Part shown: positions 1 to 64,000 of the stretch, one piece after another
Numbering within the stretch: position 1 is the stretch's first letter
Layout of the letters: each line of letters opens with the position of its first letter
Assembly (NCBI RefSeq): GCF_025024155.1
Contig: NW_026251720.1
Span: forward strand, 1-64,000
Direction of reading: 5' to 3'
Source: Gamsiella multidivaricata
Taxonomy: Eukaryota > Mortierellomycota > Mortierellomycetes > Mortierellales > Mortierellaceae
DNA length: 64,000 nucleotides
Notes under the pieces: generated by a model
Told to the model about the DNA's origin: nothing
Seen by the model: only the letters and a program-made list of their open reading frames with translations
The model's database searches: none
Position numbers and translations under genes: made by a program

Positions 1-1920
1 CATCGTCAAGTATTAGACCAGACCTTTCCACAGCGTCATCCATTATTATAAACCCAGCCTGAGGATTGACAAATACCGGGTTGATCAAATTGTGGGCCCA
101 GTTTCTCCTTGAGCTGCTCCACCTGCTCTGGGAGATCCTTTAGAGGGATATCTAAAGAGCACAGAAATAAAGAGCATTCAATACATGAAATGCTAAACCT
201 GTGTGCACAAATGAGATGTATAAGTGTGCTACTTACTCAGGGATGAAGGCAGGCTGCAAATGTCAAATTGAACCTTTTCACGAACATCAAGTAGAAGGTG
301 CGGTGCACCCTCATCGCGAATCTTTTTGTACGACTATTTGAAGTAAAAACGCAGAATTGCTTTAGAGGATGGATTGAGCTGTACACAGCATGCCCACCTC
401 GTAGTATTTGTCACTCAAAAACGTACATCGCAAGTCAAGCGCTCTTTAAACGGGATGAGAAAAAGGTCCGGAGTTGTGTCCGTAGCGCTGCTTCCGCAAA
501 AGCGCACATAATCGATCAGCTTTCTGATTGTGGGAGCTTCGCCGCATACAATGCAGTCGGCTTTTCTGTTCCTGAGTTTGATGGTTCTGAACATTGTTGA
601 CGAATTGGCTGAAAATAAAGTCATAGTCGGTGCGTCTTGGGCTAGAAATAAAAAAAGAACGATGTGTAAATGGAAAAAATTGGCCTGTATTCCAAATGAC
701 TAGGTGAATTCTTGAGCCATGCGCGTGCCGTTCCCAATTCAGGGCTTGCCTTTTATTCCTGTAGCAATCTTGATCGCTTCTAACGCCTGTAAACACCCAA
801 TAATTCCGGGAACTTTTTGTCGCAAATAAAGCAGAGTCAACAATCCATTCTAGCAGAGCACGCGTCAAAGTCGACATAGTTGCCTTCGATCTGAAAAAGT
901 GTACTTGCCTACTCCCAAAACACCTCCGTCCGAGCAGTTAGTTACAGTTGCGGACGGTGGCGGCTTAGGGAATAAACACCGGTAGCATGGCCCGCCATGG
1001 TAGTTGTATATAGTCAGCTGCCCGTCGAATCGCAGGGCCGATCCGGACACCAATGGTTTCTTATTGAGGACGCATGCATCATTGAGGAGATACCGGGTTG
1101 CAACGTTGTCTGTTGCATCGATTACAATATCATATGCGTCGATGATTGGCTGCGCATTGGAGCTGTCAAGAACAAGATTGTGGACGATGACTTGACAGTG
1201 CGGATTAAGACTATCGCATGGTAGGGATAAATACGAAGATATTAGTCTTTTGATTATGAGCAAACGCCTTGATGTTCGAATTGGGGATGATCTCGTCACC
1301 CTTGCGGTCCATCAAGAGCTTACAGTTGAATTGAGAGCGCTGCAGACTGCGCCTTGGACATCCCCTGACGCGCTTCGTTATGAATGATCTGGCGGTGGAG
1401 ATTAGAAATGTCGACAGTATCGTGATCGACTATACCCAGGCGACCGACACCAGAACCTCCCAAATAAAGTGCACAGGAGGACCCAAGACCGCCTGCGCCT
1501 ACAACGAGCATGGAGCAGTTTCTGAGACCCATTTGACCTACGAAGAGATCGCGGCAAGGTGATGAGCAGTAGACGTTAGCTGCGATATCGAGCCAGTTGT
1601 CCTCATCAGAATCTGATAATTAATCGCGCCAAGGAGAACATACCTTGGATGCCAAAGTCCGGCAGGATCAACTGGCGCCCGTATCTCGCAATCTCGGGAT
1701 TCGTTAATTTGGCGACCTTTTGCAGAGGGTTATCAAGCTCCGTAGCAGACCACGATGAAGTTAATGATTGGTAGGATGCCGCCTGCTCCAAGCGCAGCGC
1801 CTTGATCTGTTGCTCCAACGCCTCTTTTTCCTTCTCCAGTCGCCGGACGCTGGCTTCAAGTGCTTCGTTACTGGTTGGTAAGGTAGCCTCCGACATCGAA
1901 TGAGACATGTCGTTGCTCAT
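1..1920 (-). CDS. uba4: UBA4/MOCS3 E1-like adenylyltransferase-sulfurtransferase (3' end cut off by window edge)
   Basis: Activates and thiolates the ubiquitin-like Urm1 for tRNA wobble-uridine thiolation, and in animals MOCS2A for molybdopterin synthesis; cytosolic. Predicted exons (complement): 1644..1920, 1324..1537, 909..1210, 750..812, 424ish..641, 237..333 and 79ish or less..151. They give a coiled-coil N-terminus, then [15 protein letters not shown], the nucleotide-binding VVGAGGLGS, the NLHRQI segment, [27 protein letters not shown], then CIVCGE (second zinc-binding CxxC) and the start of a rhodanese domain (HLLLDVRE). The rhodanese catalytic cysteine lies beyond the window edge. The start at 1920 opens an N-terminal helix; upstream in-frame codons look like untranslated sequence. 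Two consecutive introns need GC donors (GCAAGT at 908, GCAAGC at 749) to keep the frame with the family. The gene lies 181 bp downstream of the cyclophilin gene on the same strand. Family assignment is firm; the last exon boundary is open. Confidence 0.9.
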
Positions 1921-2101
1921 GATTGCCCTGAATGTTGAATGACAAACGGAGAGTATGAAGCGGTAGTAAGAAAAAAAAGAAGAAAAGAAAAAGTGGGGCT
2001 CCCGAGAGAAGCGGAGTACAAGTGAGGTCACAGCCACTCACTCTGAGTTTAAGATCGCTTTCAATGTAGGTGGGTTTCAAATATTTATAATGTGCATTCT
2101 G

Positions 2102-3556
2102 CTACCGTCTGTGAGGACGCTCGCGGTCTCGGTATCGATCGCGCTCGCGGTCATCGGTCCTACTTCGAATATCTGGGCTGGCCGAGCGAGACTTTGACCG
2201 CTTCGATCTCCGAGACTGCTGGTACGAGTCCGGAGACCGATCTCTCCTACCACTGCTAGAGCTGTCGTGTCTCCTGCCAGAGTCCCGCTCTCGACGGTGC
2301 CCCCGTTCCGATGATCCAGACTGATGCCGGTCGTCTCGGCTACCTCGATTCTTATTCGACCGATGTGAGCCATGACCATCATCAAATACATAGTCGTATC
2401 GTTGTCCGGGTCTGCCAGAGTCGTTGCTGTCCCTGTAACGCGATCGTTGTTCCAGGTTCAAATCTTCAGCCCCAACATTGCCACCGCCGCTGCGCTTCAC
2501 TCCTGTCCTTTTGACCATCCAGTCCTTATGCAACTTGCTCACGCTCTGCGAGAAATCCACGTGAATGCGGCGGTCATCAATCAACACTTTGTCCATCTTA
2601 AAGTAGGCCTCAGAGCACTCCTCCTCCTTCTCGAATTCAATAAAGGCGTAGCAGAGAGAGTCGCCAGTCTTCTTGTCCCGAATCACTTCGCAGCTCAGAA
2701 TGACGCCAAACCTGGAGAATATCAGCTCCAGATCCTCGGAACGGGTTGCCGGGTTCAGTTGCGCAACAAATAGAACGTTCTCGGGTGGCTTGATCTCTGC
2801 AAAGGGTAGATCGCCAACCATCTCTAGCGTCAATGCGCGAGCTTGTGCCTCCTTCTGCCTCCGTATTCTCTCTTCCTCCTCGGGTGGTAGTAGCGACTCG
2901 ATTTCCTCGTCGTCTCCGATTCGCACAGTATCCAGCATCGCCTGCGTAGGCAAGGGTGACTCGTCTGGAATAACGAGGCCGTCTGGATCTGGAAAAGGAT
3001 CGTCTAGCACGATGGTGTGTTTGATACGAATATCCTTGTACGGTCGGAAGGTGGCGTCAGTGTATGCGCCATTGATCTTTTCCATAACATCCATGCCCTC
3101 GGCCACCTTGCCGAAGATGGTGTAGCGGCCGTCAAGATAATCCAGGTTGTCTGCCATCGTGATGAAAAACTGGGAACCAATGACGCCTGCACCACTGCTT
3201 GAACCGAGAACGCCATTTATGTCCTGATTCGCTCCGGTACTCGCTCCTGCGATGGCCATTGACACGGTTCCTCTCTCTTTGTGTTTAAGCTTTGGATGAA
3301 TCTCGGCTGGAAGGTACTTCCTGTGGGGTTCCATAGAGGTCTTGTCCAGCAGTCCGTAGATAGATTCACCACCTTGACCGGTTGCCGTGGGGTCGCCTGT
3401 CTGAATCATGAAATCGCGCTGGACGTTATGGAAGCAGCAGAAGTTGTAGTATTTGACCTTGCACAGCTTGAGAAAGTTGAGGCAGGTTGCCGGTGCCTCT
3501 TTAGTGTAGAGGTCGATGACTACATCTCCAACAGATGTCTCTAGAAGCACGCTCAT
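2102..3556 (-). CDS. PPIL4-type cyclophilin with RRM domain and arginine/serine-rich tail
   Basis: Nuclear peptidyl-prolyl isomerase of the PPIL4/S. pombe Cyp6 family, tied to spliceosome and transcription factors. It is a single uninterrupted frame of 484 codons, close to human PPIL4 (492). Residues about 1-165 form the cyclophilin fold ([16 protein letters not shown] at the start, [12 protein letters not shown] and [20 protein letters not shown] further on). Residues about 240-320 form an RRM with [13 protein letters not shown] (RNP2) and CYAFIEFE (RNP1). The remainder is rich in RS, RD and RE dipeptides (RSRSASPD-like), as in splicing-linked proteins. The start at 3556 begins exactly at the family N-terminus; 19 further in-frame codons upstream look non-conserved. 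Identity of the family is clear; an exact orthologue name is not claimed. Confidence 0.92.
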
Positions 3557-3826
3557 ATTTGTCAATCTAGGATTCAAGCTGAGATGCGTCCGTCTCCTTA
3601 ATTTCCCTTGCAATGCAGTCGTAGGCTGGTGCTTCCTTTGGCGCGTAGTAGGATGTCGATGATGGCGTGTGGATGATCAATGCTGCGCTGAAGGCCAATA
3701 GATCGAATGTGGCTTATGGAAGGAGGAGCAGGCAGCAACACCTTTCATACAAAGCACTGGTTCAAATGCCCACTTCATATCCTGATTAGGACCACAAACT
3801 CGATCAGCAGAAGCACACTAGGAACA

Positions 3827-5397
3827 ATGTCTCGCCATTCCAAAAACAACACGGCCCGTGGTCATTTCACCTATGCTGAGAAGCAGATGCTTGATTATGG
3901 CACCAAAAAGGTACAGGACGGCAGGCGGTATGTCGTCTCTGTAGTGAACGCGCAATGGGATTGTCAGTGACATAGCACGCATATCGATCTTTAGTGGATA
4001 TTGACGAACATTTTATTCATCCTTCTGGCATTCGCTAGCAACGACTGGGCCGAGATTCTATGCGGGACTATGATGCCTGCTACTTGTGTCTACAGACAGC
4101 AAGAGACCCTGTATGCTGCTCGGAGGGCCATATCTCTTGCAGGGAATGTGTCATCGAGAACATTATTGCACAAAGACAGGAGATCGACAGACAGGCAAAG
4201 CTGAGTGCACTTCAGCAGTCCCAGGAGCAACAAGAGCAGCTTATGAAGGAGGAGCTGGCGCAACAGATCATCCTCAACGAATTCCAGAAGAGCCAGATGG
4301 GCGTCCTGTCAAAGACAAATTTCGTGCGTGGAAAACTCACTGCAGATGTACCTGTGCCCAATTCGCCGGCCACATCCACGTTGGATGGTACTACTCAAAG
4401 TACGCACTGTCCTCCGCTCCACCTGCCATATGTCACTTGCGATTATGGATTGTGTAGTTAACGAATGCCCTGAGTTTCATGCCTCTGTTGGCACGTGTTT
4501 TATTTTCTACGCAGACGGAAAGAAGCGAACCTTTGAACTGGATATTACTGAGCTGGAAAGGGCATCGAAGCAAGAGCGACTGGATGTGGCAAAGGCGATC
4601 GAAGAGGAGGTATGGAGATCAAGCTCTATGCACCACAGTGATGGAAACGCAAACTGCGCTTGTTTATTGGAAATGTGTCCCAACAGCATTGCTTCTTTCC
4701 CTCTCTTTCGTATAGGCGAAGTCGAAGAAACCCGCGCTGCCAAGTTTCTGGGTGGTATGTAAGGATGGCGTACAAGACGCGTCATCCATCATTTTTCAGT
4801 AATTGTAATAATACAGGAGTGTACAGCATCTAACACTGCACCCATGAATACTGTAGCCCTCCTTAACACCCTCGACCAAAAAATCAGAGTTTAAGGCGAC
4901 CAAGGTTCATCCTCTTTGTACGGCCACTGACAATGAACATAAACTAAGGTACTGTTTACTATTGTTTACTATCGTTTACTATAAGCTTCCCGTCCATGAA
5001 TGTCGCAGCGCATTATCTTATGTCCTGTAGTTATTGTGCTGATTCTTAGCCTCGTTTTGATTACCTCCGCAATAGCGTGAAGCAGCTGATCGGCGTCAAG
5101 TTCGAAACAGCATTTGAGGATTACGATGAGTCCGAGGCGAAGTCTGCAAAGGCCTCGTCTATCTGTCCGATCTGTCGCAAAGGCTTCACGAACACGACAA
5201 AGCTCTGCATCCTGAAAGCCTGCGGACATGTGTACTGTGAAAGCTGCTGCAAGCAATTCGTGAAGAAGGAAGGCCGATGTCAGACATGTGGCCAAAAAGC
5301 TAAAGAAAAGGACGTTGTTTCCATGAGAGGCGAGGGTTCAGGATTTTCTGGCGGAGGCGCAAAGGAAGCAAAGAAGTTTGATGTTGCCTTTCAGTAA
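3827..5397 (+). CDS. NOSIP homologue, split U-box E3 ubiquitin ligase
   Basis: Predicted exons 3827..3910, 4039..4399, 4515..4609, 4716..4754, 4857..4948 and 5076..5397 join in phase to 330 residues. The N-terminus MSRHSKNNTARGHFTY matches the NOSIP signature (MTRHGKN.T...YTY). The first half of the split U-box follows, with CYLCLQTARDPVCCSEGHISCRECV, then a glutamine-rich helix, a KPALPSFWVPSLTP linker typical of the family, and the C-terminal half with CPICRKGF, CGHVYCESCC and CQTCG. In animals NOSIP ubiquitinates PP2A and binds nitric oxide synthase; in fungi the role is less defined and probably nuclear (spliceosome-associated in some species). Intron 5 carries a small tandem repeat (GTTTACTAT units near 4953-4981). 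A polyadenylation-like AATAAA lies at 5405. Confidence 0.92.
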
Positions 5398-6191
5398 GCA
5401 AAGAAATAAAGTTTCTACTTTTTTTTTGTCGTACACGAGGTGTCCTTCACAAGAGTGGTAACAAGCGTGTCTTGTGTCTACGCTTGTCAATTTAAAAGAC
5501 GACAAAGACTTTCATTCCATCTCTCATTAGACGTTTTTACGAAGCGCTATCATGAGGAATGCGACCGCATAACCCATTTTTTCTGTTGGGGTCGCATTGA
5601 AACTCTACTGGTTTCAGATCTTTATCTCTCCACAAACCCGATTTGCCGATTCATCAACCTTCCTTCTTCCTTTATCCCAGAAAAAAAAAAAAAAAAACTT
5701 CACTTGAAGCCATGATCCTTCTGGATTAAGTTTTAACATGCATACTCAATTTCGCACTGTCAAAAGTTCATACTACCTCAATCTTTCCTTTCCTGAGTTA
5801 ATGAGACCTATGAAGACGGAGGCATTAGCTAACGGCTCTTGATCGAACTTTCTCTTATTTTGATTACCATGGCAACACCGTCAATTTAAAACTCATCTGC
5901 TTTACCCAATACCCAAGTTTTGATTCATATAGGTCATCTTGGCAACCCGCATCCATATTTGAGGCAAAAGGACACTTCCAAATTATGGTAACACATTCAA
6001 ATGTCGCCAAAAATTTATTGCAAGGGATGTATTACAATGCACTTGGAGTATAGAGAAATATTATGTACAATTTGAGAAGAGAGGGAATCTTCGAGCCACG
6101 TCCACATCGGTAACTACAATTACCGAAACCTGCTCCCCGTCTGCATCTGCATGCGAATGCGGTTTGCAAAGAACTGAGGAGCGATCCGCAG
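5398..6191. other. Intergenic, NOSIP 3' end to VAMP7 3' end (convergent)
   Basis: Non-coding gap of about 800 bases between two genes that converge. It holds the NOSIP poly(A) signal-like AATAAA, an A15-type run near 5681-5696 and AT-rich sequence. The open frames here are short, lack recognisable family motifs and do not join through plausible splice sites. I see nothing else. Confidence 0.6.
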
Positions 6192-7594
6192 TTACATGCG
6201 TACTAGCATCACGCCACGGCATGTCGCCCAAAAGGGGAATCCGCAGGCCGCTGAGATTAGCAGATAGATCAGCAGCTGTTAGCGTTATACACACACCGAA
6301 AACAGAAAAAAAGAAGAGTGTCAGTTATTGTAATGTGCACGAGGTGAGATGGAGGATAGATGGAGGAGCTCTAGTTTTGCAATAAGACTTACAATGACGA
6401 CAAAGACTAAAATGACCATCAACTTGACGTTCTTCCACCACATGGTTCTCTAATGGGCCATTCGGAATACAATAGTATCAGTAACTGTGTGTGTTGTGGA
6501 TGGATTAACGTCATTTCAAAGCGGACGACGATCATAGCCTTATTCACCTTGAGCGCTGTGCTCCTCCTCTTGAAAGCGAATGCCTGTTGGTTCAGATTGT
6601 CCGTTTTATCGACCAGTAGCTCGATGCGCTCGCCTCGTTCCAATACACGTTCTAGGGATACGACAACAGTGTTGTTTGAATATTTAGTTCACATTGTAGC
6701 GCACCAATGAGTTCACGCTCTAGTGCATATACCAGACGTCGAGGTAGGATTGAGGACTTTAGTCATACCGATGTTTTGAACCATGACATCCTTAACTTGC
6801 TCGATCTCACCCTGAACCTGCTTAATCCTGTCAGCATTCGGGTTTGTCGAAAAATACTCCTATGCAATCGGGACAAATTGATGTGGAATACATTAGATTT
6901 TCGTTATAGGGGTCATATTTTTAGTGTCGAGAAAAAGGGTTGCACCTGCTTACCATCTGCTTGGCTATGGTCTTTGAGAATTCATTCATAGCATACGGCA
7001 CCACAGATTCGAGTGCGCGTTCGCGGCCGTACTGCGCCAAGAACTTTTCCTTGATGTCCTGCAGGAACGCGAAGGGGATTCGCCGGCCAAAAGAGTCGTC
7101 GGCCATACACATGTAAGTCAGTCCATCCTCACAGATATAATGGAACAGATATCTAACAGCACGATACATCCACATGAAATAAATGAAGGTATTGAGATCA
7201 GTCCAACTCATTTCAGGTCTGCAACAACACAACAGTGTCTGTTGATCTGCTCGCACAAAAAAGTAATGTCATCGAGAGCGACAGCAGCTGCAGTTGTGAC
7301 ACGAAAAAAACATATTCTTACCGGTCATAAACGTAGGTCAGCTTGGAGTTGTTGGGAGGGATCTTTTCCAAGATGGCTTCAGTCACTAGATATCCGTTCA
7401 TTCACGACATGAAAAGAACTCGAGTCAGTACTCCTGATATAGGCAGATCTTGGCATGAGCGCAGAGCGACAGTCCTGCAAGTTTAAAGTGTGAAGTTTGG
7501 TGCAGACGTTACCGGTGGTGAAGTTGCCAGACGAGTTTGTGTATTCGGTGAGGATAACGCTTCCTCTGGCGACAAGGGCATAGATGATGGACAT
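6192..7594 (-). CDS. VAMP7-like longin-domain R-SNARE
   Basis: Predicted exons (complement) 7513..7594, 7322..7385, 6954..7152, 6769..6859, 6548..6651, 6393..6449 and 6192..6275 join in phase to 226 residues, close to human VAMP7 (220). Residues 1-about 115 form a longin domain (MSIIYALVARGSVIL at the start, YLFHYICEDGLTYMCMADD in the middle). The SNARE motif runs from about 125 to 185 and includes RGERIELLVDKTDNL; the zero-layer arginine lies in the segment just before it. A C-terminal membrane anchor (KNVKLMVILVFVVI plus LLIYLLISAACGFPF) ends with a short luminal tail. Role: fusion of vesicles with vacuole/endolysosome, membrane-inserted by its tail. The final exon start is inferred from the conserved CGF hydrophobic end; the others are well supported by phase and motif. 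Confidence 0.9.
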
Positions 7595-8241
7595 GATGCT
7601 GATCTGGCTTTCGGTTGATGCTGTGATGGGGGTTGTCGTTGCTCAGAATGGGTTGGAAAAGAAAGGAATCAACACTAGTGCCATACGGCAAATATGCAGT
7701 TGTATGCTGTATTCGGGAAGAAGGCCTGCATCGCTTCCCGTGCTCTAATTGACCCTACATGATATGGAAAAATCCATTTACTCGAATACACCCATCAAGC
7801 TACATGTGTAAAGAGATGGAGACAGATGTTATTGCTAGCAGAGGGTGCGGCAAGGAAATGATAAAAAGCGCAATGTCCACAAAGAGGAAAGAGGACACCA
7901 CACTGTAACAAAGGAATGGTTGTCCGCCGGTGGTGCATACTCTCCATCATTCTCTTAAGCACGGAGGCAACGCATTGTGGTTGCCTGATTGCCCATCTCC
8001 CACAACTCTTGGAACACTGTACAATTTATTAATATAAAATACACATCCTCAATACGGCAGCACCTGTGTAACTGGAACAAAGAACCTATTCTCACAACAA
8101 TGACCTCCGTTGAACTTCATGTCTTCCGGCCCTTGCCTTCCTGTCATCGCCGGGATAAAGAGATCGCGGATCATCGACGTTACGATCGATCTGGCGCTTT
8201 TCGTCATTGGGTTTGACTGGACTAGACTGGACTAGACCACA
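7595..8241. other. Intergenic, VAMP7 upstream region
   Basis: About 650 bases between the VAMP7 start and the TOA2 stop on the same strand. No convincing coding exon, repeat or structured element was seen; it presumably holds the VAMP7 promoter and the TOA2 3' end. Confidence 0.55.
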
Positions 8242-9085
8242 TTACGATTCTCCAGGGACCCTTGCTTTACAAGCAACGATCTTGACCTTCTCTGCCGTCA
8301 CAGAGTCGTGGTCGAAGCGGAATGTCGGGTTGGACAGCACAAAGGTCCACACATCGTCCAGAGATCGATAATTGTCCAGATGCGCCTTTTGTTGTTCAGA
8401 TGCACGATGCGATGCATACGCATACAAGTAAACGAAGAACAAAGATATCCTGTGAGTCGCTTGATGCTACAATAACTCTAATCTGTCATGGTCCGAAGCA
8501 TTGCGGTATATACCTTGAAGCTGACTCGGTTCCGGACGCGGGTGCTCAAAGCATCGGCAATACTCATATCAAACTATGAAAAGAAACAAAGAAAATTGGG
8601 GGGGGGGGGGAGGGAATCGCAATTGAAGCCGTTGGTTAGGACTAGATAAAAGCGCTACCGGAGGGCCAGTGGAAAGGTAAGAAGAGCACTCTAACCTGTG
8701 CGAGCACACGCATAGCCAGCTGTGGGTTGATGTGGCCAGACTGAATCAGCTCGTCCAGGGAGTCGATGAGGGCAAGACCGATACTAGGAAGCAGTTAAGG
8801 TAGGTTAAGTGAGGCCGAAGCAGATTATCAGGAAGAGTGGACAAGGCACGATGAGGCTGTATATTTGTGCATCTGCGGTTCTTATACGGGTGCATGTGTG
8901 TACATGTGTATGTGTGTATGTGGGTGGATGGCATGAACATCTAGGGCACAACTGGGGGGGGGGGGGGGGAGGTTTCCTCAAGTCCTCGTTGCTGTTGCCT
9001 TCATCAGGGCTCGCTCCTGCGTGTTTCCTATCCTTTGTGGTTTGTTGTACCTGCTCTTCCTGTAGTGCTCATAGTACTGCGACAT
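8242..9085 (-). CDS. toa2: Transcription initiation factor IIA gamma (small) subunit
   Basis: Predicted exons (complement) 9051..9085, 8696..8783, 8514..8573 and 8242..8385 join to exactly 108 residues, against 109 in human TFIIA gamma. The protein begins MSQYYEHYRKSSIG, continues IDSLDELIQSGHINPQLAMRVLAQFD and RVRNRVSFKG, and ends in DDVWTFVL...VKIVACKAR, the family pattern throughout. It forms the beta-barrel/four-helix TFIIA heterodimer with TOA1 that stabilises TBP on promoters; nuclear. The first coding exon is only 35 nt and was located by the family N-terminus. Introns 1 and 2 each contain a long G tract on the plus strand (C tract in the transcript). Confidence 0.93.
8597..8610. repeat. 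Poly-G tract in TOA2 intron 2
   Basis: A run of about a dozen G on the plus strand, interrupted then by AGGG, within the second intron of the TFIIA gamma gene. In the transcript it is a C run. Low sequence-quality confidence applies to exact length. Confidence 0.7.
8953..8969. repeat. Poly-G tract (about 17 G) in TOA2 intron 1
   Basis: A homopolymer of about 17 G on the plus strand within the first TOA2 intron. It follows a GT-rich stretch (TGTGTGTACATGTG-like) between 8890 and 8935. Confidence 0.75.
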
Positions 9086-9873
9086 GGCAACTCGATGTAA
9101 AAAAAAAGACAAGTATAATAAAATAGAAAGAGAAAGTGAGATGTGGAGTTGCAGGATGGCGAAAGTCCAGTGATTTTGATTCTGCTGATGTCACCGGAGG
9201 AGGGCCGCCCGCATCTGCTGCCATGCAATTGGGCGAGTTCTTCCTCCAGAGCATGCAGAAAAATTTCACAGTTTGGTAAAATAATTTTATTGTGTGTCGT
9301 ATGTTCACCAGAGTCAGTGCCATGCCATATATATTACTATGTACGTTCTTTTAGATACATAGGCGCATATGTATCTGGAATGATGGGCCATTTGTAATCT
9401 GCAGTTGTGAGAAGGCGGGTGAATAGAAAAGGAAAGAGAGAGGAAAAGAGAGAGAGGGAAAAAGCGTCTACAGTCTAGAAACCTATGGCGCCATTATTTT
9501 CTCGTCGGCCCACTCCTGACGCGAAATACATTATCTTGCAGCAGTTTTTCGCCGCCCCAGTCTAGGTGGTTTATGAGGACAGTGATCAATCACTGTTAGA
9601 TACGGATGAAATAATCGATAATCAGTGAGAACACCGCAATTTCTATAGCATAATGCATGAACATACAAACATTTTGGACGTAGATTTCGGGGCCATAAAA
9701 GAAACGTCATTCCGCACATCCTTGACCCCACTCCTTTCCTCATTCACTCCCTTAGCAGCCCTCAAGCACTGTCGCATATTCTTAACGTGAGTCTTGAATG
9801 CTTCTGCAAATGGATACATGTACCAAATTTGATCCTCATTAACTGTCTACTTTGACTTGGCCTTTATCGTACC
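9086..9873. other. Intergenic region holding the unresolved left end of the Fanzor element
   Basis: About 790 bases between the divergent TOA2 start and the first XPG-like codon. It contains purine-rich GAGAGA sequence near 9430-9460 and no recognised gene. The left boundary of the mobile element must lie somewhere here or further left if the XPG-like part belongs to the element. It cannot be placed, because the second copy in this window is cut off before its own left end. Confidence 0.5.
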
Positions 9874-11590
9874 AGATGGGAGTCACTGGGCTACCCAAAG
9901 CTATAAAGACACCAAAGGAACGCTAGCTTATGGTCTGCAGAGCAAGAAAGTTCATGTCGATGTCTTAAGTCTGTACTTCGGATTCTTGCAAACAAGGACC
10001 TTCAAAGCGACGTGTAACAGAGTCGCCAAGGAAGCGAGAGCTGAGGCAACGGCTACGACAACTACCAGCGCATCAGCGGCTTCCATTCTAACAGAAACGA
10101 CGACCTTTCTCGCAGTGCCCACAGCCCCCGTAGTCTCCACAGCCTCAGCAGCGCAAGACGCGCCTTCTGCTGCAGACGCCAGCACTAGCAGGAGAAGCGG
10201 CATCAAGAAGCGCGCCCTGAGTTTCTCCGAGGCTCCATCCAAGCGAGGAAAGGCACGCCCTAGTTATGCGAGCGAGGTACAGGCTGCCGGCGCGCAACAT
10301 CCTGCACTGTTCATTGGCCCTAACAGATGATTGACACCAGACCGACCTGGAGTAACAGAGCAGGTAATTAAATGCGCCAATGGTTTCGTATCAGCATACG
10401 CAGCATAGCAACCAAGTGCTGACACATGTTCTGTTGTCTCATCCCTCGATCCTGCCTCATCTCTAGTCATAGAATTACGGCCACATAGCGCATGATCTCA
10501 ACAAAATCATGTCAAAGCACTTTAGCAAATCGACAACAGTTTTACACTTTGACGGAAAGGCCTCGATACAAAAGTCTCAAGAGCGACAAGATCGGGCCAT
10601 ACCCCTCAGCAACCGGATCAAGGCTCTGGAGGTGCGAGTTGACAACGCCATAGGAAAAAACAGCGGCTCTTTGGGCCCCCTGTACAAGCAATGTCGAAAC
10701 TCGTACAAGACATCCAAGGCAGCGCTGGCAGACATAAGAAATGTGCTGGAGACCTTGGAGTGGCACATCTGCGAATGTCCCTTCCAAGCAGACACGCACA
10801 TTGCTGAGTTGTGTCAAGCTGATAACAACAAAGACGACCTCGCAATCATTACCGCCGACAGTGATATGAAGGTATATCAAGGTGTTAGAGAAATCACTAT
10901 ACCCGTCGGAAAGTACCGAGAGCTTACCACGTACAAGAAGGCTGACCTGCTCGAGTCTCTAGACCTTGCATGTGACCGTGAGCTGTTGCTGGCATCAATC
11001 ATTACTAAGAATGACTACTCCAAGGCACTCCCGTGGCACGGCTTCCAAAGAAATATCAAGATCGTCCGAGAGATGAGGACCGAGACCAGAGTAGGCGATG
11101 GATCGACCATGGACGCGCCAGGATCCAAGACAACTGAGGCTGAGGTTATCAAGGAGCTGATCCAGAAGTATTTACAACGGGCGAGAGGGGGACAAAACAA
11201 GAGTGTGGACGACTACACCCACGCCATTTCGGCTTTCGTTCAAGTGCGTGAAGACTATCTTGACTCCGCTACGCCATCGTGCACGATCCACGAGAAAATA
11301 CGGGGCATACTCCAGAAGCTCGAGAAGTGCAAGCTGCAAAGGAGAAATATGACTCGAGCCTCGCGGACAAATCCTCCAGCCGACACACTCGCCAGCGACA
11401 CTTCTGCAGGCTTGGCGTTTCCTTCCCCTGTCCAACACAGCCTGCAGACGCCTGGACAGCAGACGGTTCTTCAGGCCCGACGCCGTCGCCGCAGACACGA
11501 GAAAGGGAACGCCCAGCAACGGAGAAAGCGACGCCCCAAAGGCAAAGTAAGACGTAAGAAAGTCCGGGAGGCAAAATGGAGACGAAGCAG
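9874..11590 (+). CDS. XPG/FEN1-type flap nuclease region, N-terminal part of a predicted XPG-Fanzor fusion
   Basis: Predicted exons 9874..10276 and 10473..11590. The first codons read MGVTGLPKAIK, an XPG N-terminal signature. The frame then breaks at about 9921, where one base seems to be missing, and resumes as LQSKKVHVDVLSLYF (first catalytic aspartate of the XPG-N fold). An Ala/Thr/Ser-rich linker follows. Exon 2 carries NYGHIAHDLNKIM, VLHFDGKAS (second XPG-N acidic position), then an XPG-I-like block ECPFQADTHIAEL...AIITADSDMKVY with paired aspartates, and TKNDYSKALPWHGF in the position of the FEN1 helix-turn aspartate. The C-terminal part is Lys/Arg-rich. Two possible donors (about 11548 or 11591) both join in frame to the Fanzor exon at 11711. 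No named orthologue is recognised. It could also be a separate adjacent gene. Confidence 0.65.
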
Positions 11591-11710
11591 GTATGATTAT
11601 CGTATGACTTTGTTAGCGAGTTCAAATTCATTACGACCTTTTACAGCTTTGTCGCTTTGGTACAATCATCTTATTGATATTTTTTTTTAATTTTTGGGAT
11701 TGTCACTTAG

Positions 11711-14327
11711 GTACAAGAGCAGGAACGGAGATGCCAACCCTCGTTATTCCCCTCATGTTGTCATGGACGTCAGCCAGTCATGCTCGGTCGACAAGATCAC
11801 ATTAGAAAAGATGTCCATCGAGGAACCGCGCCTGCGGAAGAAGAAGGACGGAAGCATGGATGATAATCCTAAGGCCAGGAGTGAAATCAAGGCGAAACCC
11901 AAGAAGGACGAGGAAAATGATAAAACGGAGAGGCGAGCCGGAGCTAACCTGACTAAGCGCCTGTTCGGAGAGGCTTTCAAGACTGCCACAATGACTGCAG
12001 GGTCGATCACAGGATGCCTGCATCGCGCCACGAAGCTGAACGTAGTCCAGACCAAGATCGTCGCGGAACGCATCAGCGAGACGGCCCGCATCATGAGCCA
12101 AACTCGTATCCTCGTGTTTAAAGCGCTCGAACTTTTTCTCTACAAGGAGGTCAGCACTGCCACCATATCCAATTCAGATCAAGCGCGTTCGGCACCAGAC
12201 CAGAACTTGGGCACTGATGTCAATCAAGCGAGTGCTCCGAAAGTCCAGCACAAGGAGGAAAAGAACGCGGACCCACTTGATCTCATTCTGCACAAGGCAC
12301 ATGGAGAAACTATCATCAGAAGTCTGATCTCTTTGATTCTGAATGGTCCAGTAGCACCCCGCGGGAGACTACCTAAAGACTCGGCGGCAATTCAGGCGAA
12401 AACAATTGCGCGCTCGATTTATGACGATTTCCTGAGCGTTCTTTCAGATTGCGTACCGACAAAGGACTGCCCTGAGCGTCATCCAGGCGGAACTGGCGGT
12501 GGAGGTCCGGACCGCGGTTCGGGAACATTCCCAGAGACTGCCCAAGTTCATTGTGAACAAGGTAACATTTCCACTGTCCAGAACAAGATCTATCTCGCGT
12601 CGATTTGCTTTTCCACTGTGAACTTACGTTTATTTTTTGTTTCTATTAGCTGAAGCGTGCTCGTTTCTTCACGATGATATACCTCCAGTTGAGGATGACG
12701 AGAGCTCCGACGGCGATAAACAGAAAGACAAGGTGTCATTTAAGAAGGGGCACATCCAAACTTGGTGGAGGTACTTTCTCCGTATGCCGTCGGACTTGCG
12801 TCCTATTTTCTGTCCAGTGTCGAAGTTGGGAGACTCTTTCATCTTGTGCTCTGAGGCTGCCATTCTTTCACTTCTTTGGGGCAATCCAAATTCAAAGACG
12901 CACCCTACACGGCATATCATGGAAACTCAAGTCTGCTCTTCCGAGACGGCCCACGAACTTGCATCAGAGAAATATGGGGAGCTTTTCCGACAATTGTTTA
13001 TCGGAGACAAGGTCGAGATCAAGGCGGATCCCCTCAAGAACCAGACTTCATATGGCAAGAAAACAACGACCATGAACCGATTGCTGAAGGACCATCCAAA
13101 CACATACGGCCAAGCTGCACTCGATGGGTACATGAAGAGAGTCTTTTCAAATCACAAGGCTAGGAAACAAGCAGCTGCCGAAGGCACGGAGCCCCCCGTG
13201 CCCCCCGATCTCCCAAGCAATGACAGCGTTAAGGAGTACTATGCCATCAGCAATATGATGAGAACAGACGGAGTCCAGCTCCACCTAATGGCATTTGACA
13301 TCCAACGACGTTGGCAGTCATCCAAATTTAAGGCGCGGATCCCGGAGATTACATCGCGATTTCCTAATAAAGGGTCTCTCGCAAAGGCTTTCGATCAAGA
13401 CCTCCAGAATGTTGTGGGGGTGGGGGTGGACCCCGGTGAAGTAATTTCAGCATCATTTTGTGCGCTGGACCCCCGAAAACCGAACCAGGTCACGAACCTG
13501 CCTATCAGACGCTCCGCTCTCTACAGTCCCAACTTGTCATTCAGAGCCACGCTGGAGGCCAAAAAACGCGAACGGGCCACTGTCACAATCAAAGACGATG
13601 CAGGATTGAGTAGGCACATATGCGAGACGCCTAGCATATTGGAATTGGAAGCCTCGCTACCGTTGTCGTCGTTCGTAAGCATGGGAGAACACCGGCATGG
13701 CCTCCGACAGTTCAGCTATGTCCTACAACCACTTTGCGATTTTTACGGATCCCGTTCGATGAAAAAAAAAGCTGTGGGAGCTCAAAAAGACGAACCGGGC
13801 AGAGAAGGATCATGCCGTGCATGGGGCATTGCGAACTGTGGACCCACAAAGCGGGATGCATACTGGGCCAACGAGACCGGCGATGTTTGTATACGGGCCA
13901 GGAAAGTTCAACACCCATACCAAGCTGGCATCGCTACACGAGAGCTTCAAGGGGTATTTTTTTCACAAGGTATGTTGTTTTAAAGATATTCGCTATATTC
14001 GTTGCGATTTGCTTGTTTTCAGCCTAGTATCGATACTGATGCCATGTTTCCGCATGCCATTGCACTACATAGGCAAACAGCCTCGGGTACACCGCCGTTT
14101 GTTCGGATGAGTATCTCACGTCATCGAAATGCCCAAGCTGTGTACGACAAAACAAGGACCGAAGAATGGCAAAGCCAGCGAATCGGGCGTTCGTCTGCCT
14201 TGAGGATGGGTGCCAGAGATGGCTAGACAGAGACTGCGTGGGCGCTCAGAATTTGGCTAATATTGGCCTCGAATGGATCAGTAGCCTGTCTCGCCCAGAG
14301 CCCCTTCGCCGACCCCAGCAAGAATAA
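11711..14327 (+). CDS. Fanzor protein (TnpB/IS605 OrfB-like RNA-guided nuclease homologue), frame-disrupted
   Basis: Predicted exons 11711..12561, 12650..13969 and 14073..14327. RuvC-I is GVGVDPGEVISA (catalytic Asp). A FYGSRSMKK...WELKKTNRAEKD helix and PAMFVYGPGKFNTHTKLASLH follow, equivalent to the Fanzor segment before the zinc finger. Next come LGYTAVCSDEYLTSSKCPSC, then a second cysteine pair in FVCLEDGC and RuvC-III WLDRDCVGAQNLANIG. This is the OrfB zinc-ribbon/RuvC-III architecture. The N-terminal half is helical and charged, as in fungal Fanzors. The frame is broken three times by apparent single-base indels: near 12468, near 12670, and in an A9 run at 13762-13770. Other alternatives, such as a TnpB-like host gene, are unlikely given the second near-identical copy. 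Known biology (Fanzor as fRNA-guided DNA endonuclease) is from the family; activity of this copy is doubtful. Confidence 0.82.
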
Positions 14328-14358
14328 CTGTACTGGCCGTATCAGTTAAAATTTATCC
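14328..14358 (+). ncRNA. Candidate Fanzor guide-RNA (fRNA/omega RNA) scaffold tail, left part
   Basis: About 31 bases after the stop codon are shared with the second copy although they do not code in this copy. In TnpB/Fanzor systems the guide RNA overlaps the 3' end of the gene and the element's right end. By that analogy this stretch together with 14727-14752 would form the end of the scaffold, and the guide would start at 14753. This is inference from position and conservation only; no fold was computed. Confidence 0.35.
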
Positions 14359-14360
14359 TA

Positions 14361-14724
14361 CAGTCCTTTTTGTGAAATAGCCGATCTTTCATAGTAAAAG
14401 TTGGGCTATTTCGACTAAATTGAAATACATACACGAGGCTATTCATTTTTTGTGATGGCTGAAATACGTTATTTCCCTGCAATCTTTACGCTCATGACTA
14501 CATCAAAACGCGTGTCATTCTCACTCTCACTTTGCTTGGAGATGAGAACGCGAGCTACCGAAAAACAGCACGGTACTTGATTCGTAAATCTTACTAGAAA
14601 TAAACTCATCATGTGACCTCTTAAATCCTTGCAAAAAAATGAATAGCCTCGTGTATATATTTCATTTCAGTCGAAATAGCCCAACTTTTACTATGCAAGT
14701 TCGGCTATTTCACAAAAAGGACTG
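14361..14724. mobile_element. Tc1/mariner-type MITE, 364 bp, TA target duplication, long terminal inverted repeats
   Basis: Ends are CAGTCCTTTTTGTGAAATAG and its reverse complement at 14705-14724. The inverted repeats continue with few mismatches for about 95 bp on each side (14361-14455 and 14630-14724). Both flanks are TA (14359-14360, 14725-14726). The second Fanzor copy has a single TA at the same position, which proves insertion. No open frame spans the interior, so it is non-autonomous. Confidence 0.95.
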
Positions 14725-14726
14725 TA

Positions 14727-14752
14727 GGTGGCTGTCTCTCTTTCCAGTTGAG
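14727..14752 (+). ncRNA. Candidate Fanzor right-end/scaffold segment, right part
   Basis: 26 bases ending CCAGTTGAG are shared with the second copy with two substitutions; similarity stops abruptly after this. It is the inferred right end of the element and, by analogy with IS605/TnpB, the junction between guide-RNA scaffold and guide. The MITE separates it from the rest of the tail. Confidence 0.4.
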
Positions 14753-15121
14753 TGCGTTTATCCCTCAATCTCACTCAAACCAACATTCATCCAACTCATC
14801 TGGCACCTAAAATATATCACACCTTTAATTCACATAAGGTTTATCATCGCACACTAAAATGAGACCAGCCTTTCCATCTAACGATGGACGGTCTCTCGGG
14901 GACTCCGGAGAAAGAAAGAGGCCATGACTCTTCCTTTTGATCGCATCGGTTATTCTCCCCTTTTTGATTCATTCTTCTCTTGACTCATTAACCACGCTCT
15001 CCCTCAGCGCTATCTCTCAAGAGCTTGACTATACCACTTTGATCCTCACCAATACTCACACTCACACCTGCACTCGCACTTGCATTCGGCTGTTGGAACC
15101 CCGCAGGAAAGGAAGGAAAAA
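14753..15121. other. PRS1 upstream region and 5' UTR
   Basis: About 370 bases between the Fanzor right end and the first PRS1 coding nucleotide. Pyrimidine-rich (CTCTC, CACACAC) as in many fungal promoters. It includes an inferred untranslated leader ending at 15122. No other feature seen. Confidence 0.5.
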
Positions 15122-16734
15122 AGTAAAGTCTGCTCGCGTGAGTGACCTTGTTCTCCTCTTGATCTGTTCATTCACCCCATCGCACTCCACTTCATTCCAA
15201 CCCGCCTGTACATTTTAGTGAGGCGAACAAAGGTTTTTGCGGGAAGTTCTCATCCAGAACTCGCTGGTCTGGTTACTGCTCGACTGGGAGTTGAACCAGC
15301 AAAGTCCACCCTTTCGCAGTTCAAGAACAGGGAAACCTCAGTTGAGATTGGTACATATCCTCCTACTCAGCTGCCTTGACGATTGTCATAACGTGTGTGC
15401 AATGTGCTTTCCTCCTTGGCTAATTGTTTATGTATCTTTGTACGTAGGTGTGTCGGTCCGCAACGAGGATGTGTTTATTATCCAGTCTGGATCGCCAAAG
15501 ATCAATGACTCCCTTATGGAGCTGCTGATCATGATTAATGCCTGCAAGGGTTCTTCCGCTCAACGCATCACGGCTGTTATCCCTTACTTTCCCTACTCGA
15601 AACAGAGCAAGAAGAAGAAGCATCGTGGTGCCATCGCAGCCAAATGTATGTATATCGAAAGGACAGTCAAAAAAGACAAAGCATGGCTGACACCATGACT
15701 AACGAACGAATCGTGCTCGTACTTTATTCTTGTTATCGAGCAATTGATGTGTTACGTGGTATATAGTGGTTGCAAATATTCTCTCAATTTCAGGAGTGGA
15801 CCATATCATCACAATGGATCTACATGCTTCCCAAATGCAGGGGTTCTTCAACCGTCCGGTCGATAATCTCTATGCGGAGCCGACAATTGCACAATGGATT
15901 CAGGATAATGTGGATGATTGGGAGAACGGCGTTGTCGTCAGCAAAAATGCCGGGGGTGCCAAAAGGTAAGCAAAAAAAACAAAGAAAAACGTTACTGTGT
16001 GCGATGGTATCCTATATACTCTCTTGAACTAACATACGATTTGTCTCGTCGATCGATGACAGGGTGACTTCGCTTGCAGATCGATTGAATATCGACTTTG
16101 CGTTGATCCACAAGGACAGGAACAGACAGGGACATGCGTATGCTCCAGACCATTCGCTGTCGAAGCCCGAGGAGATCTACAATCGACTCGAGGATGAGGA
16201 CGATGACTATGACGATGATATGGTTGATGCGGAGACCGGTCATGAGGTCCTACGCATCAGTGCCGTTGCGGACGAGACCTCGCAGATGACGCTTGTTGGT
16301 GATGTCCAGGACAAAGTGTGCTTCATAGTGGTATGTTTTATGAGTCGTATTCCGTTATATATCTTAGTTCCTTTGAGTTTTAATGATACTTATGAATATT
16401 CTTTTGATTTTTATCTTTTTAGGATGATATGATTGATGGGTGCCACTCGTTCTTGGAGGCAGCGGATATGCTGGTGGGACATGGCGCGAAGCAGGTGTAC
16501 ATCATTGCGACCCATGGGATTCTCAGTGGCAACTCGCTACGACAGATCGAGGAGTGTGCGAATGTGCACCGGGTCGTGGTCACCAATACTTATCCAATCC
16601 CGCAGGAGAAACGTGCACTCAGCTCCAAGTTAAAGATACTCGACATCAGCGCGACGCTCGCAGAGGCCATCCGCCGCACTCACAATGGCGAGTCCATCTC
16701 GTATCTCTTTACTCAGGTTCCCAAAAACCTGTAA
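15122..16734 (+). CDS. prs1: Ribose-phosphate pyrophosphokinase, yeast Prs1 type
   Basis: Makes PRPP from ribose-5-phosphate and ATP for purine, pyrimidine, histidine, tryptophan and NAD synthesis; cytosolic. Predicted exons 15122 (single A), 15219..15350, 15448..15645, 15767..15965, 16063..16330 and 16423..16734 give 369 residues. The sequence starts [15 protein letters not shown], like yeast Prs1 (MRKCKIFVGNSHPEL). The only way to supply that methionine is an ATG split A|TG across the first intron (donor GTAAAG at 15123). The PRPP-synthetase flexible loop reads [11 protein letters not shown], as in yeast Prs1, instead of SPDAGGAKR. An acidic insert ([12 protein letters not shown]) sits in the place of the yeast non-homologous region. 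The PRPP-binding loop is [10 protein letters not shown] rather than DDIxDTGGT. These deviations suggest a partner or regulatory subunit of a heteromer. AATAAA at 16748. Confidence 0.9.
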
Positions 16735-17142
16735 GCAAAAGGCCGTCAATAAAGAACTGCGGTCATGACGAACGTGTTATAATCGGTATCAGTATTCGTA
16801 TCAGTGCTGCCGTCACTTTCACTGTCATCCGTGTATATGTTTTATTTTATTTATTTTTATTTTTGTGATTCAGATTCTTTTATTTGACCTCTGCAAACGC
16901 ACTAACACGCTCTCAACACACCTCCCATACACTCAACACATACCCACACACCTATTTAGCCCAGAAGGTATTCGCCATGTGCATCGTCTGCTTGAAGACC
17001 GCATAGCATGATCATGGAGGATCCAGCCCATCCACTCCTCCATTTCTTGTCTTTTAACTGTTCCACTTGTGCCTGATTCAAATAGAAGAGAATATCTACT
17101 CAACTCCTGAAAGCTCAGGAGCAAACCTCACTCGGATCCGCA
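16735..17142. other. Intergenic, PRS1 to WD40 gene
   Basis: About 400 bases with T-rich sequence after the PRS1 poly(A) signal-like AATAAA and a pyrimidine/ACA-rich stretch (CACACACC) before the next start. No coding or structured element seen. Confidence 0.55.
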
Positions 17143-20100
17143 ATGGCCTCAGGCACTCCAAAGGACCCACGGTTGCGCTCAAAGACCAGCGTCGCGCCCT
17201 CACCACCGCTGTCTTTGTCATCTTCAACATCGACCACCACAAGAGCACACTCAGGCCCGACACCCTCCCCCTCCTCCTCCGCATACGCCGTATCTCACCT
17301 AGCCAGCACACCCCCAACTTCAGCAACATCACCCGCAAGCAGCAGCTCTCATAACACTCAGGCCTCGAGCAACTATCGTCCAAGGGACGATCGACGACCA
17401 CGAGACGACCACCGAACTCGAGATGACCGGCGACCTCGAGAAGACGAGCGTAACCGCGAGGAGTATTCACACAGAAGACATAGTTCGTCCTACGGTTATG
17501 AATCCAGCACCAGCACTGGGGGTATCTCTTCCTCAAGATACGAGGCATCTGCATCTACAGGATCAGAGAGACCCACCTCTTCATACAGACGTGAGCCTCC
17601 TCCGGATCCGCGCCGTGAGAAGGACCCCCGATACCGCGACCCTCCAGTATTGACATCAATATCTGCGTCAACCCAAAGCGCCTACCACCGCGGCAGGAGC
17701 CCGACTCGCTATGCAGGCCATAGGCCCAACGCCCGAGATACAACTTCGGAGATTTCGTCATCTACAACTGAGGAACAGGCACCATCTCCAGGAACGAGAT
17801 ACAGGAATCCGTTTGCGAGATCACTGACAGCGAATGCACTTGCGCCTGGAATTGCAACGACATCTGCCACAGTACCGGCATCACCAGTGACAACAAAGTA
17901 TCCATCAGCACTGAGCACAGTACCACCATCAGCAATGAAGCCGACGGCTCCTGTCGAAGTGCAGACGTCAAGAAGATCGATGTCATCCGCCGCCTCTGGC
18001 CTGTCTGCTGTACCCAACGGAGCTGTTAAGTATACTGCCCATGAAGAGCGAAGGCGGGACCCTAGTCGACACCGAAGCAAGAGCAGGGTAAGAAGTAAGA
18101 GCAGAGAGAGAGAACAGGACCGAGACCGAGAACGAGACCGAGAACGAGAGAAGGAACGTGGGCGAGGCAGGAGTCGTTCGAGGGCGCCGAGCAAGGACCG
18201 CGGCCGATCCAAGAGCAGAGCTCGCAGCAAGAGCCGTGCCAGGAGTCGAAGCAGGCCTGTGAGACAAGTCATCAGTATGGGCGATTACTCCAACAAGCGA
18301 CACAGGTCCAGATCTAGGCATCGTTACGCTGACAGCGACAGCGACAACATTACGGCCAGCGATAGCTACAGTGGCTCCAGCGGAAGTGACAGTGACGATG
18401 ACCGATACAGTTCGAGACCGCATGGACATCGACACAGAAAGAAACGACGTTACGCCTACAGCTCGTCGGAGAGTAGCAGGAGTGACCTTGACACCTCTGA
18501 GGAGAGTGACGATAGCGCACTGAATAGCGACGTTCCATTGGCACAGCACCGATCCAATCTACGGCCCTCCTCTCACGCTGTCCCTGATTCTGATCCATCG
18601 ACTCGACTCAACGGCCCTCTGAAGGATATCATGACCAAGGTAAGTTGAGGATGCATGGATCTTATCTAAGAACACCACGTACATAGTGTCATTGGCTCCA
18701 GCATCTTTTTGTGGCTCTGTCCTTTGCTGAATTTTTTTATATTCTTTAGATGAACAACCTGACAGAAAAATGCACAAGGCGTGCAGACAAGCTGAGCAAG
18801 ACGGTCAAGAAGCTGAAGGTCACCCAACGGAGATACAACGTCGAGATGAAGGAGTTGGAGAAGGAAATCGGGATGCAAAGGTCGTCAGCACCCGGTCCAG
18901 AGGCCCCGCAGATCATGTATGCAGGCGCCATACCGGTACCCGGCGCGCCTCGATCTCGCACCAACTCGGTTCAATCAGAGGTTATTGCATCAGGTTTTCA
19001 AGCCAGCGGACGAGCTTTAAGCGGAGTGCCAGTGCCCCCGTCTCTCAGACCTGTACCTCTGAACACTCAGCACAAGTCGGACAACGACCTGCAAGTGGCA
19101 TCAAGCAGTACGGGGAACAGCAGTAATAGCGGCATGGTGACAATCCGGGTACCGCAAATCCCCGACCCGGCAGTGCACATGGCGTTCCCTCATCCCCGTG
19201 CAGTTGGATACAAGCGAGTTTTCGAAAGGAGCACATATGATCTTCCGGTTGCGAACAGGCCAACAATCGCTGTTCTTTCGATTCTGAAAAAGAATGTCGT
19301 TGAGCGAGCCTTTGGGACCAAAAGGCCCAAACCCATGGCCCTCAATCCATTTTCCCATCAAACCCAGTTCGACGGCATTGCAGCGACATGCTCTCTGGAC
19401 GGGTAAGTTAGGGCCGCCTTTAGGATAGCTTTCTTGGGGTATAGGCTTTGTGCAAGAATGAGTGATTGATTTCTAACACACTGCGATTGTTCTCTGGGAT
19501 GTTGCGACGAAATAGTAATATCCACTTTTGGGATATCAATACGCAGCGGTTGCTGTTGGCGGTGCCAGCGGGTGTGAACCGAGTGATCCCATATGCGGAA
19601 GCCCTCACTTGGGTGTCTGAGAATACAATCGTAGCAGTTAGCCACCTGAAAAAGGGATCCGCATGGCCACATCCGCCCTTGGAGGCTGCAGCAACCACGG
19701 AGCCGACGCTACTGTCACTTCCCGAAACTCAGACGAACCTCATCAAGATTTATTTTAATAAGGAGGGGAAGCTGAACTGTAGAGTCTTCAGTATTACGTC
19801 CGCACCGCACTCGAAACTGATCGGCAATGTTACGGCGGTCATGCGGGAAAATCATTCCCTTTCGTATATCACATCGGGCGAAGATAGGAAGTTGGTAAAA
19901 TACGGTGAAATGCCATATGGAATAGGCCACTAATGCTGACGCGTTTTATGAACTCTAATTCATGTTCCGCGCCCCTTCTTCTTACTGTTGATGGATATAG
20001 TATCATTGGATGTTTAAGCCAGCGCCGGCAGAAGAGGAGGCTGCATTTGAGCCAGAAGGCTTGAATATGATCCACCAGCTCCACTCCAACATCGTCATGA

Positions 20101-20975
20101 GTACTGTGTATTCTTATTATTCGAAGGCTCTTTACTCAGGAGGACAGGACGGCAAGTACATCAGTTTCGACATCGAGCATAGCAGGAAGATCAGGGAGTT
20201 GAAGCTCGGACCAGTATCTTATATCCTGCAGAACCCTGTCGACCCAAGGATCAACGCTGTCGTGTAAATTAGCTGTGATTTTCTGGCATCGCATTGTGGA
20301 AGATATTATGAAATCTTCACATACTCATGGAGCTGTCTTTGATCTTTGCATAACAATAGGTTGTTAGCCAAATCACAGCAGTACCATCTTGTGGATGAGC
20401 GCACGAACCAGTCAGTCTTAACGATGAGCTGCGACCAGGGTAGCGCCAAGACCTCGAAACTCTCCGCTCCCTCATGGCATCCCGAAGGTGGCCTGTTATG
20501 TTCCGGTAGCAATGAAGACGGCCAGATCAATATTTGGGATGTGCGCTGGAATTGGATACGATACGACTATACGCGACGACCCGGATCAGGAGTCGTCACT
20601 GGAGACGTTGACTTTGATACCGTCGTTACGTCTGGACACCGGGCCCCAAGACATCCGATCTTTAACCGACTGCCACGGAGAAGCTATGCTCGGGACACGA
20701 CAGCCGGACCGAGTCAGGTCTTGGATTTTGGGGGAAAAAGAGTTGTCCAGGCTTGCTTCCATCCCACCAAGAATACGATGATGGTCTTGAAGGCTGACAG
20801 CAGCCTCACCTTTGCGTAAGTCTGGACGTCTTTTATTGTTATTGTTGTTATTGTTACTGGGGTCGCGTCCAGGAAGTGCACTGATAGTCTCAACCTAATA
20901 ACTAACTAACGGTTCATATTTCATCATCACGTTTATAGGGAGTACACTATGCGGAGCGACCCAATCACGGCTTGA
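17143..20975 (+). CDS. RS-rich protein with C-terminal WD40-like repeats
   Basis: Predicted exons 17143..18639, 18750..19402, 19516..19894, 20001..20263, 20360..20815 and 20939..20975 join in phase to 1,094 residues. Residues 1-about 310 are disordered and Ser/Thr/Pro-rich with RDD/REE repeats. About 310-500 are strongly RS/RE/KSR-rich (SKSRARSKSRARSRSR), typical of nuclear splicing-linked proteins. A short coiled coil (TRRADKLSKTVKKLK) follows. The C-terminal half holds WD40-type blades, seen as NIHFWDINTQR, ALYSGGQDGKYISFDI and LLCSGSNEDGQINIWDVRW. This suggests a beta-propeller scaffold in the nucleus. I do not recognise a specific orthologue. Exon junctions 2-6 are supported by phase and by continuity of the blades. 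Confidence 0.82.
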
Positions 20976-21400
20976 ACATCTTGAACGTCTTGAACATACA
21001 CACGGGCTATTGCAGTATTCAACGACGAAAAGATTTTTTTTTTTTTTGTATTTGACAGGGCCATGAACAAATGTACTATGGTATTTTCTCGATGAGAACC
21101 CCTTTTAGCCGATTGAATGGGCTTCCTCAATTGAAGTTCAGTCGCACTTCATCCATGTAAACGGACCATCGACTGGGAAATTTAGTCGGTCGAACTTTAC
21201 ATCTCGTTAATAAAACAACTAAAACTCACCCGCACCATACTAGGGGTGTGCTACTAGAACATTTTATTATGCTACTGTACCAATCGCTTCGTGGCGCGAT
21301 TATTATGGAATACTATTGTACAAGTGATCAAAGAAATGAAAGAGGAGATGCAGAAGATAAGAAAAATACAAGGGCAGATAAAAAAAAACGAGCGAGCCGT
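20976..21400. other. Intergenic, convergent gene ends
   Basis: About 425 bases between two converging genes, with a T-run at 21036-21048 and no recognisable feature. Confidence 0.55.
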
Positions 21401-24001
21401 TCAAGCAAAGCCAATCACAAAGGCGGTGATGCAGATGGCAAGGACAAAGGAGCCAATGGACCAAATGAGATTAATTCTCTTCCAACGCAGATCCAGTTCG
21501 TATCGCAGCACCTTGCGGTTGTGTTCCATCCGCAGCTCAAACAAGGAAGAAGCATGGTCTTCTGCAGACCAAGGACCATGTCTGTCAAACTCACGGAAAG
21601 ACGGCATTGGGATGTGGATTGTGCTGATGTTGTTGTTGCCCCCCAGTACCAAGGTTGAGCCTTCACGATCAGTTTCCTGAGAAATTCGGACAATTTGAAG
21701 CGTGGCTACTGTAGCCGACTCATCCTTAGAAGTCGTCTTGATGGATGCGATCCTTGCGCCCGCAGCCTTCAACTGCCGCTGCAGCCATTGAACCATCGGG
21801 TGCTCCCGCAGGTCGCTCGTCTGTGCCTCGACATCGTCGTCGCTGCCGGCATGAGCACGCTCCGAGGCCGTGAGGTTGTCGGGATGCTCAATGCTCGGGT
21901 ATATGCTTCCTATCCACCACAAGATCGGGCAAAGATGTCCCAACAAGAAAAAGAAAGGTCCAGGCACGATTCCCTCCTGGTCACGAAAGATCCAGTACCG
22001 GTCGCCCTTCTCACGACGAATTGGCGGCAAAGGTTTGGTCTCCAAGGGAGAGACATGGAGGGGCCATGGGTCGAAACTCGTGCGGTTAGTCCGGATCCGA
22101 CCTGTAATTTCCTCCAGCACGATCTCAAGGTCACGACTCGTATTTGTGCTCGAAATTCCTGAGGGCTTTCCTGCGAGGTCTGGGTTGTCTTCTCTACCAG
22201 GGACAAGTTCGCGGACATAGGGCGCCGGTTTTTGCTGGACGCGGATGACGACGGATGTGTTGAGACTAGTCAGCGGGCTAGTGCTGCTCGGCATCAGACC
22301 TCGCGGGTAGATCGGCGTTGTTGTCGACGTGATAATAGATGCATGGGAAGAGATATGGCGAGTGTCGACGTCTGACGTTGACGGGAAGATGGTGACCGAC
22401 ACCTCCTCCGCGGAAACCCCTGCAGCACTATTGTGGTCTTCGTCCTTGAGCTTGTCCTTGTGGTTGGACTCGCTGTAGATAGTGAAATTATTGGCCGGAT
22501 GATTACGATAACAAAAAGGGGTATTATTATGTGAAGCATGCTGATTATGAAAGCGGCCGCGAGAGCTGTTCCCATGAGAAAGGCTCATATCCTGTTGTTG
22601 TCCTCTGTTGGTGGTCGAGACCCTGAAGCCCAGAGCCGAAGTGCAGGGCGAGGCGCGATTGGAGGGCGACAGGGCTTCCATATCCTCGTGAGGATGATGG
22701 GTATGTGCAGTCGAGCAGCGGGAAATGGTCGCTGAAGAGGGGATGTAGTGAAGCGACGCCGAGGGAGAGGGCAGTGGAGGTGCATGGCCATCCTGGGCCG
22801 AGGACAGCATCAGCGCAGGTCCAAACGTTGGCGTCTTGAAGGGTGTTGGGGCCACCAGTGGCGCCCTGTGTCCTACAGGAGCACGCTCCCTCGAAGGAGG
22901 CGGAGGCAGCGACCCAGGGAAATAGTGCGCAATTAGACTGCGGGGACTCTTTGGGGGTAATGGGGGCAGTGGCGGCGACGGCGGTGTCGGTGGAAGTGAG
23001 GTCGTCGACTGCTCCAGCTGTTTTTGTTGGCCGGTTGTAGCTGTGGAACTCGGAGCTGAGGCCTGGGCGATCAGGTCGTCGGCGCCAGCCGCCCTCGCGT
23101 GCGATTGCTGGCATGCCTCAAAGGTTTTAGGAACGAGTTTCTTACTGGACGACGTTGTCTCAGCGAGGCTGCGATTGTGCCTGTGGCCTGTGCTCCGATT
23201 GGAATCAGGTACAGGAGCAGGAACAGGATAAGACTCTATCCGTCCATCACTATTGACGGTCCCACGTCTAGACTTTTGCTGACGAGGTTTTGAGCGCGAC
23301 CTTGAACGGTGTCTCTTTCCTTCTGCTGACGATGTTGTTGTTGCTGCCGGTGTTGTTGTTGGGGACTGAGGCTGGTATTTAAGCAGGCTGGCAGTGAGTT
23401 GATACTCGAAACTAGAGGGTGAGATGGTGAAAATAGGCCGGTCAGCCTCTTTAGGAGCGAAGGCGCGTCCTTTTGTTGTTGGGGCTGGAGCAGAGACAGA
23501 GGCAGAGGCAGAGGCAGACCTTAGACGGGTCTTTTTAGTGATGGGAACAATGTTCCCGATTGGCGAGGCAAGTGTGCGAAAAGTTGTGGTGGCTGTTATT
23601 GCGGAAGGAGGTATAGTAACAGAGGCTAAGGTTGAGGACATGTTCGTAGCTGGAGTGAAGGGTGTGAAGGGCGAGGAAGGCGAAGTGGGAGTGATTGGGG
23701 TGGCGAGGGCGACGAGGGTAGGAGCGGTTGAAGACGAAGAGGTGTTATTATTGTTGGCATCGTCGTTGTTGCCAATGGTGTTGGACGACAACGGCTCGTG
23801 GAAGAGCGAAGACGCGGCAGAGGAGGGGTTAGTGGAGGGCGGAGTGATGGTAGAGAGGAAGGAGGATCTATTCCCGAGGAGGTCCTGGACAGCCTGCTGG
23901 CGCCTGGCCTCGAGATATAGCTGCCCGTCACGGTCTCTGTCCATGAGATGACGCTCCATGCTCGTCCGTGGTTCTATGTCCATGGCCGCACCCATATTCA
24001 C
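21401..24001 (-). CDS. Serine-rich protein with C-terminal membrane segments
   Basis: A single frame of 866 codons. Residues 1-about 650 are low-complexity Ser/Thr/Pro with Ala- and Asn-rich stretches, including a polyproline run ([17 protein letters not shown]) and an RSRSKPR cluster. The C-terminal part is folded: RYWIFRDQEGIVPGPFFFLLG followed by HLCPILWWIGSIYP, a helical stretch, then RWKRINLIWSIGSFVLAICITAFVIGF. The last two resemble the LCPxxWWIG and tail-anchor motifs found in fungal 'serine-rich' membrane proteins of unknown function. I infer a membrane-anchored protein with a long disordered cytoplasmic region. Start at 24001 or the in-frame methionine six codons later cannot be separated. 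No enzymatic motif is visible. Confidence 0.8.
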   Translation of the reverse strand: MNMGAAMDIEPRTSMERHLMDRDRDGQLYLEARRQQAVQDLLGNRSSFLSTITPPSTNPSSAASSLFHEPLSSNTIGNNDDANNNNTSSSSTAPTLVALATPITPTSPSSPFTPFTPATNMSSTLASVTIPPSAITATTTFRTLASPIGNIVPITKKTRLRSASASASVSAPAPTTKGRAFAPKEADRPIFTISPSSFEYQLTASLLKYQPQSPTTTPAATTTSSAEGKRHRSRSRSKPRQQKSRRGTVNSDGRIESYPVPAPVPDSNRSTGHRHNRSLAETTSSSKKLVPKTFEACQQSHARAAGADDLIAQASAPSSTATTGQQKQLEQSTTSLPPTPPSPPLPPLPPKSPRSLIAHYFPGSLPPPPSRERAPVGHRAPLVAPTPFKTPTFGPALMLSSAQDGHAPPLPSPSASLHYIPSSATISRCSTAHTHHPHEDMEALSPSNRASPCTSALGFRVSTTNRGQQQDMSLSHGNSSRGRFHNQHASHNNTPFCYRNHPANNFTIYSESNHKDKLKDEDHNSAAGVSAEEVSVTIFPSTSDVDTRHISSHASIITSTTTPIYPRGLMPSSTSPLTSLNTSVVIRVQQKPAPYVRELVPGREDNPDLAGKPSGISSTNTSRDLEIVLEEITGRIRTNRTSFDPWPLHVSPLETKPLPPIRREKGDRYWIFRDQEGIVPGPFFFLLGHLCPILWWIGSIYPSIEHPDNLTASERAHAGSDDDVEAQTSDLREHPMVQWLQRQLKAAGARIASIKTTSKDESATVATLQIVRISQETDREGSTLVLGGNNNISTIHIPMPSFREFDRHGPWSAEDHASSLFELRMEHNRKVLRYELDLRWKRINLIWSIGSFVLAICITAFVIGFA

Positions 24002-25801
24002 GCTCTCACACTCTCTCGTTCAACGCAACGCACACTATTTCTTTCTTCTTGATGTAAGATTGATGTAGATATGTAAGGGGGTTGTTGTTGTTTGCCGAGG
24101 ATGCTGCTGAATGGTGCAGGGAGGGAAGGGATGATATGCTGTATGCCCAATTGAAAGAAGGATGGGTATGTTGAGGGTGAAGTGCGAGCGAAGAAGGAAG
24201 CGCTTATGGTATGGCTGTGTTCATTACAACCGAAGAACGAGGATGAGAATCGGAAGGTGAAAGGTGATGAGCGATGAGTGATGAGAAAAGAAAGAGAGCG
24301 AGGGAGGTGGTATTGTTTTATTAGTGGCAATCGTGGCGGGAAGAGAAAGGAGGGAAGGAGGCGGGGGGAGGGGAAAGCAGAGGGGAGGAAAAAAAGGACC
24401 TGTGCCTGTGCTTGAATAAGAACGAAAAAGCACCGTAGACCATCCGAAGCAGACCATTCATTCTCTAATCCAATCCAATCCAGATGGGTCCCATGGTAAG
24501 TAAAGTGAACTAAAGTAAAGCACAAAGCAAAGCATGAAATGCTATGCGTGCAACCAGCCAATGCAGCCATTACAACCAAACACGCACACCTTTCGATTTT
24601 CCTTAGTAACCAAGTGTTCTTCCTTCTAAGCTCTCTCTTAGACTGAACGCCTTTCCTCCTCCAGCCCTGGCCCTCACCCTCTTATTCTCTGGTGAAAACT
24701 AGTCTTCATCCGACCCCCAGTGTTTCGAGTTAGACAGCAAGAACACCACCTCTCCCCTGGACTACTTTTTGTTGAGGAATTTGTAGTCTATGTATCTTTG
24801 TGTCTATGTGTGTGAATTGAGAGCTATACGCTCATCTACACTCAGAAGTAATCAACTCTCCTTACATTCAATCACACAAAAAATGGATATGTAGATGGAG
24901 AGAGGATTGTCTTTTTTGTGATGCAATGTCCCAGAGTGTGCTCAGTCCTAGTCTACTTGGGGAGGAACCGAGAGCTTCAACGGATGGGCTTTGCCTCACA
25001 AAACAAAAAAATCGTCGTCGTTTTTAAAATAAAATAAGAAAATTCCCCACATCCTTCACACTTTACCTCCTGGATTACACACTCGTAGTAGAGCTATACC
25101 TCCGCAACACAAAGATGCATGATCGAAAACAGACCAAACTCCAGGCACCATCAACTAAACTCATGGGCCATTTTTAATGAATAATCACAGCCATTCACAA
25201 ATGAACGCTTTGAGCCATGTTCTGCCAGAACTGATGACAGAGACGGCATGCAATCTGCACATGCAAAACAATAGCAATATCTGATGGTACTATCATCATG
25301 GCTCCCACACACAACACCTATTAAAAAAATACAAATTCTCATCCATTGATAGTCTACTGCCAATTGCTCGGGAGCCCGGATGGAAAAACTCATTTAATTA
25401 TAACTGATGGCAAGAGCGGATGGCGACTTGTAGATCAGGAGCTGAGCGAACAGCAAGCGACCGAGCGAGTGAACTCACAAAGTGAATAAGGACAGACCAG
25501 CTCCGTATACTTTGCGTTATGTTGCTCGACACGAACAAAATAAATTTATTTACGTCCGTGGCAACCTTCCCGCCAGGGCGGAATTTGAAGAGCCTGTTCA
25601 TTATCCTCAAACAGCGCCTTCAGCTGGCGGGAATATGGACCCTTAAGCTTGCTTTCAAATTCCCCTGCCCTAGGCGGGTATGCCGAGGGTCTCAGATCGA
25701 GGGCGTCATATATATATATTACATGCCAGAGAAAATCGTTATTGCCAACATTGGAATACTATTATGACACGCCAGTTTATTGCATTAGTGTGCTAGCGTG
25801 T
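24002..25801. other. Intergenic, upstream of serine-rich gene and downstream of myosin
   Basis: About 1.8 kb. The first 450 bases next to the serine-rich gene are long GA/CT-rich tracts typical of fungal promoters and leaders. An imperfect inverted repeat occurs at 25569-25593 and 25651-25678. No exon with family resemblance was found; short frames here look random. Confidence 0.55.
25569..25678. repeat. Imperfect inverted repeat downstream of the myosin gene
   Basis: The left arm CCCGCCAGGGCGGAATTTGA (25569-25588, continuing AGAGC) matches the reverse complement of 25651-25678 with a few gaps. The loop is about 57 bases. It could form a hairpin or be a small transposon remnant. Confidence 0.5.
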
Positions 25802-28800
25802 CTACAAGGCGGGTGTTGCTCGTGTCTCAAGACGTGCTCGCATCTTTTCGATCTCTCGTTCAAGGCTATCACCAAAGAAGAAAAAAGCCTGTCAATCTCA
25901 GTATTTGGCATAGAAAAAAAAAAGAAAAAAAAATAGAAGCAATAAACGGACGCGTAAGAAAGACATAGAGTACGTACCGGACAGCTTTCTCTTTATTCTC
26001 CAGCGAGTCCCTATCGGCCTTGCGCTTCGCAATCGTCAGATTGTTCTCCGACATCACCTGCAATGACAAGAAAAAGCATTATTAGCAAACCAAGTGGAGT
26101 ATAACAAACGAATCACGATACTGCGGATGACACTTACAAGCTCTTCCACGCGTTGCCGCAGCGCTTTGATCTTTTGCTCCATCTTGGCTGCATCGTCATC
26201 TTGACGCGTCTTCAGCTTGTCTCTCTCCAGTAGCTGATGCTGCAGGTCCCGGACCATTCTCTCGGATCGACGCTGTACCCTCAAGGCCTCCTGTCTATTC
26301 CTGATCTCCGCGTCGAGCTGTGCTGTCTTCTCGTCCAGCTTCTGTTGGAAATGGCTAACAGACCGTGGTCCGTTGGTCTGATTGGCTGCCTCAAGATCTG
26401 CAATCCGGAGACCCAGCTCCGACACATGCTTCTCCAGTGCCACCTATAAAAACAAGAGTAAAAAAGCGCAGTAGGGTAAATCACGTTAGCTTTCTTCAAA
26501 CAAAAGGGAAATAAAAGGCCGAACAACGCGACGTGAAACGAACCTTGGCGCGCATATTTTCTTCGTTGGAGGCTCTCTCCTTGGCCAGCTCGCTCTCTGC
26601 CTCAACAACAGCCAGTTCTGCTTTCCGCAGCTTCTCGTTGCAGACCGTCACCAGATATTGCTGCTCCTCTAAGCGCTCGCGAAGATCACCAGCCTCTTGA
26701 TCCAGCGCCATTTTAATCCTCTCTGCGGTTTGCTTGTTCTGCGTCACAGTATGGAACTGCTCGCCTACATCATCCAGACGTTGCTCCAGTCCACGCTTGA
26801 TCTTCTCCAGAGCCGACCTCGCAGCCTGTGCCTCGTCCAGTGCTGCCCTGTACTCGCGTACCTGTGAAAGCAAGTTGACAATCTGGACCTGCTGGTCGTC
26901 CTGCGTCGCAAGCGCATCCTGGTAATTCTGAGACAGGTCATTAAACTTCGTCTCCAGTCGCTCCTTGTCCTTCTTCCAGGACTGGTTGTTCCTCAGCTCT
27001 TGTTCGAATCGGTTGGTCACCTCCTCCAGATCCGCAGACAGCAGCCTGTTGGTCTCACGCATCTTTTGGATGTTGGCCCTTTCAAGCTCAATCTCTGTCA
27101 CCAGCTGGCGAAGCTCCTTCTGATACTTGCGTTTGATCGTCTCCAAGACCTGCTCGCTCTCCTCCATCTCTTTGCGATGCTTCTCACGCTCAGACGTCAG
27201 CTCCTCATCCAGGCGACGGCGTGCCATGCTCAAGTCGGCGTTCGTGATCAGATCCTCCTCGACGCTGTCCTCCAGCTCTCGCATCTGCTGTTGGTATGTC
27301 GCCGCCCTTTCTTCAGCCACCTTACGTTCCGCAATGGCTTCCTGGAGCGACTCCTCCAAGTCCTTGAGCTGCATTCGAACAAAGCCCTCCGTCTTCTCAG
27401 CCTTCAACCGACCCAGTTCTGCAGCCTCCAGTTTTGTCAGGGTGCTATCCGCCTTGGCCTTGTAAATCTGAAGTGACTCCTGCAGTTCACTCATCTTGGC
27501 AGCTTCAGCCTCGGATTTAATCTGGAGGTCTTGGAGCTCGGCTGCCAGACGTCGCTTGAAGGCAGCCTCCTCATTCTTGGCCAGGATCTCGGCCTCGAGC
27601 TGTGCCTTGAGGTCGTCCAGGTCCACCTGCAGCGACTTGCGTTGTTTCTCCAGGTTTTGAATCTCGCCTAGCTTATCCTCCAACTCCAACTGAGCGAGCC
27701 TCTGCGCTGCAACTGCAGCCTTACGCGACTCTTCCAGTCCCTGGAGTTGATCCTCCATCTCCCCCCTGATCTTGCTTGTCAGGTACTCCATCTCCGAAGA
27801 GTTACCCTTCTTGGCCGCAGCCATCATCTCTCTCGTATCGGCTTCCTCGTCCACCAATTCCTGCAAGCGCTGGATCTCTCGTTCCTGCTTGCGAATCTTT
27901 TCAACCAGATTGGCTTTCGAGTCATCTCCACCATCAAGCTCCTGACGAAGACTCTCAATTTCAGCAGTCATTTGCTTGTTAGCCCTATCCAGGGTCTCTT
28001 TCTCGTCCAGGATTGCCTCGAGTTCGCTCTGAATAGCATTCGACTTGCGCTCGTGTCTCGACGACAACTCTTCAAAGTTCTTGCGGAGCCTCTCCTCAGC
28101 CTCAAGTCGAGTCTGGTACTCACGAAGGGTCGTCTCTAGCTTCTTCTTGGTCCTCTCCATGTCCGTCTTGGATTTGGTCGACGTGTCACGGTTCAAACTG
28201 AGGTCATCAATCAGCTCCTTCTGTTTCTTGTTCGTCTTGGTGAGTTCATTAATGGTCGCCACATGCTCAGTCACTTGCTGGCCCAGCTCATCGATCTCGA
28301 TCAGAAGGATCTTCTTCGTTTCCTGGTACTGCTCCTCCTTGGCTTCCATGTCTGCGGCTAATGCCCTGCGAGAATCGGCCAGCTGCTCCTCAAATCGGCG
28401 CTTGAGCTCCTCGGCTGCATAGCGTAGGCTCTTCTCTTCTTCGTACTTGGTCTCAAGTTCCTGGATCTGGGCCTCCATCTTGCGCTTCAGTTTCTCGACC
28501 TCATGTGCGCTCTTTCCGCTGGTACCGAACTCGTTGATCAGCGATCCCAGCTCCTTCTCCAGCTCTGCCTTGGATCGGGAGAGACTGGTGATCTGCTGGT
28601 TCTTGGACTCGAGATCCAGGTTAAGACTGTCGAGGTTGGTTTGCAGCTTTCTGGCCGTGGACTCTGCCAACTCTCGATGATGGCGCTCGACCTGGGTTTG
28701 CTCCTTGACCTGGGAAAGCTGGATCTCTGTGGCCTTGGCTACCTTCTCGGCGGCTCGGGTCGCAGCATGATCACGGTCAAGTTCGATTCGCAGGTCCTCG

Positions 28801-31800
28801 ACCTCGGAGGTTAGACGAGCCTTGCTCTTCTCGATATTACTGTTGGTCAACATGAGCTCGTCATTGCGGGCCTGCAACTCTGCCACAGTCTTCTCTAGGC
28901 GTCGCTTGGCCTCCTCGAGCTCAGTAGCGCGTTCCAGTGTCTCGCTCTGGTACTTGAACTTGAACTCATCGAGCTCGGCAGCCTGAGTCGAGGTCTTGCG
29001 CGCAAACTCTGCCTTACACAGTTCATCATCCTCACGCTGACGACGCAGGTCCTCCAACTCCATCTCGAGCTCCCGTCGACCGCTCTCAGCCTGCTTCCGG
29101 CGCTGGGCCTCCTCCTCAAGTTCCTCTCTGAGAATGTCAATCTGCTTCTGATTCGAGGCTTTGTCTCGCTCGAGACGAGCCAGACGCTCGTTCGTGTCGT
29201 CGTTTCTCGAGTTGGCTGTGCTCAGCTGACGTAAGTAACTCTCCTTGGTGAGGCGCTCCTGGTCCAGTGCACTCTCCAGTTCGGCTTCACGGCTCCTAGA
29301 GGTCTGCAACTCATTGTTGGTCTGCTTGAGTGACCTTTGGTAGGTCTCTACGACTTGCATGTTGCGCTCGACTTGACTCTGGATTTCCGCAAGCTGCTTC
29401 TCATAAGAGTTCTTGATCGTTACAGCGGCTGTATGTTCCTGAGACAACTCGTCCAGTTCTAGACGGTACTGTTCGCCTTGGGCAGCCAACTTCTTGCGGC
29501 CTTCCTCCAGTTCAGACTGCAGCGAATCAATCTCCTCTTTGAGCCTGAGCATCTCGGTCTCGCGCATACGTTGAAGTTCTGTGTGCTTGGTTTCTTCGTC
29601 GCCCTTAGCTTCCAGAGTCCGCTTGGTCTCCTCGAGCTGCTCCTCCAGTCTGGCCTTGACCTTCTCCATTCGATTGAACTCGTGCCTTTCAGCCTCGAGC
29701 TCCTCCTCGTTCTGCTGAAGCTTGAGAAGTAGATCTCGACGTAACTTCTCCCCGCCAGTCTTTTCACGATCCAATTCCGCTTCCAGGGCAGTGAGGCGAT
29801 TGGATTTGTCCTGGATTTGCTTTTCTTGGTTGGTGCAGGTCCTTCCAAGTTCGAGGGCTTGCTCCTTGACCTGTTTCAGTTCAGCCTCTGCTGTCATGTG
29901 CTTGTTCTTGAACGCCAGCTTCTCGCTCTCGACGGTCTCGATCTTGCTTTCCAGTTCTTCGATTGTATTCTTGAGTCGTATGCGCACGCGCTCCAGCTCG
30001 AGATCCTTCTCGTCCACCTCTTTGTGAAGCTCCTCCAAGCGGACTTCGAGAGCATGTTTCTCGGCTTCCAGCTTGCGGACAGCGACAGAGTCCGTATCGC
30101 GGGCTGTTTGGACATGTCTGAGTTCAATCTCCTTGGACGATCGCTCCTTCTCCAATCTCTCGATCGCTTCGACTTGTTCCACGACCTTTTCCTCAAGGTG
30201 GCGTGCTTGAAGCGTGGCCTCGGCCTTGGCCATTGTCAGTTCTTCGAGCTGGGATTCTGTCTGCGCCAGCTCCTGCTCGATTTCGCGAACACGATCCTCC
30301 AGTTGCGAAGCTCTGGCTTGCGTACGGATGAGAATCTGCTCGTTATCGATCGACAGATTGCGTTCTGTCTCCAGTAGCTCCTCGAGTCTCGCCTTTTCGG
30401 CTTCATAAGCTCGACTGGCCTCCTCGAGTTTCAATCTCGCCTGTGTTTCCTGCTCCTGCTTCTCTCCCAAGATGCGAACCTTCTCCTGATTCTCGCGCAG
30501 CTCCTCAGCGACTCGGGTGACGTTCAGAAGGGGCTTGATGCGGACGTACATCTTCCACCAAGACCATTCTCGAAGTTGGACGTACACACGGGCGTTACGC
30601 TGAATAATCTTTATGGCTTTAGCGCGGTCAATCTTTTGGTTCAGGTGACGACGAGCAAGATATCCTCGGCAAACAGCCTGGCACTTGGTAAAGATCTGAG
30701 AGAGCTTTTGATCTCGAATATCCTCCAGTTCCGCCAGCTTTGTTTAAACAGACAAGTAGTTATATCCAAGTTAATAATCAAGAGTTATCTCACGAACGAC
30801 CAAATGCTCCGAGATCAATATAAACAAAAAAAAAAAAAAACCTACTACTCCAGAGCGGAAAAAGACTTTGCTGGTTCCGACTCGATATTGGGACTTGTCC
30901 ATCTGAAGCGCTTCCAAGAGTGTTTGGGCTGCGACGCGACCATCCATGTATCCGCTGGGAATCACGCCTGGTGGGGATAGGATCTCATAGCGCTGTTTGA
31001 ACTCTGCAAACAAAATCCTATTGGGGAATCCAGCCCGACAAATACGAATGCCCTCGAGAACACCGTTACAGCGCAGCTGGTCAAGAACCAAGGGCACGTT
31101 GATCTTTCCAGCCTTCTTTTCCTCATTGGGCAAGATACAGCGCACGAAGTGTGGTCTGGTCTCATATAGATGATCCATCAGAGACCGCAGCTGCTCCTTG
31201 TGTCTCTGGGCGACGGTGCGGAAGGCTCCTTTCTTGGCTCTGTTCCTGACAGTAAAGTCCTCTTCTTCGACCAAATAGTCCGAGAACAGCGAGGCCAGGT
31301 ATTTTTCACTGGAGTGGGCCAAAAGTCTGGTGATGTTCTCGTTCAAGGGGTCCTTGTTCTTGTCCAACCATCCTTCGGTCCTGTATTCAACCTTTCCAGC
31401 ATAGTGATGCAGGATGAAGCCTTCTTGAAACCGAGGTGCTTCATACTTGTCGGACTTGCCCTTCCAAAGAGTGGTCAGCTTGGTTAAGAAGGATTTGTCC
31501 GTTCCCTTTGGCACGACACACTCTTCGTCTAGGCAGGACAAGATTCCGATGGGCTAAGAATTTTAAAGGATAGTGAGTTTCTTGTTAATGTGCATCCTAT
31601 TTTGATCTTTTTATTATTATGTCATAAAAAAAAAAAAAAAAAAAAAAGACTTACGTTGGAGTCTTCGATTAGTTGAATTGTAGGTTGCAGGTCCTGACCA
31701 AAATCGACATATTGCCACTCAATATTCTCGCGTTTGTACTCATCCTGTTCAAGGATGAACATGTGGTGGTTGAAGAATTGCTGCAGTTTCTCGTTGGTGT

Positions 31801-33952
31801 AGTTGATACAGAGCTGCTCAAAGCTGTTGACCTGTTTCATTAGAGGGGTCGAGCGTCAGCAACTAGGCCTAAACATACAACTCGTACCATCTTCATTTGC
31901 CACATCGCCTTACCTCAAAGATTTCAAATCCAGCTATATCGAGCACGCCAATGAAGGTCGTGAACTTCTTGCCGGGGGTATCGATCGCGTGGTTGATCCG
32001 TGCGATAATTGAGTCGAACATGCGTTCGTAAAGCGCTGTAGAGAGGGCCTCGACAGAGTTGAGGACTTGTTGATCTGTCCTTGCTTGAACCACCCATTCG
32101 CGACCGGCCTTAACCTTGGGCTTCAGGAGTCCCTTTACAAAATCGGAGAGTGGGATTCCCAAGACGTGACAAACCTTTTCTGCTACGGAGGTATCCTTGA
32201 TCTGTGCCTGGTCGGACCGATCCTGGGTCACAGAGATATTGCCGAGGTGCAGGATGGCAGCAATGACACGAAACAGATTATGTTGCTCTTGTTTCGTGAA
32301 GCCCATCACATCCATAGATTCCTAAACATAGCGGCCGGTGCAATATTCAGAGTCATGTTAGGGAATTTAAATAGCCGCAGAAAAAAAAAAGTTTCCAATG
32401 AGAATTACGACACTCAGTGACCATACCAAGAGTAATTTAAAGTCCTCGCCATCATCAACGCCAGCAATGATATGGTTCGAGTTCTTGACGTAGCCATAGT
32501 CATTTAAGGTGCCGTCGAGCAGGAGCGATTCTAAATGACCATGGGGGGAGCAGATTTAGATTTGTACGAGTAAGCGTGCGAATTCATCAGTTAATGACAG
32601 TGCGGCAAGAACCCGGCGGCAACATACTCTTGGTATCGGCAGGGGCTCCTGCCATTAGCTGGTAGAAGATATGGTAGTTTCGCTCCTGGGGCGTCTGGTA
32701 GGTGACACGCGACTTTTCAAAGAGATAGCGCTCGATGTTGCCGCCTGCGATATGGCCGGCCGACGTGAACTCGATCCGAATGAACTTTCCCTGTGTTGAT
32801 ATAATGCAGTGATTGGGTCAAATTCTTATTCCTGGCACTGCAAATGTGATTCAGGGGCTCCTTTGATTTCCAAAGGACTTACGAAACGCGACGAGTTGTT
32901 GTTGCGGATGGTTTGCGCATTTCCGAAGGACTCCAGGATGGGATTCGCCTGCAGGATCTGTTGCTCCAGTCTGCCGATCTTGTTGTTCTTGTCTGAGGCG
33001 ATGGATGCGAGGTACTGGATGACCTTCTTTGTGTTCTCTGTCTTGCCTGCGCCAGATTCACCCCTTGGAATGATATCAGCCGTATAAAATACAAGTGCCC
33101 CTTTAGTCAGATGGACACAGACAGATCATGCGCACTGCAGCAACCATGTCGTATGACAATAGCAACAGCAACAGCAACAGCAACAGGAACTAACAAGCAA
33201 ACGACCCGTCTACAAATAAAGGAAATAGCCCTGCGTCCTTACGTGATAAGAATTGACTGGTTGTCACGGTCTTGAAGCATATCATGGTAGGCAGAGTCTG
33301 TCACCGCAAAGATATGGGGCGCCATTTCGTGCCTCTTCTTGTGTTTGTATGCGGCAACGACTTCATCGGTGTAGATTCCCAGTTTGCGGTATGGATTGAC
33401 TGCTACCAAGAACAGCCCGGAGTATGTCTATTACATCAATTGTTGTCAAAAATTGCAACAGAACGGTTCTTGTCTTCATTTCTCAGCATCACAGTAGAGA
33501 TGACCATTGACTTACATAAATGAGATTGGAATGGTACCGCAGACGCAGGTTATGAACCACGGAGGCCTCGTTCAGGTAGGTGAGGTCGGCCATGTCCTCA
33601 ACCTTGTCGAACTTTGGCGGGTTCATCTTGCCTGTGAGATTGATGTTAACGGTTTTGACCTGCAGGCCGTAAAATAAGTAATTGGGGAACATTTTGGTTA
33701 ACAACTTTCGCACGATATTGCCAATGCCTTCCACTGCAAACATGCGCCGATGAATAATATACGCACCAGTCCATTATTCAGGTGCACCTGGACCTGGTCG
33801 CCTTCCTCCTTGGCGATCCATCCGGCAATGTATCCCTCCTCCTTGTCCTCGACCCAGACCCACTTCTTCTCGTTGAATGCCGCCTGAGCGACCGCGTCGA
33901 CGACCACGCCGCGATAAGTGACAGGGGACCGTGGAGCAAATAGGTCCTCCAT
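25802..33952 (-). CDS. Conventional (class II) myosin heavy chain
   Basis: Predicted exons (complement) 33767..33952, 33516..33659, 33243..33427, 32883..33063, 32628..32790, 32427..32530, 31914..32321, 31655..31831, 30846..31553, 26544..30737, 26138..26443, 25978..26057 and 25802..25865 join in phase to 2,299 residues. An SH3-like N-terminus is followed by the motor domain: [11 protein letters not shown], Walker A GESGAGKT near residue 175, switch I NNNSSRFGK, switch II DIAGFE, and an [12 protein letters not shown] converter region. One IQ-type neck ([14 protein letters not shown]) leads into an uninterrupted heptad-rich coiled coil of about 1,450 residues. This is contractile-ring/actin motor biology in fungi; dimeric and filament-forming. 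The tail is much longer than in S. pombe Myo2 (about 1,530 total). An A20-type run interrupts intron 8, and CAG/CAA-rich repeats occupy intron 3. Confidence 0.93.
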
Positions 33953-34984
33953 AAGGGTTTACTGCCAGTGCTAATTGGTATGCTCAATAGTCTTGATGAG
34001 ATCCGTGCCCGCAGGTCTGTCTGTCCGTCTGTGTGCCTGTCTGTCTGTCCGTCTGATTGCTCGTTCGTTCGGTCGTTCGTTATCCTCGTTGCTTTGATGG
34101 GCGAAGGGAGGTAGTAATGGTGTGAGGTAGTCTTTTGTTTCGATTTGATGGACTTTGAATTATGTTCCTGTATTTTTCCACAGCCAACAGCAGCTGTGGG
34201 AAATAGGGGACCAAGAAAAGAAGGGTGAGAGGGTAGGGGTGGTATGAAGAGAAGGAGAAGAGAGAGGGAAAGAAAGCGCGATAGACACAAAAGGACTAAA
34301 GTAGGCGGAGTGGAATATCAGGAGAGAAAAAAAAAAAAAAGAAAAAAAAGGACGGAAACAGACGGTGCTCAAGGCCGCAGTGTCCCGTCAGGTGGAACGT
34401 GGAATCGAATGACAGTGGTGTTGCCAAAGGTATTGTTGCCAGCAATTCAATTGAGCGCATGGGCTGCCACAAAAGGAGGGGTGCAGAAAGTGAGCGAAAT
34501 AGGGGCGGAAAATGGAGGTGGTGGTGTCCCCCCACCTCCGATGTTGTCATCCATCGCCTTCATATTACATTACAACACATCTGCACAGTAGAGCCTCATC
34601 AGGAACCGCCCGGTAGGTTACCCCTGAAAAAACTAAAAATCGGCCCTGAGGCTGGAGGAAATGACCATGCTCGTCATCGAGAACAGACGAGGGCGGATGT
34701 CAGAAGCTTAATTCCGCTCCCCTTCAGAAACTCAGCTGGTCTGCAGCTGGCTACTGGAATGGAGGTCTGTGTAAACCAAGACATGTCCCGAATAAACCGA
34801 GCCAATTTGCTGTCCCGTCCAGATGTTCTCCTGTAGCTGTGCGAATAGGCGTTCGACTACAATAATCCGTATCGATTTGCCACTAATCCTGCACCTTACG
34901 TCAAAGTGGGCCTCCTCGTCTCCGGCAAGGACGAGTTGATCAGGACTTCCACCACCGCCAATCATCCTTCGCCTTGAACCTGCC
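33953..34984. other. Divergent promoter region between myosin and AAA ATPase genes
   Basis: About 1 kb. It contains tetranucleotide-like CTGT/CCGT and CGTT runs (34010-34080), a GA-rich stretch (34240-34350) and an ACCCCTGAAAAA block at 34608-34636 that resembles one at 39012-39036. Open frames here are non-conserved. Confidence 0.55.
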
Positions 34985-37900
34985 ATGCTGTCGCTAATCA
35001 GGGCGACTTCAAGACACACACCGTCGCTCCAACGGCTGTGTTCTATTCATCCGATTAATGCCTCCGCCCTCAACAGGCGAATGCTCGTCTGCAAAGGTCC
35101 CAGGGACTCCCGATCACGAGCACTGCATCACACCCCAAGGGCTGCTTCCTCCGCTGAGGGATCCTCTCCCGACTCGTCGGCTTCGTCCTCGCCTTCGCCC
35201 TCTGGAGAATCATCCGCCCCAGCTAAGGACACACCCTCCAGTACACCGGATTCGAACAGCAAAAGCAGCAACAGCAACAGCAACAACGACCGCAACAGTA
35301 GTACCATCGAGACACCTTCGGTTAGCACCTCCCGTCAGAGCACATCGACTTCATCCTCCACGAAACGGAGAGCTAAAAGTAGTAGAGGCGCTAACAAGAC
35401 CACCGACAAGACCCATCTTACCACTGATCCAGTATCCAGAGTCTATGTACCATCGATTCCGCAGTCATTCCTGGAAACAAACTACTACCCAGTCTCGTCC
35501 AACACTCACGACATTGCTGCGATCCCCTACCACATACACAAAAGTGTCCTGGATGAGGTCTTGAACACAGTGGCGTCCTGCCTTCTCGTGCCCGATGGAC
35601 CGCAGGCACATATTCAGAGGATGCCAGCTCGGCACAACAACATCCTTATCAGTTCGCCATCCCAAGGATCTTCGCGTATGCTGGAGACGATCACAATGGC
35701 CACAGCAAAGAAAATCGGCGCCGATCTGATTGTCATCGATATGCAGGATCTCATGGAACTCACAACAGAGATTTTTAACAGCAAGGGCACTGGTAAGCGA
35801 TTGCTTACTGTCGTTTCAAGGCAAAAGGAAATGGGTCATGGCGACGTCCCCATTTTTTACAAATGATAACCATGTATCGCCTAATTTAATAGGTAATCCA
35901 TGGCCTGTTGACCACTTGTCCCGGGGATTCAATCCATTTGTCTCAGCGCCAGTTCCACTAGAGTACATGGAGGATATGATTGACGAATCGGATGATGATT
36001 TCGACGACGACACGGACGATGGTGACGACGACGACAACGATCGGGATCGTGCCGCTGTCATGGTCGACTCCCGTTTCTTTACACCAAAGCGAGACGGACG
36101 GAATGGTTTCGCCTCAGCATCATCCAGTCTCTCACTCAAGGAAAAATTCGAGAGATTCTGGACAGCACTCTTACTAGCAGAACCAATGCCCTCGACTTCA
36201 TCGACAGGATCATCACACCTGCCCGCACGAGAAAAGTCTCTACCTAAAGTTCTTTATCTCAAGGATATCGCGAATGTAATCCTCACACCATTTGGAGCCA
36301 TGCTACTCCCTTCCCTCACAAGTGCTGTGCTCACTCTTCGCAAAGCCGGGCATAACGTTATGTTCGTCGCAGGACATTCGCCTTCGCTGCACTCGGTGCG
36401 GAGCCAATACGAGGACGAAACTATGGACGAAAATAAAGGCAGCGCGGGAACAACCAATATGGATACCGAGGCCTCCTCCAACACACCATTGACCACCATT
36501 TTACAGAAATTGCGCTCTCCGCATGATCAAGACCACCCGTTGAACAATTTGGCATATGGCCACATATCGCTGGCCTCATTGACATACGACTCTTTTCCAG
36601 GAGCGACCCAAAGCCTTCATCATATCTCTATCCCGCCCTTCCTGCCACCCTCTGGCGCACTATCAGCAGGAGTGTCAAACCCTGTAGATCAGGAAATGCA
36701 GTCGCGTTACGCTCAGGAAAACGCGCAGTTGTTGAGGCAGGACAAGGCGGACAGAATCAGACAGATCAACTGCAGGAACTTGCACGCAGTATTACATTTC
36801 AGAGGCGGTCACCTTGCGGACTCTGATTCTCCGTCAAGTATTTTCGGGTCACTCAAAGGAGTTGATTCTGAGGTCTGGGGCTATGGGAGGGTGTTTCGTA
36901 TCATTTCAAATGCATTAGGATCGCTGTATCTGGACGAGAAGGAACAGCGGGGATCCGTGGCGAGACGGGGCGTCATCTCGAACAGCCATGTCGAGAACGC
37001 CTTGGAGACCTACAGCCAGAATGTGAAGCTTCGCAAGCTCATCTCCTCGGATCTTAACGCAAAGACAAAGCCGCTAAAGCCTCAATTCCGTATTGAGGAA
37101 TGTGATCGGTATGAGCGTAAACTGCTTGGCAGCATTGTCGACCCAGGTATGTTACTATCTTCTTATTCGCGCCTGTCTAATTTGCCAGTGTCCTGACACT
37201 ATACAATACTTACACACCTCAATGACTCTTTATCTTACCAGACAAGATTAAGACCACATTCAAAAACACCATTATTCCGTCAGAGACAATTCAAACCCTG
37301 CAGACAATGATCACGCTACCTCTAGTTCGGCCACAATTCTTCTCGTATGGTCTCCTTCGGGATGAATTTATCTCTGGATTGCTACTTTTTGGCCCCCCCG
37401 GAACCGGAAAGACATTGTTAGCCAAGGCAGTTGCCAAAGAATCTGGAGCCAAAATGTTGGAAATCAAAGCCTCAGACATCTTTGACATGTATGTGGGCGA
37501 AGGCGAGAAAAATGTGTCTGCTGTCTTCAGTCTTGCTCGGAAGCTTTCGCCATGTGTCATATTTCTGGACGAGGTGGATTCGATCTTCCGCGCCCGTGGA
37601 TCCAGCGGCGGTGGAGGCGCTGGTGGCGGAGGAGGCAACTCGAGTCAACGCGAGATCCTGAACCAGTTCATGGTTGAGTGGGACGGACTGAGGTCGAGCG
37701 GACAGAATCAAGGCATTGTGGTGATGGCGTCAACGAACCGGCCATTCGAGCTCGATGATGCGGTGCTTAGGAGATTGCCACGGCGGATTCTAGTTGACTT
37801 GCCTTCGGAGGAAGCGCGAGAACAGATCCTGCGGGTCTATTTAGGGCAAGAGCAACTCGAAGAAGGGGTCGACATTAAGGAACTTGCCAAAAAGACCGCG

Positions 37901-38374
37901 TTTTTTTCGGGCAGCGATCTCAAGAACCTGTGCGTGTCTGCAGCATTGGCATCTGTGCGCGAAAATGTGCAGAACGAGCTGAGAGATCTCCATTCTGTGG
38001 AGAAACCCTTGACCGAAGAAAACGCTGTGCCCAAGGACAGCAAGGACAAGATGTTGGATTTAACGCCGCTGCTGGATCAATATAAACGGGAAACTCTCTC
38101 GTCCTCTCCTACCTTTTCGTCTACAATATCGGCTATAAGTTCCGCGGCTGCGACCGAAGTACCGTCGCCGTACGCGCGGGCTATTAAGCAGGAGCATCTT
38201 GACCAAGCGCTGAAGCAGATTACACCGTCGTGTTCCGAGAACATGAACAGCCTGACGGAGCTGAGAAAGTGGGATGGCCTGTACGGTGATGGCGGGAAAG
38301 GTAGACGCAAGGCAGTCAATGGAATCGGATTTGAAGTTGAACCTTCATCGACGGGTGGTAGGGCTAAAACATAG
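34985..38374 (+). CDS. Mitochondrial AAA ATPase of the Msp1/katanin ('meiotic') clade
   Basis: Predicted exons 34985..35792, 35893..37146 and 37242..38374 give 1,064 residues. The N-terminus (MLSLIRATSRHTPSLQRLCS) is Arg/Ser-rich without acids, a mitochondrial targeting pattern. Residues 50-150 are disordered Ser-rich. A long middle domain of unknown fold includes an acidic run (DDDFDDDTDDGDDDD). The AAA module lies in the last third: Walker A GPPGTGKT, Walker B CVIFLDEVDSIF, sensor ASTNRPFELDDAVLRR and RRLPRRILVDLP, the last typical of Msp1/spastin/katanin relatives. A glycine-rich loop (SSGGGGAGGGGGNSS) follows Walker B. Likely an unfoldase or extractase in mitochondria; no substrate can be named. 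Large fungal AAA proteins with this layout are known but mostly uncharacterised. Confidence 0.85.
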
Positions 38375-39297
38375 ACCAAGGCACATAGACCTCCTTCAAC
38401 TTTTTTTTCACAATATCGTATCCAGAATAGCCCCATCCCTCACTCCTCAAGATGATCGCGGCTCGACGGTTGGAAGCGGAGTCAGCCAGTCTGGCCCTGG
38501 CTTGTTTGTTATGTCAATGGATTGCAATAGATCCTTTACTGCACAATGATGGGTTCTTTTATTTCAGCATCAAGAACTAGTTAGTAGACCTGATGGCCTG
38601 CGCGGTTTGGGGGACCTCGGCCATCGTTATAGTTTTGCACATACGATAATATTCCATGCTGCATGCTCGGCCTGACCGCACTAAACGCGTCGTTGGAATG
38701 ACGCTCAAACTTTAAATGTTTCACTTACAACGGACGCTACGACGCGTCTGGGACAAGATCTTTACTCCAGCGAGGATTCTTGGGAATGTAGCTCTCTTGT
38801 GCCCCACATGTTGGTCCTACCTCCTAGATACTTCATCCCGACCACGGTGTCCCTGAAATAGTTCTGTCCGGTGCCAGCCCATTTACTCCAGGCCCTCCAA
38901 ACGGTTGCATGCCCTACTGGTCCTATCACGATGGGCACACGTCCTTTTGCAGGGGCCATCTTCATACAGTCTTTTGCACATTTCAATAATGTAGCTTTAA
39001 GTAAATAGATGCCCCGGATGGGCTACCCCCGAAAAAGGAGGCTGAGTGTATGATAGCGCACGTTATTCATATCGTCATCATCACTCGTCACCCCTATTTT
39101 TTATTTTCGTCGGTGGTCATTTGTTTGGGCAGCAGAAGCAGAAAGTGAGCAAGGCGGCACAAAGGCATGGGGCGTTATTATATCTCCTTTCCTTCATCTG
39201 TTCGTGCGTGCTTGTGTCATCGTCGTTGTGATTCCCATTCAATCGCTCTATTGCATTCCCATTCCCATTCTTATTCCAACACAGCAAAACGACCGAT
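38375..39297. other. Intergenic, AAA ATPase to RhoGAP gene
   Basis: About 920 bases. A minus-strand open stretch (38762-38986) has no family resemblance and no intron partners; it may be a decayed sequence. A motif CCCCGGATGGGCTACCCCCG near 39012 resembles one at 34608. Otherwise nothing recognised. Confidence 0.45.
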
Positions 39298-41447
39298 ATG
39301 CTTTCGGGAAGGTCCGCCACAGAGAAGGAGCGACGAGCAGCCAAGACTCAGTCGCTCTATATCACCACACCTTCCTCCTTCAACAACAACAGCAACAACA
39401 ACAGCAACAGCAGCAGTGGCGACACCAACAGCACCCACTCCTCCTTCCTTCCACACACTAACAACAACAATCAATTGGGATACCCAGGACAGCAGCAATT
39501 GACGTTCTCCAACTTCAACAACAATACCAGTAGCACACCAAAATCGCCCAGGAAGTCACGGCCCTTCTCAATGTTATTCCACCATCCGCAAGAGGAACTG
39601 GCCAAGCAGCAGCAACAACAACAGGATGGACACCCAGCAGAGTACTACCAGCAAGAGCTATATCAACAGCAGCAGACCTTGAACGAGTCTGACGAGGATG
39701 CATTTGCTGACGGATATTCCCTGGCCTCAACCGCTATCGATTTTGTGGAGAGCGACCTCAAGGAAGCTGATTCGGACACCCGCATGCTCATTGCACACCT
39801 GACTGATCTCGATGTATGTCCTTGTTGCACCGCGTGGTGATTGTGATTGTCACCCTTGTATCTGTTTCCCTCCGTGAATCAGGAGCGTGATCTGAGCTAA
39901 TACTGGCGCCCTATTTGGTTTTTTAATGCTGTCCAACATCATAGTCCGGTCTGCCTATTTTGCTGGAGCGGGTCAAACAGAATCTTCATTCCTGCAAGGT
40001 GAGTGGTAACCGCATAGTCCTCTCCTCAGCTCTTGTGTCATGTTCCTTTTAGTTGTTGACCACAGCCAACATGTCTGTATTATTTTTAGGATCTGGTATC
40101 ATTTCTGAAGAAACGATCAGTTATGGAGGCAGAGTACGGGACCAACGTCCTCAAGCTGGCCTCTGGAGTGCGCGACACCTATCGTCAGCAGGCCGAGGGA
40201 GCCAGCACTCAGGCACACTCTAAACAGGGGTCATACGGAGACTGTTGGTTGCACATTCTGGAGATGCACGAACGCTTAGGAAACAATCGTCTCGAGTTCT
40301 CAAGAGATCTGCAGGTCATCTCTGAGGAGCTATCAGCGATATACAAAGAAACGGACCGGAGTCGCAAGCAGGTATGGATAACAAGGAACTGAGTTGCAAT
40401 GATATGTTATTGTAATGTGTCTTGTTTAGCAAAATGGGCACTAATTGGCTTTCTCTTCCCGCGTTGCCTTATCGGTTAGTTTAAGGAAGCAGGAGCAAAG
40501 CAGGAAAGAGTCGTTCAGGAGCATGAGCAGAATCTGGAGAAGGTAAAAAAAAAAAAAAAAAAGAGCAACACCATCGATACAACCCAGCTTGACACATATC
40601 CCTGTATTTTACGACCTCTATAGGCGAAACAAAAGTACGATACGTTCACGGAAGAGTGGGAGCGTGCAATTCTTCAAAAGGCGGCCGATCCAGGGACTCC
40701 CAAGAAGACAACCATGACGAAGGGCATGAACATCTTTAGACAGCCAAAGTCTCTGGGTCAGGTAAAAACCGGCGTAAAATCTGTATTCGTTGCGTTGCTT
40801 GAAAAGACCACACTTTGGTATGAAGCCTGACCTTTATCGTATTTGTAGTTGCATCGACAGGAGGAAGAAGCGAAAGTAAAAGCGACAGCTGCCCATGAAC
40901 AATACAAGTTACAGCTTGCCAAGACAAATGACACACGACAGCACTACTTTGCTCATGCCCTACCAAGTATCTTGAAGGTAAGAAGGTGTCACAATGAGGT
41001 ATAGGAAATGTTCTTTTGTATTGCACGGATGCTAATTATTGTTTTTGTGTCTACTATCTTCATGTAGAATTTGAAAGATACGATTGACGAGTCAGATTTG
41101 TCCTTACAATACTACCTAATGCGCTATGGCTACATGTACGAGGACTATATGATGAAGGATGCAATCATCCTGAACCCCATTAATGGCAGTGGTAAGAAGC
41201 GGTCCCTGGATAAGCATACCTTACAAGAGGCATATGAAACAGTGTCGTTCTAAACTTTACCTACTGGCGCTTAAAAGATATAGGATTGCGTGGTCGCATC
41301 GAGTTGGTCAATAAGGACACGGACTTGCAGGTCTTTATTCAGGCCTACTCAGCAAAAGCAACCCCTATTGACAAGTCGGCAGCCCCATATAAGGAATATC
41401 AAATGGTAATGGTAGCCGAGAATGTATCTACAATTCACTCTTGCGGC

Positions 41448-41488
<41 letters not shown>

Positions 41489-42855
41489 AAAAGAAAAAAA
41501 AGGTATACACTCACACAGGTTGTTGTCTTTGGTATAATAGTCGGCACAAGCACAGTCGATAATCAATCCAAGGCCCATCTTTGGATGCGATCTCGCGGAA
41601 CAGTTGATTAGAGACGAAGCAGACCTGCCCGAGATTGTTGTCAAGTGTACAGAAGCAATAGAGCGATTCGGTAAGCGACTACGGATACGAAGCGGAGCAC
41701 ACTGAACCTTTTAGTCTTGCAGAGTTACATCCAGCGCTAACACATCAGTCTGTCGCCTGCTTTATCTCTATAGGCATGGACACGAAAGGAATCTATCGCG
41801 TATCTGGAATAACATCGGCCACCAACAAGCTGCGATCTGCATTTGACCGAGGTACGGCCCTTATTGCAACGAAAAAATTGCCAAGCAGGATGTATATAAT
41901 TCTCTATATATGGTCTAATGTGAGCTGTACTCCTGATGCTATAGATTGTTCCGCTGTAGACCTGAGCAGTGAGGAAAATTGCGGCGATATCAACAGTGTT
42001 GCCAGTGTGTTGAAATCGTGGTTCCGTGAGCTGCCTGAACCCTTGTTGACGCGGAAGCTGTACCCCGAGTTTATCAAGGCGGCTAGCATTGAGGACCCGG
42101 GGTTGCAACTGATGAACTTGCACCAGGTCACGAATCAGCTTCCTGACCCTAACTATGCAACGCTCAAGTTCTTAATGTGCCATTTGAATCGGTAAAGTGT
42201 CATGCTACCTATTATTGACAAAAAAGTTGCTTAATTCTGATCTGATATGATGTTTTAACAAATATTTTGACATCTCAATAGCGTGCAAGCCAACCAGTCA
42301 GTAAATATGATGGGATCTTCGAATCTGGGACTCATTTTTGGACCTACACTGACTAGCACCAGCGGTGCCGGAGATGCAGTCAACGACCTCGCGGATATGG
42401 GCTTGCAGTGCAGGGTGATTGAGACGCTCTTAACTAACTATGGGGCAATTTTCGATTTCGATGAGGAGGATGAGGAGCAGGAGGGTATGGACCAGTTTAC
42501 GGAAGGGTTCCCAGAGTCAAATCCACATGACATGCAGCAATACAACAATTATGAGGATCATGGATACATTGACGAGCACGATGAACACCTGCATGGGCAT
42601 CCACACTCACAGCAATATCATCAAGTGCACCAGATGCAGCCTCTACAATTTGACGAATATGGCATCCCAATCAACGGCCAGAGTACATATGACTATGGTT
42701 ATGTTGGTGATCGAATGGTACCAGTAGCAGAGGAAGCTGAGGACATTGAGGGTAACGAGGCAATTGTGCCCCGGGAACATTTTGGATATGGAGCTGGCTC
42801 CAGTGCGTTTGAGCACGACAGGTCGTCGCTCCATTTGCAATCAGCACAACCATGA
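39298..42855 (+). CDS. F-BAR and RhoGAP domain protein (Rgd1/Rgd2-like)
   Basis: Predicted exons 39298..39813, 39945..39998, 40090..40371, 40480..40542, 40624..40761, 40849..40977, 41068..41191, 41284..41405, 41541..41670, 41774..41851, 41945..42191 and 42282..42855 join in phase to 818 residues. The N-terminal 170 residues are Ser/Asn/Gln-rich. The F-BAR/FCH part reads SGLPILLERVKQNLHSCKDLVSFLKKRSVMEAEYG and continues as a coiled coil through exon 7. The RhoGAP domain begins at RPIFGCDLAEQLI and has the arginine finger segment KGIYRVSGITSATNKL, then FRELPEPLLTRKLY and NMMGSSNLGLIFGPTL. The C-terminus is acidic and His/Gln-rich. Role: membrane-curving GAP for Rho GTPases in polarity and endocytosis. 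Intron 8 contains an A37-type homopolymer. AATAAA at 42905. Confidence 0.88.
41450..41486. repeat. Long poly-A homopolymer in an intron
   Basis: About 37 consecutive A within intron 8 of the RhoGAP gene, continuing into GAAAAAG repeats. Length is uncertain as for any homopolymer. Confidence 0.8.
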
Positions 42856-43068
42856 GATGTCGTTGGGGACAGATAGCATTCCCTCCTCCCTCCCAACGTC
42901 TTTGAATAAAAAGGATCTCTGCAAATGGGACGCGTTTGTGGCTTTGTCACTAAGCTGGCGAGAAGAGCAGGCAACCGTGATGTGTACAGCGCGCTATTTG
43001 CAACGCTTCATCCGCACCGAGAACAAGGCTGCAGGAATCAGCAAGAATCAACAGCAACTTTTGTAAGA

Positions 43069-43739
43069 ATGACATCGCGACCCATGGGAGTAGGAGGACT
43101 TGCGACGGGTGGCACAGCACCCATCATGCCCGGCAGTGTAGTCGGTGCAGGATCAGTAGCGCCAGCACCGGTCATAACAGCGGGAGGAGCCTCAGCAGCT
43201 GGTGGACCAGGCATTGGGGCCAAGAGCTCCAGCCTAAGCGCTCTTCAAGAGATTGAGGAGGCCTACAACAAGCGACTTGATATGGACGTGGCACAGCTGA
43301 TGGAGTCCTTTGGCGACATTGTCAAGGTCGCTTCCGTAAGGAACCAGTTTCCCTTTCTCACATGGATCGTAGTCTATCGACAAAGAGACCTGACCTTACT
43401 CTTTCTTCAAATTGGACGCACTAGATCACATACAACGAGTCGTCGGTCTCGAAGGACAAGTACAAGCTGGCGCAGGAGTCATACCAGATCCAGGGACGAG
43501 CCACCAACATTGTGTCTTCCGCAGAGTCATTGCTGGCCATGGTCACGGAGCTGAAGCAGACACTTCTTTTGAATGATGCCAACACACTTTCAGAGCTGTC
43601 CACGCGGCGGCAAAATGAGCTTTCGACACAAAAAACAGCGGTGAAGCAGCGGGTGCTGGGGCTCAAAGAGGAGGTCGACAGGACGATATGGGAGCTGGAG
43701 CAGGCCTGCTATGGCACACCACAACATACTGTACTATAA
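43069..43739 (+). CDS. med22: Mediator complex subunit MED22 (Srb6)
   Basis: Predicted exons 43069..43335 and 43425..43739 give 193 residues. A Gly/Ala/Pro-rich N-terminus of about 50 residues precedes the conserved core: IEEAYNKRLDMDVAQLMESFGDIVKVAS, YKLAQESYQIQGRATNIVSSAESLLAMVTELKQTLLLND and REEVDRTIWELEQACY-like ending. The pattern YNKRL...N(I)V.A.ESL..LV..LKQ.L.LND is diagnostic of MED22. It sits in the Mediator head module with MED11 and MED17. The frame remains open upstream to 42925; 43069 is chosen because it leaves space after the RhoGAP stop and has a reasonable context. It is 213 bp downstream of the RhoGAP stop, same strand. Confidence 0.88.
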
Positions 43740-43953
43740 ACGTAATTTTTTTTATTCTTTTCAATTACTTTTCACAAAGACATGGTATCCATGGTATGGT
43801 GCACTTATTCGCAAGAAAAAAAAAACGGTAAAAGATGCGCCACCATTGTCGACAAATGAGAGTAAGAGGCCGTCGGCTATCGTTTGCTATCTGTTTTGCA
43901 GCTCTTATCGTCAATCTTGTTGTGTGAAAAACGGTGAATGTGCACAGCAAAGT

Positions 43954-44797
43954 TTAATCGAGCATTTGGCCATTGAGGATCATGTTCCCCATAGGAGTGC
44001 TCGGTCGCGAGTTCTTATCCTGTTGCGATGGCTCCAAAGCTTCGACTGAACGGAGATGGGGATGCTGTTCAAATGGGTGTCCGGTGTTGCTCTCGGGAGC
44101 ATTCGAAAGAGGGCCACTGCCAAAGTGTCGGGCTGGAGGGCCGGATTCGTTTGTATCCATGGGATGCTGAGCAGCAGCAGCAGCACCAGCCCCAGATCGA
44201 CCGCTGGTTGAGAATTTGCGGAAGAGCTCTCCAATACCACTACTAATGCCGGTACTGCTGGTTGAATTTGAATGGTCTGATGAATGATGATCAGAGCGCG
44301 AGACTGGGGGCGAGCTCCCGAAGAGGCTCGATCTGCGGCGTCGTTCTTCAGTTGGCTAATTGCGTTAAAATATGCAAGAATTCATGTCAGCTGGTATTTT
44401 TTGTTTGCATGCATGCGGTCGTCACTCAGAATCTTTTCCCGCCTGTTTTTATTTCCTATAGAGTTCCACTTACGTGATGTGCATTGACCACATTCAATGG
44501 GTTAGTGAAACTGGCAGAGAAGCGTCTGTTGAGCTGAGAAGGGATGTTATTGGAGAGGTTCGTCGGGGGAGTGGTGCCGGAGCCCGGTCCAGAGGAAGAA
44601 GCCGAGGCCACGGTGGAGGAAGGCGAGCCCATTGGGTTGTTGAAGACATAGCTTGTGCCAGAGAAGGCGATAGGGGAGGTCGCCATGCCCAGGGAGGTTG
44701 ACATGGATCGCTGCCTGGGAATAGAGATCGCGGCGGGTGTGGTGGGGGGGCTGTTGATACCCAAGGAGGACGTAGACTTTGATCGTTGGTGAGACAT
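43954..44797 (-). CDS. Serine-rich small protein with RRFS motifs, unknown function
   Basis: Two predicted exons (complement) 44474..44797 and 43954..44355 give 241 residues. It begins MSHQRSKSTSSLGINSPP and contains RQRSMSTSLGMATSP, RRFSASFTNP, RRRRSSLFGSSPP and LFRKFSTSGRS; these look like repeated basophilic kinase sites (RxxS) followed by SP sites. A short alanine run and an acidic, Pro-rich C-terminus follow. Intron phase 0 with GTAAGT donor. I do not recognise a family; small fungal proteins with RRxS sites near 14-3-3 binding motifs are a plausible analogy. Converges with MED22 (214 bp). Confidence 0.7.
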
Positions 44798-45140
44798 GTT
44801 TGCACTTGGAGGAGGAGGAAGGGATTTTTTCTGCGATATGTAATACGGTATGGTATGGTACGATGAAAGTGCAGCAAGAGAACGAGAGGTAGAAAAAGAT
44901 GAAGAGGAAGAGGGAGTGGAGGAGGAAGAGAGGATGGCGACAAAGAAAAAGAAGGCAAGAGGAGAGGTGAGGTTCTAGGGCATCATGTGACGGGGATGGC
45001 CAATTGGAGGTGTTTGTTCCCAAACCCTGGAGAGCCCTGGAAACCGACCGGGGAGACGCGAGTGTTTGGACACTAACTGCGAATACTAGCTGATCCAGCA
45101 CCGAACTACAGCGGGTGTACTAGCGTGGTTGTGTGTGTGG

Positions 45141-45184
<44 letters not shown>

Positions 45185-45706
45185 CCAGTGCACGTACAAA
45201 CATATGCATATGATAGATATTAGTTAACGCACAAATCTACCGTACGTGAAAGAGTGCGCTCATTATCATAATTGATATTGTAAGAATTGCCGCTGGCGTC
45301 GCGAGGGGTTTCGTTCGCTCGTTGGAACACGCGGTATACGCGGTATGTGACATACTACTAACTACTGCTGCACATGTACTACTGTGCAACTATGCACGTC
45401 ACTTTGCACCGCACATCGCATCACATCACTCATCAACTCCATCCCTTTCCTTTCCTTCCTTCCTTCTTCCTCTCTCTCACTCTCTCACTCTCACTCACTC
45501 ACTCTCTATCTCACTCACTCACTCACTCTCTCTCTCTCTTTCTCTCAATCCCTCCTCCTCCCCAATTCTTCTCATTCTTTTTCCTTCACTCCACCAAACC
45601 TTAGCTCATCTTTCACTGATCGGCACTATCCTTTTCTTCAAGAGCGTGTACTCAATCATAACCCGGCAACACGACTCTCTCGTTTCGTCTGCCTCTTTCC
45701 CCAACA
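44798..45706. other. Divergent intergenic region with GA and CT microsatellites
   Basis: About 900 bases. GA repeats lie at about 45136-45185 and TC/CTCA repeats at about 45470-45545, directly before the carrier start. No exon recognised. Strong purine/pyrimidine strand bias suggests promoter and leader sequence for both flanking genes. Confidence 0.6.
45136..45185. repeat. GA microsatellite
   Basis: Imperfect (GA)n repeat of about 50 bases in the divergent intergenic region. Confidence 0.8.
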
Positions 45707-47912
45707 ATGTCCACTCGTGAATGGTGGGCGATCAAGCTCAGGTATCATTCTCTTCCTTCTTCGCTCCTCTCATGTCTCATTCCTCGCCGCTGCACCAGAT
45801 CGCGCTTGGTCACCACACCTTTCATACTCATCAGGAAAATAACCAGAAAGCAATCCAACCGCTGGACTACAGGAAAAGCCTGCAAGTTAAAAAACCTTGA
45901 TGACGACGCGACGACACGGCAACGCGATGACACGCACGCATCCGGGACAAGAGGACCGGGACCAGCGGTTCGAGGGCGCATCGCAGACTATTTATCGTTT
46001 GAGGCGTGTGAATTCTCCAGGCTGATCTTTTGGGGCTAAAAGAAGAAAGTTACATAGCATTGAACATACATCATACCGATAACAGCAGCCGACTCGCAAC
46101 CAGCCTTGAAAATTTTGCAGGAGGATCGTCTTCATCTTCAGCAGCAATGGCTCTATGACTACGCCCTTCTTCTTGCGGATAACATCAATTGGAGCGACAT
46201 CAAGTTCATCACAATGCTCAATTGCTCAGCGTCCATTCAAGAGATAGCTTTGATGCTTTGATGCAAAAACAGCCACAGAACCTGGACAGAATGCCAGAAA
46301 CCCCATGTCTCTGTCCATTCCTCTCTTCGTCTTATTCCGTTCTTTCAATCTTTTCATTTTTTTTATCGCTGTCTTGTCTTGGCAAGCAAGCTAGCGAAAA
46401 AAAAAAATGCTGAGCCTGCCACCTTTGCGTTCATGCAATCTAACATCATCTTTCTCTATGATTTCTTATATGCGATTGTGGATCGTAGAGAATCGGATCA
46501 ATTGAAACACACCATTGCAGGAGCAGGCGCTGGACTGGTCACCTCAGTGGTGACCTGCCCGCTGGATGTCGTCAAGACGCGATTGCAGAACCAGGGCGTG
46601 ATCAGTCCAGCCAGAAAGTCATACAAGGGAACAGCAGGCAAGTCTTCAAGGAATGAATTCTCAAAATAATCCTGCTCAGCCGTTTAACCTTAATAATTCT
46701 TAATGTACTTTCGTGCGGCTGTAGGAACCCTGACCAGGATCTGGACAGAGGAGGGCATCCGAGGTCTATACAGAGGACTAGGGCCTACGATATTTGGATA
46801 TTTGCCAACTTGGGCTATCTACTTTACGGCATATGACTACTTTAAGGATTTAGTCGCACGGCAGACTGGTAAGGACTTCGTGCTGCACTCTCTAAGCGGT
46901 TGAAAAGAAGGATGTCGCAGAACACCATGCAATGAAGGACATTTATATGGGCATATCAAGTCTAATTTGACCGTTTCCTTATCGCAGGGCACCACGAATC
47001 CAATCTTTTTGTATATATTGTTGCCGCAATGTCGGCCGGAGCCACAAGCACTACAATTACGAACCCACTCTGGGTGATCAAGACGCGTTTCATGGTGCGT
47101 GCAACGACGACAATTGGGATCTTTGCATCGCTCTCAGCAGCTTCATATCGCATTATACTCGCTAACATTTACGCAACTTTCTCATCTGCAATCTTCAATT
47201 TGATAGACCCAGAGTGATCATACCCCATATCGTTACAACAACACGCTCCATGCATTTACAACTATCTACAAGCATGAAGGACTTCGCGGATTCTACAAGG
47301 GACTCGGATCGTCTTTAATGGGCATCTCGCACGTGGCACTGCAGTTTCCACTCTATGAAAAACTTAGGCAATGGCTGAGTAAGTATCGAGTTATACAATC
47401 ACAGTCAGTTAGAGACATGGTCGATACAGGATGCTTAATCAAAACAGCTAGACAGTTTGCTGACGTGCTATGAACGTTCACGAATGCCTTCCTATAGAGG
47501 CACAGGATTCCGATCAAGTGAGCAGCACCAATATTCTCATCGCCTCCTCGACCTCCAAAATGGCAGCTAGTATCGCTACTTACCCGCACGAGGTACTGCA
47601 GAAAATGGCATATGTTATCAATCGAGGAGCCAGGAATGTTGATATTCAGTGCTAATAGTCTGCTATTGTGGCACGCGAATGCGTTATTGAACCTAGGTCA
47701 TTAGAACACGGCTTCAGAATCAATCGACCTACCCACCAAAGTACCACGGCATCATCCATGCATGCAAAGTCATCTACCGGGAGGAAGGTATTCGAGCCTT
47801 TTACAAGGGCATGCCGACAAACCTGCTCAGGACAGTCCCTGCGAGTGCGCTGACTATCTTAACATATGAGCTGCTCGTTAGCCGTCTGAACGACATTGCA
47901 AAGCCGGCGTAG
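45707..47912 (+). CDS. Mitochondrial carrier, NAD+/pyrimidine nucleotide type (YIA6/SLC25A32-36 family), 5' end tentative
   Basis: Firm exons 46489..46637, 46725..46868, 46988..47094, 47207..47378, 47498..47592 and 47697..47912 join in phase and hold the three carrier repeats: CPLDVVKTRLQNQG with YRGLGPTIFGYLPTWAIYF, TNPLWVIKTRFM with YKGLGSSLMGISHVALQFPLYE, and TYPHE|VIRTRLQNQ with YKGMPTNLLRTVPASALTILTYE. PxWxxxF near the end of repeat 1 and the RTVPASA ending resemble yeast Yia6/Yea6 NAD+ carriers, but SLC25A33/36-type pyrimidine carriers share much of this. Inner mitochondrial membrane. The first intron between repeat 1 exons uses a GC donor (GCAAGT at 46638). A first exon 45707..45741 (MSTREWWAIKL) fits in phase but implies a 747-nt intron; an extra exon near 46121-46250 cannot be excluded. 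Confidence 0.78.
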
Positions 47913-48239
47913 ACTTCAATCAAGGAAAGACAAATGGCTGTTTATTCGTCTCGCGAACGCTTTTATGCCCCATGTCCCCGCCCGCCCTATCCTATTCTCC
48001 TATTCTCCTATTTCTCCCATTCCAACCAACCAAATAAAAAACATTTGCCACCAATTTTATCTTTTGACGGGTGAAACAGTCTTTCATTTCATAAACAACC
48101 GACTTGAACACCAAAAACGCGACTCGGCCCCACTGAACTGAACACTCCTTTCCTTTAGACTCCCTTGCTTTGGCCGTCACCAAAACTCCTCCTTGTTATC
48201 GCTCTTCCCCTTCAACTCCTTCTCTGATTCTCTTCGCTC
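47913..48239. other. Intergenic, carrier to PSF1
   Basis: About 330 bases with AATAAA at 48033 and pyrimidine-rich sequence before the PSF1 start. Nothing else seen. Confidence 0.55.
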
Positions 48240-49067
48240 ATGTATGGCGAAGAGGCATCAAAACTGGCGCGCGAAACCAAGCGGACAATAGATCACTTTC
48301 CACCCTATAATGACCCCCTCGTCCGCTCCATCACGCGCGAGATTCGGCACCTGCACGAAACCTGCCAAGCCCTCATTCGTGAATACGGTCTTCAAAAGCA
48401 CCAGGTCGAATCCGAAGTTGAACGACGATGGCACGAACAGCATAGCTCCTTTGCGTCAGCATCAACACTCGCAGCAACAGGAACACAGGAGCAAGCAGGA
48501 GACACAGACACCAATCACACGACCCTCGCCATGCTTGAGGACCCATCGCCGTCCAGTTCCACAGCCGTTCACTTGACTACATCATCACATGCCTCCATGA
48601 TGGGTCTTCAGGCACAGAAACAACAGGCGCTGCAATCGCTGACAGAGATATTCTGGACAAAGTATCTCGTCCATATGACGCCACTCCAGCGCAACAAGCG
48701 GATCTTAATGGCCTATCATTACCAGCGGATCGAAAAGATCAAGGAGCTCGCCTGGGCCTTCAACACTTTATCAGAGTCCTCTCGGCGGTTACTCTCTCCA
48801 GACGAAATTGTCTTCTTTAACGAATACGAAAGACAATGTAGAAACAAGTATTCGAGTCAGGGCACATTTGGAGAGATCGATCTGGGCCTCGGTATGATCT
48901 CGCCACCCAAGGAGGTCTTTATTACGGTCAGGGTCATAAAGGACTGCGGAGATATCGTTACCGAGAGCGGGGCCACGCTGAGTCTGAAGAAGAACTCGGA
49001 ACACTTTGTGAAGCGGGGCGACGTAGAGCGGCTGATTACCCAAGGCTATCTTTTACACGTTGCTTGA
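48240..49067 (+). CDS. psf1: GINS complex subunit PSF1
   Basis: Single exon, 275 residues. MYGEEASKLARETKRT at the N-terminus, a Ser/Thr/Gln-rich insertion in the middle, YLVHMTPLQRNKRILMAYHYQRIEKIKELAW, LLSPDEIVFFNEYERQCRNKY, then the C-terminal B-domain PPKEVFITVRVIKDCGDIVTE and LKKNSEHFVKRGDVERLITQGYLLHV. This matches human GINS1 in order and motif (LLRNRR..AYLYDRL..IR.L.W; LKKNSQHFL.R...E.LI.QG.L). The middle insertion makes it longer than human (196). GINS with Cdc45 and MCM forms the CMG replicative helicase; nuclear. Start at the family N-terminus. AATAAAAAT at 49103. Confidence 0.93.
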   Translation: MYGEEASKLARETKRTIDHFPPYNDPLVRSITREIRHLHETCQALIREYGLQKHQVESEVERRWHEQHSSFASASTLAATGTQEQAGDTDTNHTTLAMLEDPSPSSSTAVHLTTSSHASMMGLQAQKQQALQSLTEIFWTKYLVHMTPLQRNKRILMAYHYQRIEKIKELAWAFNTLSESSRRLLSPDEIVFFNEYERQCRNKYSSQGTFGEIDLGLGMISPPKEVFITVRVIKDCGDIVTESGATLSLKKNSEHFVKRGDVERLITQGYLLHVA

Positions 49068-49290
49068 AAGAGTTGGTGCATCGCGAATCAGATCAGTCCC
49101 CAATAAAAATGCTGTATAACAAACAGCTGATGAACATTGACTGCAGTTGAAGCTGTTTTTCTCCTGAGCACTGTTGGATGTCTTTCTCGAACGCTTTTTT
49201 CGGCATCAGAATAACATACAAAGGGGAATCCAGTGCTGTCTTTGTTGAAGATTTATATGAATGATATTGGATCGATGTTGTGCTCAAATC

Positions 49291-50452
49291 TTATGCTTCG
49301 ATCCTCGGTCGCTTTCCTATCGGTTGGTCTTCAATCATCTCTTCCCGATCGTCCTCATCCTGCTCCATTTTGGGCGACTCTGAGCCTTCGATCTGTAATC
49401 AAGGAGGATTTTAGAGCCGAGTCAACAACCGTTTCTTATTCTCGCCATAAGAATAAAGTAGACTAAATTCGCTCTCTAACTTTCGTGCGCCAATTACCTC
49501 TATCTTTGTCTTTCCTGATTTCCGTAACATGCCAATCTGGCGTTGTACGTTCTTCAGCTCCAACTCTAATCGGATCTTTTCTGACCGCTTCGCCTCCAGA
49601 ACTTTTCAAAGAATACAGAGATAAAAAAAAAAGAAAAAAGAAAAAAAGAGGTGTGTTAGGGCATGACTGATGTTTGGTTCCTTCCCATACTATCTCCTTG
49701 ACGATGCGAAATGCACTAACGGCCAAATAGAGTCATCAAACGTACGTAGTTGTGGGTCTTCCGGTAAAGGCAGCTCGATGACGCTCCATTCTTCCTCTGG
49801 GAGTTCGTATTGTTCCTTGTTCTCTGCCACCCTGCGACGAATCTCTTCTCTCGAAAGCTTCGCTCCTGTGTTGACGATACATCCGTTCTTGCGTCGAATA
49901 TGGTCTCCCTGGATCAAAGAATTCTTCTGGCCGATCACTCTTGGGTCAATATGCAATCCCGCAAATTCTAATGGACGCCGGGCAGTAGTAACATAGCCGA
50001 ATCAGAACAATCGAGTCGATTGCATTGTGGCGCATAGACGGTATAGATAGAGAAATATGAAGCGAAGCTGAGCAAAACAAACCTACCTGCAGTACTTTGC
50101 TGGCCTAGCATGCGTTGTGTCTGCAAGTTCATCTGGGCATTCGTTTTTCCAACCAAACAGTTCGACTCGATGATCTTTGACCAATTGCCGACCCCAAACT
50201 TCATCAGTGCCTTGCGTAGAATTTCAGCTTCCTTCATGCTCCAGCCTAATGTAGTCAGTAGAAGAGGCAAACTGGATATTCAGCAGCTTGAACTATCGAC
50301 AATGCTAAAGGCGCAGGGCACTCCTGCAGGTTGTGACGACGGAGGCGATGCGTACCTGGGGCGACCGTGTAGTTCCAGAGTGAGGCCGAGTCGTTCGAGC
50401 GCAGGATATTACGCGCTCCAGCGGTCATGGAGCGGGGTGTAGATGAGGACAT
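49291..50452 (-). CDS. SANT/Myb-like domain protein
   Basis: Predicted exons (complement) 50356..50452, 50087..50245, 49746..49967, 49498..49601 and 49291..49392 join in phase to 227 residues. A SANT/Myb helix-turn-helix lies at about 30-85: GWSMKEAEILRKALMKFGVGNWSKIIESNCLVGKTNAQMNLQTQRML, with the regularly spaced tryptophans. A conserved-looking segment (RKNGCIVNTGAKLSREEIRRRV) and a Glu/Pro stretch follow. Then comes a coiled coil (EAKRSEKIRLELELKNVQRQIGML). The end is acidic with GKRPRIEA as a basic patch. Likely nuclear, chromatin or DNA binding. No specific orthologue recognised. Exon 4 acceptor was chosen because it alone keeps the helical frame. Confidence 0.78.
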
Positions 50453-50704
50453 GTCTGGAGTATGCAAAGGATTAAGGATGGAGGGATAAGGATGGGGGAT
50501 GAGGTTCGAGGGATGAGGAGCAAGCGAGGACAAAAAGTCAACACGCGATGCCAAAACAAACAAACAGATTAAGGTTTGACGCGTTCTCCAATTGAGGAAG
50601 TCACAAAAACGCGGTCATTTTGTGCAACGACTCCTATTTTTTATAGCTGCTGAAACACGAAGCATAAAGACACGCTGGATGGTAACGCAGGACGAGACTT
50701 CTTG

Positions 50705-51366
50705 ATGCGGATGAGTAAACTGAAGCCCGTTGCTGGGATCCACATATGGCGACCTGTGAAAAAAAGAATTGTTATTCATTCCTTTATAGAATAAGCACAT
50801 AAGTTATTTGAATGGTTGTGCGCGCAATCCTTGAACACCATGCTTATGTGCGCCTGATGGCCACCACCAGGACTACGTTCGACTTCAAGTATTTGTCTCT
50901 GTTGAAGCTCGGAATTTGAGATAATGCATAGTATTGTTTAGCTACGTCGCACACGAGACAATGGTTTAAACGCCTTCCAGAGGGGAATATGTGCGTTGCA
51001 CGAGGGCTGCCCTATCCTGAATTTTGCGCCTGATCCGTCCATCATCATCAAAAGCAACCTTTATACCGACACAGAGGAAGGAAAGAGGCAGCAGGTTGCC
51101 GTTGCTCGTTCAATTCTCCAGACCATCAACAAACAGGAAACGTATGCTTTGTTGTGTTGTCTTCAAGTTGTACTAGGCATATTCCAGAGTCCGACGCGTT
51201 CGGATTAACTTGTCTATGCTCCAAGTGATACTTTGTGTAAATATTGGAAGCTGAAAGGAAATAACAAAAAAAAAATAAAAAAAAAATAAAAAAAGGCTTT
51301 CACAGCTTCGGTACTCACCCGATGTCGTATGCCTCTGTGATATGGAACGCTTTGGTTCGCATCTGA
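50705..51366 (+). CDS. Tentative small gene of unknown function
   Basis: A proposal only. Exons 50705..50755, 50871..50888, 50942..51141 and 51306..51366 join in phase to 109 residues and end in WNALVRI. The central exon reads LRRTRDNGLNAFQRGICAL and HEGCPILNFAPDPSIIIKSN and looks protein-like, with RQQVAVARSILQTIN after it. Against this: the 18-nt second exon is unusual, alternative frames are also open in parts, and no family is recognised. It could be a relic of a larger gene. A further plus-strand open stretch (51482-51622, ending GRKSIEPT) may belong to it or to a different gene. Confidence 0.28.
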
Positions 51367-52401
51367 GTGCATCCGTATCAGCTTTATCATTTTAAAGCGA
51401 TTGGATCGCAATGCGGTTCTCACTGTCGCAGTCGCTTTCTTCTTTTAAAAGCCCTGCGCGGATCTGCAAACAAATAGATATACAACCGTGGACACGCCGT
51501 TGAAAGTATCATCCGTCTTGACGGCTGGTTCGGCATGGCACTCGGACTCCATATCAACCGCAGCAGATGCTTATATATCCAGGAGTCTGACCGGAGGAAG
51601 GAAAAGCATCGAACCAACGTAACACGTCACTTGAAGCTCAGCCGTCTCGATTCGCTTCTACACAATGAATGAGGCATCCGGCCGTTGAAATCTTGATGCA
51701 TTCTATGTGCAAAATCGAATGAGTTCTGTGTATTAATGTGTGGGTGGGGGTTTCTTTTTCGTTTTTCTGTGCTTACAAGCGCCTTATGACCACAGAGGCA
51801 AAAAGAAGCCTCGATTGATATGTGCCAGGAAGGGGACTGGGCCCCGTACCTAAATTATGTAAGGTCGCTGGATCTCATGAAAATGGAGTTTTTCTGTTCT
51901 ACAAACGTTCACTCCAGTACATGCCCAGTTGGACGGGACATTACAGCGCATGCGACACTCACATTGCCTTCGATGGCGTAGTAGTTCTGTAGCCGTAGCA
52001 GGAACGAAGCAAGGCACGAGAGCAGCATCCTGCCTTTGTTTTTCCTTGCGGATGTATCAAGTTGGTGGCAGCGCTGATAATGCCATCGTCGGTAGTCTAT
52101 CCTCGTGGAGACCCATTTGTGGCGTCCAGCGAAACGCCATGTGGAAGATCGTGCCCGCATTTGGAAAGAAATTCGCTGCTCAGGGGTGCTGCTGTCCGAT
52201 TCGCTGTCCTCAATAGCACTCTCTTCCCACCACGCATCCGCGTCTCCCACAAAGGGGCCTTCTCCCCAACATCACGCCTTTGTTCCCATCCCCCATCGCC
52301 CATCCAAGGAATCCAATCTCATTCCCTCTTCGCCCTCGGCTCAACTGCCCCTGCCTTCTCTTCCGAGCCCTTATCGCCTCACACTGCCAGTAAGACGCAT
52401 T
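51367..52401. other. Intergenic region before the M64 peptidase
   Basis: About 1 kb. It holds the short open plus-strand stretch at 51482-51622, an A/T-rich patch and, from about 52180, a pyrimidine-rich leader directly before the peptidase start. No feature beyond these is supported. Confidence 0.45.
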
Positions 52402-54653
52402 ATGCGCATCTGTCTCTTCCTCTCCAGTGCCATTGCCCTTGTGGCCCTGGCTACAACCTTCCCCTCCACTGCTGCTGGCACCGCTGTTGCCTCTTACGCG
52501 TACCCTAACGATGAGCATGACATCACCGGCTTCTTTACCCTTGTCGACCGCCTCATAATGGCCGATGGCACCCGCCGCTGCACTATCCTCGACCGGGGTG
52601 AAACTCAGGCCTTCAGGAACCTGTATCCCGTCGATAGACGCGGCGAAAGGGCCCAGGTGATCAGCCGCAAGTCGCATAACGAGGATCACCACCATGGGCC
52701 ATCCTTTGCGGATCAAGAGAATGGCGAGGACGCATCAAGGGACCTTTTGGAACTCAACACCAATGCCCAAAAGGACTGGGCCGAGATCGAGCAAGGGTTT
52801 CTGAAAAGCGTGTGCGACCATCAGACTGAGGACGGTTCTGCCGACGCACTGGTGGATCTGACGAACTTTTCACGTCTCCCACAGGCGCAGGGCCAGCAGG
52901 TCTTCAAGGGGTCCGCTAATGGCCTGCAAGAAGATGACGAAGTGGTACTGCAGAACACCTTGTAAACTCAACTGCAACAAAATGCACGGATCCAATTCAA
53001 TTAGGTATTAACTTTTCGTATTATCTGCCTCTTTTGCTAATTTAGCGTAAACTGATCGACAGCGGTCCTGACAAGAACCGCGTTACTATCGTCTTTATGG
53101 GCGATGGATACACCCTGGACGAACGCGACAGGTTCTTTAGCGACATGCAACGTCTTGTCGATGGTGAGTGACCTCTTTTTCGCCTCCATCATCTTCAATT
53201 ATCGCTCTTCAACTGACCACCGACCCTCATGCCTTTATATAGATATGTTCGTTGGAGATACCTTCAAGTCCTTCCTGCCCCTATTTAATGTCTATGCTCT
53301 TTTTAGGCCATCCAGAGAAAGCGGCATTGGCGTCAATGGCAAGTGGAAAGATACCAGCTTCCGTCTCTACAGGGACGGCACGGAACTTCGCGGCATCTAT
53401 GTCGCGGATCCTCGCGCTGCCCGACAGGCTTGCCGTGCTGTTGGAAAATATGCCTGCGATTTCCCCAGTTTGATTGGCAATGACCCGTACTGTAAGTGGT
53501 TCGGGGAATGTGCGACGCGCTCATTATTATTTTTTTAAGTATGCTGGTCACTCAAATGGCTCTGCAACTCGTTCCAATGTGCGTAGACGGAGGTCTCGGG
53601 GGAGAGTTTGTCATTTCTACCAGCTCAAACAAATCAGGCACCGTTGTTTTGCGCCATGAGCTTGGCCATAGTCTCATCAACGTCGGCGAAGAATATGACG
53701 GCGGATACGTGTACTCGGGCGTCAATGCTGAGCGCTGGAGTATTCAAAACATCAAGTGGAAGCATTGGCTCACCGACGCAATTCCCCGCGAGGAAAAGAA
53801 TGTTCTACGCGCTCAGGATTACGCCTGGTATGACCTGAAAAAGGGCCCCTACAAAGTCAAGTTCAACTCGGACGGGCAATGGAAGCGCTGGAGTCTCAAG
53901 ATCTCTCACTCAGGAGTCGACACGGATGACTCCTTTGAGGTTTATCTGGATGGCAAGCGGCTCAACTGGACCACACCCGGCGGCTATGACCGCGATTTTT
54001 CGGAATGGGCAGGCGAGGAGGGCTTCAGTGCTGGTCCTCACGAGATCGAATTCCGCCAGGGCGCCAAGTATGACAACGAGCCTTTAGATCCTTCTAGACC
54101 TATCCGTCAGCTCTGCTCTGTTACAATGCACGAGTTCATGGGCGAGGACCTGTACCGCTTCGACAATAGCGTCATCTCTGCCTATCCCACTTACGATATT
54201 AATGGCCGCAAGACATGGAGGAGCAACCATGAGCACTGCTTGATGCGCAACATGGCTTCGACTCAGTTCTGTTCCGTCTGCAAGGAAGGACTCTGGCATC
54301 GTCTTCTGGGCAAAGCCAGTTTGCTGGACGGGATCAACGTGGATTGTCAGCGTGACGATGATGAGAAGGAGATTTCTTCCTTTGCAATCGAGGCCAAGGT
54401 AATTCCCCTGGGCCAGTTCCGTGATAATCTCTCCCAACGTATTGACGGTGAGGCATACACTGCTCGCTGGCTCAAGAACGGAGAGCACCAGCCAGAGTTC
54501 GACGACGAGTTCAGGATCGAGGTGCCCGGATCAGAGGAAGGTATCTGGGAAATCAAGATAGATTTCAAGACCCCAGAAGCCCGCAAGGATCCACGCGGGT
54601 TGTTGAAGGCCAGCAAAGTGTTTGTTGTTGCCAAAAGACTGTGTACACAGTGA
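52402..54653 (+). CDS. Secreted M64-family (IgA peptidase-type) zinc metallopeptidase
   Basis: Predicted exons 52402..52944, 53046..53163, 53243..53491 and 53587..54653 give 658 residues. A signal peptide (MRICLFLSSAIALVALATTF) starts the protein; the upstream in-frame extension lacks one, so 52402 is preferred. A pro-region of about 150 residues follows, then RVTIVFMGDGYTLDERDRFF, the M64 landmark. The zinc site is RHELGHSLINVGEEYDGG (HExGH plus a downstream Asp/Glu). A beta-sandwich-like C-terminal domain with cysteines follows (CSVCKEGLWHRL). The bacterial prototype cleaves IgA; fungal members are secreted degradative or unknown peptidases, and no host target is implied here. Exon 1/2 join requires the GTACTG donor at 52945; that boundary is the least certain. 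AATAAA at 54697. Confidence 0.85.
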
Positions 54654-54895
54654 GCATGGCCTCTTGTTTTGCGCCCCTTTATTCGTGCATCGTTCAAATA
54701 AAGGCAGCTATTTATTTCTTCGGGCTCTCCTGCGTGCTACCATCTTTCGGTCCATCTTTTTATGCTTCAAGAAAGTCGAATGCCCAAAAAAAAAAAAAAA
54801 AGACACTCCCCTTCGTTTTTCTTCCACTCCACAAATTCAACCTTTCGCGCAAAATCATCTGGTTCCTTTGCTCCCCTCTTTTCTTGCCCTCCAGC

Positions 54896-55444
54896 ATGCA
54901 TTTCAAAGCACTCTTCTTCGCTCTCGTTGCTATCGCAGCCAGGGTATCCGCTCAGACTATCGAAAACAATGCATGCTCCCAATGTGCGTTTGCCGCCATT
55001 CCAAACGAACCGACCTGTGCTGCGTTGACTCCTGTGGATATGCAACAGCTCCAAGCGGTCTTTGCTAACAATTCAGTCAATGGGAGCGCTCTTGTGGCTG
55101 CCGCCCAGAACAATGCGATCAAGACCTGCCTCTGCCACTGGTCCACTGACACATTCGGGCCCAAGGGTGCAGCCGCCTCGTGCACGGCCACACAGGGGTC
55201 GGCGCCTGTAGCCTGCGATGCCACTCAGGTTGCCGAAGCTACGGCCAAGATAGCGCCTTTCAGCGTGATGCTTCAATGTAATTCTAACAACTCGACCACT
55301 CCCAACCCCACCACATCTGCAGGCACTCCCACGAGCACTGGAAGCAGCCCAAATACAGCGAATGCAGCATCCCTGCTGCAGTTGAACATGCCCTATATTG
55401 TGTCTATGGCCGCCCTCGGCCTTGCTACCGTCGCTAGCTTCTAA
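54896..55444 (+). CDS. GPI-anchored cysteine-rich secreted protein
   Basis: Single exon, 182 residues. Signal peptide MHFKALFFALVAIAARVSA, then NACSQCAFAAIPNEPTCAAL and further cysteines (TCLCHW, SCTATQG, ACDATQ) suggesting a small disulfide-stabilised domain. A Ser/Thr/Pro-Asn stretch then leads to a hydrophobic C-terminus (MPYIVSMAALGLATVASF) fitting a GPI-attachment signal. Cell-wall or surface location is inferred. Upstream codons in frame start before the signal peptide and are probably leader. Lies 242 bp after the M64 gene, same strand. Family of the cysteine pattern not recognised. AATAAAA at 55484. Confidence 0.78.
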   Translation: MHFKALFFALVAIAARVSAQTIENNACSQCAFAAIPNEPTCAALTPVDMQQLQAVFANNSVNGSALVAAAQNNAIKTCLCHWSTDTFGPKGAAASCTATQGSAPVACDATQVAEATAKIAPFSVMLQCNSNNSTTPNPTTSAGTPTSTGSSPNTANAASLLQLNMPYIVSMAALGLATVASF

Positions 55445-56117
55445 AGAACAGAATAGGAAGGTGCAAAGTTGTGTAACCACGTAATAAAATGTTCGCCAAT
55501 AGCTTTAGGCAGATTCTTTGACAGCTTCAACACACCATTGCCTGTTTTCAAGCATGCCCTGTAATGGTAGGGCGACATATACCTGCATGCGCTGCCTTAG
55601 ATCGTGTTTGGAGTTCTTCATTACCTACAATTGAAAATATTTGAGCTTTGAAAAATGAACGCTGATCGTGTCTTTGAAGGGAAATAACAGCATGAAGCCA
55701 TGCCAGCATGATTGCCGCAGGCGTGATCTGTTGTTTCATTTTTCAGCTATTCTTAAATGCTGCACATTCAGGTATCATCGGCGCGCTACTGAGCAGCCCC
55801 TGTACGATTTTTCTATGTACTGCACCTGAGGCTGGTCGTGCCTGCCTCTGTCTTAAAAAAAAAAAGTGCGCCACCAATTTTCATTCCTGGAACTGAGCTC
55901 TTTCCTTTTCTGGGTCGGCTCTACACTTCCGAGGGAGATGTGTTCAGGGTTTTTTATGATCGGGGCGGCGCCTTACAAATGACAAAATGACAGGGAGATC
56001 GACCTTCCCATTCGTTCTTCTTCCTTTCCGCCTCACACCTCCTTTGCAAACACCTCGCCCCACACACCACCTTCTCCTGCATCCTGCATACACTTCACAG
56101 CAAAGCAGATTCTCACG
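55445..56117. other. Intergenic, GPI protein to COX17
   Basis: About 670 bases, including an A12-type run near 55855 and a C/T-rich leader just before COX17. No coding segment recognised. Confidence 0.55.
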
Positions 56118-56318
56118 ATGTCATCCACTGCCCCCGCTGCCACCACTCCCTCCTCGACCCCGATCGGGAAGGACGGCAAACCTCTCAAGCCATGCTGCGC
56201 ATGTCCCGAGACCAAGAAGGCCCGCGACCACTGCGTCTTCACCAACGGCGAGGAGAACTGTCTTGAGCTCATCAAGGCCCATCAGCAGTGTCTCCGTGAT
56301 CTCGGCTTCAAGATCTAA
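56118..56318 (+). CDS. cox17: Cytochrome c oxidase copper chaperone COX17
   Basis: 66 residues in one exon. [21 protein letters not shown] carries the Cu(I)-binding CC and the first CX9C, followed by [24 protein letters not shown] with the second CX9C. This matches the COX17 twin-CX9C fold across eukaryotes in length and motif. It delivers copper to SCO1 and COX11 in the mitochondrial intermembrane space. The N-terminal 20 residues are Ser/Thr/Ala/Pro-rich, as is common. Confidence 0.95.
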
Positions 56319-56994
56319 CCCAAGACAGCAGTAGTGCCGTGCCTAGCACCCCCAACACCCACCGGGCAACACAAAGCAGCAGCAGCGACAGAGACGGCAA
56401 CCCTTCAGTTGCGTCTCCAGACATCCATGCCGACATTCTCTTGTGCCCGGTCCATCCAATCTTTGTCCTCTCTCTTTATAGACCTGCCTACGTTATCGTT
56501 TTTCCCCTGCATTATTAAACTCTTACTTTTGTTGTTGTATGTTTTCCGACCGGACCAAAAGCAAGGCGGTTCATTGCGGACCATGTTTGTTCTTACGACC
56601 CGATTTGTTCATATCCATTTGACGATGTTTGATGCTTGCATGTCTTGATTATGTCCCCTTAAAATGCTATACAAACGGCAGTCGTCGTAAATGTTGTTAC
56701 GGATCGTATGGATCCATCGATTGGAACGGGATTCTGTTCTATGCAGTACATTGCAGCGTTGAATACCCCTCCCCCCTCTGGATTGTTGTTCAAAAAGCAA
56801 CACTACTCAAACGTATGCGCTCTTTTCTTCACACATCACGCCATTTGGCACACCTAATCCGCCATGGCATAAAAGTTCCATTTTAGTGATGTTTCCCTTT
56901 GACAGGCAATACTCTTTTTCCTTGAAATGATCTTTTTTTTTTTTTTTTTTTTTTTTTTTGGTAGGGTTCACGGCAAAGGAACCAGGTATCTGAT
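56319..56994. other. Intergenic, COX17 3' region and pheA-type gene 3' end
   Basis: About 675 bases between converging genes, with a T-run of about 26 at 56934-56959. Short open frames look random. Confidence 0.55.
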
Positions 56995-58419
56995 TTAATA
57001 GCGCAGGTCCTGGGGTCTCTGATCAGGATACGTGCCAACGATCTTGACATCGAGACAGAACTTGTGCAGCTCCTCAATCACCGTTGTCATAACCTCGCTG
57101 TCTCCATGGACGCCAGCACACTCAACGAAGAACACATAATGCCATGGCTTGATCAGCGACGGGCGAGAATCGATCTTGGTCAGGTTGATATTATGATCCT
57201 TGAAGACTTTCAGTCCATCACAGAGCGCTCCCGGAAGGCGATGATCGACAGTGAACATCAAAAGAGTCTTGTCGCTCACAGTAGGTGCATCCCAGGCATC
57301 CGAGATGATAAAGAATCGCGTTGTGTTATCTATAAGACCCGATTCAAGTTTGCGGTGCGGCAACAGAGAAATTCAAGGGGTTAACCGTCCGAACTGGTCC
57401 CAAACGACCGAGTTAATGTCTGTGCATTGCCTCATACCTTGCTGGTCTTCAATATCCGCATGAAGGATATCCAGCCCATAGATCTCTGCACATACTTGGT
57501 TGCAGATCGCGGCCGCGAACTTTTCCTTTGATGCAAGCTGAGCGGCTTCCGAAGTCGAGGCACAGGGGACCAGCTCGATTCCCTTGAGGTGGCTGTTCAG
57601 GAAGGTCTGGCACTGAGCCAGCGCCTAAAAGTGGATAAGAGATAGTTTGAACACATATTTTTTTTTTTAGTACCACTGTCGTGGGAACAAAGCCATCAAT
57701 GGAATGCCATAATAGTAGATGACCATACCACTGGGTGAGAAAAGACGCGACGGATGGCCTCTGTTGTGGTCTTGGAGAGTAGGTAGTGGTGGACTGGAAG
57801 ATAGGTCTCGGCTCTGATCTTGACCTTTGACTTTATGAACTTATCTAACGTTGGGACCACAGATCCTGCGATCGAGTTTTCAAAGGGCACAACACCGTAC
57901 TGGCAGCGACCGCGCTCGACGGCCTCAAAGACATCAGCAATTGTTCCTTGGGACGCATACTGGACACTGTCTCCAAACCTCTTCATGCTTGCCTATGAGA
58001 AAGAAGAACGAGTGATACCAGCAGATAAGCTTGTTGAACTTGAAATGGGGATACAGGGGGGTCATTTCTACAACGACGGGTTTGACACCTACATCGTGCG
58101 TGAAACTGCCGACAGGGCCTAGATAGGCCACCATGACATCCTTCTGGAGGGCAATTGAGGCGGACATGATCTCGCGGTAGATGGCGCAGAGGCTCTCGTC
58201 GGCCATTGGACCCGGGTTGAGCCTGGCAACCTTCTCGAAGACCTGTTTCTCTCGTCCGGGAATGTAGACATGGGTGTTGTCCTCGTCGAGGGGGTCTGCG
58301 GTCTGTCTCTTTGCGGATCCGATATCGAGGCTGACCTGGGCACGCTCGTTGAGGAGGGCAATGAGTTTATGGTCGAGCGAGTCGATTTGCTGGCGGAGGG
58401 TGGCGAGATTCAGCGACAT
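56995..58419 (-). CDS. Bifunctional chorismate mutase-prephenate dehydratase (P-protein) with ACT domain
   Basis: Predicted exons (complement) 58093..58419, 57729..57992, 57438..57624 and 56995..57329 join in phase to 370 residues. Residues 1-about 95 form an AroQ-type chorismate mutase (LRQQIDSLDHKLIALLNERAQVSLDIGSAKR). Residues about 100-275 form the prephenate dehydratase: MVAYLGPVGSFTHDAS, GVVPFENSIAGSV and a TTRFFII loop with the catalytic TRF. Residues about 280-365 form an ACT domain with KIDSRPS in place of ESRP, the phenylalanine-sensing motif. Chorismate to phenylpyruvate in phenylalanine synthesis; cytosolic or plastid-like in other groups, here presumably cytosolic. In ascomycetes the two activities are on separate proteins (Aro7, Pha2); E. 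coli PheA has this fusion. Confidence 0.9.
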
Positions 58420-59000
58420 TGCTGAGGGAGTGAGAGAGAGAGTGAGAGTGAGGGAGAGAGAGAGAGAGAGTGGGGGTGCGCAGTTGAATGAGGGAGGAGG
58501 GGGGGAGGGATGAGAGGGATGGAGACACAATTTATTCCTGGTCGTCCAAGGCGGATCCGATAAGTGAGAGTGAGTCAACTGTAACTTTTTTCTTTTTTCT
58601 TTTTTTTTTTGGCGGCGCAAACAGATCGGGGGCGCGTGGGCCAGGCACCGAAAGCCCAGGGGTGCTCTTTGGGGGAGGGGAGAGGGGGGGAGCAGTAGCG
58701 CATTCTGCATTCTGCATTCTGCACACACGTCGTCTTCTGTGCGGCATCGGGGGGGTGTCAGCTGCTGTATACGCTGGACACACACACACACGCGGACATG
58801 TCGCTTACTTCCTCGCCGCCTTTCCTCCTTTCCTCCCTCCTTTCCTTACTCCCATCCTCCTGTCCCCCCACACACCCACACACACTCCGACCGAGCAGTC
58901 ATCCAATCGCACTTGTTTGTGTTTTGCTGCTCCAGTCCCTCTTTCTTCTCTCTCTCTCTCTCTCTCTCTCCCCGCTCCACTCCTCACCTCGGCTGATGCT
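58420..59000. other. Divergent promoter region, P-protein and PQ-loop gene
   Basis: About 580 bases, with GA-rich repeats near 58435-58475, CACACACA near 58779-58790 and TCTC repeats near 58948-58972. No coding exon recognised. Confidence 0.6.
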
Positions 59001-61307
59001 ATGGATGGTCTGCAGCCGCAATGTATAAGCTGGATCCAGGTAATTGCGGCACTCTCGTCCATATCGGGCATGGAGCCAACACTGCAGTCGTGTGAAGGGG
59101 CCCCTAACGTTCCCCTGTTCTCCTTTAGACGCTGCTTGGCGAATGTGTAACCACTCGGCAGCAGGCTTGGAGTCTTGTCTTGGGTAGGTGTGCGATCCTC
59201 CGCTCTCTCGCCTCCTGGGCGAAGCACAAATGCTCTCTTCCTCACCTCGGGGAGGCCCTTCCGTCGACAGTCTCCTCTGCTTGCGCTTATTACTCAACTC
59301 CCATTCGCACATTGTGTTTTGTCTCGCTAGGATACGTATCCATATTCTGCTGGCTCAATGCACAGATTCCGTAAGTGCAGCATCCTGTTCCATGACCATC
59401 AGGGAAAAAACAGTCTGCAGAGGTGTCGCTGACCTTCCATTCTCCTCGTTCTTACCCACAGTCAGATCATCGAAAATTTCAAGCTGAGCTCTGCAGGTCA
59501 GTGGCGACTATCCGTGGGCGCTATTTACTCAGGATGAGATTAATCTTCAGTCAGTGAGAGTTGTCGAGCATGCGGCCTAATACGCAGCACCCTGTCTTTT
59601 CACCGCCAAATAGCATCACTTTCGCTGCCCTTTTTGGTTAATTGGCTTCTCGGTAAGCCTTCGCTTGATGATTGTTCGGCTTTAGCATTGGCAACAAAAA
59701 CCTCGGCTAATTGAAGTCTGCATCGTATCGTATCGCTTTTTTTTTTTTTCTTTTCTAGGGGATTTCAGCAATCTCATCGGATGCATCCTCACCCGTCAGC
59801 TTCCCTTTCAGGTGCAATTCTTTGATTGTCCTTCTCTTCTCTAGTCTCACCTGTTAACGGTTGTAACTATGAACTTACAAACAGTTGACATTACTATCAC
59901 TACGCAAACATCCTAGATGTATCTGGCTGTGTACTTTTGCATCGCAGACGTGATTCTCTTTGGACAATGGATCTATTATTCGCGACGAGAGTATCGCATA
60001 CGGTCCTTCCCTGATATTGTGGTCGCGAATGCACCAGAGACTGCAGAAGCAGACCATTCTATCCATCACCACCATCATCATCACCACCACCGTCGATCAG
60101 AGTCCCATCCAACCCACCTTAGTCGGAATATCGCAACAGAATCGATTGCTACTTTACCACATGATGATCTGTCAGAGGCTGGAGCCGGTGCTGTTATTCC
60201 GATAAATGATAATGAACAAGGGGAAGCGCTCTCGCCACTTCTGCAGAGACCACGTACTCGCCGCTTGGCTACCACGTCGGACATAGCTCATCGAAGGAGG
60301 TAGGACTTGCTGCCCAGGGTTTTTATTGAATGAGGCATAGCTGATCGGTTTGGTACATTTCTTGGCCATTACAGGGTGAAGTTCTTAATTGACGTCGTCC
60401 TGCCCTTTTTTTTATTATTATTTTTTTTTCCTCCGGGCAGTACGTCGATGGTCCTGTTCGGATTAATATTGTTGACCATGAGACAAACAATGCCAGCACT
60501 GCAGGAACAGACACCCTATGCACTGCTCGATCGCGGTCATGCGCGCTCTGGCACATCCATGGTGATCGGTCGTGTGTTTGCCAGAGGCCTCGACGGAGAC
60601 CAAGGACTTGGAACCGATTCTGCCCCACCTGCGGATCAAAATATAATTCAACTGGGGCGTATCTTTGCATGGGTTTGTACAGTCTTTTACCTATCCAGTC
60701 GTATGCCTCAACTCTGGAAAAATGTAGGTGTATTTGGGATGTACTTTTCTTGCATCTTCTCTTACCAGCTCTTTATTATATTACTAAAGTTCGCTCCGCA
60801 ATGGTCCCTCTGCTACGTTTAAAGTTCCAAAGGAAATCTGTCCAAGGCTTGTCAATCCTGATGTTCTTTTGGGCAGCTATGGGTAACCTGACCTATACAC
60901 TCTCAATCCTCAACTCAGCCGACGCTGCCAACCCAGAGACTCGACAGAAATTCCTCCGCGAGGCCGTGCCTTACGTCCTTGGGTCTTCAGGGACGCTGAT
61001 GTTCGATCTCTCCATCTTTTTTCAATGGCTCTACTATACGGGCAAGCTTTACGTGCTTGGTATTGGTCCAAAATCGCATGCTCGTCGTCGACATAGACAT
61101 CATCATTCTCGACAGCACAGTAGCCGCTCTCAATCTAGAGTCGAAAGCATGATTCTATCGCCCTCTGGAAGCCATTCTGGGTTGTACAGCGTCCTGGTAG
61201 ACGAAGAGGACCCGGGGCCTATGACGGATCGGCATCTAACTGCTCAGATACCTTCACATGAGGGACATGCAATTGATGATCGTGCACCCTCCCAGCCAAC
61301 CAACTAA
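59001..61307 (+). CDS. PQ-loop vacuolar cationic amino acid transporter (Ypq1/PQLC2-like)
   Basis: Predicted exons 59001..59039, 59129..59183, 59331..59370, 59462..59496, 59614..59652, 59759..59811, 59917..60299, 60375..60723 and 60825..61307 give 491 residues. First PQ-loop repeat: CWLNAQIPQIIENFKLSSA with LPFLVNWLLGDFSNLIGCIL. Second: RIFAWVCTVFYLSSRMPQLWKNFQRKSVQGLSILMFFWAAMGNLTYTLSI. Both repeats have the PQ (Q/L) signature and surrounding helices, seven in total. A His-rich loop (nine His in a row) and a second HRHHH loop are cytosolic or luminal. Yeast Ypq1/Rtc2 export lysine/arginine from vacuole. Some tiny exons (35-55 nt) are inferred from the family and phase. Confidence 0.85.
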
Positions 61308-61623
61308 ATATTCCAATAAACAACACTGGCGTGTAGCGTGGTGTCAAGATTGCTATTTCGATCCGATACAGAGCTATTGCTGGTTCTGTTGTAGAGAACA
61401 GAGTGATATGACAAATGCTTTATTGTTTGATGATGATGAACAACGCTATGAAAATTACGATTTCATATCGTAAATGAGGGGTCCTGACGGACAGACATGA
61501 AGGGAAGGGAGAATGCAAGGATGTCGAAGAGAACAAGTGACTGTTGGCGGCAACAAAAAAAGAACGGAGGAAATCAAAGTGAGGCGGATGGGAGTAATGC
61601 ACGACTCTGCGCCTTCAGGCCGC
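61308..61623. other. Convergent intergenic region
   Basis: About 315 bases between the PQ-loop stop and the PRS5-type stop. AATAAA at 61315 is close to the PQ-loop stop. Nothing else seen. Confidence 0.55.
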
Positions 61624-63661
61624 CTAGATCAAGTCCATCACGTCGAACAGCATGCTGACGCTCTCTCCATTGTGTATCCTGCGGATAGCCTCTGCAAAGA
61701 TCGGTGCAACGTTAAAGACCTTCATTTTAGGGCATTGCGCCAGATGCTCCTCCTGAGGAATACTATTGCTGACAATGACCTGGTCGATGCACGAGTTCTG
61801 AATCCTGGCAATGGCGTCTCCAGACATGATAGCATGCGTGATGATGGCATAGATCTTTTGAGCTCCGTTAATCTGCAGAACCTTGGCAGCCTTGGTGATT
61901 GTAAATGAGGTGTCTGCAATATCGTCGACCAAAATGCAGGATTTCCCCTTGACATCTCCAACGAGCATCATGTCGGGTTTGTGGGGAGCCTGAATCTGAC
62001 GACGCTCCTTATGAATTAGCGCAAACTCCATGCCGAGCTTGTCGGCAATCACAGTTGCGCGTTTGGCTCCTCCGGCATCGGGCGAGACCACGACAGCATC
62101 CTCCCAGTTGGGGATACGCTCCCTGATATATTTAACCATCAAGGGCTGCCCATACAGGTTGTCGACAGGAATGTCAAAGAAGCCCTGGAATTGAGGATCA
62201 TGCAAGTCCATGGTAATAATGTGGTCCGCACCTATTTAATGTTAAAGAACAACAAGACATGTCGGCAATGCGAACCTTATAAGCGGTCATCCATGGCGAC
62301 CATAGCTGCTCCTTCCTTACCAGCAGTGACGAGTAAATTGGCAATAAGTGTCCCTGAACGGGCAACCCAGTGTTTGTATCCGGCCTTTTGAGGGTTCACT
62401 TGGTCACTGATGACACAGGTCTGAGAAGGTGTTGCTGATCTGGATCCCGATCCAGCTCCATTGATCGTGGGAATACTGAGATGCGAGGGATGGGCGGTGG
62501 ACTGAGCGCGGATACCGCGGGGAGCGAGAACGCGGGTCTTGCTAGCGTCGTTGACCTCAGACCTCAAGGCTGAAAGAGTAGGGATCACCCCGCTTCCACT
62601 TCCGTTGGCGGTCGATCCATTGCCAGCGGAAGGGGAAAGTGTCGGGGAGGTTGCAGCCGATTCGATGTCCGAGTTGGACTCGTTGGTAGAGTCAAACATC
62701 TTATCAAAAGGATTCTTGCGATCGACACGATCCAGGCTAGGGGTTTGCAGAGGTGTGCCCGCAGGGGTGACTGGCAAGGAGAAGGGGGTATTCGATCCGG
62801 TGTAACCGAAAAAGACGTTCTGAGGAACACGCGACAAGGGCATGCCGTTCTTTTTGTAGGGTGCATCCGGCTGACGCGCATAGGGGAAACAGGGGATAAC
62901 GGCGGTGATGCGGCGAGCACTAGCGGTCTTGCAGGCAGCTACCAGTAGTCCAACAAGTGATTAGATGATCAAAGAAAGACGAGAGTAGATAAATGAGGGT
63001 GTTAGACAAACTATTATCGTCGGCTGAACGCGAAGGAGCAAGTCATTCGCAACGCCGCAATGGCAGACAGGCAAGCTGAGAAATAGGGCTCCCTTGCGAA
63101 CCAGACTGCCATTGATTTGAACACAGAGAGACACACAAGCACGGGTACGCACCGAGCATGATCAGCAGCTCCATGAGGTTATCATTGACGGCGCCACATC
63201 CAGACTGGATGATAAAGACGTCCTTGTTGCGGACACTGTCGCCAATCTCAACATTAGTCTCCTTGTTGGCGAATTTCGAGAGCTTGACCTGGCCGGGCGA
63301 GACGCCGAGACGGGCACAGATCTGGTCGACGAGTGCAGGATGGGAGCTCCCTATCGGAAGAAACAAACAAATGGTCAGCGCCACCAATTGAAATATATGG
63401 ATCGTGAGGAAAAAAAAAAAGGTAGCGGGCACAGCACGGAGAATAGAAGATTGGCCCGGTATCCACATAGACAAGGAAGGAAGGAGGAGGGAAGAGGGCA
63501 GGAAAAAAGGGTATGTTCGATTGATATGGAGGGTGTGCGCCGTGGATAAGACGAATCAATTTTCATTTCATTTTGAGTCATAAGCATAATCGGTCCGGTG
63601 AACGAATTCGGTGGGGGTGTTGGTCCCATTCCATACCGCTGAATACGACGATGTTTCGCAT
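61624..63661 (-). CDS. Ribose-phosphate pyrophosphokinase, yeast Prs5-like with large insert
   Basis: Predicted exons (complement) 63637..63661, 63153..63350, 62321..62938 and 61624..62231 join in phase to 482 residues (yeast Prs5 496). Starts [15 protein letters not shown], then [26 protein letters not shown], an [20 protein letters not shown] segment that leads into a Ser/Thr/Pro-rich insert of about 110 residues, then [28 protein letters not shown]. The PRPP-synthetase motifs [18 protein letters not shown] and [15 protein letters not shown] are present and near canonical. Enzyme for PRPP; cytosolic. The insert occupies the place seen in fungal Prs5. Together with the Prs1-type gene it could form one of the heteromeric PRPP synthetases, by analogy with yeast. 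Confidence 0.9.
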
Positions 63662-63804
63662 GCTTGTGGGATGTGTGGAATCAAGCGGGGTGGAGGGAAG
63701 ATGAAGAGTGAAGAGTGGAGAGTGGAGAGTGGGGAGTAGAGAGTGGGGAGACGGATCTGAAGGAGAAGACAGGCGGGGTTGACGGGGTAAAATCCGAATA
63801 TCCC
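63662..63804. promoter_or_regulatory. PRS5 upstream stretch up to the Fanzor copy 2 stop
   Basis: About 140 bases with repeated GAGAGTGGAGAG-type units (63700-63750) between the PRS5-type start and the inserted element. Any promoter must be compact or include element sequence. Confidence 0.4.
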
Positions 63805-64000
63805 TTAGACCGTCTCAACTGGAGGGAGAGACAGCCACCTAGGATAAATTTTAACTGATACGGCCAGTACATGTACAGTTATTCGGCGGAGGGGCTCTGG
63901 GCGAGACAGGCTACTGATCCATTCGAGGCCAATATTAGCCAAATTCTGAGCGCCCACGCAGTCCCTGTCTAGCCATCTCTGGCACCCATCCTCAAGGCAG
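63805..64000 (-). CDS. Fanzor copy 2, C-terminal end (cut off by window edge)
   Basis: The minus-strand sequence at the right edge is nearly identical to codons of copy 1 from CLEDGC through RuvC-III WLDRDCVGAQNLANIG; two substitutions were counted in about 135 aligned coding bases. An 11-base deletion relative to copy 1 just before its stop, plus 6 extra bases in a short GTAC-type repeat, changes the C-terminus. The frame here continues through the element's right end to a stop at 63805-63807. Without the MITE, it gives the ancestral configuration of the tail. The remaining part lies outside the window. Confidence 0.85.
   Translation of the reverse strand, partial: CLEDGCQRWLDRDCVGAQNLANIGLEWISSLSRPEPLRRITVHVLAVSVKIYPRWLSLPPVETV
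63814..64000 (-). mobile_element. Fanzor element copy 2, right end, inverted relative to copy 1
   Basis: Similarity to copy 1 starts at 63814 (CTCAACT on the plus strand) and runs to the window edge. It carries one TA where copy 1 holds the MITE. The element continues beyond position 64000. Confidence 0.85.

Follow-up and report, generated by a model that had tools for sequence, protein, structure and literature searches.

A mobile gene family of Mortierella-type fungi predicted to join an XPG/FEN1-type nuclease to a Fanzor

Academ transposons, mobile elements of eukaryotes, are said to encode an XPG-type nuclease domain together with a DDE transposase, and T5exo belongs to the FEN superfamily. 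Among the Fanzors, SpuFz1 of Spizellomyces punctatus is presented, in the part of its description available, as a locus of about 2.1 kb that holds one ORF and has inverted repeats of 30 nt, a protein with only REC, WED, RuvC and NUC domains, and an ωRNA lying between the stop codon and the right end (PMC10432273). The motifs that define Fanzors include DPG and an alternative RuvC-II glutamate (PMC10711439, available portion). Engineered combinations include T5exo–ErCas12a and an EXO1-based Cas9 editor, the latter reported to raise homology-directed repair (available portions of PMC8945719 and PMC11107001).

We analyzed a 64,000-nt stretch of the Gamsiella multidivaricata genome (the window), in which an XPG/FEN1-type nuclease had been predicted to be fused to a Fanzor. 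Like the engineered editors, as far as the available text describes them, the predicted protein combines a FEN-superfamily 5′ nuclease with an RNA-guided nuclease; unlike those man-made proteins, the XPG–Fanzor combination evolved and is inherited. It resembles Academ, by description, in that a mobile element carries an XPG-type nuclease, and differs from it in having a Fanzor as partner rather than a DDE transposase. As with Fanzor1 elements such as SpuFz1, the window element is a multi-copy fungal mobile element with a conserved noncoding stretch from stop codon to right end. Unlike SpuFz1, the fusion has an XPG nuclease, ∼350 residues, ahead of the Fanzor part. In the searchable literature, which leaves subscription papers outside its coverage, there is no report of a Fanzor with XPG or of a Fanzor with Mortierella. 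Within the titles and abstracts available there, TnpB with XPG leads only to work on Cas12a R-loops (PMC7286691), TnpB with 'flap endonuclease' leads only to other topics, and the matches listed for fungal fused Fanzors include no title on an XPG–Fanzor fusion. By that literature we class the old-established XPG–Fanzor domain architecture, as predicted from sequence, as new for a known nuclease type, the Fanzor. The window gene is, in our judgement rather likely, a decayed member of an old mobile-gene family of Mortierella-type fungi whose single protein joins an XPG/FEN1/EXO1-type nuclease to a Fanzor and may work by the mechanism proposed below.

Gene model and the junction between the halves

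The motifs named in the original prediction all lie on the + strand, with MGVTGL, VHVDV, VLHFDGK, ADSDMKVY and TKNDY of the XPG part followed downstream by GVDPGE, the zinc ribbon and LDRDCVGAQN of the Fanzor part. The gene model derived from sister copies has five exons on this strand, from 9876 to 14327. Exon 1 (9876–10363) begins at the ATG of MGVTGL, window position 9876, and encodes the XPG N-region (MGVTGL, KKVHVDV); its frame is broken in the window copy and open in sister copies L011 and L018. Intron 1 (10364–10466, GT...AG) falls within the XPG part and, in an alignment of 11 copies, has the donor GAGCAG/GTAATT and the acceptor CTCTAG, or TCACAG directly after. The open frame of exon 2 (10467–11590) covers the remaining XPG nuclease, with VLHFDGK, QAD, ITADSDM and ITKNDY, and a basic linker. 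A phase-2 junction intron (11591–11710), placed by the 11-copy alignment and of the same phase in L078, leads from the XPG frame into the Fanzor frame. Exon 3 (11711–12561) encodes the N-terminal part of the Fanzor, exon 4 (12650–13969) contains RuvC-I with GVDPGE at 13423–13440, and exon 5 (14073–14327) contains the alternative RuvC-II glutamate (DEYLTSSKCPSC), the zinc ribbon (PF07282), the RuvC-III LDRD and the stop codon. The intervening introns 3 (12562–12649) and 4 (13970–14072) are both of phase 0 in intact frames, the same phase as in L078.

The window copy itself is decayed. Exon 1 has lost 1 bp near 9906 and meets a stop near 10328; judged against sister copies, the frame is also broken near 12470 in exon 3 and near 12670 and 13765 in exon 4. 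This decay had gone unremarked in the original prediction. The deletion near 9906 is shared with one of the 10 other near copies, the second copy on the same contig, and each of the four own-genome copies read through (the window copy, C1, L077 and L078) has at least one lesion. The predicted fusion thus stands for a family with complete relatives and falls for the window copy, which encodes no intact fusion.

An in-frame junction had been predicted from a donor at either 11548 or 11591 to the acceptor at 11710. Counting the window, all 11 aligned copies keep the donor at 11591 (GTATGA), and eight of them have the acceptor that ends at 11710 in frame; the alternative near 11548, found in two of the 11, was rejected. 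A second family, B (L077 and L078), has the same construction, with an open XPG exon, a phase-2 intron, an in-frame Fanzor and phase-0 introns downstream; L078 reads as 1,166 residues with one internal stop. The intron phases of the window's own family, A, (2, 0, 0) match those of family B at corresponding places, at identities between the families of 22% in the XPG half and 24% in the Fanzor half. At five further loci, which belong to clade C (L005, L006, L008, L029 and L035; clades are described below), XPG frames are likewise followed by Fanzor-type frames. An intron parts the XPG from the Fanzor in both families modelled, as would also be the case if two separate genes travelled together in one element with no fusion protein. 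Against such an arrangement stand the shared phase of the junction intron in diverged families, the donor kept in 11 of 11 copies and the single proteins predicted in other species, and we regard it as very improbable.

Identity of the two halves

The XPG exons of the window, taken alone, match no Pfam XPG model and give only a sub-threshold hit to PF02739 (E 0.0066). When five relatives are combined into a profile, it matches FEN1 (E 4e-8 and 7e-8), RAD2, XPG and EXO1, and structure models of two relatives match the XPG (EXO1/FEN1) fold. Resting on the family, that is on the relatives' profile and the two predicted folds, the XPG identity of the window exons is confirmed. The XPG halves resemble XPG/FEN1/EXO1 in the order of their N- and I-regions, in the modelled EXO1/FEN1 fold and in seven acidic metal-binding positions, the columns of which were mapped by alignment to human FEN1. 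They differ in having only 14–19% identity to the solved members compared, in a D at the place of E160, in their location within a mobile gene of many copies and in their fusion to a Fanzor. The window family further has a Q at the place of E158 and extra sequence that separates the N region from the I region.

The last exon is recognized by Pfam as a Cas12f1-like TNB (PF07282, E 1.3e-6, above the cut-off). RuvC-I reads GVDPGE in the window and C1, G[IM]DPGE in L078, P0005, P0007, P0008 and P0010, and GIEPGE in P0006. The full pattern of a glutamate six residues before the zinc ribbon and a D after the second C pair is found in five of 15 rows (L078, P0005, P0006, P0010 and P0018), most of the others ending or being damaged earlier; exon 5 of the window reads DEYLTSSKCPSC...LDRD. 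The Fanzor half resembles Fanzor1 proteins such as SpuFz1 in its RuvC-I DPG, in the glutamate six residues before the zinc ribbon and in its RuvC-III aspartate, whereas four clade-C proteins (P0013, P0016, P0018 and P0019) are unlike Fanzor1 in having DLG in place of DPG. The Fanzor profile A3 matches the TnpB-like L79 (9b0l, E 6.5e-4) and, more weakly, SpuFz1 (8gkh, E 0.048). Profiles were needed for these matches, since P0005 alone found none among PDB sequences. The Fanzor half is mostly of low confidence in the two fold models, and no Fanzor or TnpB chain appears in the best 50 rows of three fold comparisons, lists that were filled by the XPG half.

Linkage across the genome and joint descent

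Within the 37.5-Mb genome, the XPG exon of the window matches 64 places and the Fanzor exon 55, the window's own included, and at loci common to both the matches stand in the same order. There are 10 further near copies (85–94% protein identity) and dozens of distant copies with the same arrangement. Of 140 zinc-ribbon places, the 104 above the cut-off (including two that qualify only when taken together with neighbouring places) were counted, and 159 XPG places, taken from the matches listed, were merged into 106 XPG loci, at least two weak places (C89 and C118:177231) being left out. At 56 of the 104 Fanzor places an XPG in the same orientation lies no more than 6.5 kb upstream, and 41 of these pairs are 2.7–3.3 kb apart. 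The control pairings give four places for downstream and three and three for the opposite strand. That a host XPG gene and a Fanzor element lie side by side by chance could be entertained only when a single locus is viewed. It is refuted by an order and spacing that recur at dozens of loci; the 10 near copies and dozens of distant ones keep the XPG–Fanzor arrangement, and we put the probability of chance close to nil.

Speaking against the fusion, no upstream XPG was detected at the other 48 Fanzor places. At least two of these, C111 and C19, have a contig end within about 3 kb on the XPG side. C105, the sole unpaired place that was read, has no family similarity in the stretch where the XPG would lie, indicating that truncated or XPG-less copies exist. 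Conversely, 50 of the 106 XPG loci have no above-cut-off zinc ribbon downstream; several of them are near copies already identified, with a zinc ribbon that falls short of the Pfam cut-off. Fanzor relatives that consistently lacked the XPG part, beside an XPG gene fixed at one host locus, would have spoken against the fusion; that is not the pattern here, because both halves co-occur at dozens of loci.

A search of other Mortierellomycota for proteins with both halves had been suggested, and three protein searches, two of which scored the best 8,000 candidates by shared words, found at least 15 related proteins, some with both halves. They come from Mortierella, Podila, Linnemannia, Dissophora, Actinomortierella and Benniella, all of which we take to be Mortierellaceae. 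Long models with two halves are P0005 (M. alpina, 1,502 aa) and P0010 (Podila verticillata, 1,260 aa); P0013 (Actinomortierella ambigua, 1,310 aa) also has two halves and bears the name 'Rad2 nuclease' in its source, and the remaining relatives among the 15 are partial or fragments. In a Pfam scan of 14 of the proteins (all but P0011), TNB is above the cut-off in P0005, P0006, P0010 and P0018, and XPG_I in P0014. These database fusion proteins are automated gene models, several of them partial, which could in principle merge neighbouring genes.

The two halves have diverged together. Between pairs of proteins, the distance in the XPG half correlates with that in the Fanzor half at r 0.88 (15 rows, 105 pairs), a value reached by none of 5,000 permutations; the rows combine two from the Gamsiella multidivaricata genome with 13 of the database proteins, P0011 (a fragment) and P0015 (a model without its middle) being left out. 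Identity tables suggest three clades, namely family A, which is that of the window, a family B group with proteins of M. alpina, M. claussenii, M. antarctica and P. verticillata, and clade C (P0009, P0012, P0013, P0014 and P0016–P0019). The simplest reading of the tables and distances is one old fusion followed by joint descent of the halves. Among viral contigs, 60 stretches matched a pattern and none encodes a relative of the Fanzor profile A3; P0009 found no match in phage records.

The recurrence of the fusion across relatives, on which the original prediction had turned, is thus borne out by linkage, by the same phase-2 intron in two diverged families, by single annotated proteins in other species and by the congruent divergence of the halves. 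The order and spacing of the halves, the in-frame junction intron, both sets of catalytic residues in complete relatives and the co-divergence of the halves, all read from sequence, indicate that the XPG–Fanzor fusion family is almost certainly real and is predicted to make a single protein.

The mobile element and the proposed role of the XPG half

The near copies have about 5 kb in common. Homology to the copies on C1, C108 and C134 starts at 9265–9268 and other copies start further in, so that the 5′ region of the element (9265–9875, + strand) is common to near copies with an exact left end that varies. The sequence (GTA)CAGAGTAAGGGATA precedes the copies on C1, C113, C134 and C142, partly beside a piggyBac-like element. 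The stop codon is followed by about 80 nt of conserved noncoding sequence, the end of the element, which in the window is divided into a first part kept in copies (14328–14360, + strand), a candidate ωRNA scaffold, and a remainder (14727–14752, + strand) without the terminal AAGGGATA present in other copies. Between them lies a separate palindromic MITE (14361–14724; 364 bp, CAGTCC...GGACTG, TA on both sides, 95-nt inverted arms), which is multi-copy and is absent from the same site in the 11 other right ends compared. In family A and related copies the right end reads ...AAGGGATA and is followed by differing flanks (15 right ends listed, of which C38 is possibly chance); the right end of family B differs from that of family A.

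The window contig holds a second copy of the element in opposite orientation, about 50 kb away, whose inverted 3′ end occupies 63799–64000 (− strand) and which runs past the window to about 68.7 kb. The two copies differ by roughly 2–6% per 300-bp step from 10,101 to 11,600, but just four places distinguish them between 11,805 and 14,300, a pattern such as recent gene conversion would leave.

The XPG half might itself be the mobilising nuclease of the element, excising or nicking at structured ends as a stand-in for a transposase while the Fanzor restores the copy at the emptied site. None of the element's listed reading frames was recognized as a transposase, and within the repeats of the Spizellomyces Fanzor elements none was found either, according to the available part of PMC10432273. 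Against this, no terminal inverted repeat or target duplication could be established in the ends of the copies compared, the left ends vary among copies, and the piggyBac-like transposase that adjoins copy C113 makes a helper in trans possible. FEN1-type enzymes cut branched DNA and are, to our knowledge, not known as transposases. We consider a mobilising role unlikely.

The candidate ωRNA 3′ end resembles the SpuFz1 ωRNA in place and length. It folds into two hairpins, with z-scores against simple shuffles of −2.9 and −3.1 in two close copies and −1.9, −1.1 and 0.2 in three diverged ones, the fold being significant in two of the five copies. FEN1 relatives cut 5′ flaps, and the XPG half could act on the guide complex by maturing or removing its RNA or flaps, as in trimming the ωRNA end or clearing the R-loop after the cut. 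TnpB is described as processing its own mRNA (PMC10278001, available portion), which lends such a role some plausibility; no measurement in this analysis favours the XPG half as a guide processor. TnpB and the known Fanzors work, as far as we know, without such a helper, and guide processing appears distinctly improbable, more so than mobilisation.

In a Fanzor, as in Cas12, one RuvC site must cut both strands of the R-loop. Purified XPG, in the portion of the report available, cut the 3′ flank of an R-loop, an asymmetry tied there to target-strand cutting by Cas12a (PMC7286691). Given the single RuvC site, the cutting of R-loops by XPG and the engineered combinations of FEN-family and Cas nucleases, we favour a role for the XPG half at the guided break, either cutting the second strand or resecting 5′ ends, an action that would direct repair to copying of the element. 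The Fanzor half would be guided by an ωRNA derived from the element's conserved 3′ end together with flanking DNA, and would open an R-loop at, and cut, the element-free site. The tethered XPG half, acting like its relatives at the R-loop flank and at 5′ ends, would then either cut or trim the second strand or resect the 5′ ends as EXO1 does, and repair of the break would take the other allele, or a further copy, as its template for the element instead of joining the ends. That a guided Fanzor cut and tethered XPG processing lead in this way to copying of the element during repair is a tentative proposal, one to which we give a little less than even weight, and a role for the pair at R-loops, nicks or flaps, as envisaged in the original prediction, is a reasonable hypothesis. 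The protein may, with similar reserve, be a natural dual-nuclease RNA-guided enzyme in which the Fanzor half would bring an EXO1/FEN1-type nuclease to a programmed site, there to cut the second strand of the R-loop or resect 5′ ends, and so bias repair toward homology-directed copying.

A Fanzor with its own nuclease for processing DNA ends or R-loops would point to the choice of repair as the step under selection, an idea about the spread of Fanzors in eukaryotes that is testable with point mutants in each half. The family would also offer a naturally evolved counterpart of the hand-built exonuclease–nuclease editors, and complete candidates to start from exist in both M. alpina and Podila verticillata. 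If the proposal is true, a built-in homing machine has spread through Mortierella-type fungi and is present in dozens of copies in the Gamsiella multidivaricata genome.

Two inverted copies on one contig

The XPG-Fanzor element occurs twice on the contig of the window, as the decayed copy at 9876..14327 (+) and as a second copy in inverted orientation (L010 and L040). The two are near-identical over window positions 11805-14300, whereas the remainder diverges more. Gene conversion between the inverted copies is the likely cause. Host genes flank the two copies: one encodes the gamma subunit of TFIIA (PF02268, E 4.6e-12), another an ArfGap protein (PF01412, E 1.9e-21), with Pfam matches at 8645-8794 (-) of the window and in the upstream part of L010. 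A putative PRPP synthetase-like gene was recognized only by eye at 15.2-16.8 kb of the window, and a Pfam scan of a piece of it gave no match.

Sequences bordering the copies

The 3' end of the window copy is interrupted by a palindromic MITE of 364 bp (14361-14724), which has arms of 95 nt that are 95% complementary and a TA at either side; its relatives are present at several further places. Immediately upstream of the copy on C113 (L012) lies a piggyBac-like transposase end with a zinc finger (PF13843, E 1.1e-5; PF13842, E 3.3e-5), a sequence that recurs close to the copies on C19, C108 and C134. On its left side, inspection by eye places the C1 copy (L083) where a protein-coding region of several exons ends, with GTACAGAGTAAGGGATAG at the junction. 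CAGAGTAAGGGATA is found before the copies on C113, C134 and C142 as well as C1.

RuvC-I variation and Fanzor abundance

DPG at RuvC-I is near exclusive in Fanzors according to PMC10711439, whereas DLG replaces it in four Fanzor-type proteins of clade C from other fungi (P0013, P0016, P0018 and P0019). P0018 retains the alternative glutamate of RuvC-II, six residues before the zinc ribbon. Across the whole 37.5 Mb genome, zinc ribbons of the Fanzor type exceed the Pfam cut-off at 104 places; the G. multidivaricata genome is thus a fungal genome rich in Fanzors.
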